A stretch of 55,804 bases of DNA, from positions 1 through 55,804 of the forward strand of contig JADFYO010000019.1 in assembly GCA_015233015.1 (NCBI GenBank). Direction: 5' to 3'. Origin of the DNA: Nitrospirota bacterium. Its GTDB lineage: Bacteria > Nitrospirota > Thermodesulfovibrionia > Thermodesulfovibrionales > Magnetobacteriaceae. The translations under genes were made by a program, and so were the position numbers. Below are positions 1 through 55,804 of this stretch, in pieces (within the stretch, counting starts at the first letter, position 1; each line of letters begins with the position of its first letter). The notes under the pieces are model-generated. The model worked only from the letters and a program-made list of their open reading frames with translations, was not told where the DNA came from and ran no database searches.

Positions 1-2
1 AC

Positions 3-362
3 TTCTTTGAAAAACCGTTTCAGAACTGGACACGCCAAAGTGCCGAAATCATGGGCACTGTGTTTATTCATGCCGATTACACTATCCCTATAGATGCGAT
101 AAGAGCGGAACTAACTCGTATAGTAAGCGCCTCTGAGTTATGGGATGGTAAAGTCTGCGGCCTTCAGGTAACAAACGCAACCCAGCAAACCATAGAGCTG
201 CGCTGTCTTGTAAGCTCCAAAGACGCCTCCATCAACTGGGACCTGCGGTGTATGGTCAGGGAAAAAATTATAGAGTTTATACAAAAAACATATCCACAGT
301 GTTTACCAAAACTACGTGCAGAGCTTAAAGAAGATACCGAGGGACAGAACTCGTCATCATGA
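3..362 (+). CDS. MscS-type mechanosensitive channel, C-terminal fragment
   Basis: This is the 3' end of a gene that begins outside the window; the frame is open from base 3. The visible 119 residues start with FFEKPFQNWTR and continue into an alpha/beta segment (DYTIPIDAIRAEL, then a strand ending ELRCLVSS), followed by a helix and a charged tail. This pattern fits the cytoplasmic C-terminal domain of small-conductance mechanosensitive channels, which release solutes at the inner membrane during hypo-osmotic shock. The pore-lining helix is not visible, so the assignment rests on the C-terminal pattern only. The gene converges on the DUF116 gene 88 bp away, and no terminator hairpin is evident between them. 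Confidence 0.7.
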   Translation, partial: FFEKPFQNWTRQSAEIMGTVFIHADYTIPIDAIRAELTRIVSASELWDGKVCGLQVTNATQQTIELRCLVSSKDASINWDLRCMVREKIIEFIQKTYPQCLPKLRAELKEDTEGQNSSS

Positions 363-450
363 ACCTCCTCGTTTCGGCTCAGTATGACATCTGCTTTTCC
401 CTTTGTAAATATGGGGGGTTCTTGACGATTACATTTAAGTAGGCCCTCGT

Positions 451-972
451 TTACGGACAAAGTGAGTTTATGGCCTCGATTACTTTTTCTATGCTGACAT
501 TGGTATTGTAACACGGGCCGTATGGCCGTTCGTTGTGAATCCCTATCACGGGCAGGGGATATGCGTCGGCTATGCCGCTGCTCAAATCACGCTCACACGC
601 AACCGCCACTATGGCGTGCGGGCGGACGTCGGTCACTATCTTCCTTGCCACTGAGCCGCCTGTGGCCATGTATAGCTCCACCTTCTTCTCCTCCGACACC
701 CCAATCAGGTCCTTTACGCCGCACCTGCCGCAGCGCTTGCAGTTATATATGTTGTTCGTTATCCTGATGTCGCATTTGTCGATTTGAAGGCAGTGCGGCA
801 GCATGAGAAGAATTTTCTGTGTCTTTATACCCTGTTTTAGAACCAATTTATTGTTTAAATTGATGATGTGACCTTGAAAACGCTCCTTTTTGTCTTTGAA
901 AAACGCACCAAGCAGCATCAGAAATGGATAATATATCTTCAGCACAATCCCCCGTAATAATTTAACCCACAT
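451..972 (-). CDS. DUF116 domain protein
   Basis: About 173 residues. A hydrophobic N-terminal stretch (KIYYPFLMLLGAFF) precedes a domain with a compact cysteine cluster (CKRCGRCG) and further cysteines (LPHCLQIDKCDI, VACERD, GPCYN). This matches DUF116 proteins, a family of unknown function whose cysteines suggest metal or Fe-S binding. I chose the ATG at 972 because GGAGG lies 7-8 bases upstream; an in-frame ATG at 993 lacks this. The start lies inside the 3' end of fmt (11-bp overlap), so translation is probably coupled to fmt. Def, fmt and this gene form one minus-strand unit. The role is unknown; linkage to fmt hints only at co-expression with translation-initiation genes. Confidence 0.85.
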   Translation of the reverse strand: MWVKLLRGIVLKIYYPFLMLLGAFFKDKKERFQGHIINLNNKLVLKQGIKTQKILLMLPHCLQIDKCDIRITNNIYNCKRCGRCGVKDLIGVSEEKKVELYMATGGSVARKIVTDVRPHAIVAVACERDLSSGIADAYPLPVIGIHNERPYGPCYNTNVSIEKVIEAINSLCP

Positions 973-1879
973 GGAGGATTTCCTCCCTCGCATTCACCCT
1001 GCCGCTGAGATAATCCCTGTATGACATCGGCCTTTTCCCCTCCGGCTGAAGCTCCTCTATTGACAGGAGGCCGTCTGAGGCTGCGATTAAAAAACCATCG
1101 CGGTCTTTTCTGACTACATCGCCGGGGTTATGGCCGCCATTGGACAGGTTGATTACAGCGCCTCTGAGTATCTTAATGCGCTGGTCATCGATGAACGTAA
1201 ACGCACCGGGATATACCCCCCTGATAAGGTTAACTATCTCCTCGGCTGGTCTTGACCACACTATTTGGCAGTCGTCTTTGGCGATGGGAGGGGCATATGA
1301 GGGGATGCCCTCTTGTGGCGCGGCCTTGAGCGTTCCATGCTCTATGCCGGTAAGTGTCTCAATCAGGAGCTTTGCGCCTATAACGGCAAGCCTTTCGGTT
1401 AATGTCTGCGCCGTGTCGCTTTCGTCTATAGCGGTCTTTCTGATTAGAAACACCGCCCCCGTGTCAACTCCCTCGTCCATCAGCATCGTGGTAACGCCGG
1501 TCTCTTTTTCACCGGCAATAATTGCGCGCTGAATTGGGGCGGCTCCCCTGTATTCAGGCAATATCGAGGCATGTACATTGATACACCCAAGCGGGGGAAG
1601 TCTTAACAGCTCCGTCGGCAATATCTTTCCATAAGCCGTAACGACAGCCGCGTCGGGCGCATAGCCTCGCATCTCATCGATAAACCCCGGCGTTCTGATA
1701 GAATGAGGCTGAATTATCCTCAGTGAGGACGCCTCTGCCAGTAGTTTGACAGGAGACGGCACCGCGCGTCTGCCAGCGTCAGGCTTTGTCACAACCGCGG
1801 CTATGTTATGTCCAGCCTTTAATAACGCATTAAGCGAGGGAATAGAAAAAGCCGGCGTCCCAAAAAATACTATATTCAA
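962..1879 (-). CDS. fmt: methionyl-tRNA formyltransferase
   Basis: 305 residues, close to the usual 310-315. It formylates the amino group of Met-tRNAfMet using 10-formyl-tetrahydrofolate in the cytoplasm. The N-terminal Rossmann domain opens with VFFGTPAFS. The catalytic core shows INVHASILPEYRG (the Asn and His of the active site) and the MDEGVDTGA segment carrying the catalytic Asp. The C-terminal RNA-binding domain follows from about residue 205. The start appears to be TTG, with AGGA a few bases upstream. It lies 58 bp downstream of def, the usual pairing, since the deformylase removes the group that Fmt adds. Its 3' end overlaps the DUF116 gene. Confidence 0.97.
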   Translation of the reverse strand: MNIVFFGTPAFSIPSLNALLKAGHNIAAVVTKPDAGRRAVPSPVKLLAEASSLRIIQPHSIRTPGFIDEMRGYAPDAAVVTAYGKILPTELLRLPPLGCINVHASILPEYRGAAPIQRAIIAGEKETGVTTMLMDEGVDTGAVFLIRKTAIDESDTAQTLTERLAVIGAKLLIETLTGIEHGTLKAAPQEGIPSYAPPIAKDDCQIVWSRPAEEIVNLIRGVYPGAFTFIDDQRIKILRGAVINLSNGGHNPGDVVRKDRDGFLIAASDGLLSIEELQPEGKRPMSYRDYLSGRVNAREEILHVG

Positions 1880-1937
1880 AATCCTGTCCCTTCCATAAGT
1901 TATTACAATACACTAACCAGGCGTATTATCGGGTTAA

Positions 1938-2432
1938 TCAGTTTGCAGCCTTTTTGATTGGGGGCATTGTATCTTCCATATTTACTTTATCCAGCAGAAG
2001 TATCCCGTTTAAATGGTCTATCTCGTGCTGCAACGCCCTTGCGAGGAGCCGCGCGGCCTCAATCTCTATCTGCCGGCCTTCTCTGTCAAGGCCCCTGACG
2101 AACACTATCGCCCGCCGCTCGACGGTTGTGGTAAACTCCGGCAGACTAAGACATCCCTCGGTGGACAATATATCTCCTTCTGAATAGACAATCTCCGGAT
2201 TTACTATTACCATGAGGCTGGGAGCGGCTTTGTCTCTTGCCGACGTATCTAACACAACAATCCTTTTTGAAACCGCAACCTGGGGCGCTGCAAGCCCTAT
2301 CCCTTCTGCGGCGTACATGGTTTCTATCATATCGTCGAAGAGTTTCTGCGTATCGCCGTCAATATCCTTAACCGGCGAGGCAATCCGCTTTAGCACCTTA
2401 GCTGGATACGTTTTTATTTTCAGTAAAGCCAT
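1938..2432 (-). CDS. def: peptide deformylase
   Basis: 164 residues. It removes the N-formyl group from nascent proteins using a metal centre. All three family motifs are present: GIGLAAPQ at residues 44-51, EGCLSLP at 92-98 (metal ligand Cys94) and QHEIDH at 135-140 (ligands His136 and His140, catalytic Glu137). The initiation region is unusual. A TATAAT box (2440-2445, minus strand) ends only 7 bases before the ATG and no Shine-Dalgarno sequence is visible, so the mRNA may be leaderless. It is the first gene of the def-fmt-DUF116 unit and is divergent from ribF. Confidence 0.97.
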   Translation of the reverse strand: MALLKIKTYPAKVLKRIASPVKDIDGDTQKLFDDMIETMYAAEGIGLAAPQVAVSKRIVVLDTSARDKAAPSLMVIVNPEIVYSEGDILSTEGCLSLPEFTTTVERRAIVFVRGLDREGRQIEIEAARLLARALQHEIDHLNGILLLDKVNMEDTMPPIKKAAN

Positions 2433-2439
2433 ATCTAAT

Positions 2440-2445
2440 ATTATA
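2440..2445 (-). promoter_or_regulatory. candidate -10 box of def, implying a leaderless mRNA
   Basis: TATAAT on the minus strand, 7 bases before the def ATG. A start 6-7 bases downstream of it would fall on or next to the ATG. No convincing -35 is present at the expected spacing, so this call rests on the -10 alone. Confidence 0.35.
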
Positions 2446-2504
2446 ACACTATTTTTTTTGAAAATTGTATAATTGTAAGGTTAATCTAAAAAACATACTG
2501 GGAG

Positions 2505-3446
2505 ATGGCATTGGAGATAATAAGAGGACTGGAGAATGTAACGAAGGAATATCATAACGCAATCATAACGCTAGGGAACTTTGACGGTGTTCACGCCGGT
2601 CACAGAAGGATATTACAACGGGTAAAGGCCGCTGCTGAACACGCCGAAGGCACATCGATAGTAATAACCTTCGACCCCCATCCCGTCAAAGTTGTGAACC
2701 CGCAGAAGGGTCTGAAAATACTGACCCCATTTGAAATAAAGGCTGAACTGGTAGAGAAGACCGGCATGGACGTCCTCCTGTGCATAGATTTCAACAAGGA
2801 GTTCTCATCGATAGCCCCCGATTATTTTATCGAAGAGATATTGCTTAAACGCCTTAGGGCCTCGCACATCATCGTAGGACATAATTACAGGTTTGGCAAG
2901 GGTAAAAAAGGCTCGACCGATGTGCTCAGGCGGCGGGCGGCCAAATTCGGCTTTAAGTTTAACGTAGTCAGAAATGTTACCAGATGTGGGAATGTGGTAA
3001 GCAGCAGTTCGATAAGACACCTGCTCACGCGCGGCGATGTTGTAGAGGCGCATGAACTTCTGGGAAGACCGTACTTCATACAATCACAGGTGATAACCGG
3101 AACAGGCAGAGGGAAGACACTCCTCCAAACGCCTACCGCTAATCTCTCCCTGCCTGATGAACTCGTGCCTAAGCCAGGCGTGTATGTGGTCAGGGCAACT
3201 GTTGAGGGTGTTTCTTATGACGCCGTTGCAAACATCGGCACAAACCCCACATTCGGCGGTGAGCATACTGCATACGAGGTACATCTCTTTGGCTATGACA
3301 AAAACCTTGTCGGCAAGACCATACGCGTGTATTTCATAAAGCGGCTTCGGGATGAGAAGGCATACCCGTCCCCGGATGACCTCAAGGCACAAATAGTAAA
3401 AGACATCGCACGGGCTAAGGAAATTCTGGCCGCGACCCCGGCATAA
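2505..3446 (+). CDS. ribF: bifunctional riboflavin kinase / FAD synthetase
   Basis: 313 residues, the usual length. It phosphorylates riboflavin to FMN and adenylates FMN to FAD. The N-terminal nucleotidyltransferase domain has GNFDGVHAGHRRIL (GxFDGxHxGH-type motif) at about residue 24, FDPHP, and VGHNYRFGKG. The C-terminal kinase domain has GRGKTLLQTPTANL and VANIGTNPTFGG. The ATG at 2505 directly abuts GGGAG, which is too close. A TTG at 2511 would place GGGAG six bases upstream and give the family-like N-terminus MEIIRGLE, so the true start may be 2511. It ends one base before the end of the convergent fumC, with no terminator between them. No FMN riboswitch fits in the 72-bp upstream gap. 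Confidence 0.96.
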   Translation: MALEIIRGLENVTKEYHNAIITLGNFDGVHAGHRRILQRVKAAAEHAEGTSIVITFDPHPVKVVNPQKGLKILTPFEIKAELVEKTGMDVLLCIDFNKEFSSIAPDYFIEEILLKRLRASHIIVGHNYRFGKGKKGSTDVLRRRAAKFGFKFNVVRNVTRCGNVVSSSSIRHLLTRGDVVEAHELLGRPYFIQSQVITGTGRGKTLLQTPTANLSLPDELVPKPGVYVVRATVEGVSYDAVANIGTNPTFGGEHTAYEVHLFGYDKNLVGKTIRVYFIKRLRDEKAYPSPDDLKAQIVKDIARAKEILAATPA

Positions 3447-3447
3447 T

Positions 3448-4881
3448 TTAGATATTCGGGCCGGTCATTGCCTCCGGCCGCACGTGCCGGTCAAATTCCT
3501 CGCCGGTCAGAAAACCAAGAGAAAGGCACGCCTGACGAAGCGTCATATCCTCCTCCACGGCCTTATGGGCCAGCACAGCGCACTTATCATATCCTATTAC
3601 CGGACTTAATGCGGTGACAAGCATCAGTGAGCGCTCGACATATGATCTTACGCGCCCCTCGTCAACCTTAATGCCCCTGACAAGGAATTCCTCAAAACTC
3701 AGGCAAGCACCAGTAAGAATATTCACAGAGTGTAATAGATTAAATATCATAACGGGCTTAAAGACATTCAGCTCGAAATTCCCCTGAGAACCGGCAATGC
3801 CTACTGCCGCGTCGTTTCCCATCACCTGAACGCACACCATAGTCATTGCCTCGCACTGTGTGGGGTTGACCTTTCCGGGCATGATTGAGGAGCCGGGTTC
3901 ATTGGCTGGAAGGATAAGCTCCCCAAGACCGCAGCGCGGACCGCTCCCAAGCCACCGGATATCGTTCGCTATCTTCATCAAAGACGTTGCAAGGGTGCGC
4001 GTGGCCCCGCTTGCCGCCACAATCGCCTCATGCGCGGCAAGGGCCGCGAATTTATTAGAAGCTGATACAAAGGGAAGACCCGTAAGGGCGGCAATATGTG
4101 CGGCTACGGTCTCTGCAAACTGAGGGTGTGTATTAAGACCGGTGCCGACGGCCGTCCCGCCAATGGCAAGCTCATATAGCGCAGGGAGCGTGTTATCGAG
4201 ATATTTCAGGCAATAGTCAAGCTGGGCAATATAGCCGGAGAACTCCTGTCCGACGGTCAGCGGGACGGCGTCCTGGAGATGTGTGCGGCCGATTTTGACG
4301 ATGACAGCGAATTCGGCGGCCTTTTTGCCGAGCGCGTCGCGAAGTGTCTTTACGGCCGGTATCAGTCTGTTATATATGGCAGCGGCGGCGGCAATGTGCA
4401 TAGCAGTAGGAAACGTATCGTTTGAAGATTGGGATTGATTGACATGGTCGTTGGGATGTATGGGGGTTTTACTGCCCATGCGGCCGCCACAAATCTCGAT
4501 GGCGCGGTTAGAGATAACCTCGTTTACGTTCATATTGGTCTGAGTGCCGCTTCCGGTCTGCCACACCATCAAAGGGAAATGCCCGTTGAGTTTCTCTTCG
4601 ATTATCTCCTCGGAGGCACGCACGATAAGTTCTGCCTTATCTGCGGTAAGCAGGCCAAGTTCGGTGTTGGCGATAGCGGCGGCCTTTTTGAGTATGCCGA
4701 AGGCGTGGATGACCTCAGCAGGCATGAGGTCGTGTCCTATGGAAAAGTGAACGAGAGAGCGCTGCGTCTGAGCACCCCAGTAACTGTTAGCAGGGACGGC
4801 AATCTCTCCCATACTGTCTGTTTCAACGCGTGTATCAGGCATATCTTTCATACGCAGCTCATTACAATTGCTTTCAGACAT
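3448..4881 (-). CDS. fumC: class II fumarate hydratase
   Basis: 477 residues, slightly longer than the usual 460-465 because of an N-terminal tail. It interconverts fumarate and malate in the TCA cycle and is the iron-independent class II enzyme. Diagnostic segments are YWGAQTQRS near the N-terminus, [33 protein letters not shown], and the superfamily signature [11 protein letters not shown] near residue 327. In-frame ATGs at 4851 and 4842 would remove the tail and match typical starts (then [10 protein letters not shown]). None of the three has a clear Shine-Dalgarno. A TACAAT box lies just upstream of the 4881 ATG, so a very short leader is possible. Confidence 0.95.
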
Positions 4882-4976
4882 GACGTATTATTGTATAAAT
4901 ATGGCGTTAATATCAACTCATGTTGAAATTTCCAAAGAGGTTGTCGAAATTTCAGTGAATACGGGATAATGAAGGT

Positions 4977-5330
4977 ATGGTAACGGCAATTGATACGTTG
5001 AGGATATACGAGCGGTTGCGGGTCGCTGAACTAAGCGACAGGGCCGCCAAGGAGATAGCCGAGGTCTTTCGGGAATTCATTGAAGACCGGCTGGCTACTA
5101 AGAAAGATGTTGAATTTGCTAAGTCTGAGCTAAAAGCAGAGATAGCGAAGTCTAAAACCGAACTTGAACTCAAAATGGTATCGATCAGGTCCGAACTTGA
5201 ACTCAAAATAGAATCAACCAAAACTGAAATAGCGAAGTCCAAAGCCGAGACGCTAAAGTGGATATTATTTCTCTTATGGGTCGGGCAGTTATTTGCAATG
5301 TTCGCCATGTTTAAAGCCTTCATCAAATAA
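4977..5330 (+). CDS. small coiled-coil membrane protein, DUF1640-like
   Basis: 117 residues of unknown function. A long charged helix spans roughly residues 15-88, with heptad-like repetition of KSELKAEIAKSKTELELK-type units. It ends in a single C-terminal transmembrane segment (LKWILFLLWVGQLFAMFAMFKAF). This architecture resembles the DUF1640/CCDC90-like coiled-coil proteins common in environmental bacteria, anchored in the inner membrane. The gene is monocistronic and divergent from fumC. The DNA of the coiled coil is internally repetitive (aaatcgaa/gcgaagtc-type motifs), consistent with expansion by duplication. Confidence 0.7.
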   Translation: MVTAIDTLRIYERLRVAELSDRAAKEIAEVFREFIEDRLATKKDVEFAKSELKAEIAKSKTELELKMVSIRSELELKIESTKTEIAKSKAETLKWILFLLWVGQLFAMFAMFKAFIK

Positions 5331-5365
5331 TATACCTTCTATAGTTACAGGATTTCCCATAGGTC

Positions 5366-5448
5366 TGTCATTCCCGTGCTGAGAGCGGAACTCCAGCCCT
5401 TATACCATTTTCTGAAAAGCATGGATTCCTGCTTTCGCAGGAATGACA
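5366..5448. repeat. imperfect palindromic REP-like element
   Basis: The left arm begins TGTCATTCCCG and ends CTCCAG. The right arm runs from TGGATTCCTG to GCAGGAATGACA and is its approximate reverse complement, with an inner hairpin CCTGCTTTCGCAGG. The element lies in the 397-bp gene-free stretch 5331-5727 and looks like a dispersed repetitive extragenic palindrome. A short open frame across it is not supported as a gene. Confidence 0.6.
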
Positions 5449-5557
5449 AAATTCATGTTATTCCCATATGGTTAAATTCAGTACAATATTCATATCAGAA
5501 TAAATCATTTAAAACAATACATTACGAGAAGTTTATGAATTTATCTAAACTCATATA

Positions 5558-5575
5558 TGTTACGTTTACGTAACA
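5558..5575. promoter_or_regulatory. perfect 7-bp inverted repeat, candidate operator
   Basis: TGTTACG-TTTA-CGTAACA. It sits 22 bp upstream of the candidate -35 box of the TPR/metallo-beta-lactamase gene, a position suited to an activator or repressor site. No known regulator is recognised from the sequence. Confidence 0.35.
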
Positions 5576-5597
5576 CTATCAAATAATAAAAAATATG

Positions 5598-5627
5598 TTG
5601 ACAAATTGAATTATGATATTTTAGTAT
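5598..5627 (+). promoter_or_regulatory. candidate sigma-70 promoter of the TPR/MBL gene
   Basis: TTGACA (5598-5603, perfect) and TAGTAT (5622-5627, 4 of 6), separated by 18 bp in an A/T-rich stretch. It would give a leader of about 100 nt before the TPR/metallo-beta-lactamase gene. Confidence 0.5.
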
Positions 5628-5702
5628 AAAATGTGCGCTGACAATTTATTTGTGTGCTTGTGTGAGCTGAAGGCAATACGCGTTAGAGGAGGTTTTTGTG
5701 AT

Positions 5703-5762
5703 ATGACAAATATGCAGAACACTACTAATGGAGGAACAAATGGAACATCAAGAGAAAATTGA
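5703..5762 (+). CDS. putative 19-residue leader peptide
   Basis: An ATG at 5703 follows a near-perfect Shine-Dalgarno (AGGAGG at about 5686-5691). It opens a 19-codon frame rich in Asn and Thr (MTNMQNTTNGG...), which ends inside the start region of the TPR/MBL gene in another frame. The strongest ribosome-binding site in the leader therefore belongs to this frame rather than to the large gene. It could be a coupling or attenuating leader, or a chance frame. Confidence 0.3.
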   Translation: MTNMQNTTNGGTNGTSREN

Positions 5763-7812
5763 AGGACTTCGCCGGTTGTATGAGCAGATTTATGATCTCT
5801 ATGTTGCAGGAACGGACAACGAATGTGAGGCACTAATAAAAGAGGCACTGGAGCAGTCTGTGGGTGATGAGGCGTATTGTTTATTCTTTGAAGGACTACG
5901 CGCCAGATACATTGATACAGATTATGAGTTACAAGAAAAACTTTTAAGAAATGCTGTAGAAGTAAGTCCTATGGATTATTTTCTTATCAGGAATTTGGGG
6001 ATACCTTTATATTATCAGGGCAAATATGACGAGTCGATACAGTGTTATGACGAAGCTCTCAAGATTAACCCTGATGATTACCGAGCCCTTAGGAACAAGG
6101 GAATGTCCCTATCAAATCAGGGCAAAGACGATGAGGCGATACGGTGTTTTGATGAAGCGCTCAGGATTAAATCTGATTATTATCTTACCTTTACGAGCAA
6201 AGGAATATCTCTATCAAATCAGGGCAAAGACGATGAGGCGATACGGTGTTTTGATGAAGCGCTCAGGATTAAATCTGATTGTTACGATGCCTTGACGGGC
6301 AAGGGATTATCCCTATCAAATCAGGGCAAAGAAGGTGAGGCCTTCAAATTAATTAAGGAGGCCTATAAAATAGCCCCTGTTGACGATGATTATACAACTC
6401 AAGTATTAGAGAATATGTGTAAAATACTGGGGCAGGATCTTCATAAGGTTGTAAATGAAATTGAAAAAAGCAGGACTATTACTGGTATAGCATTTGAGAG
6501 GACTCCGAAAGGTCTTGCAATGTTGCGATTGCTTATTAAAGGTGTAAAGGAAGAGTTTAAAGGTAAAATAGATGAATTTGAAAGAGATATGGATGGGTTC
6601 GAGGAAAATAAAAATAGATTTTTTACTCCTAAATCATGCATTAAACAAGATTTTCCCCTGCTTTTAACATTGAGAAAGTGGAACTCATATACCCCTATCA
6701 TCCCATCAGACGGCGAAGAGAGAAGTATCGGCGGCGGATACTTTATTTATTATAGAGGAAAAGGGACAGTCATTGACCCCGGATATAATTTTATTGAGAA
6801 TTTTTACAGAGCCGGAGGAAGAGTCTTTGACATTGACAATGTCGTTCTTACCCACGCGCATAATGACCACACAATTGACTTTGAGTCAATAATGACATTG
6901 ATATATCAGTATAATGATGAAAATGAATTTGGCGTGGATAAACCTGAACATAAATCCATAACCTTGTATATGAACGCCGGAAGCTTTATGAAGTTTTCTG
7001 GGTTTCTGAATTTGAGAGACTGTGATTACATAAAAAATGTGTTTACGCTGACTGCCGGCAATACATACAAGATTGATGAGGGGTTTACTATGGCAGCATT
7101 ACCAGCATATCACGATGAGATAATAACAAAGAAATATGCCGTAGGGTTGCACCTCGCGTTTGATTGTGGCAAAGATGATTCTGGCAATGATGTAAAGAGA
7201 AATATTATTTTCACGTCAGATACAGGGCTTTTCCCAAAAAAAGATAAAGATACTGTAGATATAAACAAAGATGAAATACATATATCTTACAGGGATACAA
7301 TCAAGGTGGAGGATGTAAATCTTTTAGTTGCTCATCTCGGTTCGATAAGACCTAAAGAAATAAGAGAGGAGAAAGACTTAGGAAAGATGTTTTATCCAAA
7401 CCATCTTGGGCTTCTTGGCACTGCAAGAATGATAACAGTCATAAAACCACGGCTTGCAGTAGTTTCTGAGTTTGGAGAAGAATTACGCAATTTCAGAGAT
7501 GATCTTATGGAGATGTTGGGAAGAATGGTGGAGCAACATCTTAAAAATAAAAAAGATGAAGAAGTCACAAAGGTTTTACCAGCTGATTTACCTTTTATTT
7601 ATAATATTAAGAGTGAGGAAATCTATTGTATGGTATCGGATAAAATGGTAGATTACAAACAAATATCTGCTGAATTAATTGACAGCGTGTTCTATTATTC
7701 CTGCGCGAAGCCTAAAACTGAAAAAAAGAAGGTCGAGGTAGAAATAGATAAATACAAGGGTTACCTTAGAAACGGTAAACTCCCATATTTAAAAGACCCC
7801 GGGACGTGTTAA
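5728..7812 (+). CDS. TPR-repeat / metallo-beta-lactamase-fold fusion protein
   Basis: 694 residues with no signal peptide, so probably cytoplasmic. Residues 75-230 hold TPR helices of 34-residue period (YDESIQCYDEALKINPDDY and relatives). Residues about 315-610 form a metallo-beta-lactamase-like domain: THAHNDHT gives the HxHxDH metal motif at His376, His378, Asp380 and His381; YHDE is near 461; FTSDTG is near 498; NHLGLLG follows near residue 560. A hydrolase acting within a protein-protein scaffold is inferred; the substrate is unknown. The start is uncertain: ATG 5728 contains GGAGGA, which serves as a ribosome-binding site for a second in-frame ATG at 5740. Two TPRs are almost identical at the DNA level (102-bp period). 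Confidence 0.8.
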   Translation: MEEQMEHQEKIEGLRRLYEQIYDLYVAGTDNECEALIKEALEQSVGDEAYCLFFEGLRARYIDTDYELQEKLLRNAVEVSPMDYFLIRNLGIPLYYQGKYDESIQCYDEALKINPDDYRALRNKGMSLSNQGKDDEAIRCFDEALRIKSDYYLTFTSKGISLSNQGKDDEAIRCFDEALRIKSDCYDALTGKGLSLSNQGKEGEAFKLIKEAYKIAPVDDDYTTQVLENMCKILGQDLHKVVNEIEKSRTITGIAFERTPKGLAMLRLLIKGVKEEFKGKIDEFERDMDGFEENKNRFFTPKSCIKQDFPLLLTLRKWNSYTPIIPSDGEERSIGGGYFIYYRGKGTVIDPGYNFIENFYRAGGRVFDIDNVVLTHAHNDHTIDFESIMTLIYQYNDENEFGVDKPEHKSITLYMNAGSFMKFSGFLNLRDCDYIKNVFTLTAGNTYKIDEGFTMAALPAYHDEIITKKYAVGLHLAFDCGKDDSGNDVKRNIIFTSDTGLFPKKDKDTVDINKDEIHISYRDTIKVEDVNLLVAHLGSIRPKEIREEKDLGKMFYPNHLGLLGTARMITVIKPRLAVVSEFGEELRNFRDDLMEMLGRMVEQHLKNKKDEEVTKVLPADLPFIYNIKSEEIYCMVSDKMVDYKQISAELIDSVFYYSCAKPKTEKKKVEVEIDKYKGYLRNGKLPYLKDPGTC
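6109..6332 (+). repeat. 102-bp-period intragenic TPR duplication
   Basis: Bases 6109-6178 and 6211-6280 are identical over 70 bp, and a third copy starting at 6313 matches for its first 20 bp. The period of 102 bp equals one 34-residue TPR. Identity at synonymous sites points to recent duplication or gene conversion. Confidence 0.9.
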
Positions 7813-7866
7813 TGGTCATCTCCCCCCGTGCAGACAAAACCCTGCGTTTGGTGATATACTATCAGT

Positions 7867-8379
7867 ATGGAAACCTTAGAAAGAGATTTAGACTTAACTG
7901 AGATCATCAACGGAGAGGAAGTTATGGGGCCTAGTCCATTTGGTAAACATCAGGGTGTTGTAGGAAACTTGTATCTGAAAATAGCATCGTTTGTCTTAAC
8001 AAGAGATTTAGGGAAAGTTTACTTTTCCCCGCTTGATGTAATCTTTGAGGATGAGTTCAACCGCCTTCAGCCGGATATCCTGTTTATCAGTAAAAATAAT
8101 CTAAATATCTTGCAGGACTGGATACGCGGCGTGCCGGATATGGTTTGTGAGATAATATCCCCGGGCAGCTATGAGAGAGATACTAAAGTTAAGAAGGCAA
8201 TATACGAGAAATACCGGGTGCCGGAGTACTGGATAGTCATGCCGGAACTTGAGGAGATTCAAATCCTAACCATTGAAGACGCTAAGTACAAGGTACATTC
8301 CATTGCGGCTATCGATGGCATCGTTCAATCTAAAGTCATAGCGGGGCTTCAGGTCAACATCAGAGATATATTCGAGTAA
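7867..8379 (+). CDS. Uma2-family PD-(D/E)xK nuclease-like protein
   Basis: 170 residues. It matches the Uma2 (DUF820) family of PD-(D/E)xK-fold proteins: an N-terminal hexapeptide region (GPSPFGKHQGVVGNL), LQPDILFIS carrying the nuclease-core Asp, DMVCEIISPGS carrying the Glu, and KKAIYEKYRVPEYWIV with the family's characteristic Tyr/Trp pattern. These genes occur in many copies in cyanobacteria and some environmental phyla; their biological role is not established. There is no obvious Shine-Dalgarno before the ATG. It lies 54 bp after the TPR/MBL gene. A decayed relative of its C-terminus is present at 25804-25890. Confidence 0.88.
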   Translation: METLERDLDLTEIINGEEVMGPSPFGKHQGVVGNLYLKIASFVLTRDLGKVYFSPLDVIFEDEFNRLQPDILFISKNNLNILQDWIRGVPDMVCEIISPGSYERDTKVKKAIYEKYRVPEYWIVMPELEEIQILTIEDAKYKVHSIAAIDGIVQSKVIAGLQVNIRDIFE

Positions 8380-8498
8380 CATCTCAAGGAAACCGTAGTG
8401 GCATCGTAAAGCGTCAATATCTAAAGCAGTTCGGCAGGACAGCCGCGTTTCATTCATCGCTGTGGATATAAAAAAATTATTTATTTTCAAATAAGCTC

Positions 8499-8528
8499 TT
8501 GACATACAGACAGTCGATATGTTTTAAT
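8499..8528 (+). promoter_or_regulatory. candidate promoter of the NlpC/P60 gene
   Basis: TTGACA (8499-8504) and TTTAAT (8523-8528) separated by 18 bp, about 120 bp upstream of the secreted NlpC/P60 gene. Confidence 0.45.
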
Positions 8529-8648
8529 CGCATAATGATAGTGTTTTAAGCAGCTACATCAGCTTAATAATTTAGATATATCTCATAGTTGTCGGCAAAA
8601 AGGTGAGTTTAGCTCATTATCATCATTCAGTCAGGAGGTATCATCGCC

Positions 8649-9326
8649 ATGAAAGAGAAATTATTTATTCTGGTTGTACTCTTATTAATGTGTTGCTGCG
8701 TAGTCTCAGGACAGGCTTTCGCCTCGAGTAAACCTTCCACAGCCGCCTTATCCAATGGTCAGGCATGTCCTATTCAGCCCGATGCCCAAACAGACCAGTT
8801 GATAGAAGACGACAGTCCGGGTGAACAACAGCAGGAAAGCGGGTTCTTCAGACATATGGGAAGCGGCGTCTTTTCGTATTTACAACAAAATGTCCCTTTT
8901 ATATCCAAGGTTTATCTCGGTATGGCCTATCGGAGAGCCTCCAATCCGGACACTACCGGAGAGTCTGACTGCTCTAATCTGGTCAACGCTATAACGAGGA
9001 ACAGTTTAATCGGCACCGATTATGAGTTTGCCCCAAACGGCCTTTCCTCAAGGGATTTGCGCCAAAATTGCAGCTATGTTTCATTATGGGACTTACGCCC
9101 CGGCGACCTCATCTTCTTCGCTAAAGGCAGAAGAAACGTAATCTATCATGTCGGCGTTATAACAAAGGTACTGTTCGGCACTGTGCATTTCGTTCATGCC
9201 TCAAGTGGCAACGGTGTGGTCGAAACCGTCTCCGGTACCGAGACGTGGCGCCATTACTGGGGGAAAAAGCTCCATTCCTTCGGCAGATGGAAGTCCGACG
9301 TGTTTGTTAAAAAACAGTCCGCCTAA
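8649..9326 (+). CDS. secreted NlpC/P60 (C40) cell-wall hydrolase
   Basis: 225 residues. A signal peptide (MKEKLFILVVLLLMCCCVVSGQAFA, cut before SS) directs export. The C-terminal NlpC/P60-like domain shows the expected order of catalytic elements: YRRAS...SDCSNLV with the nucleophile Cys, RPGDLIFFAKG, YHVGVIT with the base His, and FVHASSGNGVV supplying the third polar residue. Such enzymes cleave peptidoglycan stem peptides in the periplasm or at the cell surface. AGGAGGT precedes the ATG by nine bases. The gene stands alone behind its own candidate promoter. Cleavage specificity cannot be read from the sequence. Confidence 0.82.
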   Translation: MKEKLFILVVLLLMCCCVVSGQAFASSKPSTAALSNGQACPIQPDAQTDQLIEDDSPGEQQQESGFFRHMGSGVFSYLQQNVPFISKVYLGMAYRRASNPDTTGESDCSNLVNAITRNSLIGTDYEFAPNGLSSRDLRQNCSYVSLWDLRPGDLIFFAKGRRNVIYHVGVITKVLFGTVHFVHASSGNGVVETVSGTETWRHYWGKKLHSFGRWKSDVFVKKQSA

Positions 9327-9413
9327 CTACGAGCCGTACAGAGAGCGATTCCGGCATATCTTGGACCGGTTGCTTGATGTACGGCTTATTTGCGCGCTAT
9401 CATCGAGGTAAAA

Positions 9414-9699
9414 CTAATCCCGGAAACCGCAATAGAGATTTATGCTATGCTGCAACTATATCAGTAACAATTATCCTCTTAATTGAATCATCCTGAGCCT
9501 TCCCTAGTTTGTCTGGTTATTGATTTTCTCCAGTAACAATTATCCTCTTAATTGAATCATCCTGAGCCTGTCGAAGGATGCCCGATTTATGGGGAAATGT
9601 GAATTAAAGGAGCATCCTTCGACAGGCTCAGGATGATTCAAATTTTCTTTCTTCTATGAACACATTCAGTATTACCCCTATTGCGGTTTCCGGGCTAAT
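9414..9699. mobile_element. 276-bp MITE-like element with 5-bp target duplication
   Basis: A perfect 17-bp inverted repeat CCCGGAAACCGCAATAG (9419-9435; complement at 9678-9694) bounds 276 bp. It is flanked by the direct repeat CTAAT (9414-9418 and 9695-9699), which looks like a target-site duplication. The interior holds a 39-bp direct repeat (9462-9500 and 9531-9569) and a perfect 28-bp inverted repeat (9554-9581 / 9612-9639) built on the REP core CCTGAGCCTGTCGAAGGATG. It contains no coding region, so it would be a non-autonomous element mobilised in trans. The other sequence of the 9327-9788 gap carries nothing I recognise. Confidence 0.65.
9554..9639. repeat. 28-bp perfect palindrome (REP core) inside the MITE-like element
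   Basis: The arms 9554-9581 and 9612-9639 are exact reverse complements with a 30-bp spacer, and would form a long cruciform or RNA hairpin. The core also occurs, partly duplicated, at 20391-20430, so it is a dispersed repeat. Confidence 0.85.
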
Positions 9700-9788
9700 A
9701 GGCATCGGCATTGCCCTGCCCTGTCACCATTAAGAATCCGGCTTCGGGATTAACTTTGACATTTCCCTGCCTCCGGTCAATTATACCG

Positions 9789-9818
9789 TTGATTTTTTTA
9801 TTGCAGATGGGTTATTCT
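9789..9818 (+). promoter_or_regulatory. candidate promoter of htpG
   Basis: TTGATT (9789-9794) and TATTCT (9813-9818) with an 18-bp spacer. The start point would fall at or just inside the CIRCE element that follows at 9824, the typical geometry for HrcA repression. Confidence 0.5.
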
Positions 9819-9823
9819 AATTG

Positions 9824-9850
9824 TTAGCAGACTCCACTAGTGAGTGCTAA
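9824..9850 (+). promoter_or_regulatory. CIRCE operator (HrcA binding site)
   Basis: TTAGCAGAC, a 9-bp spacer, then GAGTGCTAA. The consensus is TTAGCACTC-N9-GAGTGCTAA; the right arm is perfect and the left arm matches at 7 of 9 positions. It lies between the candidate promoter and the htpG ribosome-binding site, predicting heat-inducible control of htpG by HrcA. Confidence 0.85.
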
Positions 9851-9883
9851 CTTACATATGAACTATAAGGAGGTTAACTACAC

Positions 9884-11773
9884 ATGCCTGTTGAGAATCT
9901 CGAATTCAAAACGGAGATAAACCAGCTCCTCAATCTAATGATACACTCCTTGTATTCTCACAAGGAGATATTCCTGAGAGAACTGCTGTCAAACGCCTCA
10001 GACGCTATCGATAAGGCCAGATACGAATCCCTCGTCAACAGTGAGGCACTTACGGACACCGGCGACTGGAAGATAAAAATCACGGCAGATAAAGACGCTG
10101 GCACGCTTACCATAAGCGACAACGGTATTGGAATGACTAAAGAGGAAGTCATCACAGAGCTTGGCACTATTGCCCACTCTGGAACGCTTGATTTCATGCG
10201 CGCTTTAAAAGAAAAAGGCGACATGAACCTCATCGGGCAATTCGGCGTCGGCTTTTATTCATCTTTTATGGTTGCCGATAAAGTCACAGTGATAACAAAA
10301 AGTGTAAAGGACGGGACTTCAGTCAAATGGGAGTCGGAGGCAAAGGGCACGTTTACCGTCGATGACGCCGAAAAACAAACGCGCGGTACCGATGTAGTTC
10401 TTCATATAAAGGACGACGATAAGAAATATCTCAATCACTGGGAAGTTAGCTCTATCGTCAAAAAATACTCCGATTACATCGAATACCCCATCGCAATGGA
10501 CGTCGAGCGTGAAGAGGACAGCGCCCTTGACAAGGGCAAGAAGGTAAAGCTGGTTAAAGAAGAGACGCTGAACTCCCAAAAGGCCATTTGGCTTAAAGAC
10601 AAATCGGAGATAACCGAAGAGCAGTATAACGAATTCTATAAGCACGTCTCCCACGATTTTGCTGACCCGCTGAGTGTTATCCATTTTAAGGCCGAGGGCA
10701 CGTCTGAGTTCACCGCACTGGTGTATATCCCGTCGCAGGTGCCGCTGGATATCTTTTATGAGCAGTTTAAGATAGGCCCGGTTCTCTATGTTAAGAGGGT
10801 TCAGATTATGGACCACTGCGAGGAGCTTGTGCCAAGATACCTGCGGTTTATTAAGGGTGTTGTCGATTCCTCGGATTTACCGTTAAACGTATCGAGGGAG
10901 ATGCTCCAAAACAACCCGCACGTCAGCGTAATTAACAAGAATCTCACTAAAAAAGTCCTCGACACACTGGCTGATTTGAAACAAAAGGACTTCGAAAAAT
11001 ATAAAAAATTCTACGCAGAACTTGGCAAGGTGCTCAAAGAGGGCGTACATTTTGATTTCCAAAGGCGCGAGGCGATAGCCGACTTGTTGCTCTTTCATTC
11101 CACTAAGACTGGCAAAGAGGCATTCACAACTCTGGATGAATATGTCAGGACAATGAGAGAAGGCCAGGAGGAGATTTTCTACATAACCGGTTCGTCATAT
11201 GAAGAGGCGTTACAATCACCCCATCTGGAGAAGTTTAACGACAAAGGATATGAAGTACTCTTCATGCTCGATGAAATAGACGACATCATATTCGGCTATT
11301 TCGAGTACAAGGGCAAGAAGATGAAATCCGTTATCAAGGGCAGCTTCGACCTGGATAAAAAAGACGAAACAAAGAAAGCGGAAGAGGGGCAAAGGTACGA
11401 AAAGCTGCTTGCCCAAATCAAAGACCGCCTGAAGGACGATATAAAAGAGGTACGCCTGTCGGGAAGGCTGAAGCAATCGCCCTGCTGTCTGGTCTCCGAT
11501 GAGGGCGCGATTGACCCCGCGATGGAGCGAATGCTGCGCTCGATGGGCAAAGAAGTCCCAAAAAACCTGCGGATACTGGAGATAAATCCCGGCCATCCAT
11601 TGATAGAGACACTGAGTACCGTCATAGAAAAAGATTCTCACAGCGCTGACGATAGCATTGATTTGCTCTATGAACAGGCCCTCGTACTTGACGGCAATAA
11701 ACCAAAAGACCCGGCAGTGTTCGCAAGGAAGATATCCGACCTGATGCTCGAGGCTCTGAGGCGGTCTGCATGA
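9884..11773 (+). CDS. htpG: Hsp90-family chaperone HtpG
   Basis: 629 residues, the normal bacterial length. The GHKL ATPase domain has EIFLRELLSNASDA (metal-binding Asn), ISDNGIGM, GTIAHSGT and GQFGVGFYS. The middle domain includes PLNVSREMLQ with the catalytic-loop Arg, and the C-terminal dimerisation domain ends near the stop. It is an ATP-dependent cytoplasmic chaperone. AAGGAGG precedes the ATG at optimal spacing, and a CIRCE operator lies upstream, so HrcA repression is expected. The stop codon overlaps the ATG of the secreted SBBP protein (ATGA), implying a shared transcript. Confidence 0.98.
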   Translation: MPVENLEFKTEINQLLNLMIHSLYSHKEIFLRELLSNASDAIDKARYESLVNSEALTDTGDWKIKITADKDAGTLTISDNGIGMTKEEVITELGTIAHSGTLDFMRALKEKGDMNLIGQFGVGFYSSFMVADKVTVITKSVKDGTSVKWESEAKGTFTVDDAEKQTRGTDVVLHIKDDDKKYLNHWEVSSIVKKYSDYIEYPIAMDVEREEDSALDKGKKVKLVKEETLNSQKAIWLKDKSEITEEQYNEFYKHVSHDFADPLSVIHFKAEGTSEFTALVYIPSQVPLDIFYEQFKIGPVLYVKRVQIMDHCEELVPRYLRFIKGVVDSSDLPLNVSREMLQNNPHVSVINKNLTKKVLDTLADLKQKDFEKYKKFYAELGKVLKEGVHFDFQRREAIADLLLFHSTKTGKEAFTTLDEYVRTMREGQEEIFYITGSSYEEALQSPHLEKFNDKGYEVLFMLDEIDDIIFGYFEYKGKKMKSVIKGSFDLDKKDETKKAEEGQRYEKLLAQIKDRLKDDIKEVRLSGRLKQSPCCLVSDEGAIDPAMERMLRSMGKEVPKNLRILEINPGHPLIETLSTVIEKDSHSADDSIDLLYEQALVLDGNKPKDPAVFARKISDLMLEALRRSA

Positions 11774-14673
11774 GTAAAAACATAATCTCTGCCATAGTTT
11801 TGATACTAACGGCCTTTTGTCTAAGCATGCCGGCATATGCGAATGTATCCGCTGAGGCGGCCACAGGGGAAAATGCCGCGATTGCGGCGTCATACGGGAA
11901 ACTGCCGATTGCCTTCGAGGCAAACGAAGGGCAGGTTGACCCGAAAGTCAAATATATTGCCAAAGGGCAGGGATATACCCTTTTTCTGACGCCTAAGGAG
12001 TTTGTGCTGAGCATGGCGGCTCACGACGGTGTAAAGGATAAGATAAAAACGGCCGCTATTCAGATAAAATTTGTCAGCACGGGCGCTAAAACGATAACCG
12101 GCGTTGACGAGCTACCGGGTTCATCCAATTACTTTATCGGAAACGACCCTGAAAAATGGCGCACCAATGTCCCTGCATATGAGAAAGTCAGATACGAAGA
12201 GATATATCATGGCATTGACCTTGTTGTTTACGGCAATCAACGGCAGATAGAATACGATTTTGTTGTCGGCCCTCACGCCGATTATAAGCAAATAGCCTTT
12301 CAGGTTAATGGGGCGAAAAGGTTAAGCGTCGATAAGGACGGCAGCCTGATAATAGCCTCAAAGGGCGGTAGTAAGATGCTCATGCACAAACCCCTTGTTT
12401 ATCAGGAAACAGACGGACTAAGGCAGGAAGTCAGGGGCAGGTATTCGGTTAGCAAAGGAAACCGGGTAAGTTTCAACGTGGCCGCATATGACAAGACGAA
12501 GGCATTGGTTATTGACCCCACGCTTGCCTATTCTACATACCTTGGCGGCAGCGGCAGTTATGGCGGCGATTACGGCTATCGCATAGCGGTTGATTCCTCT
12601 GGCAGCGCCTATGTCACAGGGGTGACTGGCTCAACAGATTTCCCAACCACATCCGGTGCCTTTCAGGCTTCCCTGAAAAGTGCCTATGGCAACGTTTTTA
12701 TAACAAAACTGAACTCATCCGGCACTGGCCTTGTTTACTCTGCGTACCTCGGCGGCAGCGGCAGCACCAGCTATGGTGATTATGGCTATGGCATAGCAGT
12801 TGATTCCTCCGGCAGTGCCTATGTCACAGGTGTGGCAACCTCATTAAATTTCCCAACAACATCTGGTGCCTTCCAGACTACTTTGAAAAATTCCCATGGC
12901 AATGCCTTTATAACAAAACTTAACTCATCCGGCACGGCGCTTCTGTTCTCTACGTACCTCGGCGGCACCGGTTATGGTGATTTTGGCTATGGCATAGCAG
13001 TTGATTCCTCCGGCAGTGCCTACGTGACAGGGGTGACTGGCTCAACAGATTTCCCAACGACATCCGGTGCCTTCCAGACCTCTTTGAAAACTTCCCACGG
13101 CAACGTTTTTATAACAAAACTTAACTCATCCGGTACTGCACTTCTGTTCTCTACGTATGTCGGCGGCAGCGGTTATGGTGATTCTGGCTATGGCATAGCG
13201 GTTGATTCCTCTGGCAGTGCCTATGTGACAGGGGTGACATCCTCGTCAGATTTTCCAACCACATCCGGCGCCTTTCAAGCTTCTTTGAAAAGTTCCTATG
13301 GCAATGCCTTTATAACAAAAATAAACTCATCCGGCACCGGCCTTGTATTCTCTACCTTCATCGGCGGCAGCGGCAGCAGCGGCGGTTATGGTGATTCTGG
13401 CCATGGCGTAGCAGTAGATTCCTCTGGCAACGCCTATGTGACAGGCTATTCATTATCAGCAAATTTTCCAACTACAACCGGCGCCTTTCAGACCACTTTG
13501 AAAAGTTCCTATGGCAATGCCTTTATAGCAAAACTAAACTCATCCGGCACTGCACTTCTGTTCTCTACGTACCTCGGCGGCGGCGGTAACAGCGGTAACG
13601 GTGATACCGGCTCCAGCATAGCAATAGATTCCTCTGGCAATGCCTATGTTACAGGTTATACATACTCGTCAGATTTTCCAACGACAACCGGCGCCTTTCA
13701 GACTTCTTTGAAAAGTTCCTATGGCAATGCCTTTATAACAAAACTAAACTCATCCGGTACTGCACTTATGTACTCTACGTACCTCGGCGGCAGCGGCGAT
13801 AACAGCGACAGCGGTGACACTGGCTCCAGCATAGCCGTAGATTCCTATGGCAATGCCTATGTGGCAGGCTTTACATACTCGTCAGATTTTCCGACGACGA
13901 CCGGTGCCTTTCAGACCTCTTTGAATAATTTGACAAGCAATGCCTTTATAACAAAGTTACAATTTTCATCCTCCACCTATTCACTGAGCGTGAGCACATC
14001 GGGAAGCGGCACAGTCATATCCTCTCCATCGGGAATAAGCTGCGGCTCAACCTGTTCAGCCTCATATACTGCCGGTACATCCGTAACGCTTACGGCAGGT
14101 GCAGCCTCCGGATATTCTCTTTCAAGTTGGTCGGGGTGCGATTCATCGAGCGGCACTACCTGTACCGTTACTATGTCGTCGAACAAGTCTGTATCGGCTG
14201 CATTTACATCGCTTGGATTATCAGACAGTGCAACAACCGCCTGTGCGGCAATTAATGCGATATACGGCGAATATGCCTCGTGGTTTGGAATAACATCCGG
14301 CAACATATACTCGCTGGCATCCGGCTCCTCTACATACTATGTCCAATGGTACACAAATGGCGCTGCACTTGTTGCAGGGACAGATGGAACTCTTTATACT
14401 TATTATAACGGTACCTGGTACAATTTAGGGATAAGCTGGCAGCGATTAGGTAAGGCAACCAGAGAGATTACCGCAATTTATAATCAATATGCGTCGTGGT
14501 TTGGGACAACATCCGGAAGCATATATATTGAGACGTCCGGCTCAACTACATACTATGTCCAATGGTTTACCAACGGCGCCGCCCTTGTAGCCGGAACAAA
14601 CGGCTATATGTACACGTACTATAACGGTCAGTGGTACGGGTTAGGGGTAAGCTGGACGACGCCCACTCCGTAA
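11770..14673 (+). CDS. secreted SBBP beta-propeller protein with tandem aromatic modules
   Basis: 967 residues. A signal peptide (cut after AYA, about residue 25) precedes a DUF7948-like domain (FEANEGQVDPKVKY onwards). Seven SBBP repeats follow (about 251-733), each with YSTYLGG, IAVDSSGSAYVTG and DFPTTSGAFQ; they are nearly identical at the DNA level and probably fold as a beta-propeller. An InlB-type B repeat (about 735-817) has two close Cys pairs and ends NKSVSAAFTS. Two copies of a 67-residue module form the C-terminus (824-890 and 896-962, linker QRLGK). A surface or extracellular binding role is inferred. The gene starts inside the htpG stop (ATGA), and its 3' end overlaps the convergent DUF2844 gene by 46 bp. 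Confidence 0.9.
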   Translation: MSKNIISAIVLILTAFCLSMPAYANVSAEAATGENAAIAASYGKLPIAFEANEGQVDPKVKYIAKGQGYTLFLTPKEFVLSMAAHDGVKDKIKTAAIQIKFVSTGAKTITGVDELPGSSNYFIGNDPEKWRTNVPAYEKVRYEEIYHGIDLVVYGNQRQIEYDFVVGPHADYKQIAFQVNGAKRLSVDKDGSLIIASKGGSKMLMHKPLVYQETDGLRQEVRGRYSVSKGNRVSFNVAAYDKTKALVIDPTLAYSTYLGGSGSYGGDYGYRIAVDSSGSAYVTGVTGSTDFPTTSGAFQASLKSAYGNVFITKLNSSGTGLVYSAYLGGSGSTSYGDYGYGIAVDSSGSAYVTGVATSLNFPTTSGAFQTTLKNSHGNAFITKLNSSGTALLFSTYLGGTGYGDFGYGIAVDSSGSAYVTGVTGSTDFPTTSGAFQTSLKTSHGNVFITKLNSSGTALLFSTYVGGSGYGDSGYGIAVDSSGSAYVTGVTSSSDFPTTSGAFQASLKSSYGNAFITKINSSGTGLVFSTFIGGSGSSGGYGDSGHGVAVDSSGNAYVTGYSLSANFPTTTGAFQTTLKSSYGNAFIAKLNSSGTALLFSTYLGGGGNSGNGDTGSSIAIDSSGNAYVTGYTYSSDFPTTTGAFQTSLKSSYGNAFITKLNSSGTALMYSTYLGGSGDNSDSGDTGSSIAVDSYGNAYVAGFTYSSDFPTTTGAFQTSLNNLTSNAFITKLQFSSSTYSLSVSTSGSGTVISSPSGISCGSTCSASYTAGTSVTLTAGAASGYSLSSWSGCDSSSGTTCTVTMSSNKSVSAAFTSLGLSDSATTACAAINAIYGEYASWFGITSGNIYSLASGSSTYYVQWYTNGAALVAGTDGTLYTYYNGTWYNLGISWQRLGKATREITAIYNQYASWFGTTSGSIYIETSGSTTYYVQWFTNGAALVAGTNGYMYTYYNGQWYGLGVSWTTPTP
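14239..14655 (+). repeat. tandem pair of 67-residue aromatic modules (copy A)
   Basis: Two modules, 14239-14439 and 14455-14655, separated by a 5-codon linker. The consensus runs IYxxYASWFG, SGxIY, TYYVQW, TNGAALVAGT, YTYYNGxWY, LGxSW. The same pair, with the same 67+5+67 geometry, lies on the opposite strand at 16405-16821. Confidence 0.9.
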
Positions 14674-15149
14674 GGGATTAAGTCCGGTACGTAGGCCCTG
14701 CCCTTGAGGGAGCGCATATGTCCCCATCTCTCGACGACGAGACCCGATGCCGTCTCTATCCGGCTATGCCTTTTGCCATGTTTGCGCGGGGTTTGCGTTA
14801 GAGCTATGATGTACTCATCATGATAGGAACCCAGAAGCTGCGTGAGGTCTGGATGTACCGGTCCGCTCCAAGCAATGCCGAATACGATGCCCTCAGGCGA
14901 AATAAATTCATGAATGGCGGTTTGTCCAGACTTGATTTCAGCAACCGTGTAACCATCGAACACCATCTGCCGCACTGGCTGGTTCGCCCCCGAAAGGGCC
15001 TTTCTATCGGCCTCAACCGAATCGACGGAGCCTCCAATTGTGGCGCTAACCCGCTGTGAGGGCAAAAAAACAGCCGCTATCACCACTAATACTATTAACA
15101 GCGCTAATCTTTTCATTACCGAACTGCCTCTAATGCCGTCTGCAGACAT
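14628..15149 (-). CDS. DUF2844 secreted protein
   Basis: 173 residues. The start at 15149 has AGGAGG five bases upstream; longer in-frame starts run back into the DUF3443 gene. A signal anchor (MKRLALLIVLVVIAAVF) precedes the DUF2844 domain: GGSVDSVEADRKAL, FDGYTVAEIKSG, EFISPEGIVFGIAWSGP, DLTQLLGSYHDEY. Function is unknown. The gene follows the DUF3443 gene by 31 bp, a pairing known from other proteobacterial-type genomes and suggestive of a joint envelope role. Its last 46 bp are antisense to the end of the SBBP gene, so the two stop regions interleave. Confidence 0.85.
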   Translation of the reverse strand: MSADGIRGSSVMKRLALLIVLVVIAAVFLPSQRVSATIGGSVDSVEADRKALSGANQPVRQMVFDGYTVAEIKSGQTAIHEFISPEGIVFGIAWSGPVHPDLTQLLGSYHDEYIIALTQTPRKHGKRHSRIETASGLVVERWGHMRSLKGRAYVPDLIPYGVGVVQLTPNPYH

Positions 15150-15180
15150 TTCAACCTCCTGAAATATACAAAATCGCGCT

Positions 15181-16941
15181 TCAATAGGCAACGTATGGAC
15201 CAGTGCCCAGACTGGATTTGCTGCCGTCCATTCCATAATAAACGCTCCGTCCAAAGAAGAAAGGCAGCCCCCAGTCAAATTCCCCCGAATCATCTCCGCC
15301 TAGTTCGACAAACACGTTGTTGTTTGAATTGAAAAGAGTGCTGGCATTACCTATCTGGAACGAGACGGTACCGCTTGGAGAGCCGTTAATTCCCTGATTG
15401 GTTGCCGTAAAGCTCTTTGTTGACGTAGGACAGTAAAAACTGGACGCATTTGAAGAAGAGCTGCAGTCCGGCAAGCTGCTTGTGGAAGGGGACTTAAAAA
15501 ATAAACCGTTTGAGCCGCTGTCTATAAAGCCGTTGGCGGCGTATGAAACACCGTTGAAGGTTGTGTTGAAGTCCGCATACTGGTCTGTTGGATAGACGGT
15601 TAGCGTGGATGGCGGCGTGTTATTGGACTGAGTGCCGATGCCAAGCACAAGGGAGCCGCTTACAGAGGCCACACCGCCCAGAGCAACGGACGGGAGCTGC
15701 ACTATATAGCCATTGTTGTCCTGCGACAAAAGCGCTATCGGGTTTTGAACCTGGCTTGAGAGGGTAACGGACGTGCCGCTGCACCTGTTCCCCGCGCATG
15801 AGTAATACAGCTGATTATTGGCGCTATTCACGCAGTCCGAACCACAGTCCTGAGGACTAACGTTGACGCCCAGTATCCCGTTGAAACCAGCCTCTTGCGG
15901 GCTTGTATCCACATATGGATTTTGGCTTAGAATACAGCCGGAAGACCCGCCGGGAATGCCGCTAAAGGTAGAATCAAAACTGGAATCGATAACATGTACC
16001 GGAACCGTAACGGCAGATTCGCCCCCAAGCTTGACGCTCGCCGTGGCAACATAGCCCCAATCGGCAGAACCGTCTCCATACCCATAGCACTCTGCAAGCG
16101 TTCCGGAACTTACGGTTACCGGCGTGAGAGTAACACTAAGAACCGATTTAAATATCCGCAGGCCAGTACTCATAGTATCTAACAGGATATCGTTTATTGT
16201 CTGGCAGGTTGAGGTGCCGGGGGTACAGACCGTAACGCTGACACACGGTTTGTTGGGATAGCCTTGCGAATTGGCCGCTGAACACAGAGAGCCGTTTACC
16301 GTAACCGAAAGCACGTTACCTCCCGACGAAGGTGATGGCGTTGGCGTGGGTGTGGGCGTAGCTGTCGGCGTTGGGGTAGGCGTTGGCGTGGGTGCCGGAT
16401 TCGTCCAGCTCAACCCTAAGGCGTACCACTGGCCATTATAATACGTATACATGTTGCCGTCTGTTCCGGCAACAAGGGCAGCGCCGTTGGTGTACCATTG
16501 GACATAGTATGTGGCTGAACCTGATGTTGCAATATAGATACTCCCCGATGTTGTCCCAAACCATGAGGCATATTGGCTATAGACTGTAGAAATCTCTGTA
16601 GCCGCCTCACCTAATGTCTGCCAATTCATCCCTAAATCGTACCACAGGCCATTATAATACATATACATATTGCCGTCTGTCCAGGCAACAAGGGCAGCGC
16701 CGTTGGTAAACCATTGGGCATAGTATGTGGCCCCGCCGGATGCTGCCGTCTGTATGCTTCCCGATGCCGAACCAAACCACGAGGCATATTGATTATAGAT
16801 TGTGGTGATTGCCTCAGCGGCGGTTGCCTGAGTTGCAGCTGAGGAAAATACATCGGTAGCAGCTAACGCGCTAAGGCAAGAGATTGCTAATACAAATACT
16901 ATGACTGTTACCAGCGATTTATTAAGTTTAATGTTACTCAT
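15181..16941 (-). CDS. secreted DUF3443 protein with N-terminal aromatic modules
   Basis: 586 residues. The signal peptide ends near residue 28. Two 67-residue modules (41-107 and 113-179, linker QTLGE) are followed by a Pro-Thr linker (about 182-207) and a DUF3443 domain (about 209-586). DUF3443 contains LLDTMSTGLRIF (Asp255) and a later FIDSGSNGLFF (Asp474). These resemble the paired hydrophobic-D-(S/T)-G elements of pepsin-fold aspartic proteases, except that the first reads DTM instead of DTG. Several cysteines suggest disulphides in an exported protein. It is the first gene of a unit with DUF2844. The modules match the C-terminus of the facing SBBP protein. Confidence 0.88.
   Translation of the reverse strand: MSNIKLNKSLVTVIVFVLAISCLSALAATDVFSSAATQATAAEAITTIYNQYASWFGSASGSIQTAASGGATYYAQWFTNGAALVAWTDGNMYMYYNGLWYDLGMNWQTLGEAATEISTVYSQYASWFGTTSGSIYIATSGSATYYVQWYTNGAALVAGTDGNMYTYYNGQWYALGLSWTNPAPTPTPTPTPTATPTPTPTPSPSSGGNVLSVTVNGSLCSAANSQGYPNKPCVSVTVCTPGTSTCQTINDILLDTMSTGLRIFKSVLSVTLTPVTVSSGTLAECYGYGDGSADWGYVATASVKLGGESAVTVPVHVIDSSFDSTFSGIPGGSSGCILSQNPYVDTSPQEAGFNGILGVNVSPQDCGSDCVNSANNQLYYSCAGNRCSGTSVTLSSQVQNPIALLSQDNNGYIVQLPSVALGGVASVSGSLVLGIGTQSNNTPPSTLTVYPTDQYADFNTTFNGVSYAANGFIDSGSNGLFFKSPSTSSLPDCSSSSNASSFYCPTSTKSFTATNQGINGSPSGTVSFQIGNASTLFNSNNNVFVELGGDDSGEFDWGLPFFFGRSVYYGMDGSKSSLGTGPYVAY
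16405..16821 (-). repeat. tandem pair of 67-residue aromatic modules (copy B)
   Basis: Modules at 16621-16821 and 16405-16605 on the minus strand, with a 5-codon linker. They are visibly similar in nucleotide sequence to copy A (for example the shared ACATACTATGTCCAATGGT stretch), and so form a long imperfect inverted repeat with 14239-14655. Confidence 0.9.
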
Positions 16942-17225
16942 GGTTCAATTCTCCCTGTGGTGAACACTGAAGACAGATACGGCCAGCCTATCCCCTCTCA
17001 GTATTATTATGAAATAATGTATGAGTCGAATGCAAGACAATTAATAATCGAATACTGAACTGTATTGCAGCTCGCAGGCTGGAATGACAGAAAGCGGGGC
17101 TTTGGGTCTGCTGTCTTTCTGCGATGGACAATCCGGGTTAAAGTTTCAACGAATAATAACCGAAGAGTCATTATCAACCAGAGTCGGTTGAAACAGCAGG
17201 CGTTCAGAATAACAGGGAGGTTACT
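16942..17225. other. divergent intergenic region
   Basis: 284 bp between the DUF3443 gene and the small HTH-like gene. It must contain both start signals. Apart from a GGGAGG ribosome-binding site just before 17226, I see no clear promoter, hairpin or repeat. Confidence 0.4.
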
Positions 17226-17579
17226 ATGTCAAGTACCGGAAACGTTGCATCAGGCGCTGTAAATGCGGCTACAATTGCCTCAACAGCACCCCCAAAGAAA
17301 GACGAGACTGAAACATCTGATCATAAAGCGAACTCAACAGGTTCATCTACAGTTGTATCTAAAGGAGACACTGTCCAGCTTTCAAGTGCTGCTCAAGTCC
17401 GAAATCTACTACAACAGGGACTTTCGGCATCACAGATTGCCCGTAAACTTGGTATAAGTATCAGCAAAGTCAACGGCTATCTCGGTTCCAATGCTAATAC
17501 CACCACAACAACACAGCCAAAGAACACAACAGAAGAATCAACCGAAACCCCGGCTATGAAATCAACGGAAGCCGCTTAA
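17226..17579 (+). CDS. small protein with helix-turn-helix-like core
   Basis: 117 residues. Low-complexity Ser/Thr/Ala-rich ends flank a core at about residues 50-85: VQLSSAAQVRNLLQQGLS then ASQIARKLGISISKVNGYLG. The core has the spacing of a helix-turn-helix of the sigma-region-4/LuxR type. Similar small proteins with a VxLSxAA start to the motif occur in several environmental phyla, but their function is not known to me. It has a GGGAGG ribosome-binding site and no signal peptide. DNA binding is an inference from the motif. The gene stands alone and is followed by a 10-bp inverted repeat. Confidence 0.65.
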   Translation: MSSTGNVASGAVNAATIASTAPPKKDETETSDHKANSTGSSTVVSKGDTVQLSSAAQVRNLLQQGLSASQIARKLGISISKVNGYLGSNANTTTTTQPKNTTEESTETPAMKSTEAA

Positions 17580-17600
17580 CCTCGATAATACAGGGTCACT

Positions 17601-17639
17601 TCAACACTGGACAAAAGGATTATTTTTTTCCAGTGTTGA
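17601..17639. repeat. 10-bp perfect inverted repeat downstream of the HTH-like gene
   Basis: TCAACACTGG and CCAGTGTTGA enclose a 19-base loop holding a run of seven T. The T run is in the loop, not after the stem, so a standard terminator is doubtful; it may still act as a 3' RNA hairpin. Confidence 0.4.
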
Positions 17640-17721
17640 GTAGCACTGTTAAGAAAGCTGTGTATTTCCGCTAAGGTCAGACAAGCAATGATCCTTCCGC
17701 TTTACGCTTAATCGCTTGCTG

Positions 17722-18918
17722 TCAGCCTTCGACGAAGTGCCCTGCAAACTGGGAATTATTGTGGATTATCCCTTTTTCTCTTCGGAATCCCAACCCGCAT
17801 GGCTCGTATGAGAAAAATACGCCGGCCTGGTATAATCTCCCATCATCATCCTCGGGAAATCGGGCATACTCCTGATATACGCTTCGATACGCGCCATATT
17901 CGCCGTCATTAGACAGGACAGTCCTTCCGGTTTTATCTACGATTGATACGTTCTGCCCTTCACGTCCAAGTGTCTTCTTTCCTACATATGTTCTGCCTGC
18001 CAACGGCTTTAAGGATGTCTCAAGCAGCAATGGATGCCCGCGGTACATATCCCACATGATCTTTAATAACCCCTTTGACTGAAACAAGAGCGCGTATGGG
18101 GGGTTTAGTAAGACGGCCTTTTCATTTCTCAGCACATCGGTCAGAATTGCCGCAAGGTCAGGTTCGTAGAGGCTTATGAATTCGTATGGCAGGAGCTTAA
18201 ACCAATAGTCGTACCTATAACTGCGCTCAGAGTCTTTTAAGAATATTCCCTCGTTGTTTGAGAAAAACACCTTATCGACAAACTCGAAATCCGTAATAAA
18301 ACCCGCCTCCAGCGCGGTCTCCTCTATAAGCCGTGCCGTGTTTTCGTCTTCGGGGAAGTCATCGAGCGACGAGAACAAGGCGCGGGGAATATCGCGGGAA
18401 CTGCCGGTTAAATCCGGTGAGAAGTTAGGATTAAGCCCCCTCAATCTTATAAACGATTCCTTCAGCGCCTCGTACAACGAATTAAACTGCATGGTCTCGT
18501 CCATTTTGTTGTGTCTGAGGAGCATCCACTGGATGATTGCCGTCTCAAAAATAAGGGAGGGCGTGTCGGCGTTAAACTCGATAAGTTTTATTGGGATTCC
18601 ATCGAGGCCGCCGGCAAAATCGAATCTTCCCATGAGATGAAAATGCCGTTCATCCTCCCATGTCTGTTCAATCATAGGAATGAGGGATGCGTCGATGTCA
18701 AGCAGATGGTAGAGGCGGTTGTCTATGGCGAACTGTGCCGCGTGGATAAACATATCGTAGAGTTCTTCGGCGGCATTGTAATAATGTTCTCCCTCGGTCT
18801 CTGTTATGCAAACAAGTTCATCGGCAATGGAGGGCGCTGAGCCAGGCGTCTGGTACCATGTATAACCAACTTCGTTGTAAATGCCTTCATGGATGGGATT
18901 TATCTTTATCAATTTCAC
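17722..18918 (-). CDS. glutathionylspermidine synthase-like ATP-grasp protein (YjfC/YgiC-like)
   Basis: 398 residues. It matches the C-terminal synthetase half of glutathionylspermidine synthase, an ATP-grasp amide ligase. Visible segments are GRFDFAGGLDGIPIKLIEFNADTPS, the acidic Mg/ATP-binding region, KPLAGRTYVGKKTLGREGQNVS and the C-terminal GLGFRREKG. No amidase domain is present, as in E. coli YgiC and YjfC, whose substrates are not settled. It is the last gene of a unit with a DUF1190-like protein and a DUF350 membrane protein, the same order as E. coli yjfL-yjfM-yjfC. A role in modifying an envelope or stress-related peptide is inferred only. Confidence 0.88.
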   Translation of the reverse strand: MKLIKINPIHEGIYNEVGYTWYQTPGSAPSIADELVCITETEGEHYYNAAEELYDMFIHAAQFAIDNRLYHLLDIDASLIPMIEQTWEDERHFHLMGRFDFAGGLDGIPIKLIEFNADTPSLIFETAIIQWMLLRHNKMDETMQFNSLYEALKESFIRLRGLNPNFSPDLTGSSRDIPRALFSSLDDFPEDENTARLIEETALEAGFITDFEFVDKVFFSNNEGIFLKDSERSYRYDYWFKLLPYEFISLYEPDLAAILTDVLRNEKAVLLNPPYALLFQSKGLLKIMWDMYRGHPLLLETSLKPLAGRTYVGKKTLGREGQNVSIVDKTGRTVLSNDGEYGAYRSVYQEYARFPEDDDGRLYQAGVFFSYEPCGLGFRREKGIIHNNSQFAGHFVEG

Positions 18919-18927
18919 AGGGATTTC

Positions 18928-19536
18928 TTAACCTGAGGATCTGCCGAAAAGCCGTGAAAAGAAACCGCCCCGTTTCACGCTGGTACCGGCGGTGCCATAA
19001 GATTCTCTGCCGCCATATCGACCGCCATATCTGCCGCCTTTTGAAGCACCGCCTCCTAAGGAAACTGACGGTATGTCGTCACGTCCGGTTTTCTGCGTAA
19101 TAATGTCCTTCTTCGCAAGCGTCTGCCTGTAGATACTATCGTTGGCATAGACATGAGACGAGATGAAAGATGTCCTGCCGAGCATGTATCCAAACAGCCC
19201 GGAGGCAAGCACAGTATCGAGACCAAGTCCAAAATCATTAGGGGCTTCTCTGGCCATCGTCTCCGCCCGTTGTTGTGGGATTATCTCAACTGAACCGTCT
19301 ATGTGAGTTACCATAACGCCGGAACACTTACATGGCACTTCGCTGACAATCTTAAACTGTCCTCGTTCGACTTCCTGAACCTCTGTAAGGACGCCGTATT
19401 TCTGCAGAGGCGTGGCAGTGTTTGCAAACTGCGGGGGACAGTCTTTCAATTCCGGCGAGCAGCCCGATGTTGCTAACAAGGCATTAGCGATAAAAAATAT
19501 CCCGCCGACAGACGCAGTCTTAATCTTCTTATACAT
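18928..19536 (-). CDS. DUF1190-like (YjfM/YgiB-type) envelope protein
   Basis: 202 residues. The N-terminal hydrophobic segment ends LLATSGCSPELKDC, a plausible but atypical lipobox (Thr at -3), so lipoprotein processing at Cys26 is possible. The middle contains SGLFGYMLGR, and the tail is Gly/Arg/Ser-rich (GGRYGGRYGGRESYG, then RGGFFSRLFGRSSG). This layout, and the position between DUF350 and GspS-like genes, match YjfM/YgiB (DUF1190) of E. coli rather than strong residue conservation. Nine bases separate it from the synthetase gene. Confidence 0.68.
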   Translation of the reverse strand: MYKKIKTASVGGIFFIANALLATSGCSPELKDCPPQFANTATPLQKYGVLTEVQEVERGQFKIVSEVPCKCSGVMVTHIDGSVEIIPQQRAETMAREAPNDFGLGLDTVLASGLFGYMLGRTSFISSHVYANDSIYRQTLAKKDIITQKTGRDDIPSVSLGGGASKGGRYGGRYGGRESYGTAGTSVKRGGFFSRLFGRSSG

Positions 19537-19550
19537 CTTACATCATCCTG

Positions 19551-20369
19551 TCACATAACCTGCCCAATGACAATGGCAACCGACAGAGAAATAGCCTCGA
19601 CCACTATCACGGCGGCGGTATTGCGGTTTTTTATCTGCACGGACAGGGTAGTCTTTGGGAGAAAGATATAATTGGCCGCCTTCTGGATGAGCAACAAAAA
19701 GGCCAGCCCCATTAAGGCACTGATAAAAAAGGATATTATCCCACGTCCCCAGCCAATAAAATCCCCCGACACACTCGACCTGAGAATCACCGCATAGGAT
19801 ATGATAACCCCTGAGAGGACAATTCCGGCGCTCAGGTTACCGCCTTCAATCTCATCTTTAATGCCGATATGGTAAACTTTCTGCGTTATAAGAAACGCGC
19901 CCGCCAGGACACACTGCGCGAGTATGAAAAACCCTATAGCGGATAGGAATCCCCCGCCCCCGCCTGAAAGTACCCCATTGAGAACCAGCCCCGACGCCAG
20001 ATAAATCCCGCACTCAACCAGTCCCACAGCGGCGTTGCCTTCTCCGATGAGCTTGCTGTGGTCTATCCCCTTAAGAAACAGGTACCTGTTTATGTAGTGA
20101 GAGAGAAAGAACAGCACAGTAACAAGCGCCCCCGTGCAAAAGAACGACAGGACGTCTGTCAGCGTTGTCTCAGTCCCGAGTACGCCGGACATTGCGACGG
20201 CCATCCCAAAATAGTGGCCAAAACGCCACAGCGCCACGGCAGAGTTGCCACCCTTTTCCACCGCGTCGTCATCGTCAAACTTCGTAAGAAAGTCGGCCGT
20301 CTTTTTCGAGATAAAAAGGAAAAAAACAACTATCAGTATATCTATCAGGTCATACAAATACTTTTCCAT
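19551..20369 (-). CDS. DUF350 inner-membrane protein (YjfL-like)
   Basis: 272 residues with about eight hydrophobic segments arranged as two homologous halves. The repeated element is N(S/A)AVxLxxxGxYxGxAxxxxGVL: NSAVALWRFGHYFGMA, then NAAVGLVECGIYLASG, then NLSAGIVLSGVIISYA. This is the duplicated DUF350 family. Function is unknown. It is the first gene of the three-gene unit; AAGGGG precedes the ATG. A REP-like palindrome lies immediately upstream at 20391-20430. Confidence 0.88.
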   Translation of the reverse strand: MEKYLYDLIDILIVVFFLFISKKTADFLTKFDDDDAVEKGGNSAVALWRFGHYFGMAVAMSGVLGTETTLTDVLSFFCTGALVTVLFFLSHYINRYLFLKGIDHSKLIGEGNAAVGLVECGIYLASGLVLNGVLSGGGGGFLSAIGFFILAQCVLAGAFLITQKVYHIGIKDEIEGGNLSAGIVLSGVIISYAVILRSSVSGDFIGWGRGIISFFISALMGLAFLLLIQKAANYIFLPKTTLSVQIKNRNTAAVIVVEAISLSVAIVIGQVM

Positions 20370-20390
20370 AAACTATCCCCTTTCTGAAGT

Positions 20391-20430
20391 CATCCTTCGA
20401 CAGGCTTCATCCTTCGACAGGCTCAGGATG
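20391..20430. repeat. REP-like palindrome, tandem partial copies
   Basis: CATCCTTCGACAGGCT is followed by TCATCCTTCGACAGGCTCAGGATG. The second copy is a hairpin-forming palindrome with the same core as the repeat at 9554-9639. Confidence 0.75.
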
Positions 20431-20589
20431 CCGCCGCTGCCCTCTCCAGATGCCGCTGCCCATTCGTATAAGCTACCACATCGTGGCTGTTTCAGTCAAA
20501 CTCAGGGTCTGCCAGTTTTTTTTGGCTCTTCGTTGTTAAAATAATTGTATGTTATGTTAGAATAGCTTTCATTGGGAATCTGGTGATTA

Positions 20590-21498
20590 ATGGCATCATA
20601 CATTAAAGAAGAGATAAAGGCGGGCATTGTAATAGCAGCGACCCTCCTGATTGTCAGCTTATTTGTAATTTTGGTAAGCGGAGGACGATTCGGGACCAAG
20701 TACGACATCTATTACGTCAAACTCATGGATGTTGCCGGTATCGACGTAGGCTCTCAGATAAGATTGGGAGGCATGAGAGTCGGCAAGATTACAAGTATAA
20801 TAATCCCCGGCAATGCCAAAGAACCCTTAACAGTAGTCCTTGGTATCAATAAGGGCACAAAATTCTATAAGGGGACGAGGGCGATAATATCACAAATAGG
20901 TTTTGTTGGTGAAATATATCTGGCACTTTCTCTTGGCGATGTCGCCGAGGAAAAGATAGAACCAGGCTCAACGATACCATCGGAGGATAGTGTGCAGTTT
21001 GCGGATTTACTGATAAAACTGGCCAAGGCAACAGAGAAACTCGATCAACTGCTGGTTGATGTCGATGCGGTATTCAGCGAAAAGAACCGGAAACAAATCG
21101 GCGACATCCTCGTCAACACAAACAATGCTACCGCAACCGCCAAGGTTGAAATGCAGAATATCTCCCATTCACTGACAAAGACATTTTCGGAAATGGAAGC
21201 AGTCATGAAAGAACTCAACGAGATATTAAAAGGCAATAAGGGCGAAATAGCAGCCCTGTTAAAGACCACAACAGAAGAAATCCACGAAATTGGAGAAATG
21301 GTTAAGGCATTTGAAAAGACATCCTATTCGCTGACCAAGACTTCTGATTCTATAAACAGAGTATTTGACGACCAATCGCAAAACATGACCGAGGTGATGA
21401 AAAACGTAAACACGACGTTAGAAGACCTGCAGGGTGTCTTGCAGGAAATTAAAAACAAGCCCTGGAGCATAATATATAAGGACAGTGAAAATGAATAA
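20590..21498 (+). CDS. MCE/MlaD-family lipid-transport protein
   Basis: 302 residues. A single N-terminal transmembrane segment (GIVIAATLLIVSLFVILVSG) is followed by one MCE domain (about 38-115; VKLMDVAGIDVGSQIRLGGMRVGKI), then a long helical region (about 130-290). MCE proteins form hexameric periplasmic rings that move lipids between membranes with an ABC transporter. The partner permease and ATPase are not adjacent here, but the next gene encodes the usual auxiliary lipoprotein. The two overlap by a few bases and are presumably co-translated. Confidence 0.9.
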   Translation: MASYIKEEIKAGIVIAATLLIVSLFVILVSGGRFGTKYDIYYVKLMDVAGIDVGSQIRLGGMRVGKITSIIIPGNAKEPLTVVLGINKGTKFYKGTRAIISQIGFVGEIYLALSLGDVAEEKIEPGSTIPSEDSVQFADLLIKLAKATEKLDQLLVDVDAVFSEKNRKQIGDILVNTNNATATAKVEMQNISHSLTKTFSEMEAVMKELNEILKGNKGEIAALLKTTTEEIHEIGEMVKAFEKTSYSLTKTSDSINRVFDDQSQNMTEVMKNVNTTLEDLQGVLQEIKNKPWSIIYKDSENE

Positions 21499-22171
21499 AA
21501 AAATGTCGATACCACATTTGGGCACTCCGTCCCCGCTTACAGCGAAGGTGTTTAATTTCTTGCCGCATCTTCTTATGATACTTCTGGCCGCCGTTATGAT
21601 AGCGGCTGTTTTTTCGTGTGCAACGATGCCGGATTCAAAGATATACAGCCTTGACATACACTATGACATGACTAACAGGGTCGAACTCAGTCCGGATATC
21701 CCAATAATCATCGTAGTCGATTCGCCTCGTTATCTATCTCAGGCATTTCTGGCCGTCAGGTCGTCTCCCTACACGCTGACGATTATGAAATACTCGAAAT
21801 GGCAGTCGCCGCCGTCAACCATGGTTGCCGAAGAGCTGAAAAAGGCGTTGTATTCAATAGGATTTTTCAGGGACATACGCATATCTTCAGTTGCGAGGCA
21901 AAACTTTTATTCTCTGAAGACAAACCTTACGAGGTTTGAGCAATCTGATGAAGGTACGGCATTGTATGGCATATTGTCTCTCGATGCGGACTTGCTGTCA
22001 CCCGAAGGGGAAAATCTCTGCCACAACACGTATTCGAAAAAAATCAAACTCAACGGTTCAGGGGATTACTCAGCCCTTGCGGAGGGCCTCAGCGCTGCGC
22101 TGAAAGAGGTAATGGATGAGATTCGCACCTCGACCGCTAAAGCTATTACCGAAAAGGAATCAAAAAAGTAG
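21491..22171 (+). CDS. PqiC/ABC-type transport auxiliary lipoprotein
   Basis: 226 residues from the ATG at 21491, which has AAGGA at suitable spacing; a GTG at 21485 is the alternative. A hydrophobic leader ends VFSCATMPDSKIYSLD, giving a lipobox-like Cys. The body has the pattern of the PqiC/DUF330-type lipoproteins that accompany MCE transport systems: YLSQAFLAVRSSPYTLTIMKYSKWQ, then a C-terminal helix. An outer-membrane-anchored component of the lipid shuttle formed with the preceding MCE protein is inferred. It converges on the TPR gene with a gap of 30 bp. Confidence 0.82.
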   Translation: MNKKMSIPHLGTPSPLTAKVFNFLPHLLMILLAAVMIAAVFSCATMPDSKIYSLDIHYDMTNRVELSPDIPIIIVVDSPRYLSQAFLAVRSSPYTLTIMKYSKWQSPPSTMVAEELKKALYSIGFFRDIRISSVARQNFYSLKTNLTRFEQSDEGTALYGILSLDADLLSPEGENLCHNTYSKKIKLNGSGDYSALAEGLSAALKEVMDEIRTSTAKAITEKESKK

Positions 22172-22201
22172 TCATTAGCCTAAGCCTTTGATGCCTCCTG
22201 A

Positions 22202-22948
22202 CTATTTGCAGTCACCCTTAGATTTTGCACTTTGGGCAATTTTGCATAATCCAAGTTTGCACGCACTGGCAAAATCACGGCAGCCATTTGCTTTATCGCC
22301 AAGCTTCATATAAGCAAGTCCACGGTTATCATATGCCTCGGCATAACTCTGGTTAATCCTTATCGCCTCGGTATAGTTTACAATAGCCTTTTTGTAATCT
22401 TTCAAGTCCCCATATGCACTCCCCATGTTGTAATAAGCCACTGCCTCCTTAGGGTCAATCCTGACAGCCTGGGTAAAATCTGCAATAGCCCGTTTGTAGT
22501 CCTTTTTACCTTTGGCATAGAGCTGTCCGCGGTTGGTGTATCCCCAGACAAACTTAGGGTCAGTCTTTATGGCCCTGGTGTAGTCGGCGATGGCCTTGTC
22601 GAAATCCATCTTCCTTTCGTATGCAAGTCCACGGCTGTAGTAGGCACTGGCGTCTTTAGGGTCAATGCTTATGGACTTGGTGTAGTCGGAGATAGCCCTG
22701 TCGTGGTCATTTTTCCCTTCATAAGCATGTCCACGGTTGAAGTATGGCGCCGATGATTTCGGGCTAATCTTTATTGCCTCGGTAAACTCGGCAATTGCCT
22801 TGTCATAGTCCTTTTTGGCTATATACTCATTTCCCAGATTGAAATGCTTTTCGGCAGAGTCACCGGCGAATACCATTTTAAATGGCAAACAAACAACCAA
22901 AGTTAAGAAAATAGCGGCGGCACTGATTCTGAACATCGAGTGAAACAT
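22202..22948 (-). CDS. exported TPR-repeat protein
   Basis: 248 residues. A signal peptide (cut after VFA, about residue 28) precedes six TPR units of 34 residues (for example KDYDKAIAEFTEAIKISPKSS and MDFDKAIADYTRAIKTDPKF). The C-terminus is Cys-rich (GCRDFASACKLGLCKIAQ), which resembles the closing helix of Sel1/TPR proteins. A periplasmic scaffold is likely; the partner is unknown. The gene is monocistronic. Confidence 0.85.
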   Translation of the reverse strand: MFHSMFRISAAAIFLTLVVCLPFKMVFAGDSAEKHFNLGNEYIAKKDYDKAIAEFTEAIKISPKSSAPYFNRGHAYEGKNDHDRAISDYTKSISIDPKDASAYYSRGLAYERKMDFDKAIADYTRAIKTDPKFVWGYTNRGQLYAKGKKDYKRAIADFTQAVRIDPKEAVAYYNMGSAYGDLKDYKKAIVNYTEAIRINQSYAEAYDNRGLAYMKLGDKANGCRDFASACKLGLCKIAQSAKSKGDCK

Positions 22949-23092
22949 ATTCTTATTCCCTCCATTTATGTATATAACTGTTTGTGATTCATTTTATAAT
23001 GAACGCTTCAAAAAAAGCGGCTTACCATTATAGCTTATTTAGTTTGCTCTCCGAAACATGATTATTTATTCAGGAGAAGACATACCGCCGCC

Positions 23093-23842
23093 TTATATCA
23101 ACCCAATATCGTTTTTGGGCACCCAGCCGGCCTTGCCGTCAGGCCTTCTTATCTTGTACCACTGGTCGCCGGCGTCTATTACCTCTACCTTCATCCCCTC
23201 GTATAGGGTAAAAAATACCGTTGCCCTCTCAAATGGTTCGTATCTGGCCTCCACTTTTTCTGCCAACACCACGGACTGCCCGCTGCTCACCCGTTCGTAA
23301 AATACCCAGGACGATATTATCAATAATACCGCCGCTGCCGATATTGCAATGGTGGACGATCTTCTTATTCTTTCGACGAATATTCCGGTTGTGACAACGG
23401 CAAATATCAGCACATACAATAATAATAAAATAATCGTCAGCGCGTCTGTCGTAAGCGGGTTATAGGCCTTGTCCAACTGGCGGTTTAACCACGGCCTTGC
23501 CCCGGTGCTTTGCCGGTTCTTTATCAACGATTCGGCAAACTCGTAATTTGCCCTTAAATCGTCATCCGCAGGGATCAACCTCTTTGCCTTTTCGTAATAT
23601 AGTACCGCATATCCAATGTTGTTCTTTTTTAAGAAGCAGTTGCCCATATTATAATAGAGATTGCCGCTTTCATAGCCCTCTTGTATCAGCTTATAGTACT
23701 CCTTTATCGCCTCGTCATATTTCCCCCCGATGTAAAACGCCGCAGCATTTTTAAACGCGTCAGCGGTCATATCCGCGGATAACGGCGCGGCAAATGCAAG
23801 CGCTAAAATAACGGACAAGGCCACGCGTGCCGCTGTCTTCAC
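23093..23842 (-). CDS. batE: BatE-like protein (TPR plus SH3)
   Basis: 249 residues. A signal peptide, two or three TPRs (FYIGGKYDEAIKEYYKL, GNLYYNMGNCFLKKN), two transmembrane segments (about 135-185) and a C-terminal SH3-like domain (EARYEPFERATVFFTLYEGMKV, then VIDAGDQWYKIRRPDGKAGWVP). This order fits BatE of the Bat (Bacteroides aerotolerance) systems. Its ATG lies in the 3' end of batD (4-bp overlap), so it is translationally coupled. Confidence 0.82.
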   Translation of the reverse strand: MKTAARVALSVILALAFAAPLSADMTADAFKNAAAFYIGGKYDEAIKEYYKLIQEGYESGNLYYNMGNCFLKKNNIGYAVLYYEKAKRLIPADDDLRANYEFAESLIKNRQSTGARPWLNRQLDKAYNPLTTDALTIILLLLYVLIFAVVTTGIFVERIRRSSTIAISAAAVLLIISSWVFYERVSSGQSVVLAEKVEARYEPFERATVFFTLYEGMKVEVIDAGDQWYKIRRPDGKAGWVPKNDIGLI

Positions 23843-25701
23843 AACCGTATCCTTTCCATTTGGTCGATAAAGTCCTCGAGGTTTTTGAACGTCCTCTGCA
23901 TCTCAGGCATTCCCATCCCACCGCGGGCGTATCGCGTCATGTCGCACATCCTGAAAATATCTTTCAGCGTCTCCGTCTCCAGACCCTTTTGCTCCAACAT
24001 AGAGAATATCTTCTCGTCCATTATCTCACCCGGCGGCATGTGAAGTTTATCGCCCAGGTAATCATAAATAGTCTTATGCACGGCGTCGTAGAACTCCTTC
24101 TCTTTTTCCATTTCAAGAAAACCTACGGCTGCCTTTAACCCCTGCTTTGCCTTCTTAGGCGCCCTCCGGCCTCTGGCATATTTTATATCGCTCTGCAGGC
24201 GGCTGCTCCTCCTGGCATATATTAGTGCCCCTATATATATCATAGGCGGTACAAACAGGAATGCCAAAAATATGGGACTGCGATAGAGAAATTGCTGTCT
24301 GTCCGATATTTTTAAGAGCACGCCCGGCCTTTCCTTTACGAACACTACGTCCTTTCCAAGTATCTCTTTTTCCACAGGGACTGTTTCACCCGCAGCCTGA
24401 GGAGGGCCGACTATCTTTGCACCGCCAACCGTGGCGGCCCCGGTTACTCTTACAGGAAACGGTCCTTTTCTTATTGTCTGATAGGCCTTTTTATCGGGGT
24501 CAAAATAATTGAAGACTATCGCTGGTATTGACTGTACGGTATTAGTAAGCGGTATAACAGCCTGCTCGAAGGTCTTCGATACGTTTTTGTCCTGTTTGAT
24601 CTGCGGGTCATAGTATTTTATTGGGGCAGGGTTATTTCCTTCTATATCGGGAACCGTAACGCTGTTGAAATTGCCCCTTCCGGTAACAGTCATTTTTAGT
24701 GTAACGGGGTCTCCGGTTTTCACCTCAGGGGGTGAAACGGACGCGTCTAACCCGAATGAGCCTATTGCGCCTTTATAACCCTTTGGCTTTCCCTCTTCCG
24801 GCAGCGGGAGGACTTTCATGTTCAGCGTTTCGGACTTCAACTCGATTGGCTCAGCCCTTGCCGAGTCAAAGAAATTACTAAAGAAATCATCGTCAAAGGC
24901 CCCGCGCGGTAAATTGCCGCGGCTCGCCCTGACCAATATATTGCACCTTAACGCGGCCGGCCCCAGCTTTAACGAGTTCGAGGCCGAGGGCGCAAAAGCC
25001 GTCGTAGTAAACTCGACCGTATCGTATATCTGCCCGTTTATAGTCTCCCTCGCCTGAACAGGTTTATCAAAATTGCTCACCGAAAACCCACTGTCTGCCA
25101 TCTGCGGAAAGCTCACCTCGCGCACTGTAATATCCCTGACGAAGAGTTTTACCCTGACGGTGAAGATTTCATTTACATAGACAATAGTCTTCAACGGCTT
25201 AAGTGTGACAAACACCCTGTCATTAATGGCCATTGGAGAGTCTTTGGGAGGGGTTTGCTGCCCCTGAGGCGCAGGCGCTGTGGGATTATTGGCAGATGGG
25301 GCACTGTTACTGTCAACGACACTAACCATTATCTCATTCGACGTATAGGTCTTACCGTCGTGTTCATGTGTAAATGGACCAATCTTAAAGTCACCGGTGT
25401 TCATCGGTACTACGAAATAATTATAAGTAACGGAGCTTGACGCCGCACCGTTTATTATAGACATCCTCGTTGCCGCGCCGATGTAATTAACACTAAAACC
25501 ATCCAGCTTTGGAGTTGGCGGCTGAGGCGCCCCCCTGTCGCCATTGAATATCAGGCTTAACTGCGCGCCCTCCCCTATGGCAAGCGTAGTCTTGCTGAGG
25601 GCTATCTCAAAACTTACACCAGCGGCCCACGCCGCAGGGGCCATCAGCAACCCTAATATCGACAACCCAACAATTATTCGATACACACGCATTTTATACA
25701 T
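23839..25701 (-). CDS. batD: BatD-like protein
   Basis: 620 residues. A signal peptide is followed by the large BatD region with immunoglobulin-like beta segments (AALRCNILVRASRG; VNEIFTVRVKLFVRDI; VTLKMTVTGRGNFNSV). One transmembrane helix lies near residues 470-490 (FLAFLFVPPMIYIGALIYA), with a cytoplasmic helical tail. BatD is a periplasmic-facing member of the MoxR/VWA-linked Bat system. batA, batB, batC and the MoxR ATPase are not in this window. A TATAAT box (25724-25729, minus strand) lies 22 bp upstream of the ATG. Confidence 0.88.
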   Translation of the reverse strand: MYKMRVYRIIVGLSILGLLMAPAAWAAGVSFEIALSKTTLAIGEGAQLSLIFNGDRGAPQPPTPKLDGFSVNYIGAATRMSIINGAASSSVTYNYFVVPMNTGDFKIGPFTHEHDGKTYTSNEIMVSVVDSNSAPSANNPTAPAPQGQQTPPKDSPMAINDRVFVTLKPLKTIVYVNEIFTVRVKLFVRDITVREVSFPQMADSGFSVSNFDKPVQARETINGQIYDTVEFTTTAFAPSASNSLKLGPAALRCNILVRASRGNLPRGAFDDDFFSNFFDSARAEPIELKSETLNMKVLPLPEEGKPKGYKGAIGSFGLDASVSPPEVKTGDPVTLKMTVTGRGNFNSVTVPDIEGNNPAPIKYYDPQIKQDKNVSKTFEQAVIPLTNTVQSIPAIVFNYFDPDKKAYQTIRKGPFPVRVTGAATVGGAKIVGPPQAAGETVPVEKEILGKDVVFVKERPGVLLKISDRQQFLYRSPIFLAFLFVPPMIYIGALIYARRSSRLQSDIKYARGRRAPKKAKQGLKAAVGFLEMEKEKEFYDAVHKTIYDYLGDKLHMPPGEIMDEKIFSMLEQKGLETETLKDIFRMCDMTRYARGGMGMPEMQRTFKNLEDFIDQMERIRL

Positions 25702-25803
25702 ATCTAAAATTCATTGACCTTATATTATACACTAAATGTGGCATTGTTATTAACCCGCAGCTACCGCATTAGAAAAAAAAAGCAGAGTGGTGAGAAAGGT
25801 TTT

Positions 25804-25890
25804 TTACTCGAATATATCCCTGATGTTAACCTGAAGGCCATCGATGACTTTAGACGTAACAACACCTTCACTTTCGGCATACACGTACAT
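25804..25890 (-). pseudogene. remnant of a Uma2-family gene (C-terminus only)
   Basis: Twenty-eight codons read MYVYAESEGVVTSKVIDGLQ and end VNIRDIFE, then stop. They match the end of the intact Uma2 protein at 7867-8379 (QSKVIAGLQVNIRDIFE). A stop codon lies just upstream in the frame, and the other 140 residues of the domain are missing. It lies between batD and the RloA-like ATPase gene, near the latter's promoter. Confidence 0.75.
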
Positions 25891-25982
25891 TGTTTAAGGG
25901 GGAAAGGCTTCGTGAGAACCCTGATCTACCCGACTTAACCCAGGCATAGTAAGGTTAAAGTGCTGGCATTATGCATTGTTAG

Positions 25983-26012
25983 TTGATATGTAGTTAAATT
26001 TAATGCTATATT
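25983..26012 (+). promoter_or_regulatory. candidate promoter of the RloA/RloB pair
   Basis: TTGATA (25983-25988) and TATATT (26007-26012) with an 18-bp spacer, 25 bp before the ATG. AAGGGAG serves as ribosome-binding site. Confidence 0.45.
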
Positions 26013-26037
26013 TAAGAAAATAACGTAAGGGAGTTAC

Positions 26038-27309
26038 ATGTTAATAGAATTTTCGGTTACAAATTACCGTTCGATTAACCAAAAACAAACGCTTAGCATG
26101 GTTGCCGCAAAAGGCGGCACGGCTGAAGATAAAAATACTTTCCCTACGAATATCAGCGGCTTGCCCTACCTTCTGCGCTCAGCGGTTATATATGGTGCAA
26201 ACGCCTCAGGCAAAACCAACGTCATACGCGCATTAGCCTTTATGCGCTCTTTTGTTATCAATTCCTTTAGTCAGCTTAGTGAAGGGTCTTCCATTAATGT
26301 CAAGCCGTTTCTTTTTGACGCCGTAAGCGCAAAAAACCCGTCGGAGTTCGAAATTATCTTTGTAATTGACGGAACCCGTTATCAATACGGATTCTCCGTA
26401 AATGGCGCGATGATTACCGAGGAGTGGCTTATAAGTTATCCTCCGGGTAAACATCACTTATGGTTTACACGAATGTTCGACCATGAGTCCTCCGGTTACA
26501 AATGGCAATTCGGCAGAAATTTTACAGGACAAAAAAAGGTCATTAAAACTGCCACGAGACAGAACTCTCTCTTTCTTTCTACAGCTATCGCTCTTAACGA
26601 CGACCAACTAAAACCTGTATATAATTGGTTTTTAAATAAACTCTTGGCTCTTTCTGATTTAAAAAGATTAGTTTACGGCAACACGATTAACTGCTATGAA
26701 TCCAATCCCGGACGTATTATGTCATTTCTGAAAACAGCCGATACCGGTATCTCGGATATTAAACTAGAAAAAGAACCTATTTACCCCAATGTGCAGAAAA
26801 TTGAAGGCTTGTTGCTGTCGCTTCCCGCGAATGAAATAAATGAGATAGCCAAAACATTCAAAATAGTAACAGGCATCAAAACCATTCATAACTCCGGCAA
26901 TGGTCAAATAACACTCGATTTTGTAGATGACGAATCGCTAGGCACTCAAAAGATGTTTAATTTATCTGGACTTTGGCTTGACGTGCTCGACAATGGGGGC
27001 GTCCTTGTCGTAGACGAACTTGACTCAAGCCTTCATTCGCTTCTTGTGCGCCATCTCGTCGGAATATTTCATAATACAGAAACCAATCCAAAGAACGCGC
27101 AACTTATAATCAATACCCATGACACGACCTTGCTAAATCCAGATATTTATCGCCGCGATCAGGTATGGTTTACCGAAAAAGACAATTTTGGCGCCACAAA
27201 GCTATACTCTCTGGTCGAGTTTAAACCGGATAAAAATGAAAACATAGAAAAAGGCTATCTGAGAGGACGATACGGGGCAATCCCTTTTATCGGAGATTTC
27301 GAATTTTAA
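26038..27309 (+). CDS. RloA/AbiLi-like AAA ATPase
   Basis: 423 residues of the AAA_15/AAA_21 class of ABC/SMC-type ATPases. The N-terminus LIEFSVTNYRSI is typical. Walker A is GANASGKTN (residues 53-61). Walker B is GGVLVVDELDSSLH (Asp326, Glu327), followed by INTHDTTLL with a switch His361. The signature region is near residue 310 (FNLSGLWLDVLDNGG). The gene overlaps rloB by one base (TAATG), the standard arrangement of RloA-RloB/AbiL pairs. Such pairs are linked to restriction loci and abortive phage defence; that role is inferred here. Confidence 0.88.
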   Translation: MLIEFSVTNYRSINQKQTLSMVAAKGGTAEDKNTFPTNISGLPYLLRSAVIYGANASGKTNVIRALAFMRSFVINSFSQLSEGSSINVKPFLFDAVSAKNPSEFEIIFVIDGTRYQYGFSVNGAMITEEWLISYPPGKHHLWFTRMFDHESSGYKWQFGRNFTGQKKVIKTATRQNSLFLSTAIALNDDQLKPVYNWFLNKLLALSDLKRLVYGNTINCYESNPGRIMSFLKTADTGISDIKLEKEPIYPNVQKIEGLLLSLPANEINEIAKTFKIVTGIKTIHNSGNGQITLDFVDDESLGTQKMFNLSGLWLDVLDNGGVLVVDELDSSLHSLLVRHLVGIFHNTETNPKNAQLIINTHDTTLLNPDIYRRDQVWFTEKDNFGATKLYSLVEFKPDKNENIEKGYLRGRYGAIPFIGDFEF

Positions 27310-27980
27310 TGGGAACGGACAACTTATTTCATAAAAATCGTAGGAAAACAGCTAAAGCCTTAGAACGCCTAAAAGACTCTCGTGAGAAGCATACAGTTAT
27401 CATGATTATCAGCGAAGGTAAAAAAACAGAACCATATTATTTTGCTGAATTGATAAAACACTTGGGTCTAAACAAAGCAAGTGTTTTTATCCCCGTCAAA
27501 TATGGAGGTAATGACCCCAAAAAACTCGCCGGCATGGCCAAAGAAGAGTTTGAAAATGACCCGCAAGGCTATAACCGTGTATTTGTGGTCTTTGATAGAG
27601 ATACTCATACCACCTTTGCTGCGGCAATAGAGATGATAAGTAAACTTAATAAAAAACATAAAGATAAATTTAAGGCAATAATATCAGTGCCGTGTTTTGA
27701 GTTATGGCTTGTTTTGCATTTTAAGTTTACAGCCAAACCATACCAATCACTTCCGGGAGCTAAATCAGTCTGCGATTGCGTCACTGACGATTTAAAAAAA
27801 CACATTCAAAACTATGAAAAGGGCAGCACCGATACCTTTAAACAAACAAAACATCTACTTGACGATGCTATAGGTAATGCAGAGAAACTTGAGAAAGACC
27901 GCAAATCGGCCGGAACAGATAATCCATCGACAAATGTGCACCACCTGATCAAATATTTACGCGAAGAGCTGGACAAATAA
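27309..27980 (+). CDS. rloB: RloB-family TOPRIM-like protein
   Basis: 223 residues. It shows the RloB family elements: ISEGKKTEPYYF (Glu36), VFVVFDRDTH (Asp96, Asp98) and the strongly conserved PCFELWLVLHF (Glu131). The acidic residues are arranged as in TOPRIM-like nucleases, so metal-dependent nucleic-acid cleavage triggered by the partner ATPase is a reasonable hypothesis. It is translationally coupled to the ATPase gene and converges on rpoD with a gap of 19 bp. Confidence 0.88.
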   Translation: MGTDNLFHKNRRKTAKALERLKDSREKHTVIMIISEGKKTEPYYFAELIKHLGLNKASVFIPVKYGGNDPKKLAGMAKEEFENDPQGYNRVFVVFDRDTHTTFAAAIEMISKLNKKHKDKFKAIISVPCFELWLVLHFKFTAKPYQSLPGAKSVCDCVTDDLKKHIQNYEKGSTDTFKQTKHLLDDAIGNAEKLEKDRKSAGTDNPSTNVHHLIKYLREELDK

Positions 27981-27999
27981 CGACAGCCCTAAACGCACA

Positions 28000-29415
28000 C
28001 TAAATCGTAAGGATCTTCAATGCCCTTAATCTGCTGGGATGTTTAAGTTTCCTGAGGGCCTTTGCCTCGATTTGCCTGACGCGTTCGCGGGTGATGGAAA
28101 GGTGTCTTCCAACCTCCTCAAGTGTATGGTCTCTATCGACGCCTATGCCAAAGCGCATCCTGATGACCTTCTCTTCTTTGGCTGACAGCGTACGCAGCAC
28201 CTTTTGGACATATTCGGAGGCCTCGCTCTTTTCAGCGTCTGAAAACGGGGACGGGCTGTTCTTGTCGCCAATAAAATCCTCAAGCTCTGTGTCTTCGTCG
28301 CCAACTGGGGTTTGCAGGGCTATGGGGTCCTGGATTGCCCTAAAAACCTCTTCGACCTTTCTTAAGGGGACTTCGAGTTTTTGCGCGATTTCCTCGTTAG
28401 TAGGTTCCCGGCCAAGTATTTGAGTTATCTCTCTCGAGGTCTTCGTAACGCGGTTGTAGAATTCCATCATATGGACAGGGACGCGAATGGTCTTTGTCTG
28501 GTCAATCAGGGCGCGGGTGATAGCCTGCCTGATCCACCATGTGGCATAGGTGCTGAACTTAAAGCCTTTTTCATACTTAAACTTGTCAACAGCCTTCATA
28601 AGGCCGATGTTGCCTTCCTGGATTAAATCGAGCAAGGGAAGGCCTCTGCCCACGTAGTTTTTAGCGATATTGACGACAAGGCGCAGGTTTCTGGTGATAA
28701 GTTCGTTTTTTGCCTTGCTGACGAGTTCTTTCGCTTTAGAGACACGGTCCCATTTGCTTTTAAGGTCTTCGATTTTTATGCCTATCTCGGATTCAATACG
28801 TTTAGATTCGTATTTAACCTCTTTATAAAGAGTTTCGACATATTCCGGGTTAATGATATTTGTATAATTTTTTGACGATACAATCTCTGTCATGGCGTCT
28901 AACGATCCGTATGGCCTTATCTTGTTGTCATAAAGGGTTATCTGTTCAAATAGTTCATCGAGGCGCTCAAGGGTAAGCTTTAGGGCTTCCTCCGCCCGTT
29001 CGTCTTCGAGAAGGGTGTCGTCGCTGAGGTCAAGACCTGCCTCAAACCTATTGTAGATTGAGAATGAGGTGACGATATTTTTAATAATCTCCCTACCCTC
29101 TTCGAGGCTCTTGGCAAGTTCTGTCTCTTCGTCTTTGCTGAGAATAGAGATGTCGCCCATTGAATGGAAATATGCCTGAACGAGGTCTTCGGTTTTTTCG
29201 TATCCTTCTATTTCATCTTCTGCTTCCATGACAGGTGCGGCATGGTCATGGTCAACGACTTTAACCCCCATGTCCTGGAGGAGATCCATAAGATCTTCGA
29301 TCTCGTCGGGTGAGAAGAACTCTGACGGCAGGGCATCGTTAATTTCGTCATAGGTCAACGAACCACGTTTTTTCCCTATACTGATTATCTCTTCAAATAT
29401 ATCCTTTTCTTTCAT
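28000..29415 (-). CDS. rpoD: RNA polymerase primary sigma factor
   Basis: About 471 residues from the ATG at 29415, which has GGGAGA upstream; the two in-frame TTG codons before it are less likely. Sigma region 1.1 is at the N-terminus (SLTYDEINDALP). Region 2 has DLIQEGNIGLMKAVDKF and YATWWIRQAI; region 3 has RVPVHMMEFYNRV; region 4.2 has TLEEVGRHLSITRERVRQIEAKALRKLKHP. It lacks the large non-conserved insertion of the E. coli protein, hence the shorter length. It directs housekeeping transcription, and most promoters proposed in this window assume this factor. Confidence 0.96.
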   Translation of the reverse strand: MKEKDIFEEIISIGKKRGSLTYDEINDALPSEFFSPDEIEDLMDLLQDMGVKVVDHDHAAPVMEAEDEIEGYEKTEDLVQAYFHSMGDISILSKDEETELAKSLEEGREIIKNIVTSFSIYNRFEAGLDLSDDTLLEDERAEEALKLTLERLDELFEQITLYDNKIRPYGSLDAMTEIVSSKNYTNIINPEYVETLYKEVKYESKRIESEIGIKIEDLKSKWDRVSKAKELVSKAKNELITRNLRLVVNIAKNYVGRGLPLLDLIQEGNIGLMKAVDKFKYEKGFKFSTYATWWIRQAITRALIDQTKTIRVPVHMMEFYNRVTKTSREITQILGREPTNEEIAQKLEVPLRKVEEVFRAIQDPIALQTPVGDEDTELEDFIGDKNSPSPFSDAEKSEASEYVQKVLRTLSAKEEKVIRMRFGIGVDRDHTLEEVGRHLSITRERVRQIEAKALRKLKHPSRLRALKILTI

Positions 29416-29619
29416 CAACAAATCTCCCGCGTACTATTATACTTTATCGGCACATTATTCGTCAGCTTAAATTTATGTAGAGCACAAGCGCGTAATATAT
29501 CATAAAGCATTAATAAAAACAAGTATAATTCCAGCCCCCCGGAAATTATTTATGAACGGGGAACGGGCAAAACTGTAAAAAGGCTCAACTATCGCTGCGT
29601 GCTTTCGGTAAAAAGGTAC

Positions 29620-29649
29620 TTGGAATTGATAAATCGTATGTTGTACAAT
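29620..29649 (+). promoter_or_regulatory. candidate promoter of the GAF-GspE gene
   Basis: TTGGAA (29620-29625) and TACAAT (29644-29649) with an 18-bp spacer, 50 bp before the ATG. Confidence 0.4.
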
Positions 29650-29698
29650 ATAACGACGACAGTAAATCGACGCTTTAAAGGGGCACTGTTAGATAATA

Positions 29699-31960
29699 AT
29701 GGAAACAGATAAATTCTTAGACTTGCAGAAGAGGCTTCAGTATAGCGAGAAGCTCAAGGAAGTAACAAATAAAATAAACGCCGTAAGCGGTATCGACGAG
29801 ATATTTATAAAAATCAAAACCGATATCGTAAACCTGTTCGAGGCCGAAAGGATAACGATATATGCCGTAGATACCGCAAAAAACGAACTATACTCGAAAT
29901 ACATGTCAGGCCCCGAAGTGAAGAGAATATCAGTGCCTATAACCACCACTTCCATTGCCGGCTATGCCGCTTCTACCCTCGATGTGGTGAATATCCCCAA
30001 CGTTTACGACAATCAGACACTTACTGCCATCAATCCCCAGCTGCATTTTGACAGCAGATGGGACAAGCTCACCGGCTACACGACAAAACAAATGATTGCG
30101 ACCCCGATACGATTTGAAAACCGCCTCTTCGGCGTCATCGAGATTATGAATAAACGTGACGGCAGTCCGTTTAACAAAGAGGACGAGAGAAATATCGTGG
30201 AAATCGCCCGCATACTTGGCATCGCCTTCCGCAATCAGGCACGTATGCTCAATACCAGGTTCAACTACCTCATACAAAGCAACATAATCACCTCAGACGA
30301 GCTTAGACGCGCCATTTCTATATCGCGAGAAATGAAGCGCGAGATTGAGAACGTCCTGATGGAGGACATGAAGGTACAAAAGAAGGATATCGGAGCGGCC
30401 CTGGGCCAGTTCTATGGGTGTAAGTTCATCGAATACTCAGGTAAGGTTACCCTTGACAGGGAATTGGCAAAAGGGCTTAACCTGAGTTATTTAAAGAAAT
30501 ATTTCTGGGTGCCACTCTGCAAATCTGCCAACGGCGTAGTCATAGCTGCGGACAATATCAACGACATGAAGATTTCTGAAATCAAGGGCCTTATAAAGGC
30601 TGACCACTATGAGTTTCAAATTGCCCTCAGGGACGATATATTAAAATTCATACAATCACTCGAAAAGGCAGAGGTTGAGGGACGCGCCTCTGTAACGGAA
30701 ATACTAAAAGAACTTGACGTCAAAGAAGAGACGGCAATCGATATGAACAGCGCCGACCTCGACGAAAACGCCAGCGCCATCGTAAAACTCGCAAACCAGA
30801 TAATCGTTGAGGCATATGAAAGGGGCGCCTCAGACATACACATCGAGCCGACTATGCTGAAAAAACGCGTCGATGTCCGCTATCGTATTGACGGCGCGTG
30901 TATAAAACACCTTGAGGTACCCTATAACTACTCGTCCGCCCTTGTGTCGAGGCTCAAGATAATGTCAAGCCTCGATATCTCGGAGCGGCGGCTTCCACAG
31001 GACGGCAAAATAAAGTTCCACTACAAGAATAACGCCCTCGAACTACGCGTGGCCACGCTGCCAACGGTAGGCGGCGAGGGCGTGGTAATGAGAATCCTTG
31101 CCGCAAGCCAACCCCTGCCGCTCGATACCTTATCCATCTCGGAGAGAAATTATAGGGAACTCATAGGAATAATCACTAAACCCTATGGCCTGGTGCTCGT
31201 CGTAGGCCCTACCGGCTCCGGTAAGACAACAACGCTGCACTCCGCCCTCGGCTACATAAACAAACCTGAAACGAAGATATGGACAGCCGAGGACCCTGTG
31301 GAAATAACTCAGTACGGTTTATGCCAGGTCGAGGTGAAGCCTAAGATAAAATTCGATTTCGCAAGGGCAATGCGCGCGTTTTTAAGGGCAGACCCCGACG
31401 TAATTATGATTGGTGAAATGCGAGACGCCGAGACCGCCGCAACCGGTATAGAGGCCTCCCTGACCGGTCATCTCGTCTTCAGCACCCTGCACACAAACAG
31501 CGCCTCGGAGACCATTACGAGACTGATTGATATCGGGCTTGACCCGTTTAACTTTGCAGACGCCATATTAGGCGTCCTCGCACAGCGGCTCGTTCGCACA
31601 CTTTGTAAGACCTGTAAAGAACCCTATCATCCGGCTAAAGAGGAATTCGAAGACCTCGTTGAACTCTACGGCAGACAGTTTTACCCGGAACTGAAGATTC
31701 AATATAGCGATAAACTCACGCTCTACCGCGCGAAGGGCTGTGAACAGTGTAACGCCACGGGCTACAGGGGCAGGGCCGGAATTCACGAACTCCTCACCGG
31801 CACGCCCGCTATCAAGAAGCTGATACAGCAGAAGGCCCTTATGGAGAAAATCAGAGACCAGGCAGTTGCCGACGGCATGAGGACCCTGTTTCAGGACGGC
31901 ATTGACAAGGTGTTAAAGGGAATGACCGACATCTCGATGGTTAGAAGGGTCTGCATGTAA
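29699..31960 (+). CDS. GAF-domain GspE/PilB-type secretion ATPase
   Basis: 753 residues, long for this family because of an N-terminal GAF domain (about 20-180; FEAERITIYAVD, ATPIRFENRLFGVIEIMN). A GspE N-terminal-like domain follows (about 200-315), then the hexameric ATPase: GPTGSGKTTT (Walker A, from residue 503), AEDPVEI (Asp box), RADPDVIMIGEMRD (Walker B) and STLHTNSA (His box). A zinc-type CxxC...CxxC segment (CKTC, CEQC) precedes the end. These ATPases drive type II secretion or type IV pilus assembly at the inner membrane. The GAF domain suggests ligand control. No other pilus genes are adjacent. Confidence 0.92.
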   Translation: METDKFLDLQKRLQYSEKLKEVTNKINAVSGIDEIFIKIKTDIVNLFEAERITIYAVDTAKNELYSKYMSGPEVKRISVPITTTSIAGYAASTLDVVNIPNVYDNQTLTAINPQLHFDSRWDKLTGYTTKQMIATPIRFENRLFGVIEIMNKRDGSPFNKEDERNIVEIARILGIAFRNQARMLNTRFNYLIQSNIITSDELRRAISISREMKREIENVLMEDMKVQKKDIGAALGQFYGCKFIEYSGKVTLDRELAKGLNLSYLKKYFWVPLCKSANGVVIAADNINDMKISEIKGLIKADHYEFQIALRDDILKFIQSLEKAEVEGRASVTEILKELDVKEETAIDMNSADLDENASAIVKLANQIIVEAYERGASDIHIEPTMLKKRVDVRYRIDGACIKHLEVPYNYSSALVSRLKIMSSLDISERRLPQDGKIKFHYKNNALELRVATLPTVGGEGVVMRILAASQPLPLDTLSISERNYRELIGIITKPYGLVLVVGPTGSGKTTTLHSALGYINKPETKIWTAEDPVEITQYGLCQVEVKPKIKFDFARAMRAFLRADPDVIMIGEMRDAETAATGIEASLTGHLVFSTLHTNSASETITRLIDIGLDPFNFADAILGVLAQRLVRTLCKTCKEPYHPAKEEFEDLVELYGRQFYPELKIQYSDKLTLYRAKGCEQCNATGYRGRAGIHELLTGTPAIKKLIQQKALMEKIRDQAVADGMRTLFQDGIDKVLKGMTDISMVRRVCM

Positions 31961-32001
31961 TGTGCGTGAAGGGGATGGTGAATTTAGGGGCAATTCTCAT
32001 A

Positions 32002-32031
32002 TTGTAAGAATGACTTGGATTGATATATAAT
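32002..32031 (+). promoter_or_regulatory. candidate promoter of dcd
   Basis: TTGTAA (32002-32007) and TATAAT (32026-32031) with an 18-bp spacer, 33 bp before the ATG. Confidence 0.5.
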
Positions 32032-32064
32032 CACTGAGTGTCGTTATTCTAATCGAGAGGTACT

Positions 32065-32616
32065 ATGATGGTTAAAAATGATAAGTGGATAAAGAAAATG
32101 GCTGAAAAGGGTATGATTGAGCCTTACAGCTTCGAGCAGGTGAGCAAGGGTGTCGTTTCCTACGGCGTCAGTTCATATGGTTATGACATGAGAATCGCCG
32201 ATGAATTTAAAATCTTTACTAACATCAACACTACTATTGTTGACCCAAAGGCCTTTGACCCAAAAAGTTTTGTGGATTTCAAAGGCGATGCCTGCATTAT
32301 CCCCCCAAACTCATTCGCGCTCGCGTTCTCCGTGGAATATCTCAGGATTCCCCGCGATACACTCGTCATCTGCCTCGGTAAGTCAACATACGCGCGATGC
32401 GGGATTGTAGTTAATGTTACTCCGCTTGAGCCTGAATGGGAAGGACATGTTACTATCGAAGTCTCAAACACTACCCCGCTGCCCGCGAAGATTTATGCCA
32501 ACGAGGGTATTGCCCAACTCATCTTCCTGGCCGCCGAGGACGTCTGTGAGGTCTCATACAAAGATAAAACAGGTAAATATCAGTCGCAGACAGGGATTAC
32601 GCTGCCTAAGATTTAG
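32065..32616 (+). CDS. dcd: dCTP deaminase
   Basis: 183 residues. It deaminates dCTP to dUTP (or, in bifunctional forms, directly to dUMP) for thymidylate synthesis. The family elements are [61 protein letters not shown] (including the catalytic Glu) and the C-terminal [18 protein letters not shown] precedes the ATG. The gene lies 32 bp upstream of trpE and is likely cotranscribed with it. Confidence 0.95.
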
Positions 32617-32648
32617 GACAGCGGCATATCGGCACGGGATTATCCCCA

Positions 32649-34190
32649 TTGAAAGACTATCTCTGTCCCGATAAAGGCTGCTTTGAGGCGGTTTGCCGCA
32701 ATAGCGGTCAAATCGCACCCGTTTATAAGGAAATCCCCTATTATCGCCCCGCAGATTACTATGACGTGCTCAAGGGCAAGAATTCATTTCTCCTCGAAAG
32801 CATAAAAGGTCCATATAATATTGCGAGATATTCATATATCGGCTTCGACCCGTATTTGATATTAACGGCACGCGACGGCATTGTCGAGGTAGAAACTGTA
32901 TCCCCGGACAAGACCGGCAGGAGTGTCTCTCTCAAAAGCCCGTTAGGCAGGTTGAGGGAACTCATCGATGCGTATCCGCAGCAACTATCAACCGGGCTGC
33001 CGCCGTTTCAGGGCGGGGCCGCTGGCTTAATCAGTTATGACTTCGTAAGGTATTTCGAAAAGATCACCAATACGGCCATCGATGATCTGAAAATCCCCAC
33101 GGCACACTTTTTAATTATCGATAAGCTGCTCGCGTTTGACCATAAGGAGAGGAAGGCATGGATTGTCGTCTGCCCTGCAGCGCGGGAAACCAAATTCGGC
33201 TTTAACTCAATCGGCACAAACTGGCAGGATTACTACGACCAAGCCGCAGAATTTATCAACGAGTATTCAAGCATACTTAAAGGCGTAAGGGACTCCGGCA
33301 GACCCGATACACTGCTCAATTCATCACACGGCAGTGTGGAGATCCTGCACAATATGTCAAAGGCTCAGTACATGGCAATTGTCAGGCGTACGCTTGAGTA
33401 TATCAGGGCGGGGGATATTTTTCAGGCCAATCTGTCTCAGCGCCTGTCTGCCGAAATAAGAAATGCCTCCCCGTGGGATATTTATAAGGTGTTGTCATCT
33501 ATAAATCCATCGCCGTTTGCGTGCTATTTTGATTTTGGAGATTACCATATCGTAAGTTCATCGCCTGAGCGCCTCGTCAGCGTCGAAACAAAAAGAGCTT
33601 CAACAGGCGAATATAAATCGGTAGAGACGAGGCCGATTGCCGGGACAAGGCCGCGGGGCAGGGATGTGCGCGAAGATGAATTGATGAGGGCTGAACTACT
33701 GTTAAACGAAAAGGAGCGGGCCGAGCATATCATGCTTATCGATCTGGAGAGAAATGACCTCGGAAGGGTATGCGAATATGCGACAATTGGCGTTGACGAG
33801 ATGATGATTACCGAGGAATATTCACATGTTATCCACATAGTATCTAACATAAGGGGGCGGCTCAAAGAGGGCAGGGACTGTTTTGACGTTATCAGGGCTG
33901 CGTTTCCCGGGGGCACGATAACCGGCGTGCCAAAGGTCAGGTGCATGGAGATAATCGACGAACTTGAGCCGGTAGCCAGGGGGCCATATACCGGTTCTGC
34001 CGGTTATGTGGGGTTTTCGTCGAATATGGATTTAAATATAATCATACGCACGTTTGTCATAAAGGACGGCATGGCATACGTTCAGGCGGGTGCGGGAATA
34101 GTCGCGGACTCAGACCCCGAACGTGAATATTTCGAGACGCTGAAAAAGGCCGAGGCTCTAATCAGGACGATTAAGACGGCTGCCCGTTAA
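32649..34190 (+). CDS. trpE: anthranilate synthase component I
   Basis: 513 residues. It converts chorismate plus ammonia to anthranilate, the first step of tryptophan synthesis. FLLESIKG contains the LLES element of the Trp feedback site. PIAGTRPRG favours TrpE over PabB, which usually has Lys in this motif. LERNDLGRVC and the C-terminal GGTITGVPKVRCMEIIDELE complete the chorismate-binding fold. The start is TTG with a poor ribosome-binding site. No trpG follows; the sequence downstream is interrupted after 41 bp by an IS element, so the partner subunit may have been displaced or encoded elsewhere. Confidence 0.93.
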   Translation: MKDYLCPDKGCFEAVCRNSGQIAPVYKEIPYYRPADYYDVLKGKNSFLLESIKGPYNIARYSYIGFDPYLILTARDGIVEVETVSPDKTGRSVSLKSPLGRLRELIDAYPQQLSTGLPPFQGGAAGLISYDFVRYFEKITNTAIDDLKIPTAHFLIIDKLLAFDHKERKAWIVVCPAARETKFGFNSIGTNWQDYYDQAAEFINEYSSILKGVRDSGRPDTLLNSSHGSVEILHNMSKAQYMAIVRRTLEYIRAGDIFQANLSQRLSAEIRNASPWDIYKVLSSINPSPFACYFDFGDYHIVSSSPERLVSVETKRASTGEYKSVETRPIAGTRPRGRDVREDELMRAELLLNEKERAEHIMLIDLERNDLGRVCEYATIGVDEMMITEEYSHVIHIVSNIRGRLKEGRDCFDVIRAAFPGGTITGVPKVRCMEIIDELEPVARGPYTGSAGYVGFSSNMDLNIIIRTFVIKDGMAYVQAGAGIVADSDPEREYFETLKKAEALIRTIKTAAR

Positions 34191-34205
34191 GAGCTGAGAG
34201 GCTTA

Positions 34206-34231
34206 ATGGCATCAGAGCCAAGCGCCTTTAG
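34206..34231 (+). pseudogene. possible 5' stub of a gene cut by the IS element
   Basis: Fifteen bases after the trpE stop, AGAGG precedes an ATG that opens MASEPSAF before the left IS end begins at about 34232. The frame continues into the IS and stops at 34283. It may be the first eight codons of the gene that followed trpE, but it is too short to identify. Confidence 0.3.
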
Positions 34232-36018
34232 TACGCCCCTGACTTTATCACAAGAACGGGAGCAAAAGGCGAAAGAGGCTTGAAAACACTAAAGAGGAAA
34301 AGCGGCAAGACCGCTGTGCAGATTGTAGAGAACTACAGACGGGCCGATAGTGTCATACAGAAGATTATAAGACATTTGGGACAGGCGGCCAATGATAAAG
34401 AACTTGAAGAGCTTAGGCGGTTAGCCCATGCCATTATGGAAGATCTCATTGAAGAGCGCCAACCGTCGCTGCCTCTGATGAGGCCGGAGAATTTTAAAGC
34501 GGCTCAACCCACAGAGGATACGGTAAAAATAAGTAATCTTCGTGAGGAACAGCGCGTAATAGATGGCATAGGGGATGTATTTGGCAAGCTGTTCGATGAC
34601 TTGGGGTTTGGACGATTGATACGGGGGACAAAGACAAACGCTGTATGGAACGAGACACTTAAGGCATGTGTACTTGCACGGCTGGCAAATCCGTCGAGTA
34701 AGCGAAGGACAGCCGCGTTGCTTGAGCGTGATTTTGGCATTAGGATACCGCTTAACAGAATATACCGGCTGATGGATTATATTGCCAAACATGAAGAGTT
34801 GATAAGACAGCAGGTGTATCATAAAACTATGGGTTTATTTCAGGACGGGCTTCAAGTACTCTTTTTTGACGTAACGGCATTGTACTTCGAGTCATTTGAA
34901 GAGGACGGCCTAAGAAGGTTCGGGTTCAACTGTAAATTCAAAGAGACGCAGGTAATGCTTGCGTTAGTTACAACGACGAGTGGTTTACCGGTAGATTATC
35001 TCCTGATGCCCGGGGATACGAGCGAGGGTTCGACGCTGATAGAATGGTTAACGGAGTTTAAGTTAAGACATAAAACACAGGTGAGACTTATAGCAGACAG
35101 GGCGATGTTCAGTGAAAAGAATCTTGAAGCGATGGAGGGAAGTGGGGTCAACTATGTAGTGGCTGCAAAACTAAGGGGTATGCCTAAGGATATAAAAGAA
35201 GAAATCCTTAGTGAGGAGGGCTACCGGATAACTGTGGTGGAAGGACAATTGCAATGGTATAAGGAGGTATGTTACAAGAACCGGCGGCTTATCGTGAGTT
35301 TCAGCGCGGCACGTGCCGGCAAAGACGCCTCAGACCGTAGCCGGCTGATAGAGCGGTTGATGAAAAAGCAAAAAAACGGCAGGTTGAAGATAAAAGAATT
35401 GATAGGCAATCGTGGCACGTCAAAATACATACGTGTGATGGAAGAGAGTATCGGGTTAGACACTGGCAAAATCGAAGCCGATTCCTTATGGGATGGTATC
35501 CATGGCGTGATAACTAATGCCCTGCCAGAGCGGGAAGCGGCAGAATTACTTACAGCCTACAGGGGGTTATGGCAAATAGAGGAGGCGTTTCGGGTACAGA
35601 AACACGACTTAAAGTTTCGACCTGTATTTCATTGGAGCCCTGGCCGAATACGCGCGCACATTGCAATCTGCTACATAGCCTATGCTATTGCCAAACAGGC
35701 ATTGAATCGTTTGGAACTCCGGCAAATTCCTATGAGTTTCGAGCGTCTGCGAGATGAACTGCTTTACGCTCAATCGAGCATCTTACTAGACATTTCATCG
35801 AAGAAACGCTATGCTATTGCATCCAACGTTACCGAGCTTCAGAGGAGTATCTATCAGACCTTTGGACTGAAACGCACTGCTGCCGCCCGTAATCTCTCTC
35901 CCTGAATATCCAATTTGCCATCCACTACTGAAAACCAAGTGTGTAGTGCCTCCATGCCAGGACTCTTTTCTTTTATTTCAACTACTTACGTATCGGAAGT
36001 GATAAAGTCGGGAGCGTA
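34232..36018 (+). mobile_element. IS1634-like insertion sequence
   Basis: The left end TACGCCCCTGACTTTATCAC (34232-34251) and the reverse complement of 35999-36018 match at 18 of 20 positions and bracket the transposase gene, giving an element of about 1.79 kb. The outer few bases are uncertain. No direct target duplication is visible beside the ends, and the genes on both sides are truncated, so the element probably marks a deletion or rearrangement. Confidence 0.7.
34280..35905 (+). CDS. IS1634/IS4-type DDE transposase
   Basis: 541 residues with a TTG start. The DDE acidic residues are recognisable in LFFDVTALYFES, LIADRAMFSEKN and the C-terminal YRGLWQIEEAFRVQK followed by LKFRPVFHWSPGRIRAHI, the Y-R-E-K-type signature of IS4-like families, with the long spacing typical of IS1634. 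The reading frame is intact, so the element could be active. It lies between two 20-bp imperfect inverted repeats. Confidence 0.9.
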   Translation: MKTLKRKSGKTAVQIVENYRRADSVIQKIIRHLGQAANDKELEELRRLAHAIMEDLIEERQPSLPLMRPENFKAAQPTEDTVKISNLREEQRVIDGIGDVFGKLFDDLGFGRLIRGTKTNAVWNETLKACVLARLANPSSKRRTAALLERDFGIRIPLNRIYRLMDYIAKHEELIRQQVYHKTMGLFQDGLQVLFFDVTALYFESFEEDGLRRFGFNCKFKETQVMLALVTTTSGLPVDYLLMPGDTSEGSTLIEWLTEFKLRHKTQVRLIADRAMFSEKNLEAMEGSGVNYVVAAKLRGMPKDIKEEILSEEGYRITVVEGQLQWYKEVCYKNRRLIVSFSAARAGKDASDRSRLIERLMKKQKNGRLKIKELIGNRGTSKYIRVMEESIGLDTGKIEADSLWDGIHGVITNALPEREAAELLTAYRGLWQIEEAFRVQKHDLKFRPVFHWSPGRIRAHIAICYIAYAIAKQALNRLELRQIPMSFERLRDELLYAQSSILLDISSKKRYAIASNVTELQRSIYQTFGLKRTAAARNLSP

Positions 36019-36295
36019 AAAAAGTCCCATCGCTTGTGAATTTCTCTACCCTGCCGCCATTTGTGTCGGTAACATAAACATACCCGCTGCTGTCAACCGC
36101 TATACCGTAAGGCCCATTATGAAACTGGCCGTCTCCCGCACCATAGCTGCCCCATTTTGTAAGAAACTTAAAGGTTTCCTGAGATGAATTGTCCTGCGCG
36201 GCATATGAGGTTGACGTTAAACTACTTACTATTAACAACAGTATAGCCCCGAACATTAAACACACTTGAAATAAACGGCCTGTAAAATCCCTCAT
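35978..36295 (-). pseudogene. NHL-repeat protein, 5' fragment truncated by the IS
   Basis: 105 residues. A signal peptide (cut near SYA|AQD) and the first NHL-type repeat (FLTKWGSYGAGDGQF, YGIAVDSSGYVYVTD, GRVEKFTSDGTF) are followed by unrelated residues once the sequence enters the IS end at 36018. Continuation of the repeat protein is not found beyond the other IS end, next to trpE, so the rest of the gene is lost. GGGAG precedes the ATG. It is a relative of the adjacent NHL gene at 36563-38155. Confidence 0.82.
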
Positions 36296-36562
36296 TGCTC
36301 ATTCTCCCGCAAGTTTACTGTAGAGTGAAATCTACTAATCCGATTCAGAATCAGAGATATGTCTCTGCATTACATGATATAATAATTAAACCATTTAAGG
36401 ATTATTTTTGTAAAGATACCTCAACCCCTAAAACCGATATAGAAAAGCAAAAAGAGGTAAAAGCCCCCGTGCTTTAAGGGTTGCAGATGATATGAAACAA
36501 CACTGAAATGGCGGCCTTTAGACCGCCATTCACAAACTATGGTATTGTCCTATACCCGCTAT
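36296..36562. other. intergenic region between the two NHL-type genes
   Basis: 267 bp. It holds two short palindromes, GATTCAGAATC (36342-36352) and CAGAGA-TATG-TCTCTG (36352-36367), in the upstream region of the truncated gene. The hairpin described at 36507 is also here. A 60-codon plus-strand frame has no ribosome-binding site or family features and is not called. Confidence 0.4.
36507..36530 (-). terminator. hairpin downstream of the NHL gene
   Basis: AATGGCGG, an 8-base loop, CCGCCATT, placed 33 bp beyond the stop of the minus-strand gene. A strong poly-T tract is absent, so terminator activity is uncertain. Confidence 0.4.
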
Positions 36563-38155
36563 TTATTTCCATGTGTACCCCATCATATTAGTCCAACCAG
36601 CGCCATTGACGGGGTAGTAATACATTTTCCCATCCGCTCCGGCTAAGAGACCTGTACCTGTCGAATAAAATTGGACATAGTATGTGTCGCCGCTGCTTGT
36701 GTCAGTAGCCATAATTATGTCTCCCAACGGCTCTCCAAAATATGAGGCGTATGCGTTATATATAAAGTAAGTCATCGCGGTTGCCTTAGCAAGGTCGTCG
36801 CTTGTCTTCCAACTTTCTGGAAAATAGAACCACCGCCCATTATAATAATAAGACATCGACCCGTCTGGAGTTGCCTCAACTACCGTTCCATTCGAATAAA
36901 ATTGCATATAATATGTGCCACTTGTGCCGCTAACCTCAAGCACGCTCGAGAAAACAGGCGACCCGGTTGTCCAGATCGAAGACCAATATTTATTATAAAT
37001 TGCGCTAATCCAGTCGCCGGCCAACTGATAGTCTGATACTGCCGTTGTAAATGCGACAGTTACAGACTTATTCGCATTCATTGCGACAGTGCATTGATTG
37101 CTATATTTAGAATCACACCCTGACCAGCTTGAAAAAGAAGAGCCTGAGTTTGCAGTTGCCGTCAGCGTTACAGATGTGCCTGAAGTATATGCCGCAGTGC
37201 CCGTGCTGCCGCTCCATGATATTGTCCCCGAACTCGCAGTTACAGTGCCTGAACCCGTGCCTGATGTGGTTACAGTCAGGTTATAGGTGCTGGAGACAGT
37301 TACAGGCGTGAATTTCGAGATTCGCTCGGCATCCCTATCGGAAACATAAACATTCCCGCTGCTATCTACTACTACAGCGACAGGTCCTGTCATCTGGCCG
37401 CTCCCGGAACCGGAGCCGCCAAATGTTGTAACAAAAGTCCCATCGCTTGCAAATTTCAAGACTCTTCCATTTCCATAATCGGCAACATAGACAGCCCCGA
37501 GGCTATCTACTGCCACGCCTATTGGATCTGAAAACTGGCCATTTCCGGTACCGGTGCTGCCAATATTTTTTACAAAAATTCCAGTGCTGGTAAACTTCTG
37601 AAGTGTTTGATTATTTACATCGACAACATAAACATTCCCACTTTTATCTACTGCCACACCGCTTGGATATTGAAACTTTCCGTTGCCAGTACCGGCGCTG
37701 CCCCATTTTGTAATGAAAGTCCCGCTGCTGTTAAATTTCGCAACTATAGAAAGCCCCATATCTGTAACATAGACATACCCGCTGCTATCTACCGCTATAG
37801 ATGTAGGGTACTGTAAAGAGCCTCCACCAGAACCTAATCCGGACCAACTAGCCTCAAAAGCCCCCCCTCCCGAAAATTTCTGGATCATGCCATTGGCTGT
37901 GTCGGCGATCTAAACATTCCCGCTGCTATCTACCGCTACGCCCATCGGATATTCAAACTGGCTGTTCCCGGTACCGGTGCTGCCCCATGATGAAACAAAG
38001 GAATAACTCTCCGCCACAGCCGTACTTGATGTAAAAAGGTTGAAAGGAATGAACATCAGAGCGTACAACACTATAGCATAGTACAGGATAACCTTCCCCC
38101 GCGGCTTGAACTGGCATAACGCAAATGATTTAAACAACTCAGAGATACTTTCCAT
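36563..38155 (-). pseudogene. NHL-repeat secreted protein interrupted by an amber codon
   Basis: A single 531-codon frame is broken by TAG at 37910-37912. The first 81 codons give a signal peptide and the start of the first NHL repeat (MGVAVDSSGNV). The frame resumes with IADTANGMIQKFS, exactly where sister repeats have VYV(A/T)D, so the stop replaces a Tyr codon by one base. Six NHL-like repeats, an InlB-type repeat (SGCDSKYSNQC, NANKSVTVAFT) and two divergent aromatic modules complete the protein. It is called a pseudogene unless the amber is read through or is a sequence error. An internal ATG at 37888 would yield 441 residues without a signal peptide. Confidence 0.8.
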
Positions 38156-38180
38156 GGTGTGTCCCCCCCATTCATAATGA

Positions 38181-38195
38181 TGACTGTAACAGTCA
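38181..38195. promoter_or_regulatory. palindrome upstream of the NHL gene, candidate operator
   Basis: TGACTGT-A-ACAGTCA, a perfect 7-bp inverted repeat centred on one base, 26 bp upstream of the start at 38155. The remainder of 38196-38399 shows nothing I recognise. Confidence 0.35.
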
Positions 38196-38399
38196 CCTGG
38201 TACTTATGCTACCAAATGCCATTGATTTTTTTCAATAACGTCTGTATTCCCACAGCTCCGATATAGGAATTTGCACCCGCCGGTATAAAGGGTTTTTGAG
38301 GGCATTTTCGTCATTTACAATGCTGTCAATCCTTTATTCTGTATCATTAACAACAAAATGCTTATCTTAACTACCCAATATTACATAGTATCTCATTTT

Positions 38400-38546
38400 T
38401 TAAACATACCTCTCTTCCGCATTCTTTCCCATTCTCCTTAACCAAACCCCTAACGCATCAGGGCTAGGAACTTGGCTCTCGCCTAATAGTTTCATCAATC
38501 CTTCTTCATACTTCATTTCCCTTGAAATCAAACAAGACGAAGATAT
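38400..38546 (-). pseudogene. transposase remnant, IS1380-like
   Basis: The minus strand reads LISREMKYEEGLMKLLGE, then SQVPSPDALGVWLRRMG, then a stop. The SPDALGxWLRRMG element resembles the N-terminal part of IS1380-type transposases. The frame is bounded by stops on both sides, so only about 45 codons survive. It lies between the NHL gene and the M20 peptidase gene. Confidence 0.5.
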
Positions 38547-38554
38547 TCACTACT

Positions 38555-39739
38555 TCACACTTTGCTATCGAAAGCCATCGCCCTAAGTACGCCAAGTAGT
38601 ATGAGGGCGGCCTTAGACAGGTCTTCCTCTTTTATAAACTCATCGGTTGTATGAGGCATTTGCATCCCCGATGAGATTACCAGGGATTTAATGCCATGGC
38701 TGTTATAAATATTGGCGTCCGACCCACCGCCGTAAACTATGAACTCCGGGGTTATCGAGAGGTCTTCACACACATCTTTAATAAGCCTTACGAATTCATC
38801 TGCCTCGCCGATATGAAAACCGTGATACTGGCGATTTTCCTCGATTTGGAGTTTTACCTGATTTTTTTTAGCCAACCTTCGGGCGGTGTCGAATATGACC
38901 GTTTTTGTCCTCTCCAGGGAATCGGCGTCATGGCTTCTGATCTCCCCTTCTAAAGTTACCTCTTTGGGGACGATGTTCGTTGCCGTACCGCCGTGAATTA
39001 TTCCTATGTTTGCCGTTGTGTTGGGGTCAATGCGGCCATCCGGCACTTCTGAAATAATCTTCGCGGCGGCCTTAATCGCGCTTGTGCCGCGTTCAGGCTC
39101 TATGCCGGCGTGTGCCGCCCTTCCGGTTATACGCATCACATAGCTGTCATGAGTAGGGGCAGCAAGGACAACCCTGCCGATGCTTCCGCTACAGTCAAGC
39201 ACGAGGGCAATGCGGCTTTTAAGACTACCGAAATTGAGATTTTTTGCCCCGACGAGGCCGCGCTCCTCGGCAGATGTAAATACCACCTCGATGTCGCCAT
39301 GCGGAAGGTCTTGTTCTTTAAGCACATGCAGGGCTTCGAGGATTTCCGCAATGCCGCTCTTGTCATCAGCCCCAAGAATAGTGCCGCCATCGGTTTTGAT
39401 AATGCCGCCTTCACGAATTAGTTTCAGCCCTTTGGTAGATTCCACCGTATCCATGTGGCAGCTTAACATAACAGGCTCAACTGCGCGAACTGTCCCTGCC
39501 ATACGTCCTGTCAGGTTGAACGACGCACCGTAGTTTTGAGAGTCGACGGTCAGCCCCAGGGCAACTAATCGCTCGATGAGCCATGCCCCTATCTCATGCT
39601 CGTTAAACGATGGCGAGTTAATCTGAACAAGCTCTATAAACGTGTCTATCAGCCGGACAGGGTTAATAGAGCGCCAGGGGTCAACGGTTGTCTTATCTGG
39701 AGCCAAAGATCTCGCTGCCAACTCTGACCATCGTGGCAC
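38555..39739 (-). CDS. M20-family peptidase (PepT-like)
   Basis: 394 residues. A two-zinc exopeptidase fold: SCHMDTVE (ligand His and catalytic Asp), GADDKSGIA (bridging Asp), TSAEERGLVG (catalytic Glu and ligand), and a C-terminal MPHTTDEF His. A dimerisation lid is inserted in the middle (APTHDSYVMRITGRAAHAGIEPE). It resembles the tripeptidase T/PepT-like group. The longest start is GTG at 39739, overlapping yggS by 47 bp, with GAGGAGG directly abutting it; TTG codons at 39721 or 39706 are alternatives. It is probably cotranscribed with yggS and the kinase. Confidence 0.88.
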   Translation of the reverse strand: MPRWSELAARSLAPDKTTVDPWRSINPVRLIDTFIELVQINSPSFNEHEIGAWLIERLVALGLTVDSQNYGASFNLTGRMAGTVRAVEPVMLSCHMDTVESTKGLKLIREGGIIKTDGGTILGADDKSGIAEILEALHVLKEQDLPHGDIEVVFTSAEERGLVGAKNLNFGSLKSRIALVLDCSGSIGRVVLAAPTHDSYVMRITGRAAHAGIEPERGTSAIKAAAKIISEVPDGRIDPNTTANIGIIHGGTATNIVPKEVTLEGEIRSHDADSLERTKTVIFDTARRLAKKNQVKLQIEENRQYHGFHIGEADEFVRLIKDVCEDLSITPEFIVYGGGSDANIYNSHGIKSLVISSGMQMPHTTDEFIKEEDLSKAALILLGVLRAMAFDSKV

Positions 39740-40400
39740 CCTCCTCTATTGCGATCTCAAAATCGTTTGACATCCCCATGGACAGCTCAGTAAGCACAAT
39801 CCCACGGCTGCCGAGGGCGTCTCTTATTTCTCTTAATCTCCTGAAATATGGCCTTGAGTGCTCCGGGTCTTCAAAAAATGGAGGCATCGCCATCAGGCCA
39901 GTCAGGTTGAGATTCTTATGAATACTCATTATTTGCTCGGCAAGCGCAACGACGCCCTCTTCGGCGATCCCTGTCTTTGTGTCCTCTGAAGAGAGTTTCA
40001 CCTGTATAAGGACATCCTGAACCTTGCCGGCCCTGGCGGCGTGCGCGTCAACCTCCGCGGCAAGGGCAATAGAGTCAATGGAATGAATACAGTCAAAGAC
40101 GGCAACGGCCTTTTTTACTTTATTTCTTTGCAGGTGTCCGATAAGGTGCCATGAAACAGACGATAAAGGGTTTTCCATAAGGATTGTTTCACGTTTTGCC
40201 GCGGCCTCCCCAACATAGCTTTCACCAAAGACCCTCAGGCCCAGCCCGACCGCCTCGGAGACGACGCTGACGGGAAAATGTTTCGTCACCGCAACAAGTC
40301 TTACAGATTCAGAAGGACGGCCAGCCCTCATAGCCGCGTGGCAAACCCGCCTTAATACATTGGAAATCCTGTTTGACAAATTATCTGGCGTCATAACCAA
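39693..40400 (-). CDS. YggS-type pyridoxal-phosphate homeostasis protein
   Basis: 235 residues. A single-domain alanine-racemase-like barrel: VRLVAVTKH holds the PLP Lys, HLIGHLQRNKVKKAV is typical, and the C-terminus ends LSMGMSNDFEIAIEEGATMVRVGSEIFG. The family (YggS/PLPBP) binds PLP without known catalysis and affects vitamin B6 and amino-acid balance. It lies five bases downstream of the histidine kinase gene. Confidence 0.95.
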   Translation of the reverse strand: MVMTPDNLSNRISNVLRRVCHAAMRAGRPSESVRLVAVTKHFPVSVVSEAVGLGLRVFGESYVGEAAAKRETILMENPLSSVSWHLIGHLQRNKVKKAVAVFDCIHSIDSIALAAEVDAHAARAGKVQDVLIQVKLSSEDTKTGIAEEGVVALAEQIMSIHKNLNLTGLMAMPPFFEDPEHSRPYFRRLREIRDALGSRGIVLTELSMGMSNDFEIAIEEGATMVRVGSEIFGSR

Positions 40401-40405
40401 AGACG

Positions 40406-41746
40406 CTATACCGGCAGGACAAAATAAAAATTATTACCCATATCGGCAGGCTCATAGCCAAAGACACCGCCATGTATTTCAACCGCGTTTTTGATAAATG
40501 TCAGGCCATGCCCCGTGCCCGGCCTTTCTGCCACGTTTGAGCCTCTGAAACCCTCGTCGAATATTCTGCTTCTCTCCTCCGGCTTGATATGCGGCCCTGA
40601 GCTGAATACGTTAAACTTCACACCGTCTTTATCAGGGCCAAAATAGTCTTTTATTATTTCACGCCCATATTTCATAAATTTTTTATTCTCTCTGTTTGGC
40701 GTAACAACCACGGAGGCATATTTCAGGGCATTGGAAAACAGATTCGCAAAGACCTGGGCAATAAGCCCGACGTCAACTACGCTTATTATTTTATCGCCAT
40801 CTTTGCTGCAGCCGCTTCCGTCAACCTCTATACCCATCTCATCAAATCTTTCAAGGAATCTCTCCAGCTGGGGGATTATAACATCGCGGCGCATGTTGCA
40901 GGACTTTGTGCGCAGCGTCAGGTGGCCCTTGTCGAAATGGCTTTTGCGAAGCAGTGTCTCAAGAAACAAACTTGTACTTTTGTAGTGCCTCTCGATACTC
41001 TGAAATTCATCCGTCAGTCCCCGGTTGACCTCAGTAAGCTCATCGAGCAGCCGCTCGATGCAGATAGTGTCGCACTGGTCTTCAATGGCATACGCGATGA
41101 GGAGTTTCTCTATTTCCGTGTTTTTGGTAATTTTACCCTTAAGCCTGCGTAAAAACAGCTTGAATATCATATTGGGAACGATAATATTATGCTCGATGTC
41201 TGCCACCAGGGATTGGATAAATTTGAGATGTTCGATGTTTTTATTCTGCAGGTATCTGTTGTGGATATTGTATCCTATGCGGTTAGCGTATTTAGATAGA
41301 AACAGCTCGTCGGCCTCGCTAATGCCCAAATTTGGATATACCTCTAAAAATCCCAGAATATTGTCTGGGTTAGAGGAGGGGTCAGCCTGGAACTTTTTCC
41401 CGCGTATGGTAATTATAAGACTGTCCTTTTCTCTGTACGGCTTCTCAGTAGGCACGATATATTGGGGCAGCGGCGACTTCAGGGGTTGATCACTCTCTTT
41501 TGCACCCTCTTCGGTCTTTGCAAAAAGCACCATATTGGCGGTCTTCTGTTCGGCGAGCCACAGTTTAGCGTCAAGGTTGAGAAATACCTTTGGTATAACT
41601 ACACACAAGCGATACAGGTCATTAATATCGCTCAGTTCCTGTGCCAGATCAAAAAAGGACTTTAAGGCATCTCCCTGCTCTTGCGTAAAGTTATATATCC
41701 TGTAGCCCTTTTTCTTGCTTTTGACCAGCTCGTATATTTTATCCAC
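40406..41746 (-). CDS. histidine kinase-like ATPase
   Basis: 446 residues with no transmembrane segment, so cytoplasmic. A GAF-like sensory region (about 25-165) is followed by a helical phosphoacceptor-like segment (VADIEHNIIVPN, His186) and a HATPase_c domain: FANLFSNALKYA (N box), FNVFSSGPHIKPEERSRIFDEGF (G1/F region) and GTGHGLTFIKNAVEIHGG (G2). The start is GTG with a weak ribosome-binding site. No response regulator is adjacent. It lies downstream of the ribosomal block in the same orientation, separated by 158 bp that hold a GGCCGG hairpin (41826-41849). Confidence 0.83.
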   Translation of the reverse strand: MDKIYELVKSKKKGYRIYNFTQEQGDALKSFFDLAQELSDINDLYRLCVVIPKVFLNLDAKLWLAEQKTANMVLFAKTEEGAKESDQPLKSPLPQYIVPTEKPYREKDSLIITIRGKKFQADPSSNPDNILGFLEVYPNLGISEADELFLSKYANRIGYNIHNRYLQNKNIEHLKFIQSLVADIEHNIIVPNMIFKLFLRRLKGKITKNTEIEKLLIAYAIEDQCDTICIERLLDELTEVNRGLTDEFQSIERHYKSTSLFLETLLRKSHFDKGHLTLRTKSCNMRRDVIIPQLERFLERFDEMGIEVDGSGCSKDGDKIISVVDVGLIAQVFANLFSNALKYASVVVTPNRENKKFMKYGREIIKDYFGPDKDGVKFNVFSSGPHIKPEERSRIFDEGFRGSNVAERPGTGHGLTFIKNAVEIHGGVFGYEPADMGNNFYFVLPV

Positions 41747-41904
41747 GCTTCAATCCAGTTGGTTTCAATTCACCTTCATGGCCGCCTGTCCGGCACAACA
41801 TAACGACGCCCACAGCCATATCAATGGCCGGTGTTGTGGTTGTCCGGCCCGCTGCCGCGCTCAATGCCGCTTTTAGGAGCACACGACTCCTTAACGTTCG
41901 ATGC

Positions 41905-41994
41905 TCAGGTCCTGACCCCGAACCTTGGCAGCACAAACACCTGCAAGACTATCCACGCCGCAAGAAACAGTATAATCCATATGATATCCTGCAT
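41905..41994 (-). CDS. 29-residue single-pass membrane peptide
   Basis: The ATG overlaps the rplQ stop (TAATG) and opens MQDIIWIILFLAAWIVLQVF, ending VLPRFGVRT before TGA. One transmembrane helix of about 20 residues has a short acidic N-terminus and a basic C-terminus. Coupling to rplQ at the end of the alpha operon and the clear membrane composition support a real gene. Tiny peptides ending in a PRxGV-type tail occur in related genomes by my recollection, but no function is known to me. Confidence 0.6.
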   Translation of the reverse strand: MQDIIWIILFLAAWIVLQVFVLPRFGVRT

Positions 41995-42398
41995 TATGAT
42001 TTATCCTTGCTCTTCTCTTCCTTTGACGAAGGCGCTTTAACCACATAATCGACAAATTCCAAAACAGCCATCTCCGCCTGATCTTTCAATCTCCTGCGTG
42101 TCCGGACAATTCTGAGATACCCACCGTTTCTGCTCGTAAAACGAGGGGCGATTTCAGCAAACAGCTTAGCTATAACCTTCCTGTTTGGGATGTTTGACAG
42201 AGCTACGCGTTTAGCGTGCAAGTCTCCTCTTTTTCCCAGTGTAACCATCTTCTCGACCAACCCCTTGACGGCCTTGGCCTTGATTAAGGTTGTCTCTATC
42301 CTCTCATACTCCAGCACCGCAGTTATCAGGCTTCTGAACAATGCCTTTCGCTGATTTGCCGTCCTGTTAAAATGTCTGGCGTCAATCTTATGGCGCAT
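41994..42398 (-). CDS. rplQ: 50S ribosomal protein L17
   Basis: 134 residues, with a lysine/serine-rich tail beyond the usual core. It begins MRHKIDARHFNRTANQRKALFRS and contains ERIETTLIKAKAVKGLVEKMVT, both diagnostic. L17 sits near the tunnel exit of the large subunit. It is the last ribosomal gene of the alpha operon, two bases after rpoA, and its stop overlaps the start of a tiny membrane peptide. Confidence 0.97.
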   Translation of the reverse strand: MRHKIDARHFNRTANQRKALFRSLITAVLEYERIETTLIKAKAVKGLVEKMVTLGKRGDLHAKRVALSNIPNRKVIAKLFAEIAPRFTSRNGGYLRIVRTRRRLKDQAEMAVLEFVDYVVKAPSSKEEKSKDKS

Positions 42399-42400
42399 GG

Positions 42401-43474
42401 TCAGCTTCCTCCATTTTCTATTTTCAACTCTCTTCTGACGGCATCCATATCTATTTTAATGTTAAAATCAAGCCCCAGGGTCAGCAGTACCTCTCTTATT
42501 TCATCGAGAGATTTTCTGCCGAAATTTTTCATCTTCAACATCTCGTGGTCGTTTCTTTGAACCAGCTCATAAATATACTTAATATCCGCATTCTTCAGGC
42601 AATTCTGAGACCTCACGGAAAACTCAAGCTCATCGACTGTTTTCAGGAGATTTCTGTTAAAATCCCTGCCATGCGGGATACTCTGCTCAACCGATTCCTG
42701 GCTGCTAACGATGGGGACATCCACTGCCTCCGCCGCCTCTTCCTTCGTTGATTCCGGCAGTTCCTCTTCCACATCTTCCACGAGGGAAAAATAGCTCATA
42801 TGCTTTGTCAGTATCTTTGTGGCCTTAGTAAGTGCAGCCTTTGGATTTATACTCCCGTCAGTCCATATCTCTATCAACAATTTATCATAGTCTGTTGCCT
42901 TTCCTACTCTGGTTTTTTCCACGTTAAAAACAACCTTTCTTATCGGCGTGAAAATAGCGTCTATGGTTATTGTCCCCAGAGGCATCCCTTCTTTAATCAT
43001 TTCCTCGGAAGGAATATAACCCCTCCCCTTGTTGATGCACAATTCGGCCTTGAACTCAGAGTCTCTGTCCAGAGTTGCTATGTGCGCGTCGGGATTCAGC
43101 AATTCCAGCCTTGAGCTCGCCGTTATATCTTTTGCCGTAATGAGGCCGCTGCCATTGACGTCTATTGTCGCGGTCAATTCCTCATCTCCATGAAGCCTGA
43201 ATCTGAGCTTTTTGAGATTTAGAACTATTTGTACAATGTCTTCCTTAACACCCTTTATCGTTGAGAACTCATGATACACGCCTTCAAACTTAACAGAGGT
43301 AATGGCAGCACCTTCGATAGAAGACAAAAGAACTCTCCTTAACGCATTCCCAATCGTTATTCCATATCCTCTTTCCAATGGTTCAGCAATCAGCCTTCCG
43401 TACGTATCCGTAAACGTCTCTTCCTCAAAATACACGTTTTCCGGCAGCTGAAACCCACTATTTTCAAGCAACAT
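42401..43474 (-). CDS. rpoA: RNA polymerase alpha subunit
   Basis: 357 residues against the usual 315-340. The extra length lies in an acidic interdomain linker near residues 230-265 (EEELPESTKEEAAEAVD). The N-terminal dimerisation domain includes EPLERGYGITIGNALRRVLLSS. The C-terminal domain has IKYIYELVQRNDHEMLKMKNFGRKSLDEI, which binds UP-element DNA and activators. It lies in the usual rpsD-rpoA-rplQ order. Confidence 0.98.
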   Translation of the reverse strand: MLLENSGFQLPENVYFEEETFTDTYGRLIAEPLERGYGITIGNALRRVLLSSIEGAAITSVKFEGVYHEFSTIKGVKEDIVQIVLNLKKLRFRLHGDEELTATIDVNGSGLITAKDITASSRLELLNPDAHIATLDRDSEFKAELCINKGRGYIPSEEMIKEGMPLGTITIDAIFTPIRKVVFNVEKTRVGKATDYDKLLIEIWTDGSINPKAALTKATKILTKHMSYFSLVEDVEEELPESTKEEAAEAVDVPIVSSQESVEQSIPHGRDFNRNLLKTVDELEFSVRSQNCLKNADIKYIYELVQRNDHEMLKMKNFGRKSLDEIREVLLTLGLDFNIKIDMDAVRRELKIENGGS

Positions 43475-43489
43475 AATGCCTCCGTTTAA

Positions 43490-44116
43490 TTATCTTGAAT
43501 AAAACTCAACGATCAACTGCTCTTTGGCAGACAATGGTATATCGTCTCTGCCCGGTACATGCAGGACTTTGCCTTTAAAACCAGCAAAATCGACCTCCAG
43601 CCACGACAAAACTCCTTCGTGCTGCTGCCTTTGAAGATTTTCACCAAAGACGCTTAAATTCTTACTCGTCTCATGAACCGCTACGACATCCCCCACCTTA
43701 ACGTTATAGGAAGGGATGTTGACCTTCTTGCCGTTGACCCGGAAGTGCCCATGAAGCACCAACTGTCTGGCCTGATTCCTGTTTGATGTAAATCCCATTC
43801 TATAGACTATGTTGTCGAGCCTCTGTTCAAGGAACTGCAAGAGAAGTTCTCCTGTAATGCCCCTTTTCTTTTCAGCGTCCCTGAAATACTTCCTGAATTG
43901 TTTTTCGAGAAGTCCGTACATGCGCTTTACCTTCTGCTTTTCCTTGAGCTGAACGGCGTAGTCAGAAAGTTTTCCCCTCCTCTGACCATGCTGGCCGGGC
44001 GGGTATTTTCTCTTATCTATAGCGCATTTGTCCGTAGTACACCGGGCACCTTTCAGAAACAGCTTCTCTCCATCACGTCTGCATAGTTTACATAACGCAT
44101 CTCTATATCTTGCCAT
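43490..44116 (-). CDS. rpsD: 30S ribosomal protein S4 (zinc-binding form)
   Basis: 208 residues. It has the cysteine-containing N-terminus CKLCRRDGEKLFLKGARCTTDKC, the C+ form thought to bind zinc. The S4 RNA-binding domain is at LEQRLDNIVYRMGFTSNRNQARQLVLHGHFRVNGKKV. It is an assembly-initiating small-subunit protein, located between rpsK and rpoA with gaps of 2 and 15 bases. Confidence 0.98.
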   Translation of the reverse strand: MARYRDALCKLCRRDGEKLFLKGARCTTDKCAIDKRKYPPGQHGQRRGKLSDYAVQLKEKQKVKRMYGLLEKQFRKYFRDAEKKRGITGELLLQFLEQRLDNIVYRMGFTSNRNQARQLVLHGHFRVNGKKVNIPSYNVKVGDVVAVHETSKNLSVFGENLQRQQHEGVLSWLEVDFAGFKGKVLHVPGRDDIPLSAKEQLIVEFYSR

Positions 44117-44118
44117 AG

Positions 44119-44508
44119 TTATACACGCCTCCTTTTTGGAGGTTTACATCCGTTATGAGGAACAGGCGTAACATCCCTGATTATATTTATATCAATTCCG
44201 GCCGCCTGAATAGCCCTTATCGCCGATTCTCTGCCTGCGCCGGGTCCTTTTATAAACACATCTATTTGCTTCATACCCATTTCTATCGCCTTTTTTGCGG
44301 CCGTGTCAGCCGCCATCTGTGCCGCATAGGGCGTACCCTTTCTCGACCCTCTGAAGCCCAAACTCCCCGCACTTGACCACACCAGCACGTTGCCAATCTG
44401 GTCGCTTATCGTTACCAATGTATTGTTAAACGTCGTCTGAACGTGAGCTACACCGTTGGCCACTCTTTTCTTCTCTTTTTTCGGCCCTTTGCGTTTCCTG
44501 GGCGGCAT
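44119..44508 (-). CDS. rpsK: 30S ribosomal protein S11
   Basis: 129 residues. Diagnostic segments are [33 protein letters not shown], and the C-terminal [18 protein letters not shown]. It forms part of the platform near the E-site mRNA. Its start overlaps the rpsM stop by one base. Confidence 0.98.
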
Positions 44509-44882
44509 TATTTACCTCCTTTTTTCTTTATCGAAGACTTTGCCGGCCCGCGTCTTGTCCTGGCGTTCGTCTTTGTCCGTTGTCCTCTTACGGGAAGTCC
44601 CAGCTTATGCCTTAGCCCCCTGTAACACCCGATGTCCATCAATCTCTTGATATTCATCGAGATCTCTTTCTTTAAGTCGCCTTCCACTTTGCAGTCCCTG
44701 TCTATTACTGCCCTTATCTTTGCCACATCTTCGCTGGTCAGATTGTTTACTCTGACATTTGGATCAACTCCGGTCTCTTCTATTATCTTTTTTGACGTCG
44801 CCCTGCCTATCCCGAATATTCTCGTAAGCCCGATTTCTATTCTCTCCTTTTTCGGCAAATCTACGCCTGCTATTCTTGCCAT
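44508..44882 (-). CDS. rpsM: 30S ribosomal protein S13
   Basis: 124 residues. It begins [20 protein letters not shown] and ends with the basic tail [22 protein letters not shown], which contacts P-site tRNA and helices of 16S rRNA. It lies between rpmJ and rpsK, as in most bacteria. Confidence 0.98.
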
Positions 44883-44896
44883 AATATAACCCCTCT

Positions 44897-45010
44897 CTAT
44901 CCTTGTCTCTGTTTATGCTTAGGATTTTCGCAGATAACTCTGACAACTCCTTTCCTTTTAATCAGCTTACACTTCACACACATTGGTTTTACAGATGACC
45001 GTACTTTCAT
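44897..45010 (-). CDS. rpmJ: 50S ribosomal protein L36 (zinc-binding form)
   Basis: 37 residues: [20 protein letters not shown], then [17 protein letters not shown]. The Cys11, Cys14, Cys27 and His32 set is the zinc-binding form. GGAGG precedes the ATG at 45010. It lies between infA and rpsM as expected. Confidence 0.97.
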
Positions 45011-45023
45011 CGTCCCTCCATGT

Positions 45024-45242
45024 TTATTTATATCTGTATGTTATTCTTCCCTTTGTCAAATCGTATGGCGACAGTTCGACAAGTACCTTGTCTCCCTGCA
45101 AAATCTTTATGTAATGTATCCTCATCTTGCCTGATACATAGGCCATGACCACCTGCTTGTTGTCCAACTCGACCTTAAACACCGCGTTTGGCAGCGCCTC
45201 AAGTATCGTTCCCTGCACCTCAATGTTATCTTCTTTTGCCAT
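45024..45242 (-). CDS. infA: translation initiation factor IF-1
   Basis: 72 residues, the standard length, forming one S1-type OB fold: [29 protein letters not shown]-like [13 protein letters not shown], and the C-terminal [11 protein letters not shown]. It occupies the ribosomal A site during initiation. It lies between map and rpmJ. Confidence 0.98.
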
Positions 45243-45263
45243 TTTTCCCTATGATACTCATAA

Positions 45264-46016
45264 TTAATTTAGTTGTGTTAAAATCCCCGGCTCATCTTCG
45301 GTAATAACAACCGTGTGCTCAAAGTGCGCCGAGAGTGACCCGTCTGCCGTCACCGCCGTCCAGCCGTCCTTCAATACCGCAACCTCGTAGCCGCCGGCGT
45401 TTACCATTGGCTCTATGGCCAGCACCATACCTTTTTTTAGTCTTGGCCCTTTGTTTGGCAGGCCATAGTTTGGTATCTGCGGCTCTTCATGCAAACTCCT
45501 TCCCACTCCATGCCCCACAAATGCCCTTACCACCGAATACCCGCATTCTTCCACATGTACCTGTATCGAATGCGATATATCGGACACCCTGTTATTTGCC
45601 CTTGCTTTTTCTATTCCCTTGTATAGGGATTCTTTGGTAACGGTCAATAATCTCATCGTCTCCCTCGATACCTTCCCTACCGGGTAGGTCCACGCGCCGT
45701 CACCTATATAGCCATCATAAACGACACCTACATCGAGGCTTACGATATCGCCGTCTTTCAGCACCCTTTTTCTTGACGGTATTCCGTGTATCACCTCATT
45801 GTTGACCGAGACACAGAGGTTCGCCGGATACCCTCTGTATCCCTTAAATGCCGATGTTCCCTTATTGCTCTTTATTATTGCCTCCGCACGTAACTCAATA
45901 TCTCTTGTCGTTATACCGGGGGCGATTACCTCTCCCAGGCGTATCAGCGTCTCAGCTACTATTTTTGACGCCCTGTCTATCTTGCTTATCTCATCATCCG
46001 ATTTTATTATTATCAC
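45264..46016 (-). CDS. map: type I methionine aminopeptidase
   Basis: 250 residues. It removes the initiator Met after deformylation and so acts downstream of the def product of this window. Key residues are the substrate His in VIHGIPS, metal Asp residues in LDVGVVYDGYIGDGAW, His in AFVGHGVGRSLHEEP and the final Glu residues in AIEPMVN and FEHTVV. It follows secY by 19 bp, where adk is commonly found in between. Confidence 0.98.
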   Translation of the reverse strand: MIIIKSDDEISKIDRASKIVAETLIRLGEVIAPGITTRDIELRAEAIIKSNKGTSAFKGYRGYPANLCVSVNNEVIHGIPSRKRVLKDGDIVSLDVGVVYDGYIGDGAWTYPVGKVSRETMRLLTVTKESLYKGIEKARANNRVSDISHSIQVHVEECGYSVVRAFVGHGVGRSLHEEPQIPNYGLPNKGPRLKKGMVLAIEPMVNAGGYEVAVLKDGWTAVTADGSLSAHFEHTVVITEDEPGILTQLN

Positions 46017-46035
46017 AATTGTCTGCTTTTGAAAC

Positions 46036-47340
46036 CTATCTCCTGCCCTTTATCCGTCCCTTTTTCAACAGGCCGTCATACGACCTTGTAAGCAGATGCG
46101 ATTCTATCTGCGAAACCGTATCGAGGGCAACTCCAACAACTATCAGAAGCGATGTGCCTCCAAAGTAAAACGGCACGTTAAATCTGCTTATCAATATACC
46201 CGGCAGCACACAGACAACCGACAGATATACGGCACCTACAAAAGTAAGCCTCGACAATACCCTGAATATGTAGTCGGACGTATTTTTCCCCGGCCTTATC
46301 CCGGGAATATAGCCGCCGTATTTCTTCAGATTATCCGCTATGTCAACGGGATTAAACACTATCGCCGTATAAAAATAGCAGAAAAACAAGATCATACCCA
46401 CGTATATCATGTCATGTACCACAGAACCCGGGGCAAGCTGCTTTGCAAAGGACTGCACCCATGGAATCGCGATAAACCCCGCAATCGTTGCCGGAAACAT
46501 GATGATAGAAGACGCGAATATCGGAGGAATAACACCGGCTGTGTTAATCTTAAGCGGCAGGTGCGTACTTTGCCCTCCGTACATCTTCCTGCCCACAACA
46601 CGCTTTGCATACTGCACGGGAATTTTCCTCTGCCCCCGTTCCATGTAGATAATGCCGGCTATAACGCCAATCATCAGAATGAATACAATTACCATCAATA
46701 TAATTGAAAGCTCCCCGGCCTTAACCAGACGTCCTGTGCTCACGACCGCATTGGGCAGCCTTGCCACTATACCGGCGAATATAATCAGCGATATACCGTT
46801 TCCCAAACCCCTTTCCGTTATCTGCTCACCCAGCCACATGATAAATGTCGTGCCGGCCGTTAGCGTAATCATTGTAACCAGCCTGAAACCCCAGCCCGGG
46901 TTATGGATAAACTGCCCGTTTGCCATTGTCTCAAGTCCTACCGCTATACCAAAAGACTGTATAAGACTTATCACAATAGTACCGTATCTTGTGTATTGAG
47001 TGATTTTCTTGCGGCCTTCCTCCCCCTCTTTTGCCAGCTTTCCAATTGCGGGAATGACCACGGTGAGGAGCTGAAAGATAATCGACGCGCTGATATAGGG
47101 CATAATGCCAAGCGCAAAGATGGTCACTCTGGAGAGAGCGCCGCCGGAGAACATATCGAAAAATCCCATCAAAGCGCCGCCCTTGTCAGTAAGAAACTTA
47201 CTCAGCTGTTCGCCGTCGATACCGGGAGTCGGCACGTGAGCGCCTACTCTATAAACAGTCAGGAGTGCAAACGTAAAGTACAGCCTTTTTTTAAGTTCCT
47301 CTATCCTAAATATATTCTGAATACTGTTTAATACACTCAA
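46036..47340 (-). CDS. secY: preprotein translocase subunit SecY
   Basis: 434 residues with ten transmembrane helices. It forms the channel of the Sec translocon. Plug and channel segments include GIMPYISASIIFQLL and ERGLGNGISLIIFAGI; the cytoplasmic loop contains GQRKIPVQYAKRVVG. The start is TTG at 47340 with TGAGGA upstream. That ribosome-binding site is the last, degenerate unit of an 18-bp repeat array, and a short repeat-encoded frame ends across this start codon. Confidence 0.97.
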   Translation of the reverse strand: MSVLNSIQNIFRIEELKKRLYFTFALLTVYRVGAHVPTPGIDGEQLSKFLTDKGGALMGFFDMFSGGALSRVTIFALGIMPYISASIIFQLLTVVIPAIGKLAKEGEEGRKKITQYTRYGTIVISLIQSFGIAVGLETMANGQFIHNPGWGFRLVTMITLTAGTTFIMWLGEQITERGLGNGISLIIFAGIVARLPNAVVSTGRLVKAGELSIILMVIVFILMIGVIAGIIYMERGQRKIPVQYAKRVVGRKMYGGQSTHLPLKINTAGVIPPIFASSIIMFPATIAGFIAIPWVQSFAKQLAPGSVVHDMIYVGMILFFCYFYTAIVFNPVDIADNLKKYGGYIPGIRPGKNTSDYIFRVLSRLTFVGAVYLSVVCVLPGILISRFNVPFYFGGTSLLIVVGVALDTVSQIESHLLTRSYDGLLKKGRIKGRR

Positions 47341-47465
47341 TAGTTAATCCTCATTGTGTCAGGACACCTCAATGTGTCAGGACACCTCAGCATGTCAGGA
47401 AACCTCAACGTGTCTGGACACCTCAGCATGTCAGGAAACCTCAACGTGTCTGGACACCTCAGCAT
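47337..47465 (-). CDS. putative 42-residue hexapeptide-repeat peptide between rplO and secY
   Basis: The ATG follows the rplO stop by one base (TGACATG). The frame encodes (M/T)LR(C/F)PD six times, then TMRINY, and its TGA overlaps the secY start codon. The repeats follow the 18-bp DNA array exactly (six codons per unit), so the frame is open through every copy. No strong Shine-Dalgarno precedes it, so translation would rely on coupling to rplO. It may be a real linker peptide that couples rplO to secY, or a by-product of repeat expansion. I do not recognise the peptide. Confidence 0.4.
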   Translation of the reverse strand: MLRCPDTLRFPDMLRCPDTLRFPDMLRCPDTLRCPDTMRINY

Positions 47466-47466
47466 G
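47341..47466 (-). repeat. 18-bp tandem repeat array in the spc operon
   Basis: Six units (47359-47376, 47377-47394, 47395-47412, 47413-47430, 47431-47448, 47449-47466) plus a degenerate seventh (47341-47358) next to secY. In mRNA sense the units alternate CATGCTGAGGTGTCC(A/T)GA and CACGTTGAGGTTTCCTGA, giving a 36-bp higher-order period. Each unit carries TGAGG, the same core as the secY ribosome-binding site. There are no spacers, so this is not a CRISPR. Confidence 0.95.
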
Positions 47467-47931
47467 TCAGGACAGGACCACGGCCTGCCCGCCAGAGGCG
47501 GTTATTTTTTCCGCTGCTTTTTTACTGAACATATTCGCCTTTACGACGACTGCCCGTTTCAGCTCACCCATTGCAAGGACTTTCAGCCCGGCACGCAGCT
47601 TCTTTATAATTCCATACTTGAACAACAGTTCCGGCGTTATCTCAACGCCTGCCTCTATAACGCCCGACTCTATCTTATCCTCTATGTCCTGAAGGTTTAT
47701 GATTGCCCATTCTACCTTGAACGGGTAGTTTTTAAAACCCCGCTTTGGCAGTCTGCGTTGAAGGGGCATCTGCCCGCCCTCAAAACCCGGCGCAACGCCG
47801 CCGCCTGAGCGCGCCTTCTGGCCTTTGTGCCCTTTGCAGGAAGTCTTGCCGTGTCCGCTTCCACATCCCCTGCCTACTCTTTTGTTATTTTTAGTGCTGC
47901 CTTCTTTAGGGGCTAGCTCGTCTAATTTCAC
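47467..47931 (-). CDS. rplO: 50S ribosomal protein L15
   Basis: 154 residues. The Gly/Lys-rich N-terminus [20 protein letters not shown] and the segment [20 protein letters not shown] are diagnostic. It assembles late in the large subunit. Its stop codon lies exactly at the edge of the 18-bp repeat array that separates it from secY; the final codons (VVLS) may themselves derive from a repeat edge. Confidence 0.97.
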
Positions 47932-47973
47932 TGTTATCGAACCTCCTGAACCTCTAACCTGTATTCCGGCAAA

Positions 47974-48156
47974 TTAAGCGGCCACAACCTGCTCAACTTT
48001 TACCAGATGGATTACTTTTCTTATCATGCCGTCTATCGCCATGTTTTTCTTCTTTATCACTGTCATATGGCGTTTTCTCAATCCAAGCGCCCTAAGCGTA
48101 TCTCTCATCCGTTCGTTCAATCCTTCGTAGCTTCTCATAAGGGTTATTTTAACCAT
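47974..48156 (-). CDS. rpmD: 50S ribosomal protein L30
   Basis: 60 residues from the ATG at 48156, one base after the rpsE stop; a longer in-frame start inside rpsE is unlikely. MVKITLMRSYEGLNERMRDTL and LRKRHMTVIKKKN are typical of short bacterial L30. Confidence 0.95.
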   Translation of the reverse strand: MVKITLMRSYEGLNERMRDTLRALGLRKRHMTVIKKKNMAIDGMIRKVIHLVKVEQVVAA

Positions 48157-48157
48157 A

Positions 48158-48685
48158 TTATGCCTGCTTCGCCGCGTCTTTGGCGGCCTCACGGGTCGAA
48201 TCCTCGCCCCTGCCCCTTAATTTTAACACCGTCTCAGGGTCCTTTAGCAAAGACAACCCGTTGAATGTTGCCCTCACGGCATTAAAGGCGTTTGTGCTCC
48301 CGATGGACTTCGCCACTACATTGTGTATTCCGGCAACCTCCAGCACCGCCCTGACAGGGCCGCCCGCTATGAGGCCTGTTCCCTCTCTTCCCGGATTTAA
48401 TACCACCACGCCGGCCCCATAGTGGCCAGTTATTCTATGCGGGATTGTTGCATCCTTCATTGGGAATTTGAACAATGCCTTCTTTGCCTTCTCAACCGCC
48501 TTTCTGATTGCCTCTGGCACTTCGTTTGCTTTACCCTTACCGATTCCTACGATTCCCTCACCGTTGCCAACTACTACGAGGGCACTGAAGGAAAATCTCC
48601 TGCCGCCTTTCACTACCTTTGCGACACGGTTGATAAAGATAACCTTCTCCTGAAGCGTCAGCTCACCCGGATCTATTCTACCCAC
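48158..48685 (-). CDS. rpsE: 30S ribosomal protein S5
   Basis: 175 residues. The N-terminal double-stranded RNA-binding domain has [19 protein letters not shown] and [19 protein letters not shown]. The C-terminal domain has [21 protein letters not shown]5 helps form the mRNA entry channel. It ends one base before rpmD. Confidence 0.98.
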
Positions 48686-48736
48686 TATGCCTCCTGCCTG
48701 TTTATGGCCGCGATTGTTTCCATTATGTCTGTCATA

Positions 48737-49096
48737 TCAGAACTCAAGGCCAGCCTCTCTTGCCGCTTCGGCGAGGGCCTTTACCCTGCCGTGATATTTA
48801 AAGCCGCCTTTATCGAATACCGCCTTACTTATTCCTTTTTCTTTTGCCTTTTGCGCTATCAGAGCGCCGACTTTCTTTGCCGCCGCGATATTGCCCTTAT
48901 GACCGGCCTCTGCCCTTAATGACTTGTCAAGGGTTGACGCGAATGCAAGGGTATGCCCTTTGGCGTCGTCTATTATCTGCGCATACATATGACTCAGGCT
49001 TTTATACACCGTGAGGCGCGGCCTTTCATCTGTGCCCGCCACCTTTTTTCTTACCCGCCTATGCCTTTTTTCTCTCAGCTCAATTTTTTCTATCAT
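48737..49096 (-). CDS. rplR: 50S ribosomal protein L18
   Basis: 119 residues. [21 protein letters not shown] and [24 protein letters not shown] identify L18, a 5S rRNA-binding protein of the central protuberance. It is in the expected rplF-rplR-rpsE order. Confidence 0.98.
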
Positions 49097-49118
49097 TAAC
49101 TCATGACCTCGCTCAGCA

Positions 49119-49661
49119 TTACTTTGTCCCTGTCTTACCAGGTTTTAGCTTGATTGTCTCATTGGCGTATCTTATGCCCTTGCCTTTGTAGGCGTCGGGC
49201 GGTCTTATGCTCCTTATATCGGCGGCCATCTGCCCTAAGAGCTGCTTATCAATTCCTCTTAGCGTCAGTTTTGTCTGCTTCTTATCGACTTCCGCGGAGA
49301 TTCCCTTGGGCAGTTGAAAAATTACCGGATGTGAATATCCCATGGCAAACTCTATCTTATCTTCCTTGACTTGTGCCCTGTAGCCTACTCCAACCAACTC
49401 CATATCCCTGGTGAACCCCTTTGAAACGCCCTCGCACATACTGTTGAGCAGACTTCTTGTCAAACCGTGCAAAGACCTCTCCTGTTTTGTGTCTCCGGCC
49501 CTCTCCACTGTCAGGATATTGCCGTTAATGGCCAGTTTCATCAAGTCTGGAATGCTCCAGCTCAACTCACCCTTAGCACCCTTCACAGCCACCGCGCTGC
49601 CATTGACCACTACGCTTACTCCGGCTGGTATCTCAATTGGCTTCTTCCCTACCCTGGACAT
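49119..49661 (-). CDS. rplF: 50S ribosomal protein L6
   Basis: 180 residues. It begins [17 protein letters not shown] and has the C-terminal signature [24 protein letters not shown]6 lies near the factor-binding site of the large subunit. Confidence 0.98.
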
Positions 49662-49683
49662 CTCTTTGTTCTCCTTTTATCTA

Positions 49684-50076
49684 TTACCAGATGTAGGCGA
49701 TAACCTCTCCGCCCAATTTCTCGTTTCTGCAGACACTATCGGTTAATATCCCTTTGGGGGTCGTCATAATTACTATCCCCACGCCGGCCATTATTTCATG
49801 TACGTCTTTATATCCTGCATAGACACGCCGGCCGGGCTTGCTTACACGCTTCAGGCCGGTGATGATGCTCTTGCTCTCTACGTACTTCAGCGAAATCCTC
49901 AGGACTCCCTGTTTCTTATCCTTCAGTATCTTGTATGCCCGAATAAAGCCCTCTTCCTTTAACAACTTGGCTATCTCAAGCTTAATCCTCGAGGCCGGCA
50001 CATCCACCTTTTCCGCCTTTATCATAATTGCGTTTCTCATTCTCGTTAACATGTCCGCTATCGGATCGGTCATCAT
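49684..50076 (-). CDS. rpsH: 30S ribosomal protein S8
   Basis: 130 residues (129 from the second Met). TDPIADMLTRMRNAI at the start and GIVIMTTPKGILTDSVCRNEKLGGEVIAYIW at the end are diagnostic. In other bacteria S8 can repress its own operon by binding the mRNA. Confidence 0.98.
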   Translation of the reverse strand: MMTDPIADMLTRMRNAIMIKAEKVDVPASRIKLEIAKLLKEEGFIRAYKILKDKKQGVLRISLKYVESKSIITGLKRVSKPGRRVYAGYKDVHEIMAGVGIVIMTTPKGILTDSVCRNEKLGGEVIAYIW

Positions 50077-50086
50077 AGTCTCACCC

Positions 50087-50272
50087 CTACCAGCTCGATT
50101 TAATTACGCCGGGCACTTTTCCTTGCAATGCAAGCATCCTGAAACATATACGGCACATCCCGAACTTCCTCAGAAAGGCCCTCGGCCTGCCGCACAACTG
50201 GCACCGGTTGTATGCCCTTACCTTAAACTTTGGCGTTCTTTTATTCTTTTCTATCAAACATGTCTTTGCCAT
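50087..50272 (-). CDS. rpsN: 30S ribosomal protein S14, zinc type
   Basis: 61 residues, the short zinc-binding (type Z) form. [24 protein letters not shown] has the two CxxC pairs. It lies between rplE and rpsH. Confidence 0.98.
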
Positions 50273-50314
50273 ATAACCCCTATCGCCCCGAATTTAATCT
50301 CATTTTAAGAAATC

Positions 50315-50857
50315 TCAATCCCTGAAAGGCATTCCGAATTCCTTCAAAAGCGCCTTCCCTTCTTTATCCTTGCCGGCCGATGTACAGATAACCACATTCA
50401 GCCCATGCACCATGTTTACCTTGTCATAGTCTATCTCAGGAAATATGAACTGCTCCTTTATCCCGATCGAATAGTTTCCCCTTCCATCGAAGGACTTACC
50501 TGAGATGCCCTTAAAATCCCTTATTCTTGGCAGAGCCAAACTTATAAATCTATCCAGAAACTCATACATCCTGCTTCCGCGAAGCGTTACCATACAGCCT
50601 ATCGGCATCCCTTTACGGAGTTTAAACCCCGCAATTGACTTTTTTGCCTTCGTTACAACCGACTTCTGTCCGGCAATCATATCGAGTTCCTTTTGCGCGC
50701 TGTCGAGGAGTTTTATATCGTGAATCGCCTCGCCTAATCCTACATTCAATATAATCTTCTGCAGCCTGGGCACTTCCATTACATTCCTGTACGAAAACGC
50801 CTTTGTCAGGGCTGGAATTATCTCTTCTTTATATTTTTGTTCTAACCTGGGTAACAT
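50315..50857 (-). CDS. rplE: 50S ribosomal protein L5
   Basis: 180 residues from the ATG at 50857 ([17 protein letters not shown]), which matches the family start. An in-frame ATG at 50884 would add nine residues inside rplX. The signature is [12 protein letters not shown] and [28 protein letters not shown]5 binds 5S rRNA and contacts P-site tRNA. Confidence 0.97.
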
Positions 50858-50862
50858 AGCCG

Positions 50863-51180
50863 TTAATCCATGACCTCCTTGCATTTCTTACAGACACGAA
50901 CCTTCTTCCCGCTGTCGAGAGCCACATTGCCTATTCGCGTCGGTTTTGAACATCTTGAGCATATGAGCATCACCTTAGAGACATGAATAGGGGACTCCTT
51001 TTCTATAATCCCGCCCTGTTTATACTGGTTATTGGGCTTCATATGTTTTTTCATCATATTGACGCCCTCGACAAGCACCGTGGAGTCCTTAGGGTGCGCA
51101 ACAATGACGCGGCCTTTTTTGCCCTTACCTTTTCCTGTCAACACCACTACCGTGTCTTCTTTCTTAATGCTTAAGCCCAT
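50863..51180 (-). CDS. rplX: 50S ribosomal protein L24
   Basis: 105 residues. A KOW motif near the N-terminus ([18 protein letters not shown]) and a C-terminal segment with two CxxC pairs (CSRC, CKKC), a zinc-ribbon-like form found in many bacteria. L24 initiates large-subunit assembly. Confidence 0.97.
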
Positions 51181-51227
51181 TGTATCCTCTCATCTTCCAT
51201 AATTTGGCATCTTTATAATTCATCGGC

Positions 51228-51596
51228 TCACAGCACTTCCGGAGCCAGAGATATAATCTTCGTAAATTCCTTCCATCTCAGTTCTCTGGCAACCGGCCCG
51301 AATATCCTCGTCCCTACGGGCTCTCCTGCCGCGTTTATCAGCACTGCCGCATTTTGAGCGAATCTTATATATGTGCCGTCAACCCTGCGCGTCTCTTTTC
51401 TTGTCCTTACTACTACGGCCTTCGCCTTGGAACCTTTCTTGACGTTACTCTCAGGGATTGCCTCTTTCACCGCCACCACTATTATATCTCCAATACGCGC
51501 GTATCTTCTTCTCGTTCCGCCGAGAACCTTTATACATTGCACCTTTTTTGCGCCGGAGTTATCGGCAACATCAAGCACCGTCTCTACCTGTATCAT
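51228..51596 (-). CDS. rplN: 50S ribosomal protein L14
   Basis: 122 residues, the standard length. [19 protein letters not shown] and [13 protein letters not shown] identify L14, which contributes to an intersubunit bridge. It lies ten bases downstream of rpsQ. Confidence 0.98.
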
Positions 51597-51606
51597 TCTA
51601 TACTCC

Positions 51607-51843
51607 TCAGTCTGTCCGTTTTATTACGACCCAGTTCTTTGTCTTACTTATCGGTCTGGACTCCATGACTACTACCGTATCGCCTTTTTTACATTCATTC
51701 TTTTCATCATGAGCCTTAAGTTTCTTTGTCCTTTTTATCGTCTTTTTATATAAAGGATGCTGAGTAAGCTCGCTTACGGCAACTGTCACCGTCTTTTCCA
51801 TAAGATCCTTTATAACCGTTCCGGTGTAAACTTTTTTAGGCAT
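51607..51843 (-). CDS. rpsQ: 30S ribosomal protein S17
   Basis: 78 residues. An OB-fold protein with [32 protein letters not shown] and [17 protein letters not shown]. It binds the 5' domain of 16S rRNA. Confidence 0.97.
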
Positions 51844-51852
51844 ATTTTTTCC

Positions 51853-52053
51853 TCACGACCTCTTTGGGAGGGCCATCTCTGTTTTTACCATCAGAACCCT
51901 TGCCACATCTTTCTTTATTTGCCTGATTCTCCTTGGGTTTTGTATCTCGCCTGTAGCCGATTGAAATCTCAGATTAAAAAGTTCCTTTCTTAACTCCTGC
52001 TCTTTCACGTTCAGCTCATCCACTGTTTGATTTCTCAGCTCTTTTGCCTTCAT
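51853..52053 (-). CDS. rpmC: 50S ribosomal protein L29
   Basis: 66 residues, all helical: [20 protein letters not shown] and [22 protein letters not shown]. The ATG overlaps the rplP stop by four bases, so it is coupled. L29 sits at the tunnel exit. Confidence 0.97.
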
Positions 52054-52469
52054 ATCACAGGCTCCTCTCTCTTTACGAACTTTACGGCTATCGGAAGTTT
52101 ATATGAGGCCAGTCTTAACGCCTCCTTTGCTATCTCTTCAGTTACGCCTGCCACTTCGTACATTATCTTGCCGGGCTGCACTACCGCTACCCAGTACTCA
52201 AGATTGCCCTTGCCCTTACCCATTCTTGTCTCTGCGGGCTTTTTCGTAATGGGCTTATCCGGGAAAATCCTTATCCAGAGCTTACAGCCTCGCTTTGCGT
52301 GTCTTGTTATGGCTATGCGTGCCGACTCTATCTGCCTGCTTGTCACCCAGCCCGGCTCAAGGGCCTTCAATCCGAAATCTCCGAAGGACACATCAGCCCC
52401 TCTGCCGGCCTTGCCGTTCATATTGCCCTTCATCATCTTCCTGTACTTAACCTTTTTCGGCATTAACAT
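52050..52469 (-). CDS. rplP: 50S ribosomal protein L16
   Basis: 139 residues. [38 protein letters not shown] and [10 protein letters not shown] are diagnostic. L16 shapes the A-site tRNA elbow contact. A 54-bp gap separates it from rpsC. Confidence 0.98.
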
Positions 52470-52523
52470 TTCGGCTGCTCCTTATTAACTCTCTGCTCTT
52501 ATATTCAAATCTATCTCCGGGCT

Positions 52524-53168
52524 TCAGGCAGATGCCCTTACTTCTGGCAGTATATCGCCCTTATATATCCACACCTTTACGCCTATTATTCCATATGTCG
52601 TCTTTGAGCGTGCATAGCCGTAATCTATATCGGCCCTGAACGTATGAAGCGGTACTCTGCCTTCTTTATACCATTCCGTCCTCGCGATTTCAGCCCCTGA
52701 GAGCCTTCCTGCACACGCTATTTTGACTCCAAGCGCGCCAAATCTTATCGAAGACAGCACAGATTTCTTCATCGCCCTTCGGTATGCAACCCTTTTTTCT
52801 ATCTGCATTGCTATGTTTTCCGCGACTAGCTGGGCGTCAAGCTCAGGCTTTCTTATTTCCTTTATGTCGATGCTTACCTGTTTGCCTATGTGTTGTTCGA
52901 CTGCCTTTTTCAGATTCTCTACCTCGGCACCCTTCTTGCCTATTATAATCCCAGGCCTTGCCGTATGGATGATTATCTTTATCTTCTGGCCGGCTCTTTC
53001 TATTTCAACCTTACCAATTCCGGAGTGATAGAGCTTCTCCTTTATGAAACCGCTTATGAACAAATCCTCATGGAGCTGCTCTGCGTACCCGTGTTTCAAA
53101 TACCAGCGGAAATCCCACGTCTTGATTATCCCCAACCTGTTACCTGTTGGATGTGTCTTCTGGCCCAA
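52524..53168 (-). CDS. rpsC: 30S ribosomal protein S3
   Basis: 214 residues. The KH domain contains [19 protein letters not shown]. The C-terminal domain contains [19 protein letters not shown] and [19 protein letters not shown]3 lines the mRNA entry tunnel. It lies between rplV and rplP. Confidence 0.98.
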
Positions 53169-53182
53169 AAACCACCTCCGCG

Positions 53183-53542
53183 CTATTCGGACAGAACCAC
53201 AGTAATGTGGCTCGTCTTCTTCTTAATAATATTTGCCCTTCCCATTGCCCTTGGTATCATCCTCTTCATCATCGGTCCCTGGTCAACCAACACGTTTACG
53301 AGCTTCATTTTCTCTGGTTCCGCCGCTTCCTTTTGCTCGGCGTTTGCCATCGCAGACTTGAGAATCTTATTTATTAGCTTTGCGCCCCTGTATGGCATGA
53401 ACTTCAGCATTACAGCCGCCGTACCAGCCTCTTTTCCAACTATCAGTTTCGCAACTCTCCTGGCCTTCTGGGGCGTTATCCTGGCATACCTGTGTATCGC
53501 CTTCGATTTAATCTCGCCTGTGGTCAATTTTTTTGATTCCAT
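53183..53542 (-). CDS. rplV: 50S ribosomal protein L22
   Basis: 119 residues. [18 protein letters not shown] near the start and the C-terminal [20 protein letters not shown] hairpin identify L22, whose loop lines the exit tunnel. It lies four bases after rpsS. Confidence 0.98.
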
Positions 53543-53546
53543 AGTG

Positions 53547-53834
53547 TTATTTACCCTTCACGGCTGTAGTTTTTTTACTTCCCGAATGCCCTTTAAATAT
53601 CCTGGTCGGAGCAAACTCACCTAGTTTATGGCCTACCATGTTCTCCGATACATATACGGGTATGAATTTCCTGCCGTTATGGACGGCAAACGTTATTCCA
53701 ATAAAATCAGGAATTACTGTCGAGCGTCTCGACCACGTCTTTATTATCTTTTTCTCGCCTGAGTCTGCCATCTTTTGCACTTTCCTCAGCACACAGTCAT
53801 CCACAAATGGACCTTTTTTTACTGATCTGGGCAT
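53547..53834 (-). CDS. rpsS: 30S ribosomal protein S19
   Basis: 95 residues. [33 protein letters not shown] and [17 protein letters not shown] are diagnostic. It is in the usual rplB-rpsS-rplV order. Confidence 0.98.
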
Positions 53835-53855
53835 CTTTTCACCTCTTATTCACTT

Positions 53856-54674
53856 TCACTTTCTTCTTCTTACTATGTATTTGTCGGTCCTCTTATTTTT
53901 CCTTGTCTTAACCCCTTCCGGTCTGCCCCACGGGCTGCAAGGCGGCCTTCCGCCCGAGCTTTTTCCTTCGCCTCCGCCAAGCGGGTGGTCTATTGGGTTC
54001 ATCGCCACACCACGAACTGTCGGCTTTTTCCCCAACCAGCGGTTACGTCCCGCCTTCCCGATAGAAATATTCTCATGCTCGGCGTTGCTTACCTGCCCAA
54101 CCGTAGCCGTACATTCCACCGGTACGAGCCTTACCTCAGAAGATGTAAGCTTTATCTGCGCATATTTGGCGTCTTTTGCCACAAGCTGTGCGGATGCCCC
54201 AGCGCTTCTGATAAGTCTTCCACCCTGGCCCTTTCTTATCTCCACGTTATGGATTACCGTACCTAACGGTATATCTTTCAACGGCAGGGTATTCCCCGCT
54301 TTTATCTCAGAGTCAGAGCCGCTTGTTACCTCACTGCCAACTTTGAGACCCTCGGGGAGGATTATGTAACGCCTCTCGCCATCTGCATACTTCAGGAGCG
54401 CTATGCGCGCCGACCTGTTCGGATCATACTCTATGGTCTCTACCTTTCCGGGTATCCCCGTCTTATCCCTTTTGAAATCAATTATCCTGTATTGCCTCTT
54501 GCCTCCGCCGCCGCGGTGCCATGCGGTAACGCGCCCAAGATTATTTCTGCCGCCGGTCTTCTTCGCCTTCGTAAGGAGCGGCTTATACGGCTTATCGACA
54601 GTCAGATTAGCAAAATCAGAGACCGTCTGAAATCTTCTGCCCGGTGACGTTGGATTATATCTTATTATACCCAT
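53856..54674 (-). CDS. rplB: 50S ribosomal protein L2
   Basis: 272 residues. The C-terminal signature [16 protein letters not shown] includes the conserved His close to the peptidyl-transferase centre; [13 protein letters not shown] precedes it and a basic tail (YIVRRRK) ends the protein. It is one of the most conserved large-subunit proteins and lies three bases downstream of rplW. Confidence 0.98.
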
Positions 54675-54677
54675 CTC

Positions 54678-54968
54678 TTATACACCTTCTATAAAGTCTA
54701 GCTTCTCGCCCTTTTTCAAGGTTACGATTGCCTTTTTCTTTTCCTGCGTCTTACCAATAAACTTGCCGTACTTCTTCCACTTCGACGGCCGCACTATCGT
54801 AGATATCTTATCGACCTTCACCTTAAATATCTCCTCAAATGCCCTCTTTATCTCTATCTTGTTCGCATCCCTGGCCACTTCCACCAGCAGCTTCCCGCTG
54901 TTTTCTTTTAAATATGTGCCCTTTTCAGTAAACAGGGGCTTTTTAATTATCGAGTACAGGTCTTTCAT
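54678..54968 (-). CDS. rplW: 50S ribosomal protein L23
   Basis: 96 residues. KDLYSIIKKPLFTEKGTYL and VDKISTIVRPSKWKKYGKFIG are typical. L23 is the docking site for trigger factor and SRP at the tunnel exit. Its start lies 26 bp inside the end of rplD, a longer overlap than usual, so it is probably coupled. Confidence 0.97.
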   Translation of the reverse strand: MKDLYSIIKKPLFTEKGTYLKENSGKLLVEVARDANKIEIKRAFEEIFKVKVDKISTIVRPSKWKKYGKFIGKTQEKKKAIVTLKKGEKLDFIEGV

Positions 54969-55608
54969 CGCCGTTTAATCCTTTCACCGCCATAATCGCT
55001 CCACTTGTCATAAGCACCATGTCGTGGTTCAGCACTTCGTATGTGTTTATATCAGATGCCCTCACTACATCTACGCCCACAACATTGCGGGCAGAGAGCA
55101 CTACGTTGTCGTTTTTCTCCGGCAGTACAATAAGAACCTTCCTATGATTGTCTTTAAGGCTAAGCAGGCTAAGATTGTTTAGTATCTTTACTATATCCGC
55201 AGACCTGGGACGCTCCAGCTTTAAATCATCTATAACTATGATTTCATGGCTTGAAAATTTCATGGACAAGGCCGTTCTCAGCGCAAGCCTCCTGAGTTTC
55301 TTATTCACCTTATATGAATAATCGCGTGGCTGCGGGCCGAACGTCGTACCACCGCCTTTCCACAATGGCGACCTTATGCTTCCGTGTCTTGCGCGTCCTG
55401 TGTGTTTCTGTTTCCACGGCTTCTTGCCGCCTCCGCTTACCAAACCTCTGGTTTTTGTAGCGTGTGTGCCTTGCCTCTGGTTTGCCAGATAATTGACTAC
55501 CACTGCGTGAAGGATGTCTTTCCTGGCCTCAAGCCCGAATATCTCCTCCGGCAAGTCCATCTTGCCTACGGTGTTGTTGTTTATATCTTTTATCTCTATC
55601 TCCAGCAT
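54943..55608 (-). CDS. rplD: 50S ribosomal protein L4
   Basis: 221 residues, slightly long. The tunnel-lining extended loop is visible (RQGTHATKTRGLVSGGGKKP, then GRARHGSIRSPLW), followed by RDYSYKVNKKLRRLALRTAL. In enteric bacteria L4 represses the S10 operon; whether it does so here cannot be seen. Its 3' end overlaps rplW. Confidence 0.97.
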   Translation of the reverse strand: MLEIEIKDINNNTVGKMDLPEEIFGLEARKDILHAVVVNYLANQRQGTHATKTRGLVSGGGKKPWKQKHTGRARHGSIRSPLWKGGGTTFGPQPRDYSYKVNKKLRRLALRTALSMKFSSHEIIVIDDLKLERPRSADIVKILNNLSLLSLKDNHRKVLIVLPEKNDNVVLSARNVVGVDVVRASDINTYEVLNHDMVLMTSGAIMAVKGLNGDERPVLDN

Positions 55609-55646
55609 ATCGCCCTTCTATCCTTCATCCTCATTATATTTTGCCA

Positions 55647-55804
55647 TTATTTTGTGATTTCCACTATGTTGCCAGTCGGCCCCGGTACAGCGCCCTTTAT
55701 TATCAGCAAATTCTGCTCCGGTTTTACGTCTATAATCTTCAGATTGCTCACTGTCACCCGCACAGCACCCATATGCCCCGGCATCCCTTTGTTTTTCCAG
55801 ACCC
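55647..55804 (-). CDS. rplC: 50S ribosomal protein L3, C-terminal fragment
   Basis: The minus strand enters the window inside the gene. About 52 C-terminal residues are visible: [38 protein letters not shown], then stop at 55647. This is the characteristic end of L3. It lies 38 bp upstream of rplD. The rest of the gene, and presumably rpsJ, lie beyond the window. Confidence 0.95.

Follow-up and report, generated by a model that had tools for sequence, protein, structure and literature searches.

Background

The LGFP repeat is the described domain to which the module reported here comes closest in structure. It consists of an N-terminal helix and an antiparallel sheet of three to four strands, is found in five C-terminal copies, and interacts with the peptidoglycan-arabinogalactan wall (PMC11299179). 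LGFP repeats are also present in actinobacterial phage lysins.

An earlier note on contig JADFYO010000019.1 of a Nitrospirota genome (GCA_015233015.1, 3.78 Mb) had pointed to two facing secreted proteins, each with two copies of an unnamed aromatic module, and had regarded this module as a portable binding or anchoring unit. Here, we follow up that observation in the window (the whole stretch of 55,804 nucleotides that was analysed), in the source genome and in other sequenced bacteria. Our best reading, drawn from a predicted structure and from analogy, is that the module would work like an LGFP domain, and we do not claim that it is one.

Results

The first of the two proteins is an SBBP beta-propeller protein (11770-14673, + strand) composed of a signal peptide, a DUF7948 domain, at least seven SBBP repeats, an InlB-B-like repeat and a module pair. 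The InlB-B-like repeat (Flg_new_2, a divergent InlB B-repeat; 13978-14211, +) is stalk-like and the usual predecessor of the pair, whose copies 1 ("first", 14233-14442, +) and 2 ("last", 14452-14658, +) were delimited by profile match and predicted structure. On the other strand, the DUF3443 protein (15181-16941, -) shows the order signal peptide, module pair (copy 1, 16618-16827, and copy 2, 16402-16608, both on the - strand and from profile matches), Pro/Thr linker (NPAPTPTP..., 16315-16401, -, located by sequence comparison) and DUF3443 domain (15184-16320, -; E 6e-124). Its partner gene, encoding a DUF2844 protein (14628-15116, -; Pfam E 1e-37), lies directly downstream of the DUF3443 gene, and its 3' end shares 46 bases with the end of the SBBP gene. 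In the within-genome search, a module query found the partner modules of the SBBP and DUF3443 proteins at E values of 3.5e-34 to 4e-27, so that their likeness is not due to chance, and the two pairs were 76.8% identical in DNA over 426 bases. The presence of two copies of one module in each facing protein is thus confirmed by both the profile matches and the within-genome E values. The window encodes a third carrier (36563-37888, -) with an NHL propeller, an InlB-B-like repeat and, at the C-terminus, two diverged modules (36806-37012 and 36569-36766, -); no signal peptide is evident in its frame, which may therefore be broken or wrongly called at the 5' end.

The unit, originally described as one of 67 residues, has an actual repeat period of 72-73 residues. 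AlphaFold2 confidently predicted for each copy of the pair a helix followed by five antiparallel strands (pLDDT 95.6, pTM 0.87; pLDDT 90.4 for a single module). In this model the motifs QRLGK and QTLGE, formerly taken as linkers, are the start of the helix of the second module and follow immediately on the final strand of its predecessor, so that the modules abut without a linker. Over 55 diverse copies, the near-invariant residues were A3, Y36, Q38, A48, D51, G52, Y55 and W69.

Neither Pfam nor NCBIfam yielded a significant match for the module pair, in agreement with the initial view that the module stands outside the domain catalogues, and a Pfam scan of the 55 diverse copies gave only scattered matches, all below threshold. 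The weak Pfam matches (Tcp10_C, DUF4859, APT, CbiN and Arteri_nucleo) were rejected as single-member and under the cut-off. Antibody light chains, found in a PDB sequence search, were discarded as low-complexity chance matches, the best E value (0.0002) being a sum of fragments each with E >100.

The Foldseek search against the PDB found no significant structural match. Its top rows (Polo-box, TCP10/G-box and Sas-4) probably reflect a general likeness of open beta-meanders (E >=0.007, TM 0.16-0.41, VIA Z <=4.4). The best structural match of the single module was the LGFP repeat 6sx4 (VIA Z 6.6; 1.4 A over 50 residues), followed by a second LGFP structure, 6swz (VIA Z 6.0; 2.3 A over 60 residues), and then by an unrelated chain at 4.7, values to be read with the caution that a VIA Z of 6-7 lies within reach of unrelated folds and that its level alone proves no fold identity. 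One explanation, which concerns origin and is compatible with a role as anchor, is that the module truly belongs to the LGFP family, though as a highly diverged member, and was brought into Nitrospirota. The LGFP repeat leads the fold matches by 1.3-1.9 Z, and the order of elements (helix, then sheet) and the C-terminal tandem use are alike (PMC11299179). We nevertheless consider such an ancestry doubtful. The module has an extra fifth strand, 72 residues against 54, and usually two copies instead of five. The Leu-Gly-Phe-Pro motif is absent from it, the sole conserved counterpart over the 55 copies being a Gly (F18-G19). The LGFP model (PF08310) was unmatched by the pair and the 55 copies in the Pfam scans, and its search of the source genome gave no match above 22 bits and none at the module loci. 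Moreover, a profile-profile comparison of the module with LGFP repeats (hhalign) returned a non-significant probability of 0.4%, and because this comparison fails to support homology we do not call the module an LGFP member.

In the source genome, the module query found 49 matches at E <1e-8, distributed over 16 contigs and about 25 open frames, among which is the third carrier of the window (36563-37888, -). The genus is Candidatus Magnetominusculus (magnetotactic Nitrospirota), and all seven genomes sampled from it carried 19-57 copies by profile search. Among 12 further genomes from the family, four had one or two copies, and the same search found the module in no other genome of the order nor in the remainder of a sample of 396 genomes of the phylum. 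A scan of 84,980 species genomes with exact degenerate patterns, which may have overlooked remote relatives outside Nitrospirota, disclosed 55 loci. All of them belong to Nitrospirota, the records being those of Candidatus Magnetominusculus xianensis HCH-1, of Ca. Magnetominusculus sp. LBB02 and of Nitrospirae MAGs. No relative turned up among viral contigs, plasmids and phages, which leaves an origin from phages or plasmids unsupported. Confinement to this single locus had been named beforehand as a possible refutation; instead, at least 100 carriers are known in at least seven genomes. The module is an uncatalogued domain that has been amplified in one genus.

Our carrier set comprises 100 distinct proteins, with the stop seen in 99. 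The array lies at most five residues from the stop in 90 of these 99 carriers, typically ending in W-K/R/Q/E; four arrays are N-terminal, three of them in DUF3443 orthologues, and five are internal or end six to eight residues short of the stop. Use at either end of proteins, as initially proposed, does occur, although it is far from even. The statement that modules always come as a pair does not hold, as 79 of the 99 carriers have two copies, 10 have one, seven have three and three have four. A strong signal-peptide-like segment, called by a hydropathy heuristic and not by SignalP, was present in 81 of the 89 carriers with a complete N-terminus, and a possible canonical lipobox in only one. 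The heads found were SBBP/DUF7948, Vgb_lyase, RCC1, NHL, PQQ, BNR, Peptidase_S8 (subtilases), GH44, Lcl_C and DUF3443, plus, in another genus, a papain with a lectin-like domain; these tabulated partners are unrelated exported domains, as expected for a portable unit. An InlB-B-like repeat is the usual neighbour directly N-terminal to the pair, and 19 of the 26 source-genome ORFs with such repeats contain the module (hypergeometric P ~2e-40).

A near-fixed place at the C-terminus of heterogeneous, exported proteins, most of them with the W-K/R/Q/E ending, in bacteria with a GspD would also fit a secretion or sorting domain that some export machine (type II or other) recognises, as the type IX system does the CTD, and that has no lasting binding role. 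We judge this unlikely in view of the N-terminal pair in the DUF3443 proteins of three species, the internal arrays of a few carriers, the variation of copy number between one and four, and the existence in the same genome of exported proteins that have the same InlB-B-like repeats but lack the module. In addition, the NCBIfam models of sorting domains, including the type IX CTD, did not match the pair or two further modules.

Carrier genes can be grouped. On contig C65 of the source genome (locus L021, 9287-19493) four successive ones share a strand and a fifth is located 8 kb upstream of them, and in Ca. Magnetominusculus sp. LBB02 (L063, 3759-9564) there are three in a row, including those for a GH44 glycoside hydrolase and an Lcl_C protein. 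Small proteins formed by a signal peptide and a module pair alone were found in three species (L049, 3507-4169; L062, 3501-4181; L057, 4387-5001; all +), each divergent from the same module-bearing gene, which encodes a propeller. The clusters (C65, C94 and others), the keeping of these stand-alone pairs beside the propeller gene and the small duplicated unit at the C-terminus of enzymes (GH44 included) and propellers could be accounted for by a dockerin-like adaptor, with the pair building a surface complex by docking to other modules or onto a scaffold protein. This is quite unlikely, since the dockerin model (PF00404) gave no Pfam match with the pair and the 55 copies even at E up to 1, and the predicted fold differs from that of dockerin. 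The secretion signal and the dockerin-like adaptor are the chief rivals to retention of the carriers at the surface.

The strongest evidence on the function of the module, as judged from sequence comparison, is provided by natural swaps with other anchors or end modules. DUF3443 proteins of sister genera (L146 and L147) have a canonical lipobox (LVLVAGC), a Gly/Ser-rich linker and no module, and the linker in L146 carries NPAPTP at the same place as the Pro/Thr linker of the window protein. In contrast, the DUF3443 proteins of the genus (window, L149 and L150) present a signal peptide, a module pair, a P/T linker of the NP[AT]P type and the same DUF3443 domain. By these two arrangements, the module pair occupies the former place of the lipid anchor, a swap that is a single case in one protein family. 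The signal peptide of the window protein has a cysteine (AISC) that fits a loose lipobox pattern, and those of the two congeneric orthologues do not. As to DUF7948-SBBP proteins, the orthologues in sister genera (L164-L166) carry C-terminal FG-GAP/W_rich_C arrays and those of the genus mostly a module pair, and the FG-GAP array replaced may act as a head that binds a ligand instead of as an anchor. Both swaps lend support to the anchoring part of the original proposal; binding of a ligand is what we infer.

A general complementarity of the kind "module or lipobox" was rejected. Module-less Flg_new_2/SBBP proteins of the source genome are also devoid of a lipobox, which leaves DUF3443 as the one family on which the lipid swap stands; their C-termini show FG-GAP, IPTL-CTERM or none. 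A module-less SBBP paralogue on contig C59 (L161, 1515-2483, -) has a C-terminal IPTL-CTERM sorting signal at the curated cut-off, the only such match over the cut-off in the source genome. It represents a third swap of the pair for another end module. Another C-terminal array, made of FG-GAP with DILW..TG..IWLMNG blades and mostly ending in W-x-I-(x-x-)K at the stop, was observed on module-less exported proteins of sister genera (L164, L165 and L166; also W_rich_C) and of the source genome (contigs C72, C97 and C66; L155, L158 and L159). On its sequence, this FG-GAP/DILW array is a second C-terminal tag in the same bacterial family.

To get insight into the history of the pair, we examined a tree of 118 copies, built on few alignment columns and with weak single forks. 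First and last copies were largely apart, with 17 and 19 label changes versus about 39 when shuffled, and none of 500 shuffles was as low as observed. The pair has thus been inherited and moved as a unit, and the N-terminal one of the DUF3443 proteins consists, as usual, of a first and a last copy. The SBBP protein terminates in GVSWTTPTP (TTPTP at 14659-14673), a sequence similar to that with which the DUF3443 linker starts (SWTNPAPTP). This likeness suggests that the pair of the SBBP protein was copied from a DUF3443-type N-terminus, TTPTP being a possible trace of copying between the facing genes. A strong lineage-specific expansion, 90.6% DNA identity between two module pairs and the clustering of carriers on one contig might be taken as the mark of a selfish or neutral repeat, spread by recombination among paralogous exported genes and with little function. 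We regard this as very improbable: residues are nearly invariant over the 55 diverse copies, frames are intact, the pair is retained with distinct first and last positions, and the lipid anchor was precisely replaced.

Discussion

Altogether, we propose, with a probability of slightly under 0.6, that the module is a lineage-specific surface-retention unit of LGFP-like fold, and we suppose that the carriers are located at the surface and that the ligand is a glycan. Carriers, which have an ordinary signal peptide, would be exported from the cytoplasm by Sec, and their passage through the outer membrane would probably rely on the type II system, a plausible route given the presence of GspD. The pair, in most cases on a stalk of InlB-B-like repeats, would then bind through an exposed aromatic face a component of the envelope, most likely a surface polysaccharide, and would thereby keep the functional head (beta-propeller, subtilase, GH44, Lcl_C or DUF3443) outside the cell. 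Carriers would be retained, either on the surface of the cell or in the extracellular matrix, by a Tyr/Trp-rich fold in which the N-terminal helix packs on the five-strand antiparallel sheet. A bolder and more tentative hypothesis is that Candidatus Magnetominusculus replaced lipid and C-terminal anchors across its exported proteome by a genus-specific display system, with the pair read by one abundant surface ligand and the LGFP-like fold arisen or recruited independently of the actinobacterial cell-wall binders.

One module profile would annotate a large part of the surface proteome of these uncultured magnetotactic bacteria (about 25 exported proteins in one genome and at least 100 in the genus). 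If the anchor is true, a soluble and portable cell-surface tag would be available for a diderm, found via its natural swap with a lipid anchor, and the LGFP-like helix-sheet fold would extend well beyond its actinobacterial home.

Several known systems resemble the module in part. The type IX CTD (TIGR04183) and the IPTL/PEP-CTERM signals are, like the module, C-terminal tags shared by many unrelated exported proteins of a genome; however, the module folds as a helix-sheet repeat and has no transmembrane helix, it can also be N-terminal or internal, and it matches none of those models. FG-GAP/W_rich_C arrays take the same C-terminal place in the DUF7948-SBBP orthologues of sister genera, but they are a separate sequence family with Asp-rich, propeller-type blades and a DILW motif. 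Dockerins are also small duplicated units that end extracellular enzymes, whereas the module has no Ca-binding dockerin motif, no Pfam match and another fold. The LGFP repeats of C. glutamicum mycoloyltransferase A/PS1 (PF08310; 6swz and 6sx4) share with the module a helix plus antiparallel sheet and C-terminal tandem use on exported proteins, and both are aromatic-rich with a conserved Gly after the helix. LGFP repeats have 3-4 strands, about 54 residues and five copies, against five strands, about 72 residues and one to four copies (mostly two) of the module, and, whereas they are mainly actinobacterial, the module belongs to a diderm lineage of Nitrospirota.
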